A stretch of DNA of 64,000 bases. Origin: Phlebopus portentosus (taxonomy: Eukaryota > Basidiomycota > Agaricomycetes > Boletales > Boletinellaceae). The notes below the pieces were generated by a model. It saw only the letters and a program-made list of their open reading frames with translations. It was not told the DNA's origin and made no database searches. Below are positions 1 through 64,000 of this stretch, one piece after another. The stretch's first letter is position 1. Every line of letters begins with the position of its first letter. Both the position numbers and the translations under genes were made by a program. The stretch is from positions 868,001 to 932,000 of the forward strand of contig JAYXKI010000004.1 of NCBI GenBank assembly GCA_037892935.1. The letters run 5' to 3'.

Positions 1-1568
1 TAATACCCAGCTTGCTCTCAAGAGTAATCAGATATTAATCATGACGAGAATTCGAGCATACACTTTTCGCGAGCGGGCTTCAGAACCGTTACTGGACCAG
101 TGTATCTCACACACCAGTAAGGTCAGATATTCACTCTTCCGGCGTGCGAGAAAGCTTATGATGAAACACATGGTTAGCACGCCCGAAGAACATGGAGTTA
201 GATGACGTACAAGAGTTCCAAAAGTCAGATGGTGCGGAGGCTGCCCTATTTTGAAATTCATGGAAACGGACGACTAGAGAAACGCTCGCATGCGAAGGAT
301 ACTTCGTCGGACTTGTGTTCTAGACTCGATAACACATGGCTAGACAATGACTTTTTATTGTGAAAGATTCGGACTTCGCGCATATTAAACAGACCTGGAT
401 GGTTCCCTCATTAACCAAGAGGTGGCAGCGTCAAGGGTCACCGTGCCTTGACGACCGAATAGTGCCAGGTTTGCGCTCAACCAAGGACACGGGTTGGAAC
501 CAGTGAGGCATAGGAAATATACAGGTTTATTTGTTCGCTCCGCGCATCATGGCCGTATTTCCTTACGGAATGGTACTACTCTTCGTACATCCCGCTGCCG
601 CTGCAAGTCGACTAAGTAAGCATTATACAAATAGCTCGTCGTCTGGAAAGAGAGGTCAATTCTTCTGTAGAAAACGACACCAAGCATATCCGGCATACCT
701 CGGATGAAGCATATATCTTCGTGTCTCTCCGTGGATGCTCTATATGGATGCTCCTGAAGACAAGTGTAGTACCATCCATCCAGACACAAGATGGTCTGTC
801 CGGTCTGTCCGAAAGTCCATACAAGGCGTTATTATGTAATCTGATCGGCGCTTCTTTTGTTTGTACCTGAGGCATTTTGCGCGTATGAACAGTAGTAGTC
901 TCTTTTCTCCCATGAGCCAAACTACCCTTTCATCGTACAAGCTCCCAATTTAGTTCCAGAACATGCCTATTTCTGATTTGATTTGCCGCTCGGGCAGTTA
1001 TCTTGCACCAGAATTGCGGCGTGAGAGCTCGTCAGGAACGGTATTTGGTGGTCGGAATTCAACTGGAGTGTCCGTTTGCGAATGCCCACTACATTTCACC
1101 ATATTCACAACGGTCAAGTACTCATCCACTATTCCGTTCTAGGGATCTATCGCCGAAGGATGTGCCCGCCGCACCAAGCTCATGAGAGAAACGCTACGGC
1201 TCCAACTTCTTTTCATCGAAGGCCGTCGACTCCGATATCCCATTTATTCAAATGCTGGGACTACGTCTTTCCGTCTGTTCTTATTTCCGAGCGCATTCCA
1301 TTCTATTTGTCTGAGAGTCAGCACACAGACCGCGATTCATCGCACTTTCCCTTGGAGTGCGAGCAATAAGGTACCCAGCACTAAAAAATCAGTACATGAA
1401 ATCGTGTCGTATTTCGAAAAGAAAGGCAAAGGCAGTGTGGATTAAAGGAAAAACGGACTTTTCTGGAGACCATCGAGACCATGTACTCCGTCAGATGCTA
1501 AGTACTCGCAGAAGAATTTTTTTATACCGTGGATCATTTACTTCGGTATCATAAGAGACTTATAGTCC
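1..1568. repeat. Left copy of a ~1.57-kb direct repeat (partner 51018-52565)
   Basis: Base 1 aligns with base 51018 and homology runs to about 1568/52565 in the same orientation. The copies differ by scattered substitutions (roughly 2-3 per 100 bases in the first 300) and a few indels, the largest about 20 bp near 1498. After 1568 the two sequences diverge abruptly. The left limit is cut by the window edge, so the repeat may extend further left. In the right copy the repeat starts only 84 bp upstream of a laccase start codon, so a third laccase could lie left of base 1 (inference). No open frame in the repeat matches a family I know, and frames open in one copy are broken in the other. Confidence 0.9.
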
Positions 1569-2128
1569 AGACCAATCCACTTCATCGAGACACCATTAAA
1601 TATCAACCAACTCCTTGTATGGCGAGAGGAATACTGCTCGTGTACTCTACCTGGGAGCGTCCGAATCCCAGATGGTTTTTTTTCAAGGTTTCTCGAGACT
1701 GGTATCTGAAATATGTAGCAGATGGGCGCAGGGCCTATGTCCCCAAATACTCGCGTTAACGCGATTCTTCGCGATTCTTTTCAGGGAGCTCATTCTGCAT
1801 CTGAACTCCAGGAACTCCCCAAACGTGTAGGAGTCGAAACGCTTATCCTTTTCAACCCCACCTCCCCGAGTCTTACTCACGGACGTAACCACAAAGGGAG
1901 TCGAGATTGATACGGATATAAATCAAGACCTTCTCAAGAGTTTTCGATGGAAGCCGGAAGGAGCGCATGAGCTTAGTTGGCTCGCGACTTACTGGTAGCC
2001 GAGGAGAGCCTGGCAGATTGTACAGACAACAGGAACTTTAAAGAGGACTGTCACCCATTTTGACCATGACTCTCTAGAGCTATGCACATATGAAACGATG
2101 ATTCCTAGGCATCGGAAACTTACATGGC
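1569..2128. other. Stretch without a recognisable gene
   Basis: Only short frames of at most about 75 codons with unremarkable composition. I see no conserved motif, RNA gene or repeat here. Confidence 0.5.
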
Positions 2129-2628
2129 TTAGCACGAATAGGTCCGAGGGCGCTTGTTACTATTCAGCGACCCGCATACCCATTCGAATAAACACTGATC
2201 TACTTGCAGACGGAGCAGGACAATCTTCAGTTGCCGATCCATCCCAGAGAAATCCGTCGGTGAATTAGCGAAGACCAGGGAGAATGACGGAGAAGAGGAC
2301 AAACGTCCAAACAACCTGACTGCCGGAGAGAGTAAATATAAAATCCTTTGCCGTCGTTCCCAAAGCACGAATATCCGATAAGATGAATCATCGGCTAGTG
2401 TATCAATACCATCGTGACATGAACAATAAGGAATCATGTACATACGGCGTTCGACAGCATCGGCCGTAAACAACCTAACGTTCACACTCAGCATCATTTC
2501 TTACACCTTCTCAAAATTTTGAATATCGATAAACGTTGCTCGCAGCTGCATGATTCTCGTTTCAAAAACGTACCTATCCAGTAATTCCAATCATCATCTC
2601 CCTGCCTTGGCCTTTTGTGTTCTCCGAC
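2129..2628 (-). pseudogene. Possible fragment of a basidiomycete multi-pass membrane protein
   Basis: A 122-codon frame (2129-2497) contains RIFVLWERRQRILYLL. This resembles the R-x-x-A-L-W-x-R helix-flanking motif of the large agaricomycete family of membrane proteins annotated with a DUF6533-type N-terminus. In the next frame a hydrophobic segment (VVWTFVLFSVILPGL) follows directly, which suggests an intron or frameshift at about 2330. No full gene could be assembled: the preceding helices are missing or scrambled. Its position beside a recognisable membrane-protein gene at 2909-4371 on the same strand fits a local family pair. This rests on motif resemblance only. Confidence 0.3.
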
Positions 2629-2908
2629 ATAGGAGTATTGAATAACTGCTTTTAACGATCTATATGTAAAAAAACTCAGATAAATAGCAATGATGCGAGA
2701 CTGGGGTGGCTAGACGCGCACGTAATAGACTAAACAGTATGATATAGCCTCAATCCGTCTGATTCCGGTGTATAAAAAAGAGAAAAAGAGAAGTGTGGTC
2801 CATAAATAGACCAATCCTTTGTCAACACAATCAGAACATATCTTGAGCAATTGGAAGCTATATTCCAACCATGAATGCTCCTCGAACACCGCTAATACCG
2901 CTAATGTA

Positions 2909-4371
2909 TTAGACACTCTGGTGGGTCTTCCTCAGACTGGTACCGTCTGAGTCAGAAGTCACATGGCGTGAAATGCAAATATTAACTGGGTTCATCCCAT
3001 ATTCTTCACCCTGACGATTCAGGTCTACCGGCTTGTGCGTCCTTCGAATTGGAGCCCAGCTTCGCATGGGTCGTTGCTGCGTTGTGGAAACTGTATGGTG
3101 GTCCAAACCTAGACACACTCTCACAATTATTAAACAGAATACGCAACCCACTACTGGGCTTGTCTGAAAAGGAGTCAGTTATGATGGAATCTTCAAAGCG
3201 ATCTGCTTACCGAGTCAAGTGCTGGAAACTGGACGTCCGAGTTGAGGAGGTAAGAAATCAATGTAACGAGAGAACAGCATCTAGCTCTGTGCTTGAGATT
3301 GTGATGTGCATCTAAGAAACATAATACTAACGTATATACTGCGGCACTCTCAACAATAATGACGATTACTCGCTAGAATTCATAAGACCATGCACATGAA
3401 AGAAGAACTTGTCGCGACGTACCATCGTTGCACTAGAGTGTCCAATGGATCCTTTGATGGCCCTATTCACGCTCCAGATTTTATATGAAATGATCGCTGT
3501 CAATTCAATGAATGCCCTAATCAAAAACCTTCGCATAAGTGAGACAACTCACAGGTGCAATAGAGATTCGTACTAAGTCATGCACATCCAATGAAGTATG
3601 GTACCACAAGAGAAACTGGAAAACAAATGACGCACGCAAGGGTACAAGCAAAGGCAGACGTTATCCACCGACCTAAGTACCCAATTCTTAGTATTGTACT
3701 GTACAATTCTCAAAGAGAAGCCATACTGCAGACCGACAGGAAAACTGCCTCTCCGGGCTTGAGCTTTGAGAATTGATAAGTTATCCCAGTACCGGTAACT
3801 GTTGGAATGAGTCGCTGCATTGGTTCAACACAAAGCAGACTGACCGAGAAACGCAAGAGTAGTGCACAGAGGAAAGATGCAAATGGTTATTTTGCCTCCC
3901 CAAATCAACCAGAGACGATAACACTATTAGTTCCGATAAACAAATTTAGCAGCTTGATTAATACCACACTTACGAGAATAATGTCTGCAGCGATGCATTC
4001 AAATACATACAGACCTGTCTTAGCGACGTTGATCGGAGTTGATAGGTTTGCATAATATGCCAATGGGTCTCGATTCTCAGTCGCAAACGCTCGAAAGAGC
4101 CTAGCGATGTCAAGGATCCAATGCTGCGAGGTATTAGTATACGGCCCATGTGAAGAGCGCGGCAAAACTCAACTGAAGTGATGGAGATGAAAAGAATAAA
4201 GGACGTCGTGACCATCGTTTTATTGACTGGTACATCTGGGAACCGTCCACCAGCACGATGCCTGTACAATAGGCAATACAGACAAGTAATGAACAAGACG
4301 AGGAATACGCCATAGATGGCAGATTCAACGACGATTCCACTGAGCTCACATGGAACTAGAGCTAGAGTCAT
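2909..4371 (-). CDS. Multi-exon multi-pass membrane protein of an expanded basidiomycete family
   Basis: Function is unknown; the family is common in agaricomycetes and usually annotated as a hypothetical seven-helix protein. Exon 1 from 4371 carries the first helices (ELSGIVVESAIYGVFLVLF, then VTTSFILFISITS). A 50-nt intron starts at GTTGAG and exon 2 resumes with HWILDIARLFRAF and YANLSTPINVAKTGLYV. After a GTAAGT intron comes YRLWLIWGG, then a short exon TGTGITYQFSKLKPGEAVF, then RWITSAFACTLACVI, YKIWSVNRAI, an exon with IIVESAAVYTLVLCFL, and finally VVGCVFCLIIVRVCLGL with a basic Ser/Thr-rich tail ending at 2909. These blocks occur in the order expected for the family. The splice between TLACVI and the YKIW exon is uncertain. 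At least six hydrophobic segments are visible. The gene may be intact. Confidence 0.65.
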
Positions 4372-5137
4372 GGCTATAAGATTGATGGCGCGTTCTCTCA
4401 GTTAGGATTAGAATTTATAGAGGGACTGAAGTGCTTCCCGCATATGAAATTGTAAAAGGTGTTAGGATCATGTGTTAGATGGACATTCAAAGTCAATTTG
4501 AGTCGATCACATCTGTCGCCACGCATTCATCAGCATCAGATTCCGCTTGTCGGAACCCTTTCCACGCTCTAGCTACTATTCGAGGACTCGGAGGAATCGA
4601 ACAAATGCAGACCGGAACTTTCATGTGTGTGATAGATCCGCGCCATATAAAACTGAGCACGTCATCATAGTTATATCCTAAGTATTGTCTTTTACAGTAA
4701 ACCTCATAGATCTGTTGAAGCCGCACCTTCCGTCTATGGTATTCATTTCACCTCTTCCTTCTTATTCTTTCTGCGTCTGAGAGGTCAGAAGGGCTCTCAT
4801 TCATCACTAGCATATACTATGGAGCCCGGGTATCTGAAGTTTAATGGTAAATCTGATTGTGAATGTCCTGAAAGCAGTATTGTAGGATCAAGACCTCACC
4901 TCTATTTAACTATAAATTGCGTCAATCCTACAATTGTGAGAGTTTTACGTGTAAACGAGACATTTCATGCATGGTGTGCACTCACAGCATTCTTCTGGTA
5001 GTTCCGTCTGCGAGCAACCGGGAGTTAATTGCAATTCGGCTGATAGATTTGACTCGTTTATACTGTATATATATATATATAATCCATATTTCTGTAAGGC
5101 CGAGGAACGCCTGGAATGGAGTGAAATGCACGGTGAT
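4372..5137. other. Intergenic stretch without a recognisable gene
   Basis: Short frames only. A (TA)n run of about 14 bases lies near 5066-5081. No motif or RNA gene seen. Confidence 0.5.
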
Positions 5138-5330
5138 TAAATCAACGCACTTGACGCAAATTGACCTATACATATCTGTTATCCCTTTCTAAAGAATGGC
5201 GAGCGAAGCGATGATTATGGGAACTCATGTCTCATCCGTGAACCCACATGCTTGGCGCCCCGCCGGTGAATCAATAATGTTCCCCAAGACCACCGGAGGC
5301 CCGAGATGTTGTTTTTTGGCGTAATATTAA
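5138..5330. repeat. Dispersed ~0.2-kb repeat, copy 1
   Basis: The sequence from TAAATCAACGCAC to GGCGTAATATTA recurs at 15024-15239 in the same orientation with scattered changes and two insertions of about 6-12 bp in the second copy. Shared blocks include GATTATGGGAACTCATGTCT and GGTGAATCAATAATGTT. It has no coding frame. No terminal inverted repeat or target duplication was obvious, so the class is unassigned. Confidence 0.8.
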
Positions 5331-5811
5331 CATTCGAGGGTGAAGTTCCGGATCAAGACGCTGCTCGAGGGAGGAAAAACATCTCATAAAGATGATCTAT
5401 AAAAAAGTAAGTGTCAATAAAGTATGAGAGGACGCTTGCATTGGAACCGATACTTGGAGGAATCATAAGGTGTCCTTGTTTACCAAGCTGCCTCATTTCC
5501 GAACGTGGAAGATCTGACAAAAAAATAAGTAAAGAAACGGTTGATGATCGGTGAGTAAGGAGTAGCCGAATTTGAAAAGCAGGAGATACAGGAAGGAGAA
5601 ACATCTTTCACGAGGACATTTCAACTTCCGGCTTCTTCAGGGCGTGATGGTGTTGTCTTTGGGGTCCTTTCTAGCTCGTAAGGTATCAATCCAATTTTTA
5701 ATCTATGGGACAATAAAACACTTAGTGACAGTCTAGTCTAAGCTCCGAGGAGCAAATAATCTGCTCACTTATCCTGTGCACCGTCAGTATCTCATCCTTC
5801 GTTGTTTCGTG
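5331..5811. other. Upstream region of the NRPS-like gene
   Basis: No gene recognised. It presumably holds the promoter and 5' leader of the NRPS-like gene starting at 5812. No convincing TATA box could be singled out. Confidence 0.4.
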
Positions 5812-8800
5812 ATGGACTACAAGACACTGCCTATTCCGCCATTGCCTTCCACTCAAGCGCTTTCGAGTGCCTCATTCCGGCCACCTCCCTTGGATGGCTC
5901 GATGACACTTCCGGAGATGTACGACTGGCATTTTATGCATAGTCCAGGACATCCCGTTCTCCTTTATACAACTGAAGAGGGAGGCGAAAAAATCATTTCC
6001 TGGGAGAATTGTGCACGTGCAATATACAGAGTTGCAAACGAGGTTCAACGTCGCATTGGCAGAGAACCGAACGCCAAGAACCAGCCTCCAACCGTCGTAG
6101 TTATTGTAGCCGCAGTAGGTCTGTCATTCTTCTTTCATAAATTTCGCCCATTCTGAACTGCTTTCATTTTCAGATACTATCACATACTTTCTGAATATTG
6201 CCGGCATCTTCCGATCTGGGTATATTGTATTTCCTATTTCACCTCGCAATTCGCCGGCAGCGGTTGCCCATCTTCTGCAAAAGGGAACCGTCGTCTCGCA
6301 TATTCTCATCGGAGCAGAACCAGCCTCTCAGAGTCTAGTATCGAATGCACTTCAGCTACTCGATGTCGACATTCGGGATCGCATTGGGAAATCGGCGCTT
6401 CCCACTTTCGATGAAATGTGTGACCTTGACGGAACCAACCACTGCCAGTGGTCAGATCACCCACCTAACGTCAGTTTCGATTTGGACTGCGTCGCACTCA
6501 TTTTGCATTCGTCCGGGTCAACCGCTTTTCCGAAGCCAGTTTACTGGACGCACTACAGACTAGTTCAGCTTGCTTATTGTCCATGTATGTTCCAATCATG
6601 ACTGAAGGAGTGGATCTTTACAACATTATAACAGACTTTGGGGAGCACGACATGTGTGGGACAAGGTTCGCGTGCCACTCGATGCCGATGTACGTAAATG
6701 CATTTTCCTCCGGATGGTGTCTTACGCTGTATTTCAGGTTCCACGGCATGGGTGTCATGCAGACTGGTTGGACAGTATGCTGCTCTTACTCATTGATTTC
6801 TTCGTCGTCGTTAATGTATTATACAGGCAGCCACAGGTCTAATCATAACTGGGTTTGATCCTCGTATTCCTGGTGTCCTACCCAATCCCGACACTATTAT
6901 TGAGAGCTCCATCGCTTCAAAAAGCGACATAATCTTTTGCGTGCCGAGTTTCATCGAGGTTTGAAATCAAAGTACCTCTGGAAGGTACCGTTCTGATTGA
7001 CAGATAATTTAGGCCTGGAGCAGAAATTCTCAACATGTCTCCAGTCTGAGTAATGTTCACGGAGTTGTAGGTTTAGTTACGCATTTAAAAACTGAAGAGT
7101 TTTTTACAATGCCTCCAGTTGTACGGTGGTGGCCCATTAAACGAAGATATCGGAAATAAACTGTCGGACGAAGGGGTCTCAATATTTATTCTTTACGGCT
7201 GGTATGCTTTCAGTATCTGTTTCCACGACATTTTTACTGAGAAAAGTATCAGTACTGAGATTGGAATCATGTGTCCTATAATACCTAGTGAGTTATAACA
7301 TACGATGCCGAGATTTATCTGACATCAAGCAGAACCGGTGAAAAGGGATTGGAATTATTTCTGTTTGGCGGGAAACATCAAAGGAAAGCTCAGAGAGGAT
7401 GGACACGGGCATTATGAATTGGTGATTCTAGTACGTACTCAGCAACTCAGGGCATACATACAATAGCTTATTCTTTCGAAGCCGAATCCGTATGAGGTTC
7501 CGAGCGTCTTCAATACCCTCGAAGATGGAGAAGATGCATATGCTACAAATGATCTCTTGACACCCCATCCAACGAAAGCAGGATATTGGAAAATTCATGG
7601 AAGAGTAGACGACCAAATCATGCACTCAAACGGCGAGAAGGTTAGTTCATGCGACTCTCAAAACTACAAATACTAAAGGTCAACAGACGAATCCCGGTCC
7701 ATTAGGTATGAGAAGCTATAACTTGATTTCAACGTCTCAAGTGCGGTGATGTAGAGATGATCTTGAATCAAGATCCGCATATCAGATCGTCTGTTATGTT
7801 TGGACGTGGCAGATTCTACGCCGGAGTCATCATTGATCCAAAATCAGAATATGCGATAGACCCTATAAATTTGCGCGATCTAGCCAAATTTCGTCAGACT
7901 ATCTGGTGTGTTACAAACTAAAGAAAACGCGTGGACGCCTTGCTAATATTTGTCTCCATAGGCCAACAGTGGAGCGAATGAACGATTTTGCGCCCCAGCA
8001 TTCTAGGATATTTAAAGAGGTGCGCAGACGATTTTTCCCGTGCGATTCGTACTTACTTCTGCCTCTCGAAAAGATGATTATTGTAGTCTCTCCGTCCAAA
8101 CCCTTTACTTATACGGCCAAGAATACAGCTAGACGACAGGTTATCATTGAAGATTATGTGGAGGAGATCGACGCAATTTATACTGCGGTAGAGGAATCTA
8201 CGCAAGCAAATATTCCACTTCCTCCATCTTGGTCGTTCAAGCATGCCTTAGAGTTTACGAGGAAAACGGTTCAAGGCGTCATGAAATTGTCAATTGGTGA
8301 CGACGCCGATCTTTTCCGTCATGGTTGTGACAGGTTAGCTAGCAAAGGCTCCAGAGCCATAGCTTTGAAACTCAAGAGTCTTCAATAGTCTCCAAGCTAC
8401 GTGGATCCGAAATACAGTCCTGAATGCTCTACAGAAATCTACCGATTTAAAGCCAGGAACCATGCCTTTCAACTTCGTCTATCAGAACCCATCTATCATG
8501 TCGCTTGCTTATTATGTTTCTCATTTGTTGGAAGAAAATTCCAATTCGACCCAGCAGAACGACGCTGAAAGACAAGCTCGGGAGATGGAGTCCATGGTCG
8601 ATAAATACGCCAGATTATTCAGACAGCATCTACCATCTGCTCCGTCGCCTAGCGCAGACGTGGTCCTACTTACAGGAACGACTGGAGGTTTAGGTTGTCT
8701 GTTATTGACAGCTCTTCTTAAGGATCCGAACGTTCAGAAGGTGTATGCATTAAACCGGGATGGGGGGAGTCTACACGATCGTCAGACGAAAGCACTGAAG

Positions 8801-10023
8801 GAGAGAGGATTGGACCCGGACATCCTCAATTCTCCAAGACTAACCCTCCTTTATGGAAAACTTGACGTGCGGGGTTTCGGTCTGGATACACAGACTTTCG
8901 ATACTGTGAGTGTGATACTTTTGATCCTAAAAAGATATTACAGTATCTATACTTTACTTAAATCAGATAAGGAGCTCTATTACGCATATCATTCACAACG
9001 GTTCGTAAGTTTCGATAAGACATGATCGTTCTTCGCCTGACACTCCATCCAAGCTTATCCGGTGAATTTCAATATGGCGCTATCTTCCTTTGAAGCGAGC
9101 ATTTACACACTTCGCCACGTGATTGATTTGGCATTATCATCTCCGCTCCCGGATCCTCCTCGCGTCTTGTTCACAAGTTCTATCAGTGTGGTTCGTCGTA
9201 AGTAACCAATATCTACACTCTTGCCTCATGCTTCGTTTATCATTTCACATTTTGTCGCAGATGAACTGGATAATGAACCAGTCCCTGAGAAATACGTCGA
9301 CTTTGCAGCTGCTGAAGGAAGTGGGTACAGCGAATCAAAATGGGTATGCGAGAAGCTTCTTGAAATCGCTTCCTCTCGAACCTCCTTGAGGCCGATAACG
9401 GTGCGTATAGGGCAGTTGAGTGGCATGACGAATGGTGGTTACTGGAACCAAAAAGAGTGGATGCCGGCTTTGATAAAGTCCAGTGTGTACATCGGCTGCC
9501 TTCCAAACCTTGACACGGTAAGCTTAAGGAACAAATTTCCGAATACATATTAAGGCGATGATTATTGATTGCCAACTAGGATGTATCCTGGTTACCGATA
9601 GACATTGCTGCGGAGGTGATTGCTGAACTGCGTAACTCTGTCGCGCCTGTGTTGCATCTGGCCCATCCACACCCAGTACCATGGTCGTCGGTGTTCCAAG
9701 TGGCATCCCAAGAGCTTCAATTGCCCTTGGTGCCCTACAATGACTGGTTCAGGGCACTTACGTCGGATGATCAAAGCCTCGATGTCATACGCAGTGTTGA
9801 TTTACTGACAAGAAATCCCGCACTACGCATCGTTGATTTCTTCCGAACTCCAGTCGAAAACACGGAAGCTTACGGAGAGGCATTGGGTATGAGATCACTC
9901 GCGCTGAACGAAGCGCTAAATAACTCTGTCATCTTACGTCGCATGCAAGAAATGCCTCTGTCGGACGTCGATGTGAAAAAATGGATTGCAGCCTGGAGCA
10001 GTTCCGGTTTCCTTTCTTTGTAA
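5812..10023 (+). CDS. NRPS-like adenylation-thiolation-reductase enzyme (carboxylic acid reductase type)
   Basis: Expected to adenylate a carboxylic acid, load it on a phosphopantetheine arm and release it by NAD(P)H reduction; the substrate cannot be told. The ATG at 5812 opens with MDYKTLPIPPLPSTQALSS, a start typical of basidiomycete NRPS-like reductases; a frame open further left lacks an ATG. A-domain blocks in order: LILHSSGSTAFPKPVYWTH (about 6500-6555, P-loop), YGGGPL (about 7120), YGCTEIG across an intron (about 7195-7265), NDLLTPHP, then GRVDDQIMHSNGEKTNPGPL (7590-7706). The thiolation site is DLFRHGCDSLQA; its serine codon is split by an intron at 8334-8388. The reductase starts with the nucleotide-binding motif LTGTTGGLG (about 8670), followed by the Ser-rich FTSSISVV and the catalytic YSESK (about 9330), ending at TAA 10021-10023. 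Roughly fifteen introns are implied; no break was found. Its neighbours are an MFS transporter and a PKS on the opposite strand. Confidence 0.9.
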
Positions 10024-10080
10024 TTATACAAATTTGTCAGAAATTGAGATCCCGATCGCCATCTTGTATTTCTCCAGCCT

Positions 10081-10371
10081 ATGCGAGTTCTAGATTACTG
10101 TAATATAATGAGTGATTCAGTTATGTCGGTAAGTGATTCAATTGAACCATTCACCTTTGACCCTTTCCGTTCAGCCCAAAAACCAATCCTCATCAAGCAC
10201 GATGGAGTGTTGAATGCCGCAGGAAATCACCTTCAGGCCTTTTACAGCGATATCATAAAAAAAGAGATCAGCAGAAACTTCACTGAAAATGCACCCAGTG
10301 TTGGATATACATCGAACATGGTCTTATTGCCTGGCGCGACGTGTTATCCCATTCGCCCATTGCACAGCTGA
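10081..10371 (+). CDS. Unrecognised 96-codon frame downstream of the NRPS-like gene
   Basis: Starts with ATG at 10081 and is open to 10371. Composition is balanced (Asp/Ser-rich N-terminus, then NAAGNHLQAFYSDIIKK), but I recognise no family. It could be a chance frame in the 3' region of the NRPS-like gene. No introns or motifs support it. Confidence 0.2.
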   Translation: MRVLDYCNIMSDSVMSVSDSIEPFTFDPFRSAQKPILIKHDGVLNAAGNHLQAFYSDIIKKEISRNFTENAPSVGYTSNMVLLPGATCYPIRPLHS

Positions 10372-11194
10372 CCTTTTTCGCCGTTTCACTGGAAAAGACA
10401 AATTTCCGCAGCTGAGCCAGGAATGACAAAACTAGGAGAAGCATGCGCATTATCAAAGAGGCTGAACAGTCCAGGGCTGGGGTGAGATTGAGGTACGTTA
10501 TATTTAGATCAAGAACGACTTGAATTATTCGCTTATATTCGCAATGATATTAGCGATGATTGATCAAGCCGAAGTTCAACTCAGGTGAGGAGGGCAAGAC
10601 GAAGTTGAAGAGTCCGGAAGGCTCTCTTGACAAGACAATCACCTAGCTAGGTGACAAAGGACGAGTATAACGATTGTCAGAAGCAGTACATTTTGTAGTT
10701 TGCGTGATTTACAGTAATTCAAGTGAATGATTCAATGTCTGGTGTTCATTGAATGGTTTTCAGTCGCTTTTCTGAACGTATGAATTTTGCACCTGGTTCA
10801 TTGGACTGCGTTAAGGGATTATAACTGAGCCATTCGCTTCTTCATTCAAGCGTTCGACTGAACTGGTAGTTTACAGAACATAATCAAGGCCAATATATCC
10901 TTGTGAGTTACGTGCTGCACGTATTAGATTTTACCTGACGACCCAGCCAATGAGCGAGTCGTTGTGGGAAAACCTGACAACCAAATAATCGACGGAGAGA
11001 TTTCCTTAAGCAGGCGACCCTCTGGGAGCGATGCTGCTCTGGTTTCTGGGTGGGTGCTCCTTTGTTTTACTTCTTCTGGAATGCTACACATGCCGTGAAA
11101 ATGTGCTCTGGATTGTGATTGAACAAGCCGTAATAGCACGGGAGCTTTGAATGACATAATCCACTGATCTCTCTCGACAGCCTAGAGCCGTTTA
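10372..11194. other. Intergenic region between convergent NRPS-like and MFS genes
   Basis: Both flanking genes end here (plus from the left, minus from the right). No gene, RNA or repeat recognised. A 77-codon minus frame at 10924-11157 has no family resemblance. Confidence 0.5.
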
Positions 11195-14100
11195 CTAGTC
11201 TACTTGTTCAGCTCTCCTGATAAGGAGCTTGACGATGACCATGATTAAAAATGCTCCTAGTATAGTGGTCTGTTCGATAGATAGTCAGTTTTCCTTATGC
11301 TAGGGAGTTGGTTCAGTAACCTACTGTTCCAAATGTGATTCCTTTCCACCACGTAAAGTCTGAGCCCAAAGCAGCACTCATAATAGGTGAGCCAATAAGA
11401 TATGCTACTCCGACTGGAACTAATGATACTCCCATTCGTTTACTGAGCAGCATTGATTAGCCTCGTTTCTACATATAAGACGAGACATACCCAATATTGA
11501 CGCTGTTTGTTCTCAATGTTGCAATCATCGGTAGATAGACGGATAATACTATCTACAGGTTCTATCGACTTGCATGGTTTCAGGATCAGATGGAACTCAC
11601 AGCCACCGACAAAGAACCCGAAGCTATGCGATTCGATCACTTCTGTCAGAGATGCACCACTGATCCAGTTAAAGAAAAATGCACAATACTGCAAACAGGA
11701 TCAATCCAACAGGGGTCCCGCAGCCGAGCATAGCAACTATAAGAGGTCCTAGAAAAATCATCCGTGACCATGCCAATGATAATTCTAGGAAAACGATGGC
11801 ATTATAAAGACTTACCACATACACCGAGACAAACCATGTAGACATTCATGGGTCCGAAGCGGTCAGCAAGAAAGTTCGGAACAATACGACCGAGTGTACA
11901 AGATACATTAAATATCGATACGGAATAGAAAGCAAGTCCCTCGTCGACGCCGTGAAGTCTCGCGGAAAGTTGAATAAAGAAGATTGGGAAATATGTGCTT
12001 AGAGAAGCCAGGAACGCTCCTAACATGATTAGAATGAAAGGAGTGTCCCATATTGAAATCGACTTCTCTCTATTCCGCATTGTCTGCGATATTTCTCGTT
12101 TTACCTCAAATATAACCAGATTGGCAATAACACAGCAACCTAGAGTCAAGAATGCCGCGATTCGCACTGCCCATGCAAAACCCATGCGACCGTTTATGAG
12201 ATTATTTAACATGACTGTAAAGCGTCCCGAAGTCAGAACTGGATCTTCACATCTGCTCAGAACTAACTAGAGTAGATTACGCCTCCGAGTGGCCCACTTG
12301 CAGAGACAAGTCCCTGGGAGTAGATAAGAAAATTAAGCACGCGCCTGAAAAGTGTTTCATCTTACCATAGCGAATGATTTTCGCGCCTTGAAATGCTGAG
12401 AAACAACTGTAGCAGCGGGCAAGTACAATAAGCCCATTCCTAAGCCCATTCCAATTCCTTGAGATAGAAAGAGCTGTCAAAGTAATTGGCGAACATGAGT
12501 AAAAACAAAAATGGAAGGAAACGTTTCACCTGATAGAAAACATGCTGGCGGGAGAGCGAAACCAGGAAGAAGCTGCAGATGAATTTAGCTCTAAAGAAGA
12601 CTGATCGTTCTAAACTGTGCATTACCTGAATGTTAGGAGGACACAACCGATAATGACCGTTGCTCGAAAACGCTTCGAATCAAACCTATAACAGCAAAGA
12701 ACGTCTAAAGTTGCCGCAATTTAGATGGTGAAGAGTTGTCTCACAGAATTCCTGCTATCGGCGCGAAACATAGCTCCAGGAACAGTTGCATGCTACCAAT
12801 CCAGCTGATTTGAGAGGCGGTGCAGTTGTTCAGCCATGTTCTTGTGTAAAAGTCCTGAAAGACACCAAACGATGTTGGCTAGGCAGAGAAAAATAAGCAA
12901 AATTTCACAGATGTGCGCGATGAAGAGTAAGTCTGAAGCTTGGGAACGTACGGAGTCGTTACGACCAGTTCCATGGTGTTCCGACTGGTTTCGCTCGGTT
13001 TCGACTGGTTTCGCTCAAACGAGTGAACTTAGCAAGAACGCCATAGTCCAGATGGCACGTGCACCGTTCTTTGATCGGCCATCAAGACGGGAGAATCACG
13101 GCATCGAGTTTGCACGCGTCGATCACAAGTCTCCGGACCTCGGATCCGCATTCCAGACAAAGAGATTTGACCCTGCAACCTCGTCCTCAGTCCCTCTCCT
13201 TTGTTAAACATCGCAGACTTACTTTGTCAGGCTAGCCAGAGCCCTTCCGAGTCGTTTCCCCGAGTTCCGCTTCGTTCCGCTCAAAGAGACCCGGTTCCGA
13301 AGGTTCCGCACATTTTCTGACCTTTCTATATGCGTCCCCTTTAATCCATTATGCTCTCGTTCCAGACATGCTTAGTATTGTTTCTTTTGACCTATGTGTC
13401 CCTTAAACCATTCCTATGTGCTCCTCTCCTTTGTAGATAGCGATATGCGTTCCCTTTTCCTTATGACGTAGGTTCTCTGACCGCTGGGAGGCTCAGTCTT
13501 GGACATTTAGTATAAATATAGCACGACTCTCGTAGTAGAGGGACAGCTGAGTCGGAGCTGAGTGGGGAGCTTAGCTTGCAGTTCTCACATCGTCTCAAAG
13601 CCTCTCGACCTCTAGTCTACTTGTTCGTAGTGGACTCTCTCGTCTCTATAGTCTAATATACGACATTTCGTGTTCTGTACAGTCGATCGGTGATCTCTCT
13701 TCGCAGTAGAGCCGTTCGTGCGTTCGTATAGTTCGCCGTCATCGTATAAAGGCTTCTCTATCTTCTCTCACCCGAAACAAGACCCCCTCACGTGTTTCGA
13801 TCCGTTTCGCCCGGTTTCGCTCGTAACCCAGTTACTCTGCGTGCCACTCGCATTCGGTCTCGCAACACCTTCCCCTCTCCAGTGTCGTCGGGAAAGGACA
13901 CCATATCACCCCTTTCCTCCTGACTTTCCACTCTCCGCTTCCTCAAGACCAGCCCGGTGCTATTCCGCATCGTTTAGATCAGAAACGTTCAGTTTCATCG
14001 TCCCACACGTATCCTTCGATTCTCTCAGTCCCCTTCCGTCATCGTTTCGCACCTCCATCCCTCGCATCACATTTCGACACACTCAGCAATTGTCCTTCGT

Positions 14101-14787
14101 CCATCGAATTGCGTTTCGAATCGTTACGCCGTGTTCCGACACTTTAGACTACGAGTGAGATCGGCTGCAGTCGCTTACCAGTGTGTTAGCACAGTCGATT
14201 AGTCACGTTCGGGTTGGTGGTTCGACTAGCGTAGCCTAGTTAGTTTAGTTCTTGTGCCTTGGGTTAGTCGGCTTTAGTCCAGAGCTCGCAGCTGAGCCGG
14301 AGAGTCGATTTTGCCTTTGCACCGCCACCGTCGATCTCGGGAGAAGCCTACCCTCGGAATTCCTCCTCGAGCGCTTCCCTCATATCCCCGGTTCTCACCA
14401 AGCCCTTCCATTGTTTATCCCTATTTCCCTCCATTCCTTCGTGCCCTTAGTGTGGGTGTAGCTCTCTGCAGACCGCTTGAAGGTATTCTAGGGCAGCCCC
14501 TCGAACTATACACTCCCTGTCCGGCATCAGAACGTCCACAGGAGTTTCAGCGATCCGATATACGTACGATACCAACGGAGCAAAATGTCAATAAGCAACT
14601 GCCGAAAACTTCCATTGAGGTTAGAAAATTGATACGACGGGCTATTCCAGCTCGTACCAGTAAACCAAGCTTTCCTTCGACCCAATGGATAGTCGTCGTT
14701 CATGGTAGACCCGAGGTCTTCGAGAGCATTTACTGCAGAAGTTGTAATCGGTCGTGTCTTCTCTTCAGATTCATTGTGAGCCGCCAT
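11195..14787 (-). CDS. Monocarboxylate-porter type MFS transporter, interrupted by a large intronic insertion
   Basis: A proton-linked or metabolite efflux role is expected of the family; the substrate is unknown. The first exon starts at ATG 14787 (MAAHNESEEK) and carries the family entry motif as DYPLGRRKAWF. A short intron and VFGSCLLTFCSVG follow. The next coding block lies 1.7 kb away at about 12877 (SFGVFQDFYTRTWLNNCT, then SQISWIGSMQLF). Further blocks are RFDSKRFRATVIIGCVL, SQGIGMGLGMGLLYLPAATV, SASGPLGGVIYS, MLNNLINGRMGFAWAVR, the second half with LADRFGPMNVYMVCLG, RMGVSLVPVGVAYLIGSPI, DFTWWKGITFG and a last exon ending at TAG 11195-11197. These match the fungal MCT layout. One spot near 11670-11681 needs a frame change or an unusual splice. 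The gene lies between the NRPS-like and PKS genes and may export their product (inference). Confidence 0.75.
12953..14561. mobile_element. ~1.6-kb insertion inside an intron of the MFS transporter
   Basis: The transporter intron donor (GTACGT on minus, about 14567) and acceptor (about 12877) are separated by this block, which carries no transporter sequence. The 7-mer ACGTACG lies at both edges (12946-12952 and 14562-14568). Removing one copy and the block leaves a normal intron of about 74 nt that still starts GTACGT. The block is CpG-rich with repeated GGTTTCGCTC motifs (about 12988-13018 and 13810-13820). It has a TATA-like AGTATAAATATAG at about 13510 followed by Ser/Pro-rich open stretches. 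This composition resembles a solo LTR or a non-autonomous retroelement, but it lacks TG..CA ends, so the class is open. Confidence 0.55.
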
Positions 14788-16532
14788 TACTGGTATTAGT
14801 GACGAGGTCGATGATTGTTCAAGTAGAAGCAGTTTTTTGGTTGGAGGGAGTACGTCTATCCAGAATGCACGGCAACTATCCAAATTGTCAAGCATGATGA
14901 TAGGTGTAACTAACATTTCCATTTATCAAAAGACGTCTCCATACGGGTATGTCTGACTATGTCAGCAGGAAGCTGGAACTAGACGGACCCCGAACTCGGT
15001 GGACGTCGATGGAACAATTACTGTAAATCAACGCACATGATGCAAATTGACCTATACCTATCTGTTATCCCTTTCTTGTGACACCGAAGAATGGCGAGTG
15101 AGTTGAGTCGATGATTATGGGAACTCATGTCTCATCCGTGAACCACATGCTTAGCGCTCCACCGGTGAATCAATAATGTTCTTGCCCAAGACCCCCGAAG
15201 GCCCGAGATCGAGTGGCGTTGTACTTTGGCGTGATATTAGGGTTTGTTCCAAGCCAGAACGCATTGACAATAGATATTACTATTACAGTAAGCTACGGGT
15301 TCGAACACCGCACACAGGTGTATTAATATTGATCATTTTGACCCTCATCAGTACTTACTAGTGATCCACTAGTCTGGTGCCAATACCAATTTATAACCCT
15401 AAACATGGTCGAAGCACATGCATGCCATATGCATCTTACATGTAGTAATACTGCCACTAAATCAAACGGGAGGCAATTTTCACACCTCATAACACAGCAC
15501 CACTTCAAAGCCAACTGATATAGACAGGCCTAGGTTAGCTAGAGAGTTACCGAAGGATGCTCTGTTGTAGCATGGAAGCCTCTCTAGCACATGCTTGCAC
15601 GCGAAGGAAGATCTGACAAGAAGATTGATACCTACATTTCTAGAACAACATAGGGAACTCGAATACAACCAGGAGCGTATTTTTCGATCTTACTGTAATT
15701 ATTACAAATGCCTTCATCTATCACACGGTCTCCCTTCTAAATCCACACGACTTAACGAAATGCAGCAAGGCACCTAGTCTGCATTGGTCTGAGTTGGAAT
15801 ATGAGTCCGCTGGACGGAAGAGTAACAAAACCGGCAATTTTCTTGGAAGGACCTTTGTTCGAAAAGGAAGTAGGAGAGCAAGTTGGTCTGAATGTGAGCT
15901 TGACTATTGTCGGCTCAACATTACAAGTAGTCCGAAGTAAATTTGCATGGGCCTGGCGAGGACTTTCTTTATATATTGATTATTGCGAATCCCTCTATTG
16001 TATTATTTCCTATTGACCACTACAATAAAGATTCAAGTGCACTGTGTTATAACAGGATGGTGTTAAGTTCAGTCTCGGCGCAGCATGCCTTAATCTTGAC
16101 TTTACCAAAAAGTATATCAGCACACTTTGACAGGTGGTTACTCCTATATAGGGTCCCCCAAAAATCCATGGAAACACTGCATACATCGTAAACATGAGCA
16201 CCTATGCGTGATAAGTTGTGCGAGCTCATAAGGAGCTAATTAAGGCTTCGCTGAAATTGCACTTTCAAGTCAGTGATCTTTTGCTTTCACTCGTTCAGAT
16301 GCACGTGTGCCATCCACATTACACATACTACCGCTTTGTGTAGAAGTTGGAAAGCTCCGTCAGAGCATATATTTGCGCCTGAATACAAAGCAATTACATG
16401 CGTGAGCTTAACATAAGAGGAAAATAACTGGCATTCAACCCGCGTATACTTTCTGTACAGAGATATTACAGGAGCTATCAGTCAAGGACGTGCTGCTACA
16501 AAAGAGTCTCGGCTTAAGATGGAGCAGCATGT
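14788..16532. other. Intergenic region between MFS and PKS genes
   Basis: Apart from the dispersed repeat at 15024-15239, this stretch has only short frames with no family resemblance. The 5' side of the MFS gene and the 3' side of the PKS gene face each other here. Confidence 0.5.
15024..15239. repeat. Dispersed ~0.2-kb repeat, copy 2
   Basis: Same-orientation copy of 5138-5330, longer by about 23 bp through two small insertions. The two copies bracket the NRPS-like and MFS genes. It is non-coding and unclassified. Confidence 0.8.
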
Positions 16533-19500
16533 TTATACATCCTTCCAGTCATGCTCAATGCTACTGATTATTGTAGGCGGTTCCAAAAAGCCAAAGTGAT
16601 CACCTTCGATATTGACCACCGTCGTGTTCTGGACAAAATTCGCGCCTAGACTGTCCCACGAATAACTATCTTCCGAAGGCAGCACCGATCGCATGCCTGT
16701 AGAAGAGACGTAAACTGTTGCCAGTGTCTGTACTCGTTGAATCCACTCTATCATTTTGTCTCGGAGTGTATTTATGTCACCGTCCGCAAGACCTATCAGG
16801 AAAGAGGTGACCACTTCTACAAGCCCTTTCAGGCTGTCAAAATAATGCTGGATAGATAGTTGAACGTTCTTTCCATTCAAAGCGTCCAATAATCCGTCTG
16901 CGACATTGCGCCTACTTGTCGTGTGGCCTCCTAGGAGAGCAGCGCAAAGAACTAAAGTCTGCTGTGTGACCAAAGCATGACTTGCTCGTCCATGTCGAAG
17001 TGTATCCTCGTCCCAAGTCCAAAGTGGTGAACAGAACAGCAGGGGGAAATGGTCGAGGAATATTAGTTGAACTACCTTGTCTCCATTTGCCTCCATCGAA
17101 TGAACGAGCTCAAGCGTTATAAGACTGGTGGCACAAAACCCGGCAATTCTGTAGGGTCCATTTGGTCATTCTTTCTTAATCTGATCGAAGTAGAATCTTG
17201 CTATTGCGTATATACTCTGGGAAGGCGTCTCGGGTGTTACTTGAATGGCCCAAAGAGCTGTAGAGAAGCGCTCCTGTAAAGGCTTAAACGCAACGACATT
17301 TCCACTCGTACCGTGAATAAGTATGAGCGGGTTTTCGTCGAGATCGCGAAGGCGGACAACTGTTTCACCAGACCTGTTAAGCTGCGACCAGTCGAAGTCG
17401 CGGCCGTTACGACTAGGAAGATCAGTCCTCTGGTTCGAACTGTCGAGAAGTTTGACTTCTAAATCGTTTAGAGTCATATCTGCCAACAATTGGAGACCTG
17501 AAATTGGAATTAAGGACCGGATCTCGAAGGATAAGCGAGTTGCAGAGAGCGAATCGAGACCGTAGGATGTTAACGGAACGTCTGGTGACAGGTCTTCAGC
17601 ATTAATGTCGATATGAGCTAAGACAATGTCCTTCAAAGAGGTTGGGGCTCTTTCCAGATGTTCCTTGGTCTGAACGTCATCCTTTCTTCTCAAGTGGCCA
17701 TAAAGAGAAGATGGACCGAGGCAGTCGCATACGACGTTCCAATCAAAGTCTGGAATATAGTGTCCAATGGGTCCATCGGTGAGTTTTAGGATTGCATCCT
17801 CAAGATAATTGCACAAAGCTATTATCACAGAAAATGTAAGGCCTTTCGGTGCTATTTAAGGCAACGACTTACGACTTACTTTCTGACGTCATGGCCCAAG
17901 GAAGAAGGCTTGCAAGTCTGAACTCAGAATACTCGAGTGCCACTGTACTATCGTGAATAGCGGGTACGACAAAGGAGAATGCATTGCGGTATCGCCCAGT
18001 CAGCTCGCCTAGAACCGTATTTGCACTGCCAAAAGCATTTGTGTTAGGCGAAGTTATTGATCCTACACAACAGAATACTTGCCTAGAATAGTTCGTTTGC
18101 CCTGCATTTCCGAATATGATGCAGGATGAAAAGGCCACAAAGAAGTCCAATTTTTCGATGTCCATCGCGTGCTCTAATACGCGAAAGGCTTTTACTTTAG
18201 GATAAAATGGGGCTTCGTACGTCTCATTGGTATGTGCAAAGAACGTCATGTCGGAAAGAAGAACGGAAAGAAGCATGCAACTGCCAATTGGGACTCCTAT
18301 GGTCGATAATAGCTTTACGGTGTCATCCTTGCAGGTTGCATCACAACTCTCCATTCGTATCGACACATCGACCTGCGTCTGAAGAAATTTAAGCATACGG
18401 AGGGTGTTCTCATTTTTGCGCAGTGAGGAAGACTGTTCGCCATTTCGTGAAGTCATGACTATATTTCTTGCTCCGTGCTTTTCGGATACGAGTTAGTCCA
18501 AGTTCGCACTGGATTCTAGAACTTACTTTGTACATCCACACTGCTATTGCGACACCTAATGATCCGATTCCTCCAATCAAGAGATAAGCTTTGTGACTGT
18601 CGAATAGGTGCCAGGAAACCTGAGCCGACGAAAGATCAACACTGGACGTAAGTTCCTGCAAAGGCGTGGTGCCACTCTCTGACACAAAGTCAGGTAGGCG
18701 GTTTAATATGCTGAGTGCATCTGCAGCAATCCAAGGTTGTCTATTTAATGTTGATTGCAGACCATATGTAGGGTCGTTCCAAAGGAAAGGTGGTGACGTG
18801 CGCGACAAGTGACCCAAGACCTGAATTTCTTCTTTTTGGGTCGAGCCGGACAGAACAAGCTCGTAACAAGTCGATACTTCTGGAAAGCTCAATGGAATAT
18901 CTTCAGTGGAATCATGAGGAATTCCAAGCACTGTAAGGATGCAGCGTAGGCCACGACCGGCAGTAGTATAAGAGCTTGTGACCAAAATGCTTCCCCGCCG
19001 TACCCCAGAGCACTGTGTCCAAGTAGCCAGTCCAAATGCCATGTATGCGACTAATGCACTGAGTGCAAGTTCGGGACCAACAGTTTTGCTGTCTTTGATA
19101 GACATAATGTGCTTTTCATGAGCTATTGCAAAGTTCGATAACGGTTGGTCCTTCACAATTCCAATCACCCTCGATTCGAGACAACTATTCTTTTGGACCC
19201 TTCCGATGATGCCTCGCAATGACATCTCAGGAGGAGACATTGCTTCAATAAAAACGACGACATGACCATGCGGGACTGTAGGCGAGGCAGCATGCAAGAT
19301 CTTGTTTTTGTCATCCAGATACCAGAAAGAACTAGCATCAAATTGACGCGGCGTCGGGGCCGAGGATAATGCAACTCTCGGTAGCAGTACTTCGCCGTCC
19401 GCCGTAATGGAAACTTCGGCCTCGGATATTCCAGACGTCATAAGAGATTGAATTGCGGCATACTGCGTGGATATGGCCCATTCTCGTGGGAGAAGCACGA

Positions 19501-22500
19501 GACGGATGTCCCAAAGTGGCACCTCGCGCCGTAGTGACCTTGAAAACCCTTTCGCGGCCGCGCTATCCAGATTTCCAGTTGCAAAGATCCATAGCGTTTT
19601 CTGTTCGTGCTTGCTTACTTCGGAAAGGAGTTGCTTGAGATGCATTTCGTTGCCACGCTGAAACTGAAACATCAATGGTCATCCGGCTTCACCATTGGAT
19701 TCCGGACAAATTTGTAGTCGCTGATCAGTCATAGGAGTAGCGATAATGTCATAGCGACGCTGTATCTCCGGCCTGGGAGTAGACCTGTGTCTAGAAATTC
19801 TAAGACCGTTTAGAGAACAGTAAAGCAGCCCGGTGCTGTCAGCAATATCGAAATCAAATGACAGGTATTCTTTTGCAATGCATGAGATGATGCATCATTA
19901 CATATAAATCGACGACATTACCTGGATTCCATTGACGGAAAGTTACGTGGACAAACAACGTTTCGGGAAGTCCGAGATTGAAAAGGGATTTATGCAGCTG
20001 TAAATTGTCGATACGTGAGGGAAGATAATATTCGGCGTCGTCCACGTTCCCAGTCATAATTCTATGAACAGCGACATGCAAGCAGGAATCTAAGATGGCT
20101 GGGTGAAAAATGTATTGTTCGATGCTGAACAGAAGTGAGCATCTTCATGTAATGCAGTCGGTCGCTCGACTTACTTCTCAAGATCAAGCGACTTTCCTCG
20201 TACCTGCGTGAGCACTTCACCTCTGCCTTTGTAACAGGCCATTATACGCCGATATGCAGGACCGTAATCCGCAAAGTACTGCAAAGTGTTATAGAAATCT
20301 GCAGACAATTTCAGTTTAGAAAAATTTTCTATCATGACGACTTACCATTGATTTCGATCTTCGAGCACCGCTCCATTATAGACGACAGTTTTAACCTTTC
20401 ATAATCTGAGTTGGCCTCGCGGAAGGCCGTTGAAAAGAATCCCTCAGCGTGAAGTCGGGTGACCTGAGGATTATTTTAGTCTTAATGCAATACATCTTCA
20501 CAGAAGACTGACAGCTTGGTTGCTCAAGTCTGGCACAGACAGGACGGACCAATGAAGACCATCCAATCTGACATTCATTAAGACTGGATACGCAGAGGAC
20601 AAGGAGAACATAGAGCGAAACTCGACATTCCAGACTTGTTTGGCTCCACGTTCGAATATCTTCATTAAATTTGATATTGTCAGCAGCTTATATTGTGAAG
20701 TGAGCAATGAGATGCGAACCATTTCTAAATATCCAGAAGCAGGCATGATCGGTTCTCCTTTGATCAAGTGTTCGGCTAGGACAGGGTGCGTCTTAGAATT
20801 AATTCTGACGTGCGAACCATCCATTGCACCATTTCGCACGGCGAGCTGACGAGTTATGAGTACAGATTGGTCGGGGTAATATTGTACGTATCGACGAAGA
20901 AATGGATATGGCGGTAGGGAGACTTCGGCCGAATCGATGGAACGAATCCCATTGATAGCGGAGACGTCCACTTTAGCAAGCCCTCTGCTCATCAGCTTTC
21001 CAAGACAACCGAGAAAAGCGATGGATTCATGATGATTCTGAGGATTTTTCGTGCGTCGCATGGGACAAAATATTGAGCTGGTTTTAGCACCGAGTTCCAC
21101 GAGGTAATTCGACAGAACTGAGTGCAGGCTGATCTCTACGAAAGTAGCATCGGGCGTCTCTCGCAACAAAACAGATACCGCTTCCGCAAATTTCACGGAG
21201 TTCCTTGTGTTCTCCCAGAAATATATGGGAGTGAAGGGTGCTTCTAACTGACTCCCAGTTAACATCGAAAATGTTTTAATTGTCGGGCGGTGACATCCGG
21301 GATGCGCTTCAAAGACCTCGTCCATGGATGCGCGATACTGTTTTGCGCAAGCGTCCATCATGCAGCAGTGCACTGGAACTCTTGTATGCAGTGGCGTCGC
21401 AAAGTACCCTTGCCTTTTCGTTTCTACGATAATGTCAGTGACATAATTCTCGGATCCAGCGATGGTTACGGCGTTTGGTGCGTTGAAACATGCGATCTCC
21501 AGAGTTCCACCACCTTCTCTGTCAACTATAGGATCAATGATAGACTTTGCGACATCAGGGCTACAAGACAGAGCAGCCATTGCACCCCCAACATTTTCTA
21601 CGATGGTCATCGCCTTTCCACGGGCAATGGCGACGGAGATTGCCATCTCCTTTGATCCTGCTCCGGATGCGTATAATACGGCTGTTTCCCCAGCAGAGTG
21701 TCCTATAACAATATCTGGAATAACGTTGACGGAGTGCAATAGGTCTACCAGAGCTATCTGGATCATAGTGATAGCGGGGAGAACAATGGATATCGGCCAT
21801 ATGGAAGGAAGGTCGGCAAACGTAGCTGAGGAATCGAACAGGCCAGTTGTTTTGATTAAAGACCGGCCAACTCTCTTTTCATATATAAGATCTAAATATA
21901 GGATCGTCTCTCGAAAAACAGAGTGTTCCTCGAAAAGTTGGCGACCCACTGCAATATTTTCTCAGTAGACAACGGAGTGCAAAAACCTGCGAACATACTT
22001 TGAACATGTTGTGGTCCTTGTCCTGAGAAAACAAAGACAACCGGGGGCTTTCTCCTGGGAGTAAGAACAGGAGCGGAAAAGTGTCCTGCAGTGACTGCTT
22101 CTCTAGGCCTTGCAATTGCGAACGAGTGCCACGTCATTTGCCTTGCACGGCGCCCTAGGATCACTGACAGCATCGGAAGATGCGATGCGTCCTGCTCAGA
22201 AAGGAAATCAATTAGCGATTCCGAGATTGCTGAAACCGAGTGAGGTGTAAGACCTCCTGCCATGAGAAGAATAGGTCGATGCTGGAAGACTGGCGGTGGC
22301 TGATTGCCTTCATTACAAAGATGAACACCTTCCAAAACCGCATGTCCATTGCTTCCGCCGATACCTGAGCTAGCAATCGAAATCAGTGCACGACCGGATG
22401 GATGACAGGGTCTGACAATGCATTTTTCTTTCACGACATGTAGCTTGTATTCATCCCACTTGATGGCAGGGTTTGGCTTCAAAAAATTGACGCTTGGGGG

Positions 22501-24008
22501 TATGATGCCTGTTCGTAGGATAGAGCAGGCCTTCGCCAACGAGGCTAGAAAAGCTGTGATCTCTAGATGACCTATATTTCCTTTTACACTACCTATCAAG
22601 AGTTCTTCGCTTCTCTTGAAAGCATTGCCAACCCAGTTAGCTTCCGTTGGGTCACCTGCTTCAGTACCTATCCCGCGTATCAAGCATTAGCAGGTTCACA
22701 GTGAGGAAAGCGCACAAAAGGTACCAGTAGCATGCATTTCAATGAAGTCTACCTCGGTGGGGGAACATCCTGTACGAGAATATGCCCGGAACATCGCGTC
22801 CATCTGCGATTCAGCTACTGGGGCACTGACTGGAGCTGCAGATCCATTGGAATTTATTCCCGTTCCAAGTATCTTTATAACGTCCATATTCGAGCGGTGT
22901 ACGTGAACGCTTTAATGCTCACCGATGCGTAAATGTGATCTCCATCACGAATGGCATCTTTAAGTAACTTCAGTACAACAACGACAACCCCCTCTCCCCG
23001 GCCAAAGCTATCGAATGTCAGAAACTTAAGTTAGGTTTTTTTGAAGGAATTCGAATATACCCACCCATTTGCGTTTGCGTCGAAAGGTTTTGATTTTCCT
23101 TCGGGGGAAAGTATTGATCCTTGGCTGTAGTTGATCCAGTCGATCAATCTACAGTAGGCAGAGGAATAGATCGGTCCAATGTTTAATAGTCTTCCGTAAA
23201 AGACCTTCATCCTCACCTATGATTCACCTGACATCCTCCAACTATTGCAGCCTCGCAGTCTCCCTGTCTCAGTGCTTGCACAGCGAGATGAGTAGCTGTG
23301 AGGCTTGAACTGCAAGCAGTGTCGATTGGAACTGATGGCCCAAGGAGGTCAAGATGGTACGAAATTCTGTTTGCGATCATGCATGGCGTTCCAGCAAAGG
23401 ACCCTTTCGCTTCAAATACGTCCTACAAAAAGGTTGACTTATCAGAGCTGAGAGAGCTGAAAACAGAAGGTTGCCGCACAGGTTCCACTATATTGCTGAT
23501 ATCGAAATCGACGGATGACATGAAACATCCAACGTTCCGCCCGCGATAGTCTATACCAGAGTCCAAAAGTGCCAGGAAAGACTGCTCCAACAGTTTGCGA
23601 CTACCAACAGCCATAGCTCTGGCAACTTTCATCGAGACTCCGAATTCCAGGTAGTCAAAAAAGGCCAGGTTTTTAAGAAAAGCTCCGGTGTCCGTCAAGA
23701 TCTGACCCAGATTACTTCCTTGCCAGCTGTACTTTGTTTCTCAGTAAGGAAGTTCCTCCTCGTGGTAAGACAAAACTCACGCTTTGACGTTCAGCCTCTC
23801 ACTTGGAAATTTCTCATAGACGTCTTTGCCACTAAACAGAATCCTTTCAAAAGCAGGGAAATCCAGATTGACATGGCTATGCATTCTGCTCGGAAGTTCG
23901 ATGCTTAGCCCGACCTATCACAATTTAAGCTCTGACTGAAAACTTATCAGCTGGTAGACTCACAATTGCGACGGCTGGCAGAATGCTAGCTTCTGGTGAT
24001 GAATCCAT
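16533..24008 (-). CDS. Iterative type I polyketide synthase KS-AT-DH-ER-like-KR-T-TE, with in-frame stop in TE
   Basis: Builds a reduced polyketide chain; the product is unknown. The start is ATG 24008 ([10 protein letters not shown]), then [22 protein letters not shown] (about 23310), [21 protein letters not shown] (about 22740) and [21 protein letters not shown] and GHSAGE (about 21690). [12 protein letters not shown] (H-x3-G-x4-P, about 20760) and LDSCLH. An ER-like block ([19 protein letters not shown]) is present, but its nucleotide loop is not the usual [16 protein letters not shown], Ser in FSSCIIFG and Tyr in GQTNYS. T: GLDSLSA (about 17560). [20 protein letters not shown] at 17166-17168 sits in an otherwise continuous TE frame between FDQIKKE and [10 protein letters not shown]. 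Another TGA (19679-19681) lies in the DH-ER linker and could fall in an intron. The TE nucleophile position reads GFCAT rather than GxSxG. The protein may therefore end just after the T domain. Confidence 0.85.
17166..17168 (-). other. In-frame TGA in the PKS thioesterase
   Basis: The frames 17169-17828 and 16533-17165 are in the same phase, and both encode TE sequence with no need for an intron. A forced intron (GT at about 17210 to AG at about 17145) would delete conserved residues. CGA to TGA would explain it. Confidence 0.7.
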
Positions 24009-24310
24009 ATTGTTGACAGATGAGGTAGTTGAAATCTCCAAGATGTTCAGAGGCTTTCTGGATTCGAGTGCTATCTCGCTGAAAAGTGCTTATGTCTTTA
24101 TCTACTATACCACCGAACATCATCTATCAAGGGCCGTTCCTGGAGATGAGGTAGCCGATAGGGATCATGAGAAAAAGGCAAATAGAAAGGTACTAAAAAA
24201 GTCCTACTGTTGTATCAGACTTGATTGCTCATATGCGCTCTCCTCGACGGAGAGAAATGTAAACGCCGCCCATGGTCGAATCAATATTTCTCGCAGACAC
24301 CTAAGCTTAT
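24009..24310. other. PKS upstream region, up to the transposon border
   Basis: About 300 bp between the PKS start codon and the CACTA terminus at 24311. It presumably contains the PKS promoter; no motif stands out. The CACTA element, if silenced, could affect PKS expression (inference). Confidence 0.4.
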
Positions 24311-24374
24311 CACTACGGGCAATTTAGTATTTTATCGATGATGATAAATGAATTGATATTTAATTTGATATTTT
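24311..24374 (+). repeat. Left terminal inverted repeat of the CACTA element
   Basis: 64-bp terminus matching the reverse complement of 47886-47949 at all but two positions. The homology is interrupted right after it by a small inverted-repeat element, then resumes for about 9 bp (ACAGCTATT at about 24497). Confidence 0.9.
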
Positions 24375-24496
24375 GAATATCATTATGTGTGTCTTCATTT
24401 GGGATATACTAAAAATTACCATGATTGGTCAATCAGAATATCTGCTCTGATGATAATCTAAATATCCCAAATGAAGACATGCATAATATGATATTT
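24375..24496. mobile_element. Small inverted-repeat element (MITE-like) in the CACTA left end
   Basis: Arms 24375-24406 and about 24461-24496 are inverted repeats around ATGTCTTCATTTGGGATAT. In the intact right CACTA end the sequence runs straight from GATATTTT to ACAGCTATT; here this element separates them, flanked by GATATTT on both sides. That supports an insertion with a short target duplication. Confidence 0.65.
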
Positions 24497-24512
24497 ACAG
24501 CTATTATATTTG

Positions 24513-24981
24513 TGAGAGCCTCAAAACACAGATAAAATTATATCTCACCCAAAACCCAATGGTTTCACATCATCTAAGTTGCTAAATTCATCTTTTTAAA
24601 AGGGCCTATAGTGAATTTACATATGTGAATTTGACCTGTAAGAATTTTCCCTGGAGCTTGGGAGGCTAGGGAAAATGATGAGTTTTGAGTGATTCAGGCA
24701 TGCCTCAAAGCAGTACATTCTGGCACACAATTCAATTCAAATTCAGCCTGTAAATTCATAATAGAATCATATTATCATTTTGGACAGCTTTGGGGAGGTG
24801 CTGGACCAGCAGGGAGCATAGAAAAAATTGCACATGCAAGAAGAGGCAAAAAAAAAACAATATTTTTGCCATTTTTGTTTCTGATAAAAGCCCTTTCAAA
24901 AGGATGAATTTAGCAACTTAGATGATGTGAAACCATTAAGTTTTGGGTGAGATATGATTTTATCTGTGTTTTGAGGCTCTC
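24513..24981. mobile_element. Inverted-repeat element with ~92-bp arms (MITE or foldback type)
   Basis: The left arm (24513-24605) and right arm (about 24890-24981) are inverted copies with a few mismatches. They share GAGAGCCTCAAAACACAGAT and GTTTCACATCATCTAAGTTG. The centre has no meaningful coding frame. Homology to the other CACTA end stops at its left edge and is not found after its right edge. Confidence 0.75.
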
Positions 24982-25450
24982 GCAGCATAAAAAGTGGTGG
25001 AAGCACATGATTCACTGTGTATTAGGGGGTCCTATCACGCCCCCGTGTAGTCCGATGTAGGTTAGATAGCACGAATATACGCAAAATTTATGTAATATGA
25101 GCTAAGATTTCATGATTAGTTATGAGTAAGCCAGAAACTCAAATCTAAAAATGTTGATTACTTGAGGTAGCACGAGAGACGAATGTAGAAAGAGGTAGGT
25201 GATCTACGGACCGGTGTAGATAAGTTATTCCGTGTAGCTAAGCTAGTGCGGAACTTGTAGGTGATGTAAAATGTCAGATTAGATTTGTGTCGATCATATA
25301 GATAAGATTAGTCTAAAGTAGATAAGATACTATGACTTTTACTTGCCGCGTCGTTTGCTGTGACTTCAACTCTTTCCACAGTCACCGCAGCGCTAGTACT
25401 GCGCAATACAAGTCGTCACACCCCCCACCTCGAACGTGTTCTCACCCGAG
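24982..25450. other. CACTA left subterminal region
   Basis: Non-coding. It carries repeated TGTAG-containing motifs (GTGTAGTCCGATGTAGG, GTGTAGATAAG, GTGTAGCTAAG, CTTGTAGGTGATGT) that recur in the right subterminal region (about 47640-47800). They are probably transposase-binding and promoter sequence for the Tnp2 gene (inference). Confidence 0.45.
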
Positions 25451-26219
25451 ATGCCACGAGCAACTACCATGACATCCACAAAGAAAGACCGATACAAATA
25501 TGAGCAAAAAAAGAAGTACTGTAAGTGCTGCATATGCCTACCTGGGACGAATGGAGCTGGCCGCCTCAGGCCGGTCTACTTGGTGAAGAAGCATGCAAAG
25601 CTTGATCTCGCTGCTCGGGTCACCGAACCTAGAAGAATCGAGCCTACTTACATAGCACAGCCATTCTCAAGGCCACTTCCGGAATGCTGACAACATCAAC
25701 AACAACAGCAACAGCAACAACAGCAACAACAACGTCAATATATCGTTGCTTCCGACCTCCCTCTATCCAATGATGGAGACGACTACGACTTCGATGGACT
25801 CAGCATGTGGGATGACAGAGATAGGGATCTCGAGGCTGAGGTTGACACGGGCGAACTTCCGGAGCTGGATGTCGAGGTGCAGAATGTTAGTGACGAGACG
25901 AGCGAAGTTGATGAGACAAACGAAGGTGAGTTCTTCATTCTATGGCATGCTATTGCGATGACAGCCCATGTACCTAGGCCTTATGCACTCTTATCGAATT
26001 CCAAATGAGTTCGTCGAGCCGTCGTACATCTTCAAGACTCCGGATACACCCTGGGATCCTGTGAAAACCTGGAACTCGCTCGACAAAACTTTCTTCTGGA
26101 AATCTGTTCTGGCTCTTGTCACTTGGCTTCACCTGATATACCACCTTCCTCATAGAGCCTGCAACCTCATGCTAAAAATTCTGAAGCATATATTCATTCT
26201 TCTGGGCACTGGTCCTCCT
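25451..26219 (+). pseudogene. Tnp2-type CACTA transposase, block 1 of 3 (N-terminal part)
   Basis: The ATG at 25451 opens a basic, Cys-rich N-terminus (KKKYCKCCICLPG), followed by a glutamine run from CAA/CAG repeats (25691-25732) and an acidic region (DDRDRDLEAEVDTGELPEL). A GTGAGT intron (about 25926-25978) leads to a Pro/Trp-containing exon ending with a hydrophobic stretch (LMLKILKHIFILLGTGPP) at 26219. A TGA at 25688-25690 interrupts the frame just before the glutamine run; CGA would restore Arg. The exon is cut at codon level by the LTR retrotransposon and continues at 38838 in the same frame (GP-P then GWTPIL). The layout matches basidiomycete Tnp2 proteins. Confidence 0.75.
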
Positions 26220-27825
26220 TGTTAGGACCAGTATTTTCGGACGAGGTGGTTAGTCCGAGCGTACCGGAACAAGTCCCTGCTTCCTCCTTCTGACAATGTA
26301 TAATTGGAGAGTAGAGTAGCGAAGGTTAGATGTACTACTAGAAAGCGAGCTATAGGCTCAAGCTTGACCCAGCAGTAGAGCAGAAGTTCAATCAAAGGGG
26401 TACAGTTATGATTGAAAGTACAAAATAATTTTGCTGAGGGACAACACCCCGCTCAGCTGGCGCCTTAAATAAAGTTTCTACTGAATACTACCGACTACCA
26501 AATACTACCGACCATGCCTCGCCATTGGTCAGGACAATGTGTTTCAGCTGGTGTCACTACTACTTTCTTAAGTCTGTAGTACCACTGACAACTCTGGTGG
26601 TGCTACCGAAACTCCTGGTTGCACCACCAACTACTTCCTTCCCTTTTAGGCAGGCCCTAATTTCCTTCCGTTCCGAAGAAGCTTTCCCCAGGCTTCTATC
26701 GATCTCCGTTCCTATCACATGTTAATCCTTAACGCCAATCCTCCCATGAGAGACTTCTTCCATGTGCCGTGACCTCGCTTCGCCGGCGCTCCGTTACTCC
26801 GGCCGAGCTTCTGCAGTTTAATCTTCCATCATGGGGCTGACCGTTATCTCGGGATTTGGGATCGGCAACCCCTGCCGATCATCGGAGATTAACCTTGGCG
26901 GCTGTGTAAATTTAGCAGACACCCTTCTGTGCCTAGCCGCGATATCGATGTTGGAGAATTGTAGTCCGGTACCCGACGTTAACCTGTATCTTCTTCCCAG
27001 GTGATTCGTCCCGCGCCATTCGTCGACTGTAATAACCCCTTCTTCCGATCGTTCCCATGCTTCTAGCATTCGATCCGTTGCTTCTTCGATAAGACTTTCG
27101 ACGTCCGATGGCGCCCTGTAATAGATTGGCCAATCGACTTCCACTGCAGTGTTTCGACACAAGGTCTGGTGACAATGCTGATTGATCCAAGCTCTCACGC
27201 CAACCTTCAGTGCATAGATATCCCTATCGCCGAGCCATACAGATACCTCGTGGTCGTATGCGCTCATTCCGCGGTTCGGTAATGGTTGGTCAAACGTTCG
27301 TTCTGAGGGTCCGGGTTTATGCCGAATCTTGACATCGGCTCCTTCCCTAGTTACTAAGCGCTCCACAAAGTTCTTGAGGAGCCACTCCGAAAGAACCCAA
27401 CTCCTTTGGTATGCCAAATAGCAGTTTGTACAGACCAGGCTTTCATGAACAAAGCGTCTGGTTGCACTATGTTGATATCGTCTCTTCTGCAGGAGTTCCA
27501 CGTATCTTGCGATGTTCCGTTCTTCCATGTCCATGTAGCTTCGCTCGGGTGGAGGAGTATGTCCAATATGCATTCCAGCTAGTCCTTGCTGTAAATCGTA
27601 TGGATCCTCCCTTTCGTTGCGTTCGTCCTCGTAATATCGTCGATCGGGTTCCTCTTGAATATATTCCACAGCGACCTCCCCAGGTCCTTGCTGTACTAGT
27701 GGGCGAGAATCGCCTCCACTATTCTGTCCTTGAAGCCTTTTGAAATGCTCTGGATTGGGCTGCATAATTCGGTGTGTAAAGCGTCTGATACCACGCCGCA
27801 TTGTATATCCACAATTTTCGTAACA
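26220..27825 (-). repeat. 3' LTR of the Ty3 element
   Basis: 1606 bp with TG..CA ends in coding orientation. A TATA-like TTTATTTAAGG (about 26466-26476, minus) gives a predicted start near 26440. That leaves U3 at about 1.38 kb and R-U5 at about 220 bp. U3 is mostly an open frame (26818-27801). An upstream polypurine tract abuts the inner edge. Confidence 0.95.
26818..27801 (-). CDS. LTR-embedded protein, copy in the 3' LTR (327 aa)
   Basis: Starts at ATG 25 nt inside the LTR and ends TAA at 26818. I do not recognise the family. Visible features are a basic N-terminus (MRRGIRRFTHRIMQ), an acidic linker (EEPDRRYYEDERNEREDP), a central CTNCYLAYQRSWVLSEWLL and a charged helical middle (VESLIEEATDRMLEAWERSEE). 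There is no signal peptide or membrane segment. It differs from the 5' LTR copy at three residues (about residues 74, 208 and 260), each from a CpG transition. In the genomic RNA it would be the last ORF, lying in 3' U3, so it would need its own promoter, splicing or another expression route (inference). This is the layout of the LTR-encoded sag gene of a murine retrovirus; no homology is implied. Confidence 0.75.
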   Translation of the reverse strand: MRRGIRRFTHRIMQPNPEHFKRLQGQNSGGDSRPLVQQGPGEVAVEYIQEEPDRRYYEDERNEREDPYDLQQGLAGMHIGHTPPPERSYMDMEERNIARYVELLQKRRYQHSATRRFVHESLVCTNCYLAYQRSWVLSEWLLKNFVERLVTREGADVKIRHKPGPSERTFDQPLPNRGMSAYDHEVSVWLGDRDIYALKVGVRAWINQHCHQTLCRNTAVEVDWPIYYRAPSDVESLIEEATDRMLEAWERSEEGVITVDEWRGTNHLGRRYRLTSGTGLQFSNIDIAARHRRVSAKFTQPPRLISDDRQGLPIPNPEITVSPMMED

Positions 27826-27836
27826 TTCCTCCCCTT
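27826..27836 (-). other. Polypurine tract of the Ty3 element
   Basis: On the minus strand AAGGGGAGGAA directly precedes the 3' LTR (TGTTACG). Such purine tracts prime plus-strand DNA synthesis. Confidence 0.8.
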
Positions 27837-28254
27837 AAGATCCACTTCGGACTGCAAGGAGAGTGTGGATCCCTTAATTGTGGTAGCCATAATCTTGCTG
27901 TTTCGTATTGTTGCTTCCCAGACCAAATCCTTCTTGTGTACTAGTGTCTCATTCCTCTTGTCTGGAATAACTGTAGCACTGTACATCCAGAGTCCTCCAC
28001 TCATTATTGAGCATGTGACTTGACGCTCAACCTGTTCTCAGAGAAAGGCAGCAGTCACGTGACACTTGCTCAATAACTCAAAGCCTCGCTGAGTGTCGGC
28101 TTCCAACATACTAGATGCTTCCCAACATGCTAGGAATAGTTTAACGACTTGTTCAGGTCAAATATGACCTCGATTAGTGTCGGTCCCAACTTACAAGGTA
28201 CGTCCCAGTACGCTTGGAATAGTTTAACGACTTGTTCAGGTCAAATATGCTTTC
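27837..28254 (-). other. 3' untranslated region between pol and the 3' LTR
   Basis: A short frame starting near 28004 (MSGGLWMYSATVIPDKRN) runs through the polypurine tract into the LTR and ends at 27696. Its reality is uncertain. The region also contains a tandem duplication (28093-28249). Confidence 0.4.
28093..28249. repeat. Tandem duplication, ~83-bp unit
   Basis: Two adjacent units both contain GTGTCGG and GGAATAGTTTAACGACTTG (28133 and 28216), spaced 83-84 bp. They lie just after the pol stop codon in the retrotransposon. Confidence 0.8.
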
Positions 28255-31200
28255 CTAAGCATCGCTGAACTCGCTATCCGAGGAGTCAGCCCAAAACCAA
28301 TCCTTATATGAAGGATCCCCTTTTTCTTCTAGCAGATCCCATCTGCGAACTGGCAGCGCTTTGTTTCGAGTGAATGGCCTTTTCGCGGCTCTCCAATGAC
28401 GCTTGTGCCATTCCGGATAACCGAAATCTCGCTGCTTGATACCTGTCTTGCTCTGGTATCTTCTTCTCCTAATTACCCTCTGAGCTATGGACTCTCCTAG
28501 TGCCGTCCTCAGGAACTCGTCATCTTCCTTCTTGATGTCGATTACTCTCTGCGTAGAGTCTATAATATCTGCGATCTTCTTTCTAGAGGGAAGATCTATC
28601 GTGTCTGGCCAACGATTCCTCTCGTGATACTCCTGCAATTTCTCTGGGGCATTGCGCAGCCCTTCTACAGGTTCCCAGGTATTCTCTTCCTCCGGGTAGC
28701 CGAGCCATTTAACCTGATATTCCCATTTTCCGTGCCTTTTCCTCATGTCCCGGATCGCTTCAACCTCATACTCGGTTTCTCCAGTGATAACTTCTGGTGG
28801 TGGTCTTGTTCTCTGTGCCAGATCTTTCCTTTCTCGATAGGGAATTAATAGTCCTGCATAGAACACCGGGTGGATCCTCAACTCTTTTGGGAGATCCAAC
28901 TCGTAGTTGACTAGCCCATGCTTTGCGATAACTTGATAAGGTCCCAGGTTTCTATCCCCTAGCTTCCTTGTGGGAACTAGCAAGGTTAGATTCCGACCAT
29001 CTAACATAACTTTATCGCCAATTTCGAATGACGGCATCGGGCCTCGGTGTCTATCCGCAAATCTCTTCATCACGTCTCGTGCCTTCTCCAGCGCCTTGGT
29101 TGCTTCTTCTTGATTCTTCTTTCGCATAGCCACATAGTCTTGGGTTCCTCGGATCGGAAGCTTGAATCCTAACTCCGGCTGAAATCCATACACCAATTCA
29201 AACGGCGTCTTGCCTGTACTGGAGTGAGAGCGACTGTTATAGGCGAATTCTGCCATAGGCAAATGTTCATCCCAGTCGTCCTGCTGCAAGCTGGAATAGC
29301 AACGTAACAGCTGTTCCATCTCTTGGTTTACTCGCTCTGTTTGACCATCTGTTTGTGGATGATACGCCGTACTAAGCTTCGTTTCGATCCCGAGGGCCTG
29401 GTTCACCTGTTCTGTAAACCAGCTAGCGAATTGAGGTCCCCTGTCGCTAATCACTGTCTTCGGAGTCCCGACCTTACTGTAGACATAATTGATCATTAAG
29501 TCCGCAGTGGTCTTCGAGTTTGCATTTACTGTAGTAGGTATAAAAGTTCCCATTTTAGAGAACCTGTCTACCACCACTAGTATCGCATTGTTTCCTTTGC
29601 CCGTTGTTGGAAGTCCGGTGACATAGTCCATAGTAATCTCGTCGTAGGGCCTTGTCGCTATCTGCAATGGTTGTAGCGGCGGTTGCGTCTTTCCTCGTCG
29701 CGCTTTCGTCCTCTGGCACACGTCGCATGTGCGCACATATTCTTCAACCCATTCCCTCATCTTCGGCCACCAAACTCTTCTTTCCAGTTTGTCTATAGTC
29801 TTCTGTAACCCCGGGTGTCCTGACGCCGGTGCGTCATGGCACTGTCGTACAATTTCCTTCTTAACTTCTTCATCTGGTGGGATAACCAATTTATCATCCT
29901 TCCACCAATATCCTTCTTCGAACGTTCCGATTGCTGGCTCCTTGGATCGTTCATAGGCGTCTCGAATCTTCTCTCCCAGTTCTGAACCCCCTGTAAGCTC
30001 AAATACCCGTACTGTGCGCATGGGCAGGTCCGATGTTCTGAACAATTGCGGAGGAAGTAGGACTTGTTCTGGCTGGTCCTCTTGGCCCTGTTCGTAGTCT
30101 GGCCTTCTTGATAATGCGTCCGCTCGTGAATTCTTGGTTCCAGGTCGATACTCGATTCGAAATCAAAATCTGCTGAGAAATGTCGCCCATCTTGCTTGGC
30201 GGCCACTTAGCTTCCTAGCTCCCATGAAATATCGAAGGTTCGCTTGGTCGCTAACCACTCGAATCTCATGTTTCGCTCCTTCCAGGTGGTGCCTCCAGTT
30301 GCTCAAGGCCTTGACAATCGCTAATAATTCCTTGTCCATTACTGGATAGTTATTCTCGGCATCTCGATAGGTGTTCGACCAATATCCAATGGGGTGCAAA
30401 ATTTCATCGTCCCCGAGCTGCGAGAGCACGGCTCCCATCGCAAAGTTTGACGCGTCGGTTTCCAGCACAAATTGCTTCTCGTGATCCGGTCGTACTAGCA
30501 TTGGCGCAGTGGTGAAAGCTTCCTTGAGTTTCCTAAAGCTTTCCTGTTGTCGTTCTCCCCAGGTAAATGTCTTCTTGCCAGACATAAGTTCCGTAAGTGG
30601 CCTAGCTATCTTGGCGAAGCCTTCGATAAATTTCCGGTAGAAGTTTGCAAAACCAATAAACTTTCGAATGTCTCGCTTGCTTGATAAATCCGGCCATTCT
30701 TGAACTGCCTTTACCTTGTAGGGATCCATCTGCATGCCCGACTGGTTAACCACAAATCCTAAATAGTCGAGTTCCTTCTTTCCAAAGTAGCACTTCTCTG
30801 GTTTGCAGAAGAAGTCTGCTTCCCTTAACCTGCGCAATACCTCTGCTAGCAGGTCCCAATGTTCCTGTTCCGTTTCCGCATAGACTATAATGTCGTCAAG
30901 ATAAATGAGTATGCCCTGCCCAATCATGTCCTGAAAGAGCTCGTTCATTGCACGTTGGAATACCGCAGGTGCATTCATTAATCCGAACTGCATTACCATC
31001 GGCTGATATACTCCCATGTGAGTCCTGAAGGCGGCATACTTTTCGTGCCCAGGGTGTATTCGAATGTTGTTATACCCACTTCGCAAATCCAGTGTAGAGA
31101 ACCATTTGGCATGTGCAAGATCGTCCGGGAGCATATGTAACAGAGGCATCGGTTGGTGGTCTGGAATGACCACCGCATTCAGCCCTCTATAGTCGATAAC

Positions 31201-33537
31201 AATTCTATACTCCGGCTTGCCATCCTTCCCTATTGTCTTTTTGGCTATGACAAATACTGGTGCACAAGTGTTCGCCTTTTCTTCAGCTGGTACTCGGTTT
31301 CCTACAACACGAATCCATCCCTTCTTCAGGTCCTCGCGAATCCATTCTTCTACCGCTCGCTTTTCAGCAGGAGCGAGTGGATATACCGGTCCAGGTTTCG
31401 GGAGCTCTGCTCCTGGTAGGAGCTCGATCTTCATGTCCCATTGTCCCGACTTCGGCAGCCGTTTGGCGGCGTCCTTGTCGAACCTATCCCTGAACTCCCA
31501 TATTTGTTTTGGAAGAATGTCTTCAAGGGATTTGTCGCCAGCAGAGCCTGCCATCCTTTCATCGAGTGCTTTCTCCTGCGCATATTTTTGAGCTATACTG
31601 TTATACTTGAGAAGGCGTTCTCTCCGAGATGCGACTTGTCGATGCTCTAGGCGGCGGATCCAGTGAGGAGGCTTGGGTGGCCTTCCTCTTCGAGAGGCGT
31701 CCTCCGCTTCCATCGAGGTAGCGGGCTTGTGCGATCCTAGGATACCCTTGAACTCCGTCTCAGATCCAGCTCTTCTCTCTAGCACTTTTCCTTCCACTTT
31801 GGGCGGCTGCATAACCGAGTCAACAGGCGTGTGCCATCGGCGCCTCTTCTGCCCCTGTGAGAGCCCCTGCTCCATCGCGGCATAATTCGAAATGAACCTG
31901 TTACCTTTACCATTTGTTTTCCCTGTCGGAGCAGGGCCCTGCATTTGGTCCTTAAACCGTGGTCTTCGCGGGCGCACTTGAGCTCCCGAAGCTAGCCTAC
32001 TTGATGATTGCGGCGTACTAACTTCGGCCCCGTGCCACTTGAGTGGGACTACCCTCCCTTTGGGGTGGACCACTTTCCTAGACACTAGCCTACCCTTGAA
32101 CGGCGTCTCATGTCTAGTCACTCCTCAGTCTCTCGTAGGAGGAGATCTCGCTAGGTGGCCGAACCTAGTACGCTTCGTAGCCTTAGTTCTACAGCGCTCC
32201 CGACCCGAAGTACTCCTGCTTGTACCTCTGCTTCGTGTGGTGAAGCTTACCGACTGCTTTTGCACTGCCAGGGTTGAGTCATTTTGGCCCTCGTGCACGG
32301 ATGGAGGAGTCCACTCCACCCTAATACTCCTTATAACAGGGTTCGATTCTGTACCACTTCCTCCACTCTTCTGTCGACGCATCTTGAGAGGATCAGGTGC
32401 GTAGTGTCCAGGCTTTCCTCCTTTAGGTGGTACACTAGGCTTCTTCCTTCTACTCGTATCAGATCCTTCTGCATCGATCGTCATTTGTGCTTGTATTTCT
32501 TCCCGCACTCTTGCTTGGTCTTCAGATGTTGTTGGTGTTCCCAGGCTTCCCTGAATTGCCATCAGCTGAAGACGCGCTGTATACATGCTGCCATATTCAT
32601 CGAGGAGTTCATTATGCTTGGCGCCCTTGTCCATTTCTCTGACCATGGTGCGGTATACTGCACCATCCGCATCCTCAACACTGTCAAAGTCGTGCCAGTT
32701 TTGCTCGTCCTTTGTTATTCGGCACTTGTCCCCGAACCAATAGAATCTCCATCTTCCTTCTTGTTTAGCGAAGGAGAGTTCTGGCGGCTTGTGCATGACT
32801 TCTTCGAACGTGACAAGCGGTGCTGCTGATTCCTTTTCTTTTCCTTTGTCTGGTGGTACGATCGTAGGTTCTTCTTCTATGTCTTCCTTCTCGGTTTCTT
32901 GTCCTGTTTCGATGTCGCTGTGGTAATAGACCCTAGTTTCCCAAGCTTCTTCCTTTTCATCATCGGCATCCCATTTAGGTGGAATGTAGTCTGGAATTCT
33001 TCGCCATCTTCTGCGTTTCTGGAGCTTCCTGGGGGCTAGGATTAGTTGTATGGAACGCAATCGTGCCGTTCCATTAAATGCAATTTCCTTCCCGCCTTTG
33101 CGAAGAATCCCCTTTGTCCAGTCGATAGTTGGCTTATGCTGTTCAAGCCAATCATTTCCTATGAGAAACTTGTCTTCGTGTGTATCCACCACTGCGATGT
33201 CCATTAAACCTCTTGTAATCCCTGTGTCCACTATTGCTCTGACGTTCCGAGTCCATCCACCATGATTAATCGATCCATCGGCATTCCGGATGGTATAATT
33301 ACCTTCTGCAGGCACTGTTCTCAGCCCTAGGCTCTGTACAACCGTGGGGCTAATAGTAGTGATTGCAGATCCGGAGTCAATCATAGCCGAGAGATTAACC
33401 TTTTTCTGTCCCTGAATGACGTCAATGGGTATAGTAGGATGGTTGGAGTTTGGTCTAGCGATAGTCCATCGGCGCTTTATCTCTTGTGTGTCCTTCGAGC
33501 CCTCGCCAGTGTCCGATGTTAACTGGCGGCCCTTCAA
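28255..33537 (-). pseudogene. pol: Ty3/chromovirus pol: protease, RT, RNase H, integrase, chromodomain
   Basis: One reading frame from about 33537 to 28255 encodes, in order: a protease with DSGSAITTIS (about 33370); RT with VIDYRGLNAV, FGLMNAPAVFQ and catalytic YLDDIIVY (about 30890); RNase H with ETDASNFAMGAVL; integrase with the zinc motif H-x-HPG..CDVCQ, D in MDYVTGLP, D in ISDRGPQF and E in QTERVNQEM; and a C-terminal chromodomain (YEVEAIRDMRKRHGKWEYQV, WLGYPEEENTWEP, about 28680-28760). Two in-frame TGA codons break it, 32125-32127 (between PR and RT) and 30163-30165 (between RNase H and integrase). Both would be Arg if CGA. The frame starts by overlapping the gag stop in another phase, so a frameshift or reinitiation is expected. 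Confidence 0.92.
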
Positions 33538-34556
33538 AAATCCTCCTCGGAATCCTCCTCGAGGGCATACGAAGCCCGTTCCTTATGCCTTGGTAACTTT
33601 GTTTTCTTGTCCAGTAGTTCTTCCATTTCAGAATCACTGCTAATCCCAACTTCCCGGCGTTTTAGGAAGCGGCCAGTCTTGCCAGATCGTCTCTTCTGCA
33701 CCCGTCTCTTGTAGTTGGTTCGGTGTCCACGGCTTCCCTGTGTGTCTCGCCCTACATTGTTGCAGTCCCGTGCAAAGTGACCTGTCTTGCCGCATGCCCA
33801 GCATATCCCGGCATCTCCTCGGGACCCCCTAGTAAAGCGCCTAGACATGTCGATGTCCATAGGCTCACCCAGAAACTCAGCTGGACGGCGAGCTTCTGGG
33901 GGCACTGGCGTGTACGATACCGCCTGCCCATCTTTAAACATAGGGGTGTACTTCCTATTGCTGCCTATCACCTTGGCAGCCATCAGACTGGCCTCCAGAT
34001 TACTAGCGTTCTCCTTCCATTGGTTAAGGTCCCATTCAGGGTGGTCTGTATTCGTAAGCAGGGCCTTTAGGATCGTTTGGTTGAGTCCTCTCTTGTACTC
34101 GTAAATTAGTGCCTGATGGTCGTAGTGCTTCGGCAGCCTCATCCTAATGTCGTCAAAGGCCCTGTTATACTGCTTCACCCATGCCCGTTCCTGATAAATC
34201 GTCCTAATATTTCGCTCGGCTTCTTCTTGAAGTCCAAAAATGCCGTTGTGGTTGAGCGCTAATTCGTTCCATAGATCATCTTCGTCGTCCCATCCACCCT
34301 TCTTGTCCATAACAAGCTTGCCATCCGCATCTCGCTTGTAGGTGGAGACTAATTGATTTCTATTCACGGCCCATTTGCCATTAACCCAAGTCTGAGCTTG
34401 ACCTCACAGACATTCCAAAATAATCTTAACCCTCTTGACTGGGTCGCTCGGATGTTTTTCATTCAACCGGCTGATCATTTGATTCTGGAAGTTCTCAAGC
34501 GACTCATAAGGGTTTCCCTTAAACAAGGGATACTTCATAATATCTTTGTTTGACAT
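33534..34556 (-). pseudogene. gag: Ty3 element gag with CCHC zinc knuckle
   Basis: The ATG at 34556 opens MSNKDIMKYPLFKGNPYES. A retrotransposon-gag capsid region follows (ENFQNQMISRL; QTWVNGKWAV; YNRAFDDIRMRLP). The zinc knuckle CWACGKTGHFARDC (about 33790) is C-x2-C-x4-H-x4-C. The acidic C-terminus ends at 33534 and overlaps the pol frame. A TGA at 34404-34406 lies in a conserved position (ECL-stop-GQAQTWV), where CGA would give Arg. The protein is of normal size for a fungal Ty3 gag. Confidence 0.85.
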
Positions 34557-34753
34557 AATGACCTAGACGAATTCAACCAACATTTTTATGAGTATCACCT
34601 TCATTCAGCGCATTATAATAATACATGGTTTAGTAGCTAAGTTATCCAGCGAGTACCACCTCCGCTTTCCAACTAGCCACCTTACCCTTCCTCCCCGGTC
34701 GGTTCTTGGGCGTCTTTCTTCCTCCTGGCAAGCTCCCAGCTCTAAACCAGGGC

Positions 34754-36661
34754 CTATCTCCTTTCTTCCCGAGCTTCGTATCGTTCCTCGCCGCTTTCGT
34801 GTTCCTCGCTTTCCTCTTCTGTCTCCCATTCGTCGTTCGCATCGAAGTACTCTTGATCCTCGCTGGTTGGCTCTTCTATGTTGTTACCTCGCACCCAAAC
34901 TACCATCGCCATGTTCGCTACCCCCTGCCTCGGTGGTCCCTCTCGTATGTCGAGAGAGTCCGATGGTATAGGGCAGCTGTTAGGACGAATGATAGGATCA
35001 TAGATATAATCAGAGTCTGGGGAGTACTCACTGACCGCCTGGAGCCTTGCTTCTCTCTCCTCAAGCTCAAGAGCACTTGGAGTAGGCAATCCTGGCGGCG
35101 AGTCCTGGTGCGGGTATTGAATGTGGTTCCTTTCGATGTAGTGGCCATTCCATCCCAGCCGTTGAATCGCTTCCTCGACGAGTTCTCCCTGCTCATTCCA
35201 CATGAGCTCCCGGATTCCCGTGCCATGACCCATTTCCACCGTGTTGTCCGCCTCCCATGCTTCCCCAGCATCGGGAGGCAGTCCCCATCCGTCGTTGGAT
35301 GGCCAGGGCTGTGGTGACTCGGGAATCACCTCCCTCAGCAGTTCTTCTGCTTGCTGGTCCAGGCTTCCGGGTTGCGTTTCTGTGGAGATGTAGTCCGGGA
35401 GATCTTCTTCAACTTCGATGCTTTCTTCGACTTCCTGTTCCTCTTGGGCGAGCGCTGTAGGCGCTACCAGCCCTCCTTCCGCAACTACCTCAGCGACATA
35501 GTTCCTCCCAACTTCTACTGCCTGCTGTCGCAACTGCAACGACGGTTGTCCTGTTCGAGTGTCCATTCCTCCTGGTTCCCTGCTCTGGCGAATGATCTCA
35601 ACCATCTGATCCACAAAGCGTTCACTTGCTGGGATCAGGTAGGGCATCTGGTCGTCGTCGGAGTCCGAGCTCACGCTTTCGAAGCGGCTAGCTAGACCTA
35701 GGCCTCTACCTTGCAGCGGGGAGTCAGGGCTCAACCTCGCCCCTCCTCGCCTAGCTCGCTGCGTCAGGTAGGATTGACGAAGCCTAATCGTTTGTTGGAT
35801 CCGACGAATGCCTTCCGTGATCGAGTACTGGGCCGCGAGTTCTTCCTCGGCATTGCTGATCCGGGCTCGAATAGCCTCAATCTGTTCGACCAGGTAGCTA
35901 GCCTGCGTGTGTAACTGCAGGAAGTCCGTACCAGTGAGCCGAATAATCTCTTGCTGGGAGTTGACCACTTGTTGAGCAAGGGCTGATTGACTGCCCTGAA
36001 TGGCCATTGTTACCGCTCCCAGAATACGAGCCTGCAGAATACCGAACGCGTAGTTGATCCGTACGTCTCGCTGTTCGCCTTCTCGCCTGAGGTTGGTGAT
36101 GACTGCCTCGGTGATCGCATCCCCGACATGTCCCTGAATATGCGCCAGAAACTCCCCCAGTGTCTGCCCTTCTACGGTAAGGTTCTCAGAGTATTGAGAG
36201 CCCATGTCGTAGAGTCGAGCGACAGTAGCTGTGAGAGTTCTGAGGGACCGATCAACGCTAGTAAGTCGATTGTCGAGGTCGATGACGGCGTGTCGCAGGG
36301 CGGAGACAACTTGGTTGGGTTGCCCGTCAGTACTGACCATTCGGTCCAAGCATCCGTGTAGACTGTCGAGTCGTTCGCTGATGCGTGCCAGAGCGGATTC
36401 CATACGTTCTCCAGGTCCGGGTTGAGGAACTGCCAGTCGTTGAGTTTGGAGTAGAAATCTCCGACCGGCACGACGGAATGGGGAACCTCTTTCGTTGTCT
36501 TGCCGTTCCATCCACGTCCATAGCGTTCCAAAGCCTCGAAGAAGGCTGATTCGACCTCGGAGTTGTTGAGCAATGACATATACCATGGAAGAAAACCAGA
36601 CGATGCAGAGTGTAACCCAGGGACTAGACCAACCAACTTGCCACAGTTCCATCGGTGACAT
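34754..36661 (-). CDS. Retrotransposon ORF2: unknown coiled-coil/acidic protein upstream of gag
   Basis: A 635-codon open frame; I recognise no family. The convincing part starts at an internal Met (MESALARISERLDSLHGCL, about 36402). Heptad-like coiled coil follows (VIDLDNRLTSVDRSLRTLTA; QASYLVEQIEAIRARISNAE). The C-terminal half is acidic and Pro/Ser-rich and ends in a Glu-rich tail. The N-terminal 85 codons include a hydrophobic stretch (WVTLCIVWFSSMVYVIA) but overlap the better-looking ORF1 in another phase, so they may be non-coding. No stops interrupt it, in contrast to gag and pol. It may be a structural or chaperone-like accessory protein (speculative). Confidence 0.6.
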   Translation of the reverse strand: MSPMELWQVGWSSPWVTLCIVWFSSMVYVIAQQLRGRISLLRGFGTLWTWMERQDNERGSPFRRAGRRFLLQTQRLAVPQPGPGERMESALARISERLDSLHGCLDRMVSTDGQPNQVVSALRHAVIDLDNRLTSVDRSLRTLTATVARLYDMGSQYSENLTVEGQTLGEFLAHIQGHVGDAITEAVITNLRREGEQRDVRINYAFGILQARILGAVTMAIQGSQSALAQQVVNSQQEIIRLTGTDFLQLHTQASYLVEQIEAIRARISNAEEELAAQYSITEGIRRIQQTIRLRQSYLTQRARRGGARLSPDSPLQGRGLGLASRFESVSSDSDDDQMPYLIPASERFVDQMVEIIRQSREPGGMDTRTGQPSLQLRQQAVEVGRNYVAEVVAEGGLVAPTALAQEEQEVEESIEVEEDLPDYISTETQPGSLDQQAEELLREVIPESPQPWPSNDGWGLPPDAGEAWEADNTVEMGHGTGIRELMWNEQGELVEEAIQRLGWNGHYIERNHIQYPHQDSPPGLPTPSALELEEREARLQAVSEYSPDSDYIYDPIIRPNSCPIPSDSLDIREGPPRQGVANMAMVVWVRGNNIEEPTSEDQEYFDANDEWETEEESEEHESGEERYEAREERR

Positions 36662-37089
36662 AGTTGTTTCGCAGTAGTATAGTTGCCTTGATAAACTTGT
36701 AAAAGGACTTGATGGAGGAAATGAGAATGTTCGAGTAGGGTGTATTCGAACGCTTTATATTCCTGACACAGAGCGAGTAGTTCTTCTTCAACCGGCGTCG
36801 GACCTCTGAGTGCTTCCCAATTAAAACTGTGTCCGTTCAATAGGTTGTCCGCGTGTACAAGCAAGAACTTCCTTCCAACTCTTTCGTGTCTTTCGGTGTT
36901 GATTCGAAGCTCCAGGGCGGATAGTATAACCGACCGGTAGGGTTCTAGGATAGGGGTGTTTGAGTGCTTCTTACCTCGGTAGAAGTTTATCGTGCTAAAC
37001 GCCGAATTGACTTCTTCTTCGAATGTATGGAGCGCTCTAACAAAACTCCGATGGAGTGTGTAAGCCTGCTTTAGCCGTCGACGATACGC
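36172..37089 (-). CDS. Retrotransposon ORF1: unknown protein, open frame lacking an early ATG
   Basis: The frame is open from a TAA at 37090-37092 to its stop at 36172 (about 305 codons). It has protein-like composition (ALHTFEEEVNSAFSTINFYR; ADNLLNGHSFNWEALRG; ALERYGRGWNGK). No in-frame ATG occurs in the first half. The leader upstream contains a good intron (donor GTAAGT near 37155, acceptor AATTAG near 37110) but no ATG either. So the start is unknown, lost, or non-AUG. The end overlaps ORF2 in another phase by at least 230 nt. I recognise no family. Confidence 0.45.
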   Translation of the reverse strand, partial: AYRRRLKQAYTLHRSFVRALHTFEEEVNSAFSTINFYRGKKHSNTPILEPYRSVILSALELRINTERHERVGRKFLLVHADNLLNGHSFNWEALRGPTPVEEELLALCQEYKAFEYTLLEHSHFLHQVLLQVYQGNYTTAKQLCHRWNCGKLVGLVPGLHSASSGFLPWYMSLLNNSEVESAFFEALERYGRGWNGKTTKEVPHSVVPVGDFYSKLNDWQFLNPDLENVWNPLWHASANDSTVYTDAWTEWSVLTGNPTKLSPPCDTPSSTSTIDLLALIGPSELSQLLSLDSTTWALNTLRTLP

Positions 37090-37226
37090 TTATCGGTGAT
37101 CAGCTAATTGTATTAACAGGCACAGAAGAAACCCTCCCAGGGCAGAGCAATACTTACTGATCGATAGTGGGTATTGCACTATGAAACAGCAAGATTGATT
37201 ATCCCAGGATTGGAGCAAAATTATAA

Positions 37227-38832
37227 TGTTAGGACCAGTATTTTCGGACGAGGTGGTTAGTCCGAGCGTACCGGAACAAGTCCCTGCTTCCTCCTTCTGA
37301 CAATGTATAATTGGAGAGTAGAGTAGCGAAGGTTAGATGTACTACTAGAAAGCAAGCTATAGGCTCAAGCTTGACCCAGCAGTAGAGCAGAAGTTCAATC
37401 AAAGGGGTACAGTTATGATTGAAAGTACAAAATAATTTTGCTGAGGGACAACACCCCGCTCAGCTGGCGCCTTAAATAAAGTTTCTACTGAATACTACCG
37501 ACTACCAAATACTACCGACCATGCCTCGCCATTGGTCAGGACAATGTGTTTCAGCTGGTGTCACTACTACTTTCTTAAGTCTGTAGTACCACTGACAACT
37601 CTGGTGGTGCTACCGAAACTCCTGGTTGCACCACCAACTACTTCCTTCCCTTTTAGGCAGGCCCTAATTTCCTTCCGTTCCGAAGAAGCTTTCCCCAGGC
37701 TTCTATCGATCTCCGTTCCTATCACATGTTAATCCTTAACGCCAATCCTCCCACGAGAGACTTCTTCCATGTGCCGCGACCTCGCTTCGCCGGCGCTCCG
37801 TTACTCCGGCCGAGCTTCTGCAGTTTAATCTTCCATCATGGGGCTGACCGTTATCTCGGGATTTGGGATCGGCAACCCCTGCCGATCATCGGAGATTAAC
37901 CTTGGCGGCTGTGTAAATTTAGCAGACACCCTTCTGTGCCTAGCCGCGATATCGATGTTGGAGAATTGTAGTCCGGTACCCGACGTTAACCTGTATCTTC
38001 TTCCCAGGTGATTCGTCCCGCACCATTCGTCGACTGTAATAACCCCTTCTTCCGATCGTTCCCATGCTTCTAGCATTCGATCCGTTGCTTCTTCGATAAG
38101 ACTTTCGACGTCCGATGGCGCCCTGTAATAGATTGGCCAATCGACTTCCACTGCAGTGTTTCGACACAAGGTCTGGTGACGATGCTGATTGATCCAAGCT
38201 CTCACGCCAACCTTCAGTGCATAGATATCCCTATCGCCGAGCCATACAGATACCTCGTGGTCGTATGCGCTCATTCCGCGGTTCGGTAATGGTTGGTCAA
38301 ACGTTCGTTCTGAGGGTCCGGGTTTATGCCGAATCTTGACATCGGCTCCTTCCCTAGTTACTAAGCGCTCCACAAAGTTCTTGAGGAGCCACTCCGAAAG
38401 AACCCAACTCCTTTGGTATGCCAAATAGCAGTTTGTACAGACCAGGCTTTCATGAACAAAGCGTCTGGTTGCACTATGTTGATATCGTCTCTTCTGCAGG
38501 AGTTCCACGTATCTTGCGATGTTCCGTTCTTCCATGTCCATGTAGCTTCGCTCGGGTGGAGGAGTATGTCCAATATGCATTCCAGCTAGTCCTTGCTGTA
38601 AATCGTATGGATCCTCCCTTTCGTCGCGTTCGTCCTCGTAATATCGTCGATCGGGTTCCTCTTGAATATATTCCACAGCGACCTCCCCAGGTCCTTGCTG
38701 TACTAGTGGGCGAGAATCGCCTCCACTATTCTGTCCTTGAAGCCTTTTGAAATGCTCTGGATTGGGCTGCATAATTCGGTGTGTAAAGCGTCTGATACCA
38801 CGCCGCATTGTATATCCACAATTTTCGTAACA
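37227..38832 (-). repeat. 5' LTR of the Ty3 element
   Basis: 1606 bp, differing from the 3' LTR at six sites that I can find, all CpG transitions. Predicted transcription start near 37447. The R-U5 and leader lack ATG. The sequence after the LTR (minus: TTATAATTTTGCTCC) does not begin with the TGG expected of a tRNA primer-binding site. Confidence 0.95.
37825..38808 (-). CDS. LTR-embedded protein, copy in the 5' LTR (327 aa)
   Basis: Identical in layout to the 26818-27801 copy, with three residue differences. The ATG is 25 nt inside the LTR. In the 5' LTR it lies upstream of the predicted transcription start of the element, so expression from here would need a promoter outside or at the LTR edge. 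Family unknown. Confidence 0.75.
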   Translation of the reverse strand: MRRGIRRFTHRIMQPNPEHFKRLQGQNSGGDSRPLVQQGPGEVAVEYIQEEPDRRYYEDERDEREDPYDLQQGLAGMHIGHTPPPERSYMDMEERNIARYVELLQKRRYQHSATRRFVHESLVCTNCYLAYQRSWVLSEWLLKNFVERLVTREGADVKIRHKPGPSERTFDQPLPNRGMSAYDHEVSVWLGDRDIYALKVGVRAWINQHRHQTLCRNTAVEVDWPIYYRAPSDVESLIEEATDRMLEAWERSEEGVITVDEWCGTNHLGRRYRLTSGTGLQFSNIDIAARHRRVSAKFTQPPRLISDDRQGLPIPNPEITVSPMMED

Positions 38833-38837
38833 CTCCT

Positions 38838-40350
38838 GGCTGGACTCCTATTCTTTCTCTTCAAGCAGCTTACCGAAGGCTTCGCCTAGACGACAGGTTT
38901 CTTATCATGCCAATGTGTCCTAGTTGTTGTTGTATCTTCCCTCCTGGTGCCCCTGATACTCTTGAGTGCCTTGAATGTCAAATTTCTCTATTTGACACTA
39001 ACCCTCGAACTCAGAAGAAGAAATTAAAACTTAAGTATCCATTCTTTCCGATCTCCCAGCAACTAGCAGAAATAGTCATGCAGCCAGGAATTGAAGATCT
39101 CCTGGACTCATGGTGAAATTTCGAGCACAGAGAGGGCGAATACCATGATATAAGTGATGGAAATGTCTGGAATAGCCTCAAGGGAGCAGACGGTAAGCTA
39201 TTCTTCGACTGAAGTCCTGAGCGCGAGGACGCGACCAAGCTCCAAATTGCCTTGACCCTCGGATTCGATGGGTGAGTGTTTCTCATTCATTCCATTTCAT
39301 ACAGTCATACCGTATGTGAACGGAGAGATGTTCAACATGTTGAGTAGAGTCGCCTCAGATGCCAACTAACAAATCAACTAGATTCTCGTTCACGCAAAGC
39401 AAAAGCGGACGAACACATTCGTCTGATGCGTTATCCTTCAGTATCGCAAACTTACCGATTCAACTCAGGTGGGCCCTTTTTTTCGTATGCTATGACGTGG
39501 GTTGCTGAGCTTCATTAGATACCGACCTCGTTTTCTACTCTTGACTGGCGTTGCTCCAGGGCCGAAGGGACTAACGTCAGAACAAACTCAGTACATCCTC
39601 GAGCCCGTCGTCGACGACTTCCTTGCACTCTATAAGGATGGATTTATAGTACTGACTCCCCGATTTCCACAAGGTAAGTAGTTTTTCATTGGTATATAAC
39701 GAGACTGACCTTTTCTAGGTCGACTATGCCGAGTGGTACTCATTGCTGGATGCATGGATCACATCGCGCTGTGCAAAGCATGCGCGATGGCAGGCCATGC
39801 ATCCAGCAATGATTTCTGCACGAAGTGCAAGGCTACACACGACATGCTGAAGACGAGCGAAGGACTCAAAGACTGTGAGTTCGAACTGAAAGATAAAGAA
39901 ATTTTTACTACTGACGAATTCTCAAAGCATTCCCTCATCGTTCTGGAGAAGAAAACCAAAGGCTTGCCTTCGAGTACCGCTCAATAGATGACGAAGAAGA
40001 AAAACAAAAGTTTTTTGACATTCATGGTGTAGGCTATACTGAGCTTGCCAGGCTCAGTTACTTCGATCTCGTTCGCATGACTGTTATAGATCCGATGCAT
40101 AATGTATTGCTTGGTAAGTGGCTTGAGTTCAATCTTGCCTTACTGCTTGACTGATTCGAGTATCAGGAATCATGCGTTGTCAATGGCATGAGTCCTGGAT
40201 CAAAACAAGTGCGCTTCGTAAGAGAACGGAACCATACCTCGTCCAGCGCGAACTTGACCTTCTCAATGCGTATCTCAAGGAGGTAAGGACTATACTCAGC
40301 TAGGATCTATCTATAGGTACTAACTCGAGTCTCTAGTTCGAGATGCCGTC
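38838..40350 (+). pseudogene. Tnp2-type CACTA transposase, block 2 of 3 (catalytic region)
   Basis: Continues the exon interrupted at 26219. It shows a zinc-ribbon start (MPMCPSCCCIFPPG; ECLECQ), KYPFFPISQQLAEIV, HDISDGNVWNSLKG and LTLGFDGFS. After introns come LLLTGVAPGPKGLT, VVDDFLALYKDGF, the Cys/His block (HIALCKACAMAGH, FCTKC) and IDPMHNVLLGIM, then ELDLLNAYLKE and FEMP, where a second insertion starts. These are hallmark blocks of Tnp2 transposases. TGA codons at 39114-39116 and 39210-39212 interrupt one exon in the same frame; CGA would restore both. The gene is a dead copy. Confidence 0.85.
39741..39811. repeat. Long palindrome in Tnp2 coding sequence
   Basis: 17-bp perfect arms (39741-39757 and 39795-39811) and an inner 8-bp pair (39762-39769 and 39782-39789). 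It encodes the Cys/His block region. Confidence 0.9.
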
Positions 40351-41375
40351 TTGACTCTTGCGCTGTAGTGCCCTGGCCAGTCCTGTGCCAGGACACTCAT
40401 ACTATGGCTCTCCCCTACTTCAGATACCATATCCCTTCACCGCCTACACCTCAGAGGACCAGGGCATACTCATACCACACTCTAGAGGCTATACAAGCAC
40501 ATATCTATAGATTCTAGCCTACGCTTCCCCCTGCGGCGCCCTCCAAGAGCCCAGACGAGTCCGCCGCTGGCTCCCTGGCACCCATACACATCCGCCGAAG
40601 GCTCCTACCCAGCACCAGACACCATAGGAGATGTCCCCCAATCATTATAGGCCTTCGTTATTATGATTCCTCATACATACAGCCTCGAGGCGGATTTGGA
40701 CACCCCTGCAGCGGCCCCCCAAGCCTCAGATTGGTCCAGCGGCCACTCAGGCGTCCTCAGGTGCCCTCGCCGAGGCCTCCTACAACTTACCAGGCAGTCC
40801 CCCAAGGCCTATGGATTTATCTAGTATCATCCCTGCTCATATGCCACCAAAGGCCGCACCTTTATGAATCCGCCGCCGATCGAGCGGCGAGTTGCAGATC
40901 CGCCGCTCCGGCGCCCCCCTTAGTTACCATGGATCGCCTACACTCTATATTGAGTGCGGCGGCAGCCTTGGGCGGCCTAGGGACCCTGACTGATGCGCCC
41001 TCGATCTTATATATGCGATATCGGCCTCCGAACATTGGCCCCGACGTTTCCCAACTTCCCCCCAAGCGGCGGGCAACTCTAGACCATATATGGCAGTCAG
41101 GCATGTGGTACAGCGGCGTGCCAAGCCACCGACCGCCGCTGCCAAGCCAGACTCCGCCGGTGCCCGTTTTATTGCAGATACTCGATATTTCATGCCATTG
41201 GATGATCCCCTCGCGATGCAGCTCTTGGGCGACTCCTAGATGCTCCGGCGGCGGCCCTTGGCGAGCCCAGTGACTCAGGAGATGCTGTCAGACAATAGGA
41301 CTCATCGGCGAGAGCAGTAGGGTATATATAGAGTATATTATAGTAGAGTACAGAGATATGAGCACATTCATAGCA

Positions 41376-41499
41376 GAGATCAGACATACAAGGGCCAGAG
41401 ACTCCCTCATACTACTGAGCTCCCCCATTGACATACTACCCTTGACTCGTCGTTCATTCTCCTTCGGTGCCTCTGACATTTAGTGTGTGAGTTAGGACC
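41376..41499. repeat. Direct repeat left of the solo LTR
   Basis: From CATACAAGGGCCAG to GTGTGAGTTAGGAC; repeated at 43108-43246 with small indels. Its last bases GTTAGGAC coincide with the LTR edge. Confidence 0.75.
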
Positions 41500-43093
41500 A
41501 GTGTATTTTCGGACGAGGTGGTTAGTCCGAGCGTACCGGAACAAGTCCCTGCTTCCTCCTTCTGACAATGTACGATTGGAGAGTAGAGTAGCGAAGGTTA
41601 GATGTACTACTAAGAAGCGAGCTATAGGCTCAAGCTTGACCCAGCAGTAGAGCAGAGGTTCAATCAAAGGGGTACAGTTATGATTGAGAGTACAAAATAA
41701 TTTTGCTGAGGGACAACACCCCGCTCAGCTGGCGCCTTAAATAAAGTTTCTACTGAATACTACCAACTACCAAATACTACCGACCCTGCCTCTCCATTGG
41801 TTAATACAATGTGTTTCAGCTGGTTTCACCACCACTGTCTTGAGTCGGTGGTACCACTGACAACTCTGGTGGCACTACCGAAACTCCTGGTAGCACCACC
41901 GACTACTTCCTTCCCAATTAGGCAGGCCCTAATCTACCTCCATTCCGAAGAAGCTTTCCCCAGGCTTCTATCGATCTCTGTTCCTATCACATGTTAATCT
42001 TTAACGCCAATCCTCCCACGAGAGACTTCTTCCATATGCCGCGATCTTGCTTCGCCGGCGCTCCGTTACTCCGGCCGAGCTTCTGCCGTTAGTCTTCCAT
42101 CATGGGGCTGACCGTTATCTCAGGATTCGGGATCGGCAACTCCTGCCGATCATCGGGGATCATCCTTGGTGGCTGTGTAAATTTAGCAGACACCCTTCTG
42201 TGCCTAGCCGCGATATCGATGTCGGAGAATTGTAGTCCAGTACCCGACGTTAACCTGTATCTTCTTCCCAGGTGATTCGTCTCGCGCCATTCGTCGACTG
42301 TAATAACCCCTTCTTCCGATCGTTCCCATGCTTCTAGCATCCGATCCGTTGCTTCTTCGATAAGACTTTCGACGTCCGATGGCGCACTGTAATAGATTGG
42401 CCAATCGACTTCCACTGCAGTGTTTCGACACAAGGTCTGGTGACGATGCTGATTGATCCAAGCTCTCACGCCAACCTTCAGTGCATAGATATCCCTGTCG
42501 CTGAGCCATACAGATACCTCGTGATCGTATGCGCTCATTCCGCGGTTCGGCAATGGTTGGTCAAATGTTTGTTCTGAGGGTCCGGGTTTATGCCGAATCC
42601 TGACATCGGCCCCTTCCCTAGTTACTAAGCGCTCCACGAAGTTCTTGAGGAGCCACTCCGAAAGAACCCAACTCCTTTGGTATGCCAAATAGCAGTTTGT
42701 ACAAACCAGGCTTTCATGAACAAAGCATCTGGTTGCACTATGCCGATATCGTCTCTTCTGCAGAAGTTCCACGTATCTTGCGATGTTCCAGTCTTCCATT
42801 TGCACGTAGCTTCGCTCGGGTGGAGGAGTATGTCCAATGTGCATTCCAGCTAGTCCTTGCTGTAAATCGTATGGGTCCTCCCTTTCGTCGCGTTCGTCCT
42901 CGTAATATCGTCGATCGGGTTCCTCTTGAATATATTCCACAGCGACCTCCCCAGGTCCTTGCTGTACTGGGCGAGAATCGCCTCCACTATTCTGTCCTTG
43001 AAGCCTTTCGAAATGCTCTTGATTAGGCTGCATAATTCGGTGTGTAAAGTGTCTGATACCGCGCCGCATTGTATATCCACAATTTTTGTAACA
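41489..43093 (-). repeat. Solo LTR of the same Ty3 family
   Basis: About 1605 bp, clearly diverged from the two flanking LTRs of the complete element. The right edge is canonical (..TAACA in plus reading). The left edge reads TGAGTTAGG instead of TGTTAGG and merges with the adjacent direct repeat. No 5-bp target duplication is found. It keeps an intact LTR reading frame. Confidence 0.85.
42089..43069 (-). CDS. LTR-embedded protein, copy in the solo LTR (326 aa)
   Basis: Open from ATG 43069 to the stop at 42089. Relative to the other copies it lacks exactly one codon (near residue 34) and has roughly 18 substitutions, yet no stop or frameshift. Preserved reading after divergence points to selection before this copy was fixed. 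Function unknown. An in-frame extension upstream comes from DNA outside the LTR. Confidence 0.7.
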   Translation of the reverse strand: MRRGIRHFTHRIMQPNQEHFERLQGQNSGGDSRPVQQGPGEVAVEYIQEEPDRRYYEDERDEREDPYDLQQGLAGMHIGHTPPPERSYVQMEDWNIARYVELLQKRRYRHSATRCFVHESLVCTNCYLAYQRSWVLSEWLLKNFVERLVTREGADVRIRHKPGPSEQTFDQPLPNRGMSAYDHEVSVWLSDRDIYALKVGVRAWINQHRHQTLCRNTAVEVDWPIYYSAPSDVESLIEEATDRMLEAWERSEEGVITVDEWRETNHLGRRYRLTSGTGLQFSDIDIAARHRRVSAKFTQPPRMIPDDRQELPIPNPEITVSPMMED

Positions 43094-43107
43094 GAGAGCT
43101 TCCACAG

Positions 43108-43246
43108 CATACAAGGGCCAGGGTTCGAGATTCCCTCACTCTGAGCTCCCCCTCATGTACTGAGCTCCCCCATTGACTATATACTACCCCTGACTCGTCG
43201 TTCTATTCTCCTTCGGCACCTCTGACATTTAGTGTGTGAGTTAGGA
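43108..43246. repeat. Direct repeat right of the solo LTR
   Basis: Partner of 41376-41499; both share CTGAGCTCCCCCATTGAC and TGACATTTAGTGTGTGAG. It is followed directly by the 182-bp tandem repeat region. Confidence 0.75.
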
Positions 43247-43249
43247 CTG

Positions 43250-43800
43250 GGAACCTACCCCCAAACGTCCGCCGCACTACATCGTACCTGTCGGGCGGCC
43301 TCTATTCGACCTCGGCGGCCCTCCGGCGACACAGGCCTTCCATTGTATCCCCCCTCGGCGTCTTTTCCAGTTACTCACCGCACGTTGTCCCTTATATTCA
43401 TCGTATACGGTCCCTACCTTTTATTTACCCAGTTTACGCTACCGCGGCGGATTTGTACGAGCTCCCTCGTCCCCGGCGGCCCCCTATTCGACCTCGGCGG
43501 CCCTCCGGCAACCCAGGCCTCCTTTCCTATTCCCCTTCAGCGCCCTTTTCATCTGCTGGCCGCACGTTGCCCCTTATATTCATCGTATACGGTCTCTACC
43601 TTTTATTTATCCAGTTTATGCTACCGCGGCAGATTTGCACAAGCTCCCTCGTCCCCGGCGGCCCCCTATTCGACCTCGGCGGCCCTCCGGCGACACAGGC
43701 CTTCCATTGTATTCCCCCTCGGCGTCTTTTTCACCTACTCGCCGCACGTTACGCCTCATATTCGTCATATACAGTTCCTAGCTTCACCCTACTGAGATTG
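43250..43800. repeat. 182-bp tandem repeat, three units
   Basis: The motif TATTCGACCTCGGCGGCCC starts at 43303, 43485 and 43667, exactly 182 bp apart. Units share CTTATATTCATCGTATACGG and CCGCACGTT. The third unit degenerates towards 43800. Two plus-strand frames through it only reflect the repeat. Confidence 0.9.
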
Positions 43801-43869
43801 CGCTACTCCGGCGGACTCCTGTGACCTCCCCTTCGATCCGGCGGACCTACTAGAGCATTCCTTTCATAC

Positions 43870-45545
43870 CTCGGCATCACTAGGCCACACCCCCACATCT
43901 CTGACGGTCTTTGGCACCTGCCAGGTGGTTAGTGGTTGGAGTCTGATAGCTTGAGGCTTCGTTTCTGGAGGTTTCTTCACACATTCAGCTCCCTTAGTAG
44001 GACGGACATCTGTAGTGCCTTCAGATAGAGAGACCACCGAAAATACCACAGCGCTCGTCTATCTTCCGATTGTTGTGAGACTCCATCTCATTGGATAAGC
44101 ATCACTGTACTCTATCTTTGTTCCGGCTTATACAAGTCTTTCATAGATCCCATTCGTCTGGTCCGAATGGCAGCCAGTTGCTGCCAAAGACCATGAAGCC
44201 GCGCTCAAGAGATGGAGAAAGAAATCGGGATCCAATCCCGAACCTAGGATTCAGATGCACGAAGATGAACCAGGAAATTTCCTGAAGCTTGCTGCCGCAC
44301 TTAAAATTCTTCTAGGGAGATCTATCCGAGACGCCGACCTTGACCGAGCACAGAAGAACCTTCTTGAGTACCTTCAGGGATACCTGGTAGTAAGTGTCAT
44401 CATATCTCATTTCCAAGGATTGCGTCAGTAACCTGAGGTTCATAGCTTCATCCAGATGATGTAAAACCCAATTTTCATTGGGTTTTACATCTATTCGATC
44501 AGATTCATGACTACGGGCCCGTATATTCGTTTTGGACTTTCACATTCGAGCGGTTAAACAAGGTACTCAAAGGCTACAAGACTAACAATCACAGAGGTGG
44601 AGAGGTCGAAGTTTCTTTTTTTCGTGAATTCCACCGAGACGTTCGTCTTTGGGATTTTATCACCACCATCGCACGAAGCGACGAGGCAGCGGGACTAGGA
44701 GCTGTAAAGACAGCTCGTCTTATTTTAGAGACGGACTCAGACAATTGGGGGACAGTAGCCTCTCTGTGCCGAGAGATCGATGAGGCCGCCATCGAAGGTA
44801 AGTATATATATTTCTTGGCTGCATATATCTACTTAAAAATATCAAATCATAGCTGGAAAGCATTTTTTTCTGGGACCAAGCTCCATCGGCCAGCTGACGA
44901 ATGCTCTGCAAAGTCAGCTGGTCCAATTTTACGATACTTATCATAACTACGCAAAGGTTTGCTCACTGAGCGCAAATTTTCGACCAAATACGATCCCAGC
45001 ACCAAACTTTCTTTTCACTCGAGTCGAATATCCCAGATATTTAGTTTTTGATGGCCGCCGAATCGTCCCCAGCTCCGATGTATACCATTCCCCGGATTCG
45101 ATAATTCAAACACAATTTAACGGCGGAAAATTTGTCGGCCAAGTCGTCAAGATCCTCAAGCACTCTCAGAAACTTATAGAAGGGTCCAATATCCTATTAG
45201 AAGTCCGCTGGTTCAAACCGCTCGAGCCGAACATACTTAATACATCAATTTGGGATATACAGTGAGTCATGACAAGCTCAAGACAATAGACAATAACAAA
45301 CATAATTTCCTGCATTTTATAGCCTGGAACTGGAGATCGGATTTTTTGAATTCGATACTTATCTCGAGGCGAACGAGGGCCCGCCAGCCCTTCTTTCCCC
45401 CAACAAAATCATCTCCCAGGTGTGCCGTCTCCGTATTTTATATCGGCAGCCCCGAGACACTGACGAGATCGATGAAGCGGACGATCAACCAGCCCGTAAA
45501 ATATGGGCAACAGTTGGTTTAACAAAGGACATATTGGCTAACTGA
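43870..45545 (+). pseudogene. Tnp2-type CACTA transposase, block 3 of 3 (C-terminal part)
   Basis: Resumes with ALVYLPIVV (about 44053) and WSEWQPVAAKDHEAALKRW, then EDEPGNFLKLAAALKILL. After an intron come DDVKPNFHWVLHLF, YGPVYSFWTFTFERLNKVL and GGEVEVSFFREFHR, the last two being strong Tnp2 signatures. A later exon (44850-45260) has FNGGKFVGQVVKIL, and the last exon ends with WATVGLTKDILAN at TGA 45543-45545. The exon around 44450-44590 contains a perfect 15-bp-arm palindrome. The stretch 43870-44050 is too altered to align. Confidence 0.8.
44458..44491. repeat. Perfect palindrome in Tnp2 coding sequence
   Basis: Arms 44458-44472 and 44477-44491 (GATGTAAAACCCAAT and its complement) with a 4-nt loop. 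It is read as coding sequence DDVKPNFHWVLH. Confidence 0.9.
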
Positions 45546-45786
45546 ACTCTCAAAAGCATATCGACATTCGAAAGCATTTTTTGATTCACAGCGACAATAG
45601 TACATGAGGACATGAATACGGTGAGTTCGGAACATTCTGGTGCTACAGTTACTAATGTTTGAACATGATCTAAAGAGAAAATGGAATTGAAGTCGAACAT
45701 CGATGGAATTTGAAGAGCAGAAGCTTTTAGTCAGAGGACTGGGAGTCGGTGTTGATCTGCAGGTCGAGGCTGGCAGGGTCTGCTTG
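45546..45786. other. Intergenic region between convergent CACTA genes
   Basis: Both CACTA genes end here. No further feature recognised. Confidence 0.4.
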
Positions 45787-47445
45787 CTAAAGTTTCGTCC
45801 AGGCCGCCTTTCTGAAGTCTTCGTCGTCATCCAGCCACGCTTGGTCAACCATGAATGGCCAAATGGCCTTCTTGCACCTCGGTATGCGGATGGTCTTATT
45901 CCCTAGCGAGACTCGCCTTGCCCACATTCGTACGCCTTTTGTGTCTTCTTCTTGTTCCTTGTCCATGAGCTTATCTAGTCGCTTATAGATTCTATCAAGC
46001 TTTTTAACATGAGTTCGTGAGTTGGCGTTGTATGTCATGATAATGCGACTTACCTTCTTTGAACGACAGGCCGACTTTCTTTCTTCCCAGAGCTTGACCT
46101 TGCGTCTTTGCTCTGTGGAAGTGAGAGAAGCATGTGCGGCAAGGCGAGCATAGTAGTCAGCTTGCCTTGCCTTTACATGTCCTGCCCTTACGAGGGACTT
46201 CGGCACAATCTCATCCCCTTCATCAGCAGACTCTGCTGACGAAGGGGATGAGATTTCGGAAGAGTCGAGACCACTTACCAACTCGGTCATAAGGTCGGAC
46301 TGGAAGACTTTGTCCGGTAGCTCAACATGGTACTTTGTCAAGTAAGCTTCCACCTGTGTCGCCCTCTTCTCCTTTGTCTGAAGAATCATATCATCAGAAC
46401 CAGAACGACAGCAGTATATACGGTCATGGACGTGAGTTAATCAGATTTGTGAGTGTTTCTTCAATAAAAAACACTCACCTGATGCTGACGAAGGTGCCTT
46501 CTATTGTTTCGTTTGGCTCGCTCATATCTTTTCTTCTTCTCACTGGACTTGCTGATCTGGTAAGCACGTTTCTTGTTCTCGAAAAACGTCATTGCAAGAA
46601 AATAACAGTCCTTTTTGTTGAACAAAACTCCCTCGCAGGTGTAGTGGCCAGTCGACTCATTCAACTAAGGACAAGCATGAACATATTACGTTAAGACACA
46701 TATACTCAAGCTCGAATCAGTGAGTATGTACCTCATATTGTCCAAGAAGAATTTCCACAGTCCTCCTGATAAGACTTTCGTTTGTTTCATATTTCAGCGG
46801 TTTGCCATAGTCCGGGCGGAAACCTCGTTCTGTGGGCAAAATGACGCTCTGATCGTCATCATCATCGTCATCTTCGTCGATTCGGGCCCTAGCTCTCTTG
46901 GTGAGTGCTTTCATTATTTGTCTAATTTGTCTCTAATGAAAAAAAAGCGCATATATTCAGTGAAGAAGAAGAAAGAAGGGAAAAAAGGTACGTGCCGCAA
47001 GTTCATTTCGTGCCGCCTTCTGATCCGATTTCAAGTCCCTATACCTACCTCCTAGAATGTACCCAAGATTCGTTCTACAGCTTCCACCGTCACCTTCATC
47101 ATCCGCGTCGCCATTTGCGTGCTAACCACATAAGTGCAGCATGCAGAGGAAGAACAAAGCATTAGAAAAGTAATGAGAGGTGGATGAAGAAATACAAACC
47201 GAAGTACGCTCCAATAGCAATTTTATTGCATCTTCCATTGCTGACAGCCTCTCATCATCAGGCGAGAGCCTCGGAGTGTCGCTCGAAGGAAGTTTGGAGC
47301 TCGAACTTCCTTCGAGCGAGCTGCTTATATTGGGATCGAGGTCGGGCTCTTGGTCTGGTCTGGGCGTGCTACGTAGTTGGAGGAAGATATTCCTGGTGAT
47401 GGCGGCGATTAGCTCTGGGCTGGGCTCGATGTCGAGCGTGCTCAT
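45787..47445 (-). CDS. Second CACTA gene: unknown acidic/basic protein
   Basis: ATG 47445 opens MSTLDIEPSPELIAAITRN. A Ser-rich segment and PDDERLSAMEDAIKLLLERTS follow. After introns come a basic-acidic exon (KALTKRARARIDEDDDDDDD, about 46870), TVEILLGQYE, an exon with GHYTCEGVLFNKKDCYFLAM and KKKRYERAKRNNRRHLRQHQ, and a last exon VEAYLTKYHVELP to AWTKL ending at 45787. No family is recognised. Its place at the 3' end of the CACTA element, convergent with the transposase, matches the second gene of basidiomycete CACTA elements, likely a DNA-binding accessory factor (inference). Three palindromes lie in or at its exons (46207-46255, 46449-46478, 47279-47319). No stops are evident within exons, unlike Tnp2. 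Confidence 0.6.
46207..46255. repeat. 49-bp near-perfect palindrome in coding sequence
   Basis: 24-bp arms 46207-46230 and 46232-46255 with one mismatch and a single-base centre. It is translated on minus as EISSPSSAESADEGDEI. Confidence 0.9.
47279..47319. repeat. Palindrome with 16-bp perfect arms in coding sequence
   Basis: Arms 47279-47294 and 47304-47319 around a 9-nt centre containing GAGCTC. It lies in exon 1 of the second CACTA gene (Ser/Leu-rich part). Confidence 0.9.
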
Positions 47446-47885
47446 TGCCGTGGGAATGCTAAAAATGCGGGGTATTTGACACGATGCGCTCCTGACGCAC
47501 GTTCATATGTCACGAGATCGCTATGTTGAATAATTGTGCTTATAAATAAAGTCATTTGTAACAATTAATAATCAATTTATAAGGAAATATGATCTACCAA
47601 GAGGTATAATATCACCAATATATTCCGACATTTTAGATCATCTACACAAACTACACATTTGAGCCTAGGTAATCCACACAAAACTACACAAATGCCCTGT
47701 CTAGCTCAACAAAAAAATCAGTGCTAATCCTGAAAGTTCAGGAACTTACAATCTATCAGCAAATCCGTGTAGGTAAGCTACATTTCTCATGTAGTCACGC
47801 GTTTTCTCTCCTATCAGCGAACTATACAGGCACGCGATAATCGCGTCAATACGCAGTGATTGCCAGGAATTTTGCAAATAGCTGT
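47446..47885. other. CACTA right subterminal region
   Basis: Non-coding and AT-rich. On minus it has repeated TGTAG-type motifs (GTGTAGTTTTGTGTGG, GTGTAGTTTGTGTAG), as on the left side. Presumed promoter of the second gene and transposase-binding region. Confidence 0.45.
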
Positions 47886-47949
47886 AAAATATCAAATTAC
47901 ATATCAATTCATTTATCATCATCAATAAAATACTAAATTGCCCGTAGTG
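47886..47949 (-). repeat. Right terminal inverted repeat of the CACTA element
   Basis: Inverted partner of 24311-24374. This end is uninterrupted and continues inward into ACAGCTATTTGC. Confidence 0.9.
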
Positions 47950-49099
47950 TAATATATTATGATCTGCAGATCACGTGGCTTTGATCCGTCTTTAACGCAT
48001 CAACGATCGGCGATTCGTGGTAGCGTTACATCAAATTGCATCAAGTGAAAATTTCCCAACCCGAAAATGTCTTCAAGTTGCCTTCCGTGGTATATACCTC
48101 TTTTGTTTCTATCAAACATTTGCAAAGGGGCTCGGCCTCCTTACCCATGCAATGGCGAGTTAGGAAGATTTCAGCATTAATATTGACCGAAGATGATATT
48201 AGGAACTGATTCAATTTGACACACCGGTTAAGGATGCGCGGGTTATCGCAATTCATGCATGCAAATGTACATAGCAGTTTCCCTTCATGTGTATTCTGAC
48301 GATCACTTCGAATGTCGACGCAATGATAGTACCTTCGCGCATCATATGAAGAATTTCAATTACAATGGCACGAAGCGTGGTCCGAGGAAACATCTAGTAT
48401 ACAGACTGCGACCCCAGAGACCGATTCCCATTCCGACCCGAATTTTCATTAGGACTCGCCGAGTTCCTCGTTATCGAATTTCGTTAATTTAGCAACAGGC
48501 TAAATTTTCTCAGGAAGTAAGTAGCATGCGCATGCTCCTTTCTGTGTGCGTCAAAGCCAAATGCTTCGACCTGTGAAGCAGGTCTCACAAAATAACTAGT
48601 TAATGGTGCAGTCTATTCTCGACTGGAAACGTACCTTGAACCTAGACATCGACAAAAGGCTGTCTCTCTCACTCGCATTCTTATCTAATCAGCCTTGCCA
48701 CTCCTACAATCGGATTTTGCAAGAAGAAATCTACTTCATCTAACTACTAAAACCCAACATGAAAGTGTTTTTCACAACTGCAACATTCTTGACATTGGTA
48801 TCAGACCGGGAATTGCCACTTGATGTCGTGGCAACATACGATTCTGCAGTTGTGTGAGTAAATAGGAACTTTTTGTTATCTGTAATTCCAGTCTAGAAAT
48901 AACCATGTTTGTAGGCTCAAAAACATATCCATAAGTTAATTGGTTCCCATGCATAGTGACGCACGCTACTACCCGTGGAAATGAGACTTGACGAGGAAGA
49001 GTAAAGTTGTGGACCATGTCTGGATTCCAAATATAGCTGTGAACTTGGCCAGCTCACGAGCGCACTGCACACTCCATCGCCATCTCCTGGGCAATATTA
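47950..49099. other. Region between the CACTA element and the laccase-Argonaute relic
   Basis: No gene recognised with confidence. A minus frame at 48772-49017 (MVHNFTLPRQVSFPR..) matches neither laccase nor clear Argonaute sequence. Laccase domain 3 (HCHIDWHL type motif) is absent here. Confidence 0.5.
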
Positions 49100-49618
49100 T
49101 GGGCTCTGTGGGTAAGGCAAGTCTCAACAACGTTCCTATCTTACCATCTTCAACACGTTGACATGAGCCTGTAATAAAAATCGAAGTCATAAACACTCAT
49201 CAGGTCCTGGTCTACCATTGTCCCCGCATGAGAGTCTGAGATCCCGTCTGCATCTTCCGCATTCATGGGGCGGAAGCAGGTCTGGTGGCCCTGCCTAGAA
49301 GCAATGTAAGTCGGCTTTGACTTGTATTTCTTCAATTCGCTGAATGCTTCGTTTAGCTGTTTGATCTCGGTCTCCATTACTCTCGCGTGCTGGCCATCTG
49401 AAATATCGGCACAGAATATAATGATTCGTCCAGGTTGACAATGTGCTAACGGCAGTCCTTCAAGCATTCCATAATCATATCTCGCAAGTTTTCAGTGTCT
49501 GTGAATGCTCGTATTAGACACTTGCATGGGAGCGAAATAATAAACACTTACTTCTTCCTTCGGTCCCTGCAGGGAGACGCACATGATACCGCGACCGCTG
49601 CAATGCCGGGTGCACCCT
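49100..49618 (-). pseudogene. Argonaute PIWI-domain fragment fused to the laccase relic
   Basis: In order on minus: PVKGAPGIAAVAVS (compare THPxPGxxxPSIAAVV), an intron, TENLRDMIMECLKD, then after a frame change QPGRIIIFCADISDGQHARV (compare RIIVFRDGVSEGQ). Next come KPTYIASRQGHQTCFRP and AGTMVDQDLMSVYDFDFYYR, the latter typical of PIWI C-terminal blocks. The catalytic-site region upstream and the C-terminus are missing or unrecognisable. At least one frame break (about 49444) shows it is not functional as it stands. It starts in frame with the laccase sequence at about 49618/49619. I know of no functional laccase-Argonaute fusion. Confidence 0.65.
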
Positions 49619-50934
49619 TCACTGGCTCCGTCTCAACGCCGTCGGCCTCAATGACGGTCATATTGTGGCCGTCGATCGAGAAAGTATAACTACGTTTTAT
49701 TCCTAGATTAGCGGTGACTCCAGAATGATAGAATACAGAATGCACATACGATGGAAAGCAGCTCGTGCTGATTAGTCTGAAGCGATGGCGCTTTCCTGGT
49801 TGAGCACGGATGATAGCGAGATCACCTCCGCTGGCAGAGCGGCCCTTCCCATTAGCATTAGTTGGGTTAGGGAACAAAGCAGGGGCGACCTGTAGTATTT
49901 GAGCAGTTGTCAACTGATCCATCTTTGTCGTAAGAAGCTCATTGACGGACCGAGTTGTACCAGTCTGCAAGTGTTATGACAGTAGACTCTAAGCTCAGAG
50001 TCAGTAAGCAGCGCTATACAAGTTTAGCAGAAACATGTACCATCATCGACATCATGCAAATCCGCATGAGGATCTTCAGGGTCCTATATGACCAGAGGGC
50101 TACTGAAATTGGATTTGACCTTATACTGACTGTGTGAAGTTTTGGGAAACTTTCTTACCGTAGGCCATCGCAATACTATAGTCTTACTTGAGCTCACTGA
50201 TAAGATGAAATATGTCTCGCCACTTACCTGCGTCGATAGATGAGAATGGTACCAGTACGTACCGGTCTGATCTGGAACCGAAAAATCATACCTAAAAGAG
50301 TTGCCAGCTATATGAGGGGAGAAAATGAGATTTATAAATTTCCAACAGAAAACTCTGTTCAGGGACAATAGGACATCTGCAAGGTTTGATGAACTCAGAA
50401 CGAGTCGCCAACGATGAACTGAATCGAGAACGAACTGTGTTACAAAAGAGGGACCGTCCATCTCTGTAGTACCATGCTGAAATACACCATGCCAGTGCTA
50501 CATAAGCGGAATGTTTCGACGTCAACAGTGTTGCAACCGTGCATCTCTAGTTGAAAGCTACTTACAATCGACGTTGCTCTTCTCATTGTTGGATCAGTTA
50601 GGTTGTCCACAACGTCGATCTGAGAGAGAGACGCATTCAATAAGCTTCTCACGAGCAAGCGGCAGCATGGTTGTGCACCAGAAACTGATCTCCGATATTT
50701 CCGGAAATGAGCGGTCCAGGATATTGTCCATTCGCAGTGACAGTCCTTAAGTAAGACATGTCAGAGAAGTAAAGCGCTACAGATTCTCTAAGATACTCAC
50801 GATCGACTAACGCCGTTCGGTGCGAGCTGAGTGTTCTGAATGTTCAAGCCGACCTTAACGACGTCAGCTGTAGCCCTCGTCGCAAGATGTAGAATTGTAG
50901 AGACGACGGTGATTAACGAGGCTTTCCGATGCAT
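49619..50934 (-). pseudogene. Truncated laccase (domains 1-2) with in-frame stop
   Basis: ATG 50934 gives a signal-peptide-like start (MHRKASLITVVSTILHLATR). Exons give NGQYPGPLISGNIGD, then the first copper motif HWHGVFQHGTTEMDGPSF, CPIVPEQSF, YWYHSHLSTQ with YCDGLR, and domain 2 ([53 protein letters not shown]). A TAG at 50084-50086 replaces the Tyr of the conserved LVIYDP motif. Domain 3 with the third and fourth copper-binding segments is missing; the frame runs into an Argonaute fragment instead. Not able to encode an active multicopper oxidase. Confidence 0.85.
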
Positions 50935-51017
50935 GTTGGTCGTCGAGTAAAATGGACGTTTGAATTCAGACTCTGTGAAGAGACTCCTTGAGGAAAGCGG
51001 TATCTGCAGACGTCGAT

Positions 51018-52565
51018 TAATACCCAGCTTGCTCTCAAGAGTAATCAGATATTAATCATGACGAGAATTCGAGCATACACTTTTCGCGAGCGGGCTTCAG
51101 CACCGTTACTGGACCAGTGTATCTAACACACCAGTAAGGTCAGATATTCACTCTTCCGGCGTGCGAGAAAGCTTATGATGAAACACATGGTTAGCACGCC
51201 CGAAGAATATGGATTTAGATGACGTACAAGAGTTCCAGAAGTCAGATGGTGCGGAGGCTGCCCTATTTTGAAATTCATGGAAACGGACAGACTAGAGAAA
51301 CGCTCCCATGCGAAGGATACTTCGTCGGACTTGTGTTCTAGACTCGATAACACATGGCTAGACAATGACTTCTTATTGTGAAAGATTCGGACTTCGCGCA
51401 TATTAAGCAGACCTGGATGGTTCCTCATTGACCAAGAGGTGGCAGCTTCAAGGGTCACCGTGCCTTGACGGCCGAATAGTGCCAGGTTTGCACTCAACCA
51501 AGGAAACGGGTTGGAACCAGTGAGCCATGGGAAATATGCAGGTTTATTTGTTCACTCCGCGCATCATGGCCGTATTTCCTTACGGAATGGTACTACTCTT
51601 CGTACATCCCGCTGCCGCTGCAAGTCGACTAAGTAAGCATTATACAAATAGCTCGTCGTCTGGAAAGAGAGGTCAATTCTTCTGAAGAAAACGACACCAA
51701 GCATATCCGGCATACCTCAGATGAAGCGTATGTCTTCGTGTCTCTCCGTGGATGCTCTATATGGATGCTCCTGAAGACAAGTGTAGTACCATCCATCCAG
51801 ACACAAGATGGTCTCCGGTCTGTCCGAAAGTCCATACAAGGCGTTATTATGTAATCTGATCGGCGCTTCTTTTGTTTGTACCTGAGGCATTTTGCGCGTA
51901 TGAACAGTAGTAGTCTCTTTTCTCCCATGAGCCAAACTACCCTTTCATCGTACAAGCTCCCAATTTAGTTCCAGAACATGTCTATTTCTGATTTGATTTG
52001 CCGCTCGGGCAGTTATCTTGCACCAGAATTGCGGCGTGAGAGCTCGTCAGGAACGGTATTTGGTGGTCGGAATTCAACTGGAGTGTCCGTTTGCGAATGC
52101 CCACTACATTTCACCATATTCACAACGGTCAAGTACTCATCCACTATTCCGTTCTAGGGATCTATCGCCGAAGGATGTGCCCGCCGCACCAAACTCATGA
52201 GAGAAACGCTACGGCTCCAACTTCTTTTCATCGAAGGCCGTCGACTCCGATATCCCGTTTATTCAAATGCTGGGACTACGTCTTTCCGTCCGTTCTTATT
52301 TCCGAGCGCATTCCATTCTATTTGTCTGAGAGTCAGCACACAGACCGCGATTCATCGCACTTTGCCATGGAGTGTGAACAATAAGGTACCCAGCACTAAA
52401 AAATCAGTACATGAAATCGTGTCGTATTTCGAAAAGAAAGGCAAAGGCAGTGTGGATTAAAGGAAAAACGGACTTTTCTGGAGACCATCGAGACCATGTA
52501 CTCCGTCAGATGTTTTTTTATGCCGTGGATCGTTTACTTCGGTATCATAAGAGACTTATAGTCCG
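51018..52565. repeat. Right copy of the ~1.57-kb direct repeat (partner 1-1568)
   Basis: Starts 84 bp upstream of the truncated laccase start codon and ends before 52566. It lies between the two laccase genes. A minus frame of 124 codons (51123-51497) is open here but not in the left copy and matches nothing known. Confidence 0.9.
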
Positions 52566-52969
52566 GGGTCGAAAAAGGTGTGTTCAGTCAAATTTGGGTG
52601 AAACGAAGTGTAATAAGAGATCTTGACAGCTATATACTCTCTCGAAAGTAAATTGTCTGTTACCTACCGTGATCAAGTAAAGATCTAGCCCGTTTTGTGT
52701 TCTTCCGTGATAACAATGGAAAGTAAGTCGATGCTACATATTCTCTATCACTTCAATTGGTGAGACTTGGCTCGGCGGAATCCTGCAAATGGCGGGTCTG
52801 ATTCAAGAGTCAATTACATATAATATTATATTTGAAACACCAATATGATGCAATTTGCGGCAATATTAACGCATGTACGCGGAGTATAACAAGCGTACAT
52901 TATAATTTCTGCGAAAGAGTGGAAGAGGCAGGAATTGCCGTCCAATCTGAAAAGAGTGAAGACTTAGAA
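52566..52969. other. Short intergenic region downstream of laccase 2
   Basis: No gene or repeat recognised. Confidence 0.4.
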
Positions 52970-55721
52970 TCATTCGTATGCGGTATCCGGGTCCGCCGCT
53001 GAGTATTCGGGACAAAGGGCGGTCCATGAGTCTGAAATCTTATGAGTATACATGGAAAAGGTGCGACCATCCTGGAGCGCGTACCTGAAACTGGGTTCGA
53101 TGACGCGATATCGTCAAAGTCTTCCACGAATACAACAGCCAATCCACTATCATCGATGTTAGGATACCCTCGAACCGGAGAGACACGACTGTCCAAGACT
53201 TACGCAACAAGATGCCAGTCAATATGACAGTGCAGGAACCAAGGGCCAGCATTATCAGTGGTAAAGCGAACGGTGACGTTATCAGAGGCCGTTCCAATGT
53301 TCACGACATCACGGCGGACGGGATTGTCGTAGTTGTAGTCATCGCTGCCTGAAACACGGACGACGTCGAAGTTATGACCGTGAAGATGCATCGGATGCTA
53401 CACGACAGTTAGCATTAGAGTCTAGACTAGCACTACAGAATTAACTTACTGAGGCGCCTCCCGGCATTGAGAGCTCAATCGTGCTGTTTCCAGGGAGTGC
53501 ATAAATTGAACCAGAGGGAAGGAGATCGGAGGCACTTGATGCGCCTGAAAGGATCTGAAGGAGTACGGGGGTCGATGCTGTTTTTAACGATTCTAGTCAG
53601 CTTCCGCGGACGATCCATGGCTTAAAGAAACAGCTTACGATTGGACCAGGAATTATCATCCACGAGATGCACTCCCGTAGTTAGATCCTAAGCACGCAGC
53701 ATGAGAAAACGCGGAACTAACATCGGATAGTACGTACAATACTGATATTCAGGTTAATTGCGTAATCAACACCTCCAGAGTAAGCTTCTCCAGGCTAAAG
53801 TAGACTTTTAGTGGAGCTTACGACCTTAAACGACGTGAACACTTACAGCTCCGGGGTTCACCAGCGGCTGTAGATATGTGAGTACCACAATACTACCAGC
53901 TTGAGACCTCTCCACTTACATGAAGATCTGCTTCGTCAAGTTGTGTGCCTTCCGTGTTCTGGATTGTACTCGGTTCTTCTTCCTCGGCACCAGAATATCT
54001 CAAGATGGCAGAGTTGATTCCGTCAGCAAAGCCGGTGGTACCTTTGGACGGATCGGCACGAATCCCTAATAATCGAATAAGTGTCGGCGAAATGACGTTC
54101 TCTGGAATACATACAGTAGTTATCCACATCCTGGTCGGCGGTCAAGACGAAAGAGTAGCGCTGCCCTGGGTAGATATCGAGAGAATCGACAGTCTTGAAG
54201 TCCGACGTGAACTCATGCTGACAGGATACTTTTGAGAGGATTTGGACTTACAACAGAATCCGTTTCTACACCGTCAGCCTCAATAACGGTTAGATTGTGG
54301 CCATCAATCTGGAAAGTGTAGCTATAAAGTGGAAGGCTGAGAAGGATCATTTTGCCTCCAAATATGCAAAGGCTTACGTTGGATAGCAGCCTATGTTAAT
54401 AAGTCGGAATCGATAGCTACGATGGGGAATAAGTAGAATGTTAATAGAAAATCCGGGAGCACGTCGTACCTCTGGCCCTGGGTAACGTTAAATACGGCCA
54501 ACTGTGCATCAGTCGACCCGCCAGAATAACGTCCGAGTCCATTGATCAAAGTAGCATCAGGCGTGCTAAAAATATCTCAGTATGCCAAGTAATCCGATGC
54601 TCTAATCACGTACGGATCGACGTCACCCTAGACGAAACACCACCGCTCAGTATGCATGATTCGTAGTCAGTTGTGCAAAAGTAAATGAACATACCGTGTT
54701 CGGAAAAATTGTATTTGAAACATTATGGTACTAGGAGACAAAGTCAATGTTGCTATATCCAAATAAATCTCGCGTACGACGTACCCAGTCAGCAAGCGTT
54801 ATGATCGTAGTTTCTAGTAGCAGACTTGTAAGCGAGTACCGACACAACGCCTCAATGACCCTTACCATCATCGACATCATAAAGATCTGCAAGAGGATCG
54901 TCTGGATCATAGATAACTAGTGGACCTCTGGAAAGCACGAAACCATCCGAGAAGGATCAATATGATTCAGAACAATCACTTGAACAGGTTCTGTTGTAGG
55001 AGATACTAACCGCAATCCATCGCAGTACTGAGTGCCGACATGCGAATGGTACCAGTATGCTAAGAGAAGAGTTAGAAACGCGGTACGAACTATCGACGGC
55101 TATTTACTCACTTCCGGTCTGATTAGTAGCAGTGAAATTATATCTTGTGGTTGCGAATAGCTCGTGAGTCATATTCTTCTACGATAGAAAAGTCACAAAA
55201 CCCCTTACAAGAAAGAATTATTCGGAACAATGGGACACTAAGAATGGGAACGTTAGTCAGTATTTAATTGTTCAGCGGGATGGAGGAGCACAAACTTGCC
55301 TGGTTGACCCAAGCGGCTCCGTCGTAAGAATTAGTCCCTTTCTGGAACAGACCATGCCAATGCTAAAATCCGGAATAAATGCATTTGAAAGAAGTAATGC
55401 CACTGAGCTCACGATTGAAGTTCCGCGATACATAGTGGTGTCCGTCAAACTGTCCGTGACATTGATCTGGAAATTATCCCCGGAATTTCCGGAAAGCAAA
55501 GGGCCAGGAACTTGGCCGTTAAGTGCGACCGCTCTGTCCGACGCAGGGAATATCAGTGGCGGCAGCGGAATATAATACAAAAAGACGACTCACGAGCGCG
55601 TATACCCATCGGGAGTAACCTCAGTATTGGCTACAATGAAGTCTTCGGAAACAACAGAGGATCTTGCTCTCCTAGTCAGTCCCAAAATAAGGAGCGAGGA
55701 AAAGAGAACGAAGTTAGGCAT
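52970..55721 (-). CDS. Secreted laccase (multicopper oxidase), complete
   Basis: Oxidises phenolics with reduction of oxygen to water outside the cell. The start is ATG 55721 with a signal peptide ([15 protein letters not shown]). Copper segments in order: [15 protein letters not shown] (about 55355), [17 protein letters not shown] (about 55050), [14 protein letters not shown] (about 53395) and [13 protein letters not shown] (about 53220). Conserved parts between them include [23 protein letters not shown] and [15 protein letters not shown] intron splits the last copper segment from [13 protein letters not shown]. The short C-terminal exon ends [18 protein letters not shown] at TGA 52970-52972. 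About fifteen small introns. The residue after HL in segment four is Val where Glu is usual. No break found; it is the only intact laccase here. Confidence 0.92.
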
Positions 55722-56268
55722 AGTAAGAATAGAAAGTGAAAGACTCTAGAAAGAATGTGAACTGCGTGTTTTGGTGAGGGAACATACCTCGTCACTTGAG
55801 CCTTTTATACGATTCGAGAGCGGTGAACTACCGTAGAGAGTAAACAAAGTTCCGTAGATCGTGGAATAGGTACTCCTATCGGTGACAGGGACCAAATCCA
55901 TCATTCAAGGTAACGCATAGCCTCTGCGCAGCAAAGAAGCAAGCAGGATGTGGTTTGCTCCGTTCAATCGGTCTCCTCAGCGAGCCGTACGTCGCAGGCT
56001 CATCCTTAGGCGATTTCTTGCAACACAAATGATCGGTCGCGCCTACGGGACGTGCCAATGAAGCCGAGAAACTATAGCGCATGTACAGATTGGTAAGCCC
56101 ACTCCATGTTTTCGATATCCAGGCGGCTTTCTCATTATGTGCGAGACATTTCAATGCAAACTTGACGTCCGGCCGACTTGAGCTGCGGGGAGTGAGAACA
56201 GTGCATCCAAGTAGGCCAAAAGCGAAGGCACACCGTCACCGTTTAGTTGTAAAGCGCATAGCCTCTTG
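55722..56268. other. Laccase upstream region
   Basis: Presumed promoter of laccase 2. No gene recognised. Confidence 0.4.
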
Positions 56269-56475
56269 ATGTCCGCAGACACGAAAACAGATTCCACAGA
56301 GCGGCTCCGCAGCTTTTACACGAAACAAAGTGCTTATCCAAAACAGATTGATTACCAGAGCGAGTATCGTCGAGCCAGACGAAAGGCATCTGCTGCGCTC
56401 AAGTACGGTCTCGATCCCATTCTTGATCGCTTTGCGGCCGCCTTGCTAATGAGAGAGGTTGAAGAGCGCGTTTAG
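56269..56475 (+). CDS. Small unknown basic/alpha-helical protein (68 aa)
   Basis: ATG 56269 to TAG at 56475. The product (MSADTKTDSTERLRSFYTKQ to FAAALLMREVEERV) has a coherent, helical, Arg/Lys/Glu-rich composition (DYQSEYRRARRKASAALKYG) unlike neighbouring chance frames. It may be a small gene or the last exon of a larger plus-strand gene. I recognise no family. Confidence 0.35.
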   Translation: MSADTKTDSTERLRSFYTKQSAYPKQIDYQSEYRRARRKASAALKYGLDPILDRFAAALLMREVEERV

Positions 56476-57307
56476 TCCGCTTCACGGCAAAACGAAGGAG
56501 ATTAGGTGAGCACCCACCTCGTGCGTCGACTATATTTGAAAATTCGAAGCCGGGTTTGCATTTTGTTTGAAAGAGTCATTTCGAGTGCAACATGGCCAAT
56601 ATTTGCGGGGCAGGATAATGGCTTGATCGGCGGATCTGCAGCCAAAGGAGATTTTCCGCGGATGTAATTATAGAAGTTGGTGCAGCACTGTCCCTTTCCA
56701 ATGCTAAATTTGTTGCGGCGAGGGGTGAGAAACTGTGAGAAACTGTGAGAAACCGTTCCTGGTCGTTTCCATACGGGAGCAGATGATCGGGCTTCCCGGG
56801 CCGGATGTAGTAGGAGGTTGTGAGAAATGTTTTAATTTTCGAAACTCGAGCCAATTTCGGAAGTCCATTGCAGGATTAGGGAATTTTTCAGAAAAGGCAC
56901 TACTACAATATTACAGTTGGTTAGTGAACCCAATTTTGGAAGTGATTTGCGTGCCTTCTTAGGAAAGCTACCTAGTGCTTCTGTGGTTCCTAGCCAGACC
57001 TTTGCCTGAGTGGATTAGCGACGCTTATACTGCCATATAAAGCATGCAAACTCACCTTGCTAAACCAGCGGGGCTGGAAGTTTAATGTGCCCGGATGTAA
57101 TTAGAAAAATCTACTTGTGTGCTAACTAAAATACACCATATATAGAGTCGCTCAGACCAGACCGAATGTAAATCTATACGGAAAAAAATGCCAATACATA
57201 TAAGTGGGGTTACTCGGCGGTTTAGAACTTCACCATCTATAGGGAACTCGGGGAAGTTCAACATGCGATAGCAACGGGATCATCATAATAAGTCGCCTGC
57301 GGTATCG
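56476..57307. other. Intergenic stretch
   Basis: Only short frames without family resemblance. A short tandem GAGAAACTGT occurs near 56727-56755. Confidence 0.45.
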
Positions 57308-60300
57308 TCATGAGAACACCATCGCCTCCCAGCTATCAAAGTCATTGTTCCCAGAATTCACAAGCTCAAATTGCCGCATGAACGAGTTCCACGCTTCCGC
57401 GCTATTGGGGCCGTCTTTCTGGTACAACGCGTTGAGCTCAGCCATCATCTGCGAGTCCGGGGTGACAGTCGAGAAGAACGAATTTGTTGCTTCGGTGGGG
57501 TCAAGCGATGGATCGTAAAGTGGGAACATTTGAGGCTCGCTTGTTGGAAATGCATTAGTATGTGGTACACCACTGAATTGCGTTCCGTTCGTCCCATTTT
57601 GCTCTTGAGGTGAAAAGTTCGAGAGAGTAAGGGGGTCGTGCGTTGCTGGCGGAAAAGAGGGCGCCGGAGATGCCACAGCGTCATGATGCTGAGTCTGGGA
57701 TATCTGGCCTTGAAAAGATCCCGTGGACTGTACCTGCTCTGCAATTACCTTCACAGAGGTGATTGCTGCGGTGTTCGCTTCAGCTGCGCTCGGGTCCGCA
57801 GGCGTGTGAGTCCCTTTAGATTTCACAAACGGAGGTAGATAGTTGTCATACTGGTCAGCACAGGTTTCCACACAGGTGGCGAACGACGATGAGGCATTTC
57901 CTGACTTGTTCCCATCTGTCTGAACGAGTGGACTAGGACCGAGAAGAGAATCTACTCCGCGGGTTCTGATTATGTTAGAGAACACGCTTCCACGAATGCA
58001 AGAGCTCGTAGCTGCCGGAGTCTTTGGAGAGGATGCGGAGCCACTCGCTATCGATGATCCAGTGCCAGGCGACGCGGTCATGTTATATGACGTTGATGCA
58101 GGAGAAGAATAACCATATGTTAAATATGGCTGGCTGTGAGGCTCTTCTACAGGCAAAACGTTCCGTTGCTCGACATATCGAGTTGTTCCGCGCAAAATAT
58201 CCAGTTCTTCTGAATTTTCCACCGGCCGGTCGAGCGGTCGTGATAAGCGCGATATCGACATCAAACTCAAATCGCTCTTTTCACTGTTGTTAACACTTAA
58301 GGAAGGCGATCCTTGTGATTTGTGCGCCTGGAAGGCGGCATTTACCTTGTCGCGCAGGCGATATAACAGTCTCTGTTCAAACAAAGGTAGAAGTTCATGA
58401 ATTTAACGCATACCGGGCAACGCAACCGAAAGAACGTACGAGACCATTCCGTGCTACTGGATGGTTGGCACCCTTTTCAAATGCGCTAATCGCCTTCTCG
58501 AACTCCTTGAGTGCCGAGCCGGCAAAGCTGATAGTGGAAGGTTTGCAGGCTACGGTACCGATCATCACCTGAGACACACGGAAGAAACGTTAATTAGGTT
58601 GCCGCCACAGAAACATCGAGTGATATGGCTTCAATCAAAGGACGTACAGCGCAACTCAAGGAGATCGCCCAAAGAGCCCACAATCGTTCCCTTCACAACC
58701 GTCAGCGTTCATAGAAGCTGAGTACGCTAAAGAAAACTTACAAGATAAGTGCCATACGGGTTTGAGCTTCGTAGAGCACCGTAAGCAAGATTGTGGAGGT
58801 ACGATAAGCACTCAGAAAGGATGGTCCGAAAGGACTTCCAATTGGGTCATCCGGAAACTCAAGTAGCGCACGAGCAAAGCAATTACGATGGACATAAAGG
58901 AGGGCTATTGTCAATAATATGGTCATGTCTTGACTTAAATGACGCATATTCATATACATACCCATCTCTTTCCACCATAACGTGATATAGGGGTGGAGAT
59001 TTCGATATTCTCCATCCGTCTCAAATCGGTAGGCGGCAGGCTTCGGTCTCTGATGAACAAAAGGGTGCAACTCGAAGTCACGTACACGTTTGTCCATTTC
59101 CATGATGTCCGAGTACTTGGGCGGACGGGCAGCACAAATCTTCTCCACTAGGAAAGCTACTACATCGGTTGTAAAACGATATCTCCACTGCCAAACTAAT
59201 TACCACTATCAGTCATAAAGACCGTCAAAGGAAAGAATAAGGAACCCACCACTTTCGACAACTACGCCATCCTCTTCCACAGTAGCCCCGCGATCAAGCG
59301 GAAACTCACAGTCAACCGCATAAGGTGGAAACATCATTGGTCTACCAGATGCCAAGCTCTAAGGAAGTTCAAGGCGTATTAAAAATGGTAGGTCTTAACA
59401 ATGCGCACTTAATGCGCACCTTCCATTTATCAGTCGTGTTCATCTCCCAGAATGCTCTACGTCGCCAATCAACCATTTTTGGATCCAACTTCCACCGAGA
59501 TGAATCTCGATGAAGCCCGATCTGGAAGAAAATATGATTGAGATGCAACTTTCAACGATGAAGACTTCATGTCTTACACTGGCTGCAATAGTCAATCCTA
59601 AAGACAAGTACTTCCACGAGCTCTCCTGCGATGCCTTTCGTGCGGCATGTATCTCATACGAGCCCATCAGAAACAATGTCTGACATGCAGCAAGAGATCC
59701 ATAATCGATAAATGAGCGCATTCCTAATGCAGCACGAGCAAGCTGCTCGAATCGTTGTCCTTCGGGATTTACTGAGGACTGAGTCAGGTCGGCGACTGAT
59801 CCACAAGCGAACAAGATCAAGAGTAGTGCGAGTTCATGCAGCTTCTCTTGCTCCACGAGGTGAGGCTCAATGGGCCGTCGTTTAGGATAGAAGAGAGGGA
59901 TAACGTCCTCCATTACTTGGGAACGGTCAAGAGGTGCCTAACATCTCGATTAGCCCACCTTTTCAAAAATTGGCATGCACCAGGGTAGATCATCAAAGAA
60001 AGGACGTGGATGACTTACAACGAACCATGCTAAGTTCGAGAAGTACGCCTCCAAGAGTGAGGTGACGCGCTCATACGGCGGAAGTTGCGAGACAATCTGA
60101 GAGATATGCTCGGGTATTGAGAGGTAAGCAGGAGCGAACGGCCACATCCCACTTGCTTGTATCAGTTCGCGAGGCAAGTTTCCATAATTGACACATTGTG
60201 CCTCTGTTGCAGGATCCATGACCTCCTAAGAAAGAGTGAGTAATATTCGGGCTACCGGCAGATGAGCATATTACCATCAGCAAGGCGCTCTGAGAGAAGC

Positions 60301-60978
60301 ATTAGCAAGTGCACGATGAAAGAAGTATGAGCCACATTACATCTGCTGCTGAAGCTCCAAGGTATCTCATTGTCTTCCCATCGCTAACAGACAGTGTCCC
60401 AAAGGCACCAGCGAGCTCTTCCTCCCCGTCATCATTAGCATTATCATGCAACCGTCGATCGACGACGTCAATCCCTTGCTTAATGGCGAGAAATTCGGCT
60501 GCGAGGAGAGGATGGCACGTATTCCCGCTTTCGATCTCGAGGGCATCCTCAAGGGCCCTTATTCTCTCGCTCATTGCGACCAGCTTGCGACTCATGTCAT
60601 TATTACTCGAGACCGGCAATGGTGCGGCATTAATGGCCATCTGACGGCCAGTAATCCCAGTGCTTGTCCCTACAGAGACAATTTCAATTACAGAATCACA
60701 TTAATGCGTCCAAGGTGATGACTCTGCATACCCGTAGGACATATCTGCTTGCAGCCCCTACGAACACACGAAGAACACGGTACGTTCTTGTCGCATTTAA
60801 GCTTCAGTCTGCACCCGGAACGCAAATTGAGTACGGGTAATCATGAGAAATAGGACGATCGGACATACCTGCGACACTCCGCACAAGATATCTCACCCGT
60901 GATCCGCTTGAGCTCCAGCTCTCGGTTCCGCACGCGCCGTAACTCAACGTCCACATTGTCCTTGTGAGCGGGAGGCAT
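57308..60978 (-). CDS. Zn2Cys6 transcription factor with fungal-specific TF domain
   Basis: ATG 60978 (MPPAHKDNVDVELRRVRNRE). The binuclear cluster CAECRRLKLKCDKNVPCSSC then VRRGCKQIC spans one intron (about 60740-60895). A coiled-coil-like stretch follows (MSRKLVAMSERIRALEDAL). The middle homology region includes VTSLLEAYFSNLAWFV, LLLILFACGSVADL, SSWKYLSLGLTIAASI and RDSSRWKLDPKMV (about 59450-60220), as in the fungal-specific TF domain. The long C-terminal exon (57308-58384) is Ser/Pro/Gln-rich and probably disordered, possibly activating. It ends NDFDSWEAMVFS. The gene is intact as far as I can follow. It lies next to the laccase but need not regulate it. Confidence 0.88.
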
Positions 60979-61458
60979 GTACTACAGCACTAATACGATA
61001 AAAATACAAGACGTGGGGGCTGTTCAAGTTATTTTATGCACTGCTGCGACCAACGCAGTCGCACAGCCTATTTGTGCTCTGCCGAAACATTGCGTAAGGC
61101 ACCGGCTCAGTGACCGCGGCAAATCGCAAAAAATTATGTAATAAAATCAGGTTTCTGAAGTCTCTTGGTCTTCCACTAACTCCCCATGAGCGCGACTTCA
61201 TAATTCTTGGGCGCATACTGCGGAAGCTGCGGTAATAGCACTTATCTCAATTAATACATACAATATTAATGCTAGTGCGTATGGAGAATTCCTCAGCATT
61301 CATCCTTCTCCTACCGAACGACGACAGCACCCCATTGGATTTATATACCATACCATTCGTCATCTTCAAACATTTCATATCTGTCCAGTATGCATCTTAT
61401 TTGCGTTATTTCCTACCGTGAGGTCCCGACGCAAAGCCAGCAACTATATTATTCAGAC
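60979..61458. other. Intergenic region
   Basis: Lies between the transcription factor start and the end of the J-domain gene. No gene recognised. Confidence 0.45.
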
Positions 61459-62351
61459 TCATCCAGTTCGTAAGGTAGGCTCGCTATCAGAAGGACTGCT
61501 TTCAGGCGACAGTTTCTTTTCTTCATATTCCTGCCCCAGTTCCTGACTGCGCACACGCTTTCTGATTTCTCGTCGCCTTGTCATGCCGTGTTCTCGTGCT
61601 TCGCGCCGGGCTTCTGCAAGATTTTGTACAGCGGTCATATGCTTGGTTTGAGAGACGGCGGTGGAGGTGAAGAATGGAACTGCGGCGAGGCCAATTAACT
61701 GCAACACATCCAGATCAAAATAATCCAACAGAAGGAAACAAGTGACGCACAGCAATGGCGCCTAATATAATGATCTGGTCTTTTTGCCGGCCGCTTCCAT
61801 GTTCGTCCATTTCTTCCGCAGCTCGCGCCCATTCTGCGTCGACGTTGTGAGGTCCATATGGTCGTCGGTGAGTGTGCATCTTATTTCCCTTTGTGTGGGA
61901 GGCATACATAGAGAACGGATTATCGGCGCGGCGCGATTTACCAGTAAGTACATCATGTGCAGACTGGATCGCCTGGAAACGCGCACGAGAGATATGAGCG
62001 GGCAATCTTCGCGCATGAGGTGTATCTGGGTGGTGTATGCGGACAAGTTGGTAATCTAAGGAAAGTCGCTCGAGATATTTACTTCCATAAAGTATGAATA
62101 GGCGTACATCTGGACTTAATCTCGCTCGGGCGGGCTCCAGGCTTGAGATGGAAGATCTCATGGGGCGTCGGATGCGGATGATTCGGAAAGGGGAACTTTA
62201 GAGGGATGGAGTGCGGATCTCCTTCGTTATTATCGGCACTTGCAGTCGAGGCATATCGTAGAATTATGATCTGCCTCAATCCTGCCGGCAAAATACCTGA
62301 TCGAATTGCATGTAGGCCCGGTTTGGCTACGCCGAGCACAGTCGCGTGCAT
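61459..62351 (-). CDS. Mitochondrial-type J-domain (DnaJ-like) protein
   Basis: A co-chaperone that would stimulate an Hsp70. ATG 62351 opens MHATVLGVAKPGLHAIRSG and an Arg/hydroxyl-rich presequence-like N-terminus (RQIIILRYASTASA). The J domain begins HPTPHEIFHLKPGARPSEIK. A GTACGC intron (about 62045-62090) precedes the HPD segment YQLVRIHHPDTPHARRLP, then RFQAIQSAHDVLTGKSRR. Downstream are IIILGAI and, after an intron, LIGLAAVPFFTSTA, a likely membrane span, and a charged tail (RREIRKRVRSQELGQEYEEK). A longer frame upstream lacks an ATG. This layout resembles fungal mitochondrial inner-membrane J proteins. Confidence 0.82.
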
Positions 62352-62770
62352 TGGTTCAGTAGGGAATCGACAATCTGCCACCGAGGGTGCTAGAGTGACC
62401 TAGATTTGTAGTAGTGATCGCTGATTATTTCTTGACTCCGAATGACAAATGATGCCTCGAAGAGAAAGCTGCACATCGCTGTCAACAGCGACGAGGATTG
62501 CTCACCGTGTCCTGAACTGAACTTGCTTGAAGTACCTACTACTGAGTACTTTATTATTGAGCTGAAGCGGGTCACATGACCATCACGTGCATCACCGATC
62601 GTATATGCTAAATTAGGTAGTGTCAGTTACGTACACAGGATTACTTGTTTCCCAATTGAACACCTCGGCCTGTATCGCCAGCCAAGCACCGCAGTCAGTC
62701 CAGTAGAGCCGAACGCATCTCTTTCTTGTACCTCATCGTCGTCGACGGTGCCCGCTCATCGCGAACAGCA
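62352..62770. other. Divergent promoter region
   Basis: Lies between the J-domain gene (minus) and the Hua1-like gene (plus), about 420 bp. No distinct TATA box. CATGACCATCACGTGCATCA (about 62575) contains a CACGTG E-box-like site. Confidence 0.4.
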
Positions 62771-64000
62771 ATGGCCACAGATGTAAAGCACGTGGTGAAC
62801 AATCCCTTTCGATCTCAGCCAGTGACACCAAATCCAACTGGTGCTGGTCCTTCTGGGTCCACCGAGCCTCCTCCGCAGCCGGACTCACAGACACAGTCAG
62901 AGGTACGCCGCACTGATCCAGTGACGCCTGCTGCAGCTGGATCTCCAGCACGTGAACGGGATCCAAGTCTGCGTCGTCAAGATCGTCGTTCTGTTGATGA
63001 CCTGGCTGCTGAGCTGCAATCGACAACGCTTGACGACAGTACACCGGCCGAACCACCTCCAGCGTATACTCCCTCGGCCAATCCGTATGAGGGCGAAGCT
63101 ACCGTAGAGTATGGACCGCGGAGGCCATTTCAATCCGCGCCTCCTCCTCCGCCCCTTCCTCATCAATTTACGGGGATGAGCGGTGCGAGTGTCCCTCTAC
63201 ATCCTCAGTATTCTGGGTTTCCCCAAGGAAGTCCGTACATTACTCCTCAGGGCACTGGAATGCCAATGATGTCTACGCCAACGGGTGGTTGGAATGCTTA
63301 CCCTGACCAGGGAATGTCATCCAGTGCATCTTTAGGTCGCTATGGGGCCCCGCCACGGCATCCTTCTCTATCTGCGAACAGCCATACTTCAACTTCCGCG
63401 GCAAGTATCAGACCTGCGCCGACAGGCGATGGTATGTCTGAGTTTGCCAGAGATTTCTACTCTTCACCTCCGGAACGCCGGTCGTCCCCCGCACTTTCAA
63501 ATGCTTCATCTGACGGCGGAGCTGGGCCCGAGCATTTTGAACGACTAGCTCCACCTACGATCACTACATCTTCTTCTGCACCTTCGACTACGTACGCTCC
63601 TCCCAACGTTCCTCCGTCGCCTACATCTCCAGCGTTGCCTTCATCTGCCTACGCTCGCCCTAGTGGACCTCCTCCGCCAAGAACATCAACGGATAGTGCG
63701 GAAGATTGTAAACCGACCACCACTCCGACTCCAGGGCGTCCATTACTCAACAAAGGGCGCGTGTTAGTTTATCCTTCCGGCTATGAGTGCAAGAAGTGTC
63801 TTAATACAGGCTATAAGGTAAGTTCATCTACATTGCTCGTCCTATGATTAACTGATTTTGCCTGCACGAAGTCATTTGACCCAACGCATCCTTGTCGGAA
63901 ATGCTGGGAAAAGTACTCAAAACTATATACTGGTGCAATCGTATACGCGCCGCGTTCTTCGCAATCACAACGACCTTTACCAAATCTGAAACCTCCGCAT
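62771..64000 (+). CDS. Hua1-like proline-rich zinc-ribbon protein, truncated by window edge
   Basis: ATG 62771 (MATDVKHVVNNPFRSQP). A long Pro/Ser-rich region follows with a PPxY motif (EPPPAYTP, about 63050), which is a WW-domain ligand of the Rsp5 type. The conserved Hua1 C-terminal block is GRPLLNKGRVLVYPSGYECK, CLNTGYK, a GTAAGT intron at 63818-63871, then SFDPTHPCRKCWEKYSKLYT. It has paired CxxC motifs of a zinc ribbon. Yeast Hua1 is a cytoplasmic protein linked to actin-patch and ubiquitin-ligase machinery. The frame is still open at 64000, so the C-terminus lies outside. The frame upstream of 62771 lacks ATG. Confidence 0.85.

Follow-up and report, generated by a model that had tools for sequence, protein, structure and literature searches.

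Are the LTRs of a fungal Ty3 element, which are usually treated as non-coding, the site of a gene kept by selection, and if so, how is that gene expressed and what does it encode? Genes in such a position can be missed or listed as host orphans, as in the case of a hypothetical protein of Sanghuangporus sanghuang. The question is raised by a 64,000-nt stretch of a Phlebopus portentosus contig (the window), in which a long reading frame occupies the greater part of each of three LTRs.

The reading frame and its setting

The window contains one complete element and one lone LTR of the same family, with the following features:

26220–38832, minus strand: complete Ty3/chromovirus element of 12.6 kb, flanked by the 5-bp duplication CTCCT
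37227–38832, minus strand: 5′ LTR of 1606 bp (LTR comparison)
37825–38808, minus strand: LTR ORF in the 5′ LTR, 327 aa, 3 residues different (ORF reading)
34754–36661, minus strand: ORF1, 635 aa, upstream of gag, opened by the first AUG after a 782-nt AUG-free leader
33534–34310, minus strand: gag fragment with a zinc knuckle (Pfam)
28255–33384, minus strand: pol, comprising protease, RT-RNase H and integrase-chromodomain, with two internal stops (ORF reading, Pfam)
28133–28244, minus strand: tandem unit in two copies, between pol and the 3′ LTR (sequence repeats)
27826–27835, minus strand: polypurine tract AGGGGAGGAA, before the 3′ LTR (flank comparison)
26220–27825, minus strand: 3′ LTR of 1606 bp (LTR comparison)
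26818–27801, minus strand: LTR ORF in the 3′ LTR, 327 aa, in U3 (ORF reading; predicted RNA start)
42089–43069, minus strand: LTR ORF in the lone LTR, 326 aa (ORF reading)

The LTR begins with TGTTA and ends with TAACA. The TG..CA ends, the 5-bp target duplication and the polypurine tract are all present in the element, and its domain order of protease, RT-RNase H, integrase and chromodomain, established from Pfam matches and ORF reading, is that of the Ty3/chromovirus group. ORF1 has no Pfam match at cut-off, and 29 of 43 matches covering at least 622 of its residues are without a stop. It resembles ORF0 of Retrosat2, RIRE3 and RIRE8 in position only, as an extra ORF upstream of gag-pol; ORF0 lies outside the LTR and has no bearing on the LTR gene (PMC3485330). 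A 182-bp unit occurs three times in tandem beside the lone LTR, at 43292–43837, with copies two and three being 84% and 77% identical to the first.

The initial annotation had placed three frames at these coordinates, each starting 25 nt into the LTR, and both statements hold. All three frames lie on the minus strand, the plus strand holding stops, and the ATG is base 25 of the 1606-bp LTR, such that the frame occupies LTR bases 25–1008 (327 codons). Compared with the two other copies, the lone one has lost a codon and carries 20 and 19 substitutions, close to the approximately 18 changes claimed. Two of the three stops reported for gag and pol are the internal stops of pol, at frame codons 488 and 1142; the third may be among the stops upstream of the gag fragment.

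A protein search of the 38.4-Mb genome, in which 122 of 242 candidates were scored, together with eight further places gave 130 fetched LTR loci, all of which align to the LTR; these searches are lower bounds. The frame is kept from the ATG over at least 320 codons in 77 of the 130 copies. Apart from four truncated copies, a frameshifting indel inside the frame occurs in two of 130 (L103, near the end of the frame, and L135); a further flag for frameshift, raised in 91 copies, almost always reflects a 1-nt difference in the stop codon, with the stop staying in place. Stops are present in 49 copies; among their 88 stop codons, 50 are TGA at positions with CGA in the window copy, a pattern that fits CpG decay. 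Indels outside the ORF are mostly 1–2 bp, and those inside it respect the frame. The only widely shared indel in the ORF is a 9-bp deletion, carried by 14 copies and by none of the 77 intact ones. From the 130 copies, the four truncated ones were dropped in the variant count and five more in the indel count; five were dropped in the divergence-bin analysis of pN/pS and eight in the comparison based on the 9-bp deletion. One locus with a very long open frame was set aside, most likely reflecting masked bases (2001 of its 4001 fetched bases are N).

The position of the frame relative to the RNA start is indicated by three features in and next to the 5′ LTR:

37470–37478, minus strand: TATA-like TATTTAAGG, about 35 nt before the predicted RNA start (labelled from sequence)
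37432–37442, minus strand: LTR bases 1391–1401, AGCAAAATTAT, pairing with the leader; predicted start of R (complementarity)
37214–37224, minus strand: putative primer-binding site for self-priming, 2 nt beyond the end of the 5′ LTR (complementarity)

The leader sequence ATAATTTTGCT, two bases after the 5′ LTR, is complementary over 11 nt to LTR bases 1391–1401, where we infer the 5′ end of the RNA to lie. This pairing is presumably the Tf1-type self-priming arrangement; in the Tf1 group the leader pairs with the RNA start, as predicted here, and Tf1 is not known to carry an LTR gene. Self-priming is mentioned in a survey of fungal elements, a figure legend of which names an ‘additional open reading frame’ whose place is not given in the accessible text (PMC2864245). 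A stretch of 16 bases comprising the pairing site and its surroundings shows no change in 118 of 130 copies, and the leader of the window copy, which runs for 782 nt from the predicted RNA start to the ORF1 ATG, contains no ATG, compared with 11.5 expected from single-base shuffles. An RNA start near LTR base 1390 is thus well supported. U3 would then correspond to approximately bases 1–1390, which places the ORF wholly within U3, ahead of the promoter, in agreement with the initial assignment of the frame to U3. It is likewise a well-supported prediction that the genomic RNA carries the LTR ORF at its 3′ end alone.

Selection on the frame

Past selection for the protein had been proposed from the three window copies, and the wider comparison bears this out: pN/pS is well below 1 in copy comparisons, and when pairs drawn from 125 copies are sorted by divergence into 18 bins, every bin falls between 0.12 and 0.30. 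For the 12 copies that carry the 9-bp deletion against the 110 that lack it, pN/pS is 0.227 in the frame. The same comparison gives 1.01–1.39 in four wrong frames and 0.59–0.89 in the non-coding LTR, and 0.29 in the antisense frame, whose third positions are shared with the ORF. The value falls to 0.075 for codons outside CpG/TpG/CpA contexts. Among the same 122 copies, variability is 0.108 at third codon positions versus 0.039 and 0.031 at the others, a ratio of about three. Codons 1–12 are weakly constrained (0.49), and for this reason translation may start at M13, where the S. sanghuang protein and one S. vaninii protein begin.

The ratio of non-synonymous to synonymous changes depends on how widely a variant is shared. 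Among 126 copies, N/S of variant codons is 0.41 for variants with more than 10 carriers, 1.10 for those with 4–10, 1.13 for those with 2–3 and 1.66 for singletons; the neutral expectation, taken from the spectrum of the non-coding LTR, is 2.43. The 33 LTR pairs matched by their target duplications allow elements to be sorted by age. Young copies are seldom disabled, both LTR frames being intact in 15 of 17 elements with at most five LTR differences, compared with 5 of 16 older ones. Because shared variants are mostly synonymous, singletons less so, and young elements mostly intact, the copies point to purifying selection during replication, which we regard as shown, and the later decay fits a relaxation after insertion.

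Within the 33 matched pairs N:S is 163:106 (1.54, versus 2.43 expected), and pooled pN/pS is 0.31 over 31 LTR pairs taken by distance alone. The pattern after insertion is relaxed, not clearly neutral. Twenty-two of the matched pairs are about 11 kb apart and 11 are farther apart, the latter taken as nested insertions; one pair, L033/L032, is without the usual internal flank. Some pairs about 11 kb apart resemble mixtures of insertions, recombinants or converted copies, and all 33 are counted in the 163:106. Without L034/L104 and L108/L100, the two 11-kb pairs with the highest numbers of differences, N:S would be 118:61.

Synonymous ORF sites (LTR columns 25–1008) vary more than the non-coding LTR, by up to about fourfold (125 copies). 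Either the non-coding LTR is strongly constrained or the ORF part has been exchanged by recombination.

LTR frames in related families

An integrase search identified other chromovirus families in the same genome at approximately 51% and 44–45% identity (families 2 and 3; the element described above belongs to family 1), and for both of these a single copy was fetched at its 3′ end. The family 2 LTR (integrase 51% identical) spans 1504 bp, as delimited by copies matching that part alone. It contains an ORF that starts 56 nt inside the LTR and extends over 247 codons, including one stop in the fetched copy. For the second part of this ORF, 20 of 28 full matches are without a stop, and 12 of those lie in an unbroken frame of 251–254 codons. 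The ORF is collinear with that of family 1, matching residues 103–171 of P0005 (BLASTP E = 2e-05) and 198–277 of P0001 (E = 5e-04) at about 23% identity. Shuffle tests give p = 5e-06 and 1e-03 for the two parts with the better of two family 1 partners, and 2.8e-04 and 0.012 with the other, and none of nine control comparisons against ORF1, the gag fragment and the protease ORF reaches p < 0.05. Profile comparison of the two families is weak, with low hhalign probabilities and with 2 and 3 of 150 column shuffles reaching the score. On these alignments we consider it shown that family 2 carries a homologous LTR gene in the same place as family 1. Three outcomes had been named beforehand as speaking against a selected gene, namely dN/dS near 1, disabled young copies and absence from related elements; none of them was observed, the last being answered by family 2.

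The family 3 LTR (integrase 44%) begins near L153:2423 and contains a 213-aa ORF 397 nt inside, many copies of which are decayed (150 matches). One S. baumii protein matches the fetched piece at 98% identity and is itself 68–80% identical to proteins of S. vaninii, S. weigelae and S. baumii. Shuffle and profile tests detect no significant similarity between the sequences of families 1 and 3, and that between families 2 and 3 is at best weak (E = 0.011; p = 0.009). The predicted order of secondary structure is nevertheless common to families 1 and 3 (helix, four strands, helix, two strands), as seen in separate models of low confidence (pLDDT 37.5 and 42.7), with a score that 3 of 3000 permuted orders reach. 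Both proteins also have a CxxC at the first helix and an HxxC before the fourth strand, with a shuffle chance of 0.0015 for a pattern that was picked after seeing the data. For homology between the LTR ORFs of families 1 and 3, the models and the pattern are no more than suggestive. An ORF of 332 aa without a Pfam match at cut-off also lies in the family 3 piece, after pol and ahead of the 3′ LTR (L153:388–1386, plus strand).

Expression, product and known systems

The reading that we favour, and to which we give an even chance of being right as a whole, is that of an LTR gene under selection in this chromovirus family, with a homologue in family 2, located in U3, expressed from a spliced subgenomic mRNA and encoding an intracellular accessory factor. 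The features that bear on expression are as follows:

37152–37157, minus strand: splice-donor-like GTAAGT in the 5′ leader (48 of 49 leaders found)
27852–27863, minus strand: splice-acceptor-like CTCTCCTTGCAG, 26 nt before the 3′ LTR (flank comparison)
28055–28062, no strand assigned: single remaining TCACGTGA box of the window copy (pattern scan)

The leader donor GTAAGT would be joined to the acceptor-like site that precedes the 3′ LTR by 26 nt, following the plan that retroviruses use for late genes. An out-of-frame AUG at the junction of tract and LTR opens a 35-codon uORF, after which the LTR ORF would be the first long ORF of the spliced mRNA. GTAAGT occurs about 69 nt after the 5′ LTR in 48 of the 49 leaders found, and CTTGCAG 26 nt before the 3′ LTR in all 50 flanks found; recent spread accounts for part of this uniformity within the family. 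When the interval from pol to the LTR is compared between families 1 and 2, the best local match is TCTCCTTNNAGTCCGA, at the acceptor-like place, together with the polypurine tract. By score this match is weak, 35 of 1000 shuffles being as high, and without the tract the acceptor-like motif is not beyond chance (369 of 1000), which weakens the argument for splicing; what speaks for the acceptor motif is the equal distance alone, since in each family it starts precisely 37 nt ahead of the LTR, an equality noted afterwards. The motif could instead serve in plus-strand priming.

An alternative route to the same product, which we consider unlikely but worth weighing, is a short mRNA that starts just before the 3′ LTR from a promoter of its own, made of regularly spaced TCACRTGA boxes between pol and the LTR. 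Ten other fetched junctions carry four such boxes (7 of 10) or three (the other 3), mostly 43–44 nt apart and 183–315 nt before the LTR, a number reached by none of 1000 shuffles of each junction; such arrays resemble a promoter or an enhancer. The window copy, however, has a single box, which 27 of 1000 shuffles reach; no TATA-like site is seen by eye between the boxes and the LTR; and the one TCACRTGA box that a pattern scan finds in the fetched family 2 piece is inside its LTR. In L142–L151 and at 28055–28244 of the window, tandem units with a 29-bp core accompany the TCACRTGA array between pol and the 3′ LTR, and the numbers of units and boxes vary.

The frame might also be a host gene that was captured and is carried along without benefit to the element, a reading that we disfavour as improbable. 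In shuffle tests, which covered ORF1, the gag fragment and the protease ORF, the LTR ORF does resemble none of the three, but purifying selection extends across many copying rounds, a homologue is present in the family 2 LTR, and each of the 130 fetched matches aligns to the LTR, with none resembling a separate host gene (the searches being lower bounds). That the sequence is kept for an RNA or DNA function such as an enhancer or packaging signal, with the open frame as a by-product, is largely refuted: the non-coding LTR is itself conserved, but variation in the ORF falls at third positions, indels keep the frame inside the ORF and not outside it, and the protein is recognisable in S. vaninii at 62–64% identity.

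The LTR ORF product has a mass of 38.4 kDa, a pI of 6.5 and 12% arginine, and is hydrophilic overall. As in the initial annotation, no family match was obtained: Pfam, PHROGs and PDB sequences gave none at cut-off, the only Pfam hit being a sub-threshold DUF (E = 0.044), and Foldseek searches with the low-confidence models returned nothing below E = 0.001 and matched no known fold. We give almost no credence to an envelope-like or superantigen-like surface protein, which would suit the placement after pol and the LTR location shared with sag of mouse mammary tumour virus (MMTV), the product of which is a membrane protein; the product here is hydrophilic, with no membrane segment (top 19-residue hydropathy 0.47) and no Pfam match at cut-off. 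The favoured intracellular accessory factor is a guess from position, selection and composition: the protein, hydrophilic and rich in arginine and with a candidate CxxC/HxxxC metal site, would work in the cell on behalf of the element, its likeliest target, again a guess, being the RNA of the element or host silencing.

A gene in U3 is already known from MMTV sag (PMC9412291), the ORF of which, like the LTR ORF here as placed by the predicted RNA start, is wholly within U3. The analogy had been drawn at the outset, and it holds for the layout and fails for the kind of protein: sag belongs to a vertebrate retrovirus and its product is presented to T cells, whereas the present frame belongs to a fungal Ty3 element and its product has neither a membrane segment nor a sequence match. 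The additional ORFs of plant LTR retrotransposons are conserved extra genes beside gag-pol, often annotated as of unknown role, and are described as internal, mostly between pol and the 3′ LTR, rather than inside the LTR (PMC7264820). Those of envelope-like type combine a transmembrane segment with an internal position, and the LTR ORF has neither. Among fungal chromodomain LTR elements, crapaud of Podospora offers a comparison in that its LTR variation is in U3; it differs from the present element in that two ORFs are described for it in the available text, neither in the LTR (PMC10787394). The initial annotation knew of no fungal Ty3 equivalent, and no fungal or Ty3 LTR gene appeared among the open-licence papers listed.

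A wider reading, which we hold tentatively and would sooner doubt than accept, is that a fungal Ty3 lineage independently took the plan of complex retroviruses, with an old, fast-evolving family of U3 accessory genes common to three or more chromovirus families, whose mRNA would be made by splicing the leader to a site just ahead of the 3′ LTR and whose product would be needed for replication or for evasion of host silencing. If true, a selected LTR gene across retrotransposon families would be a stable arrangement and not a retroviral oddity. It would also offer a way, open to testing, in which simple retrotransposons could acquire additional regulated genes, as well as a candidate family of counter-defence proteins in mushrooms.

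In the protein database no relatives were found beyond Sanghuangporus by a search limited to relatives that share exact 5-letter words. The nearest proteins to the family 1 LTR ORF are those of S. sanghuang (96% identical) and S. vaninii (62–64%), identities by which the host would be placed in Sanghuangporus or near it, and the S. sanghuang relative is a hypothetical protein that stands for 26 member sequences.
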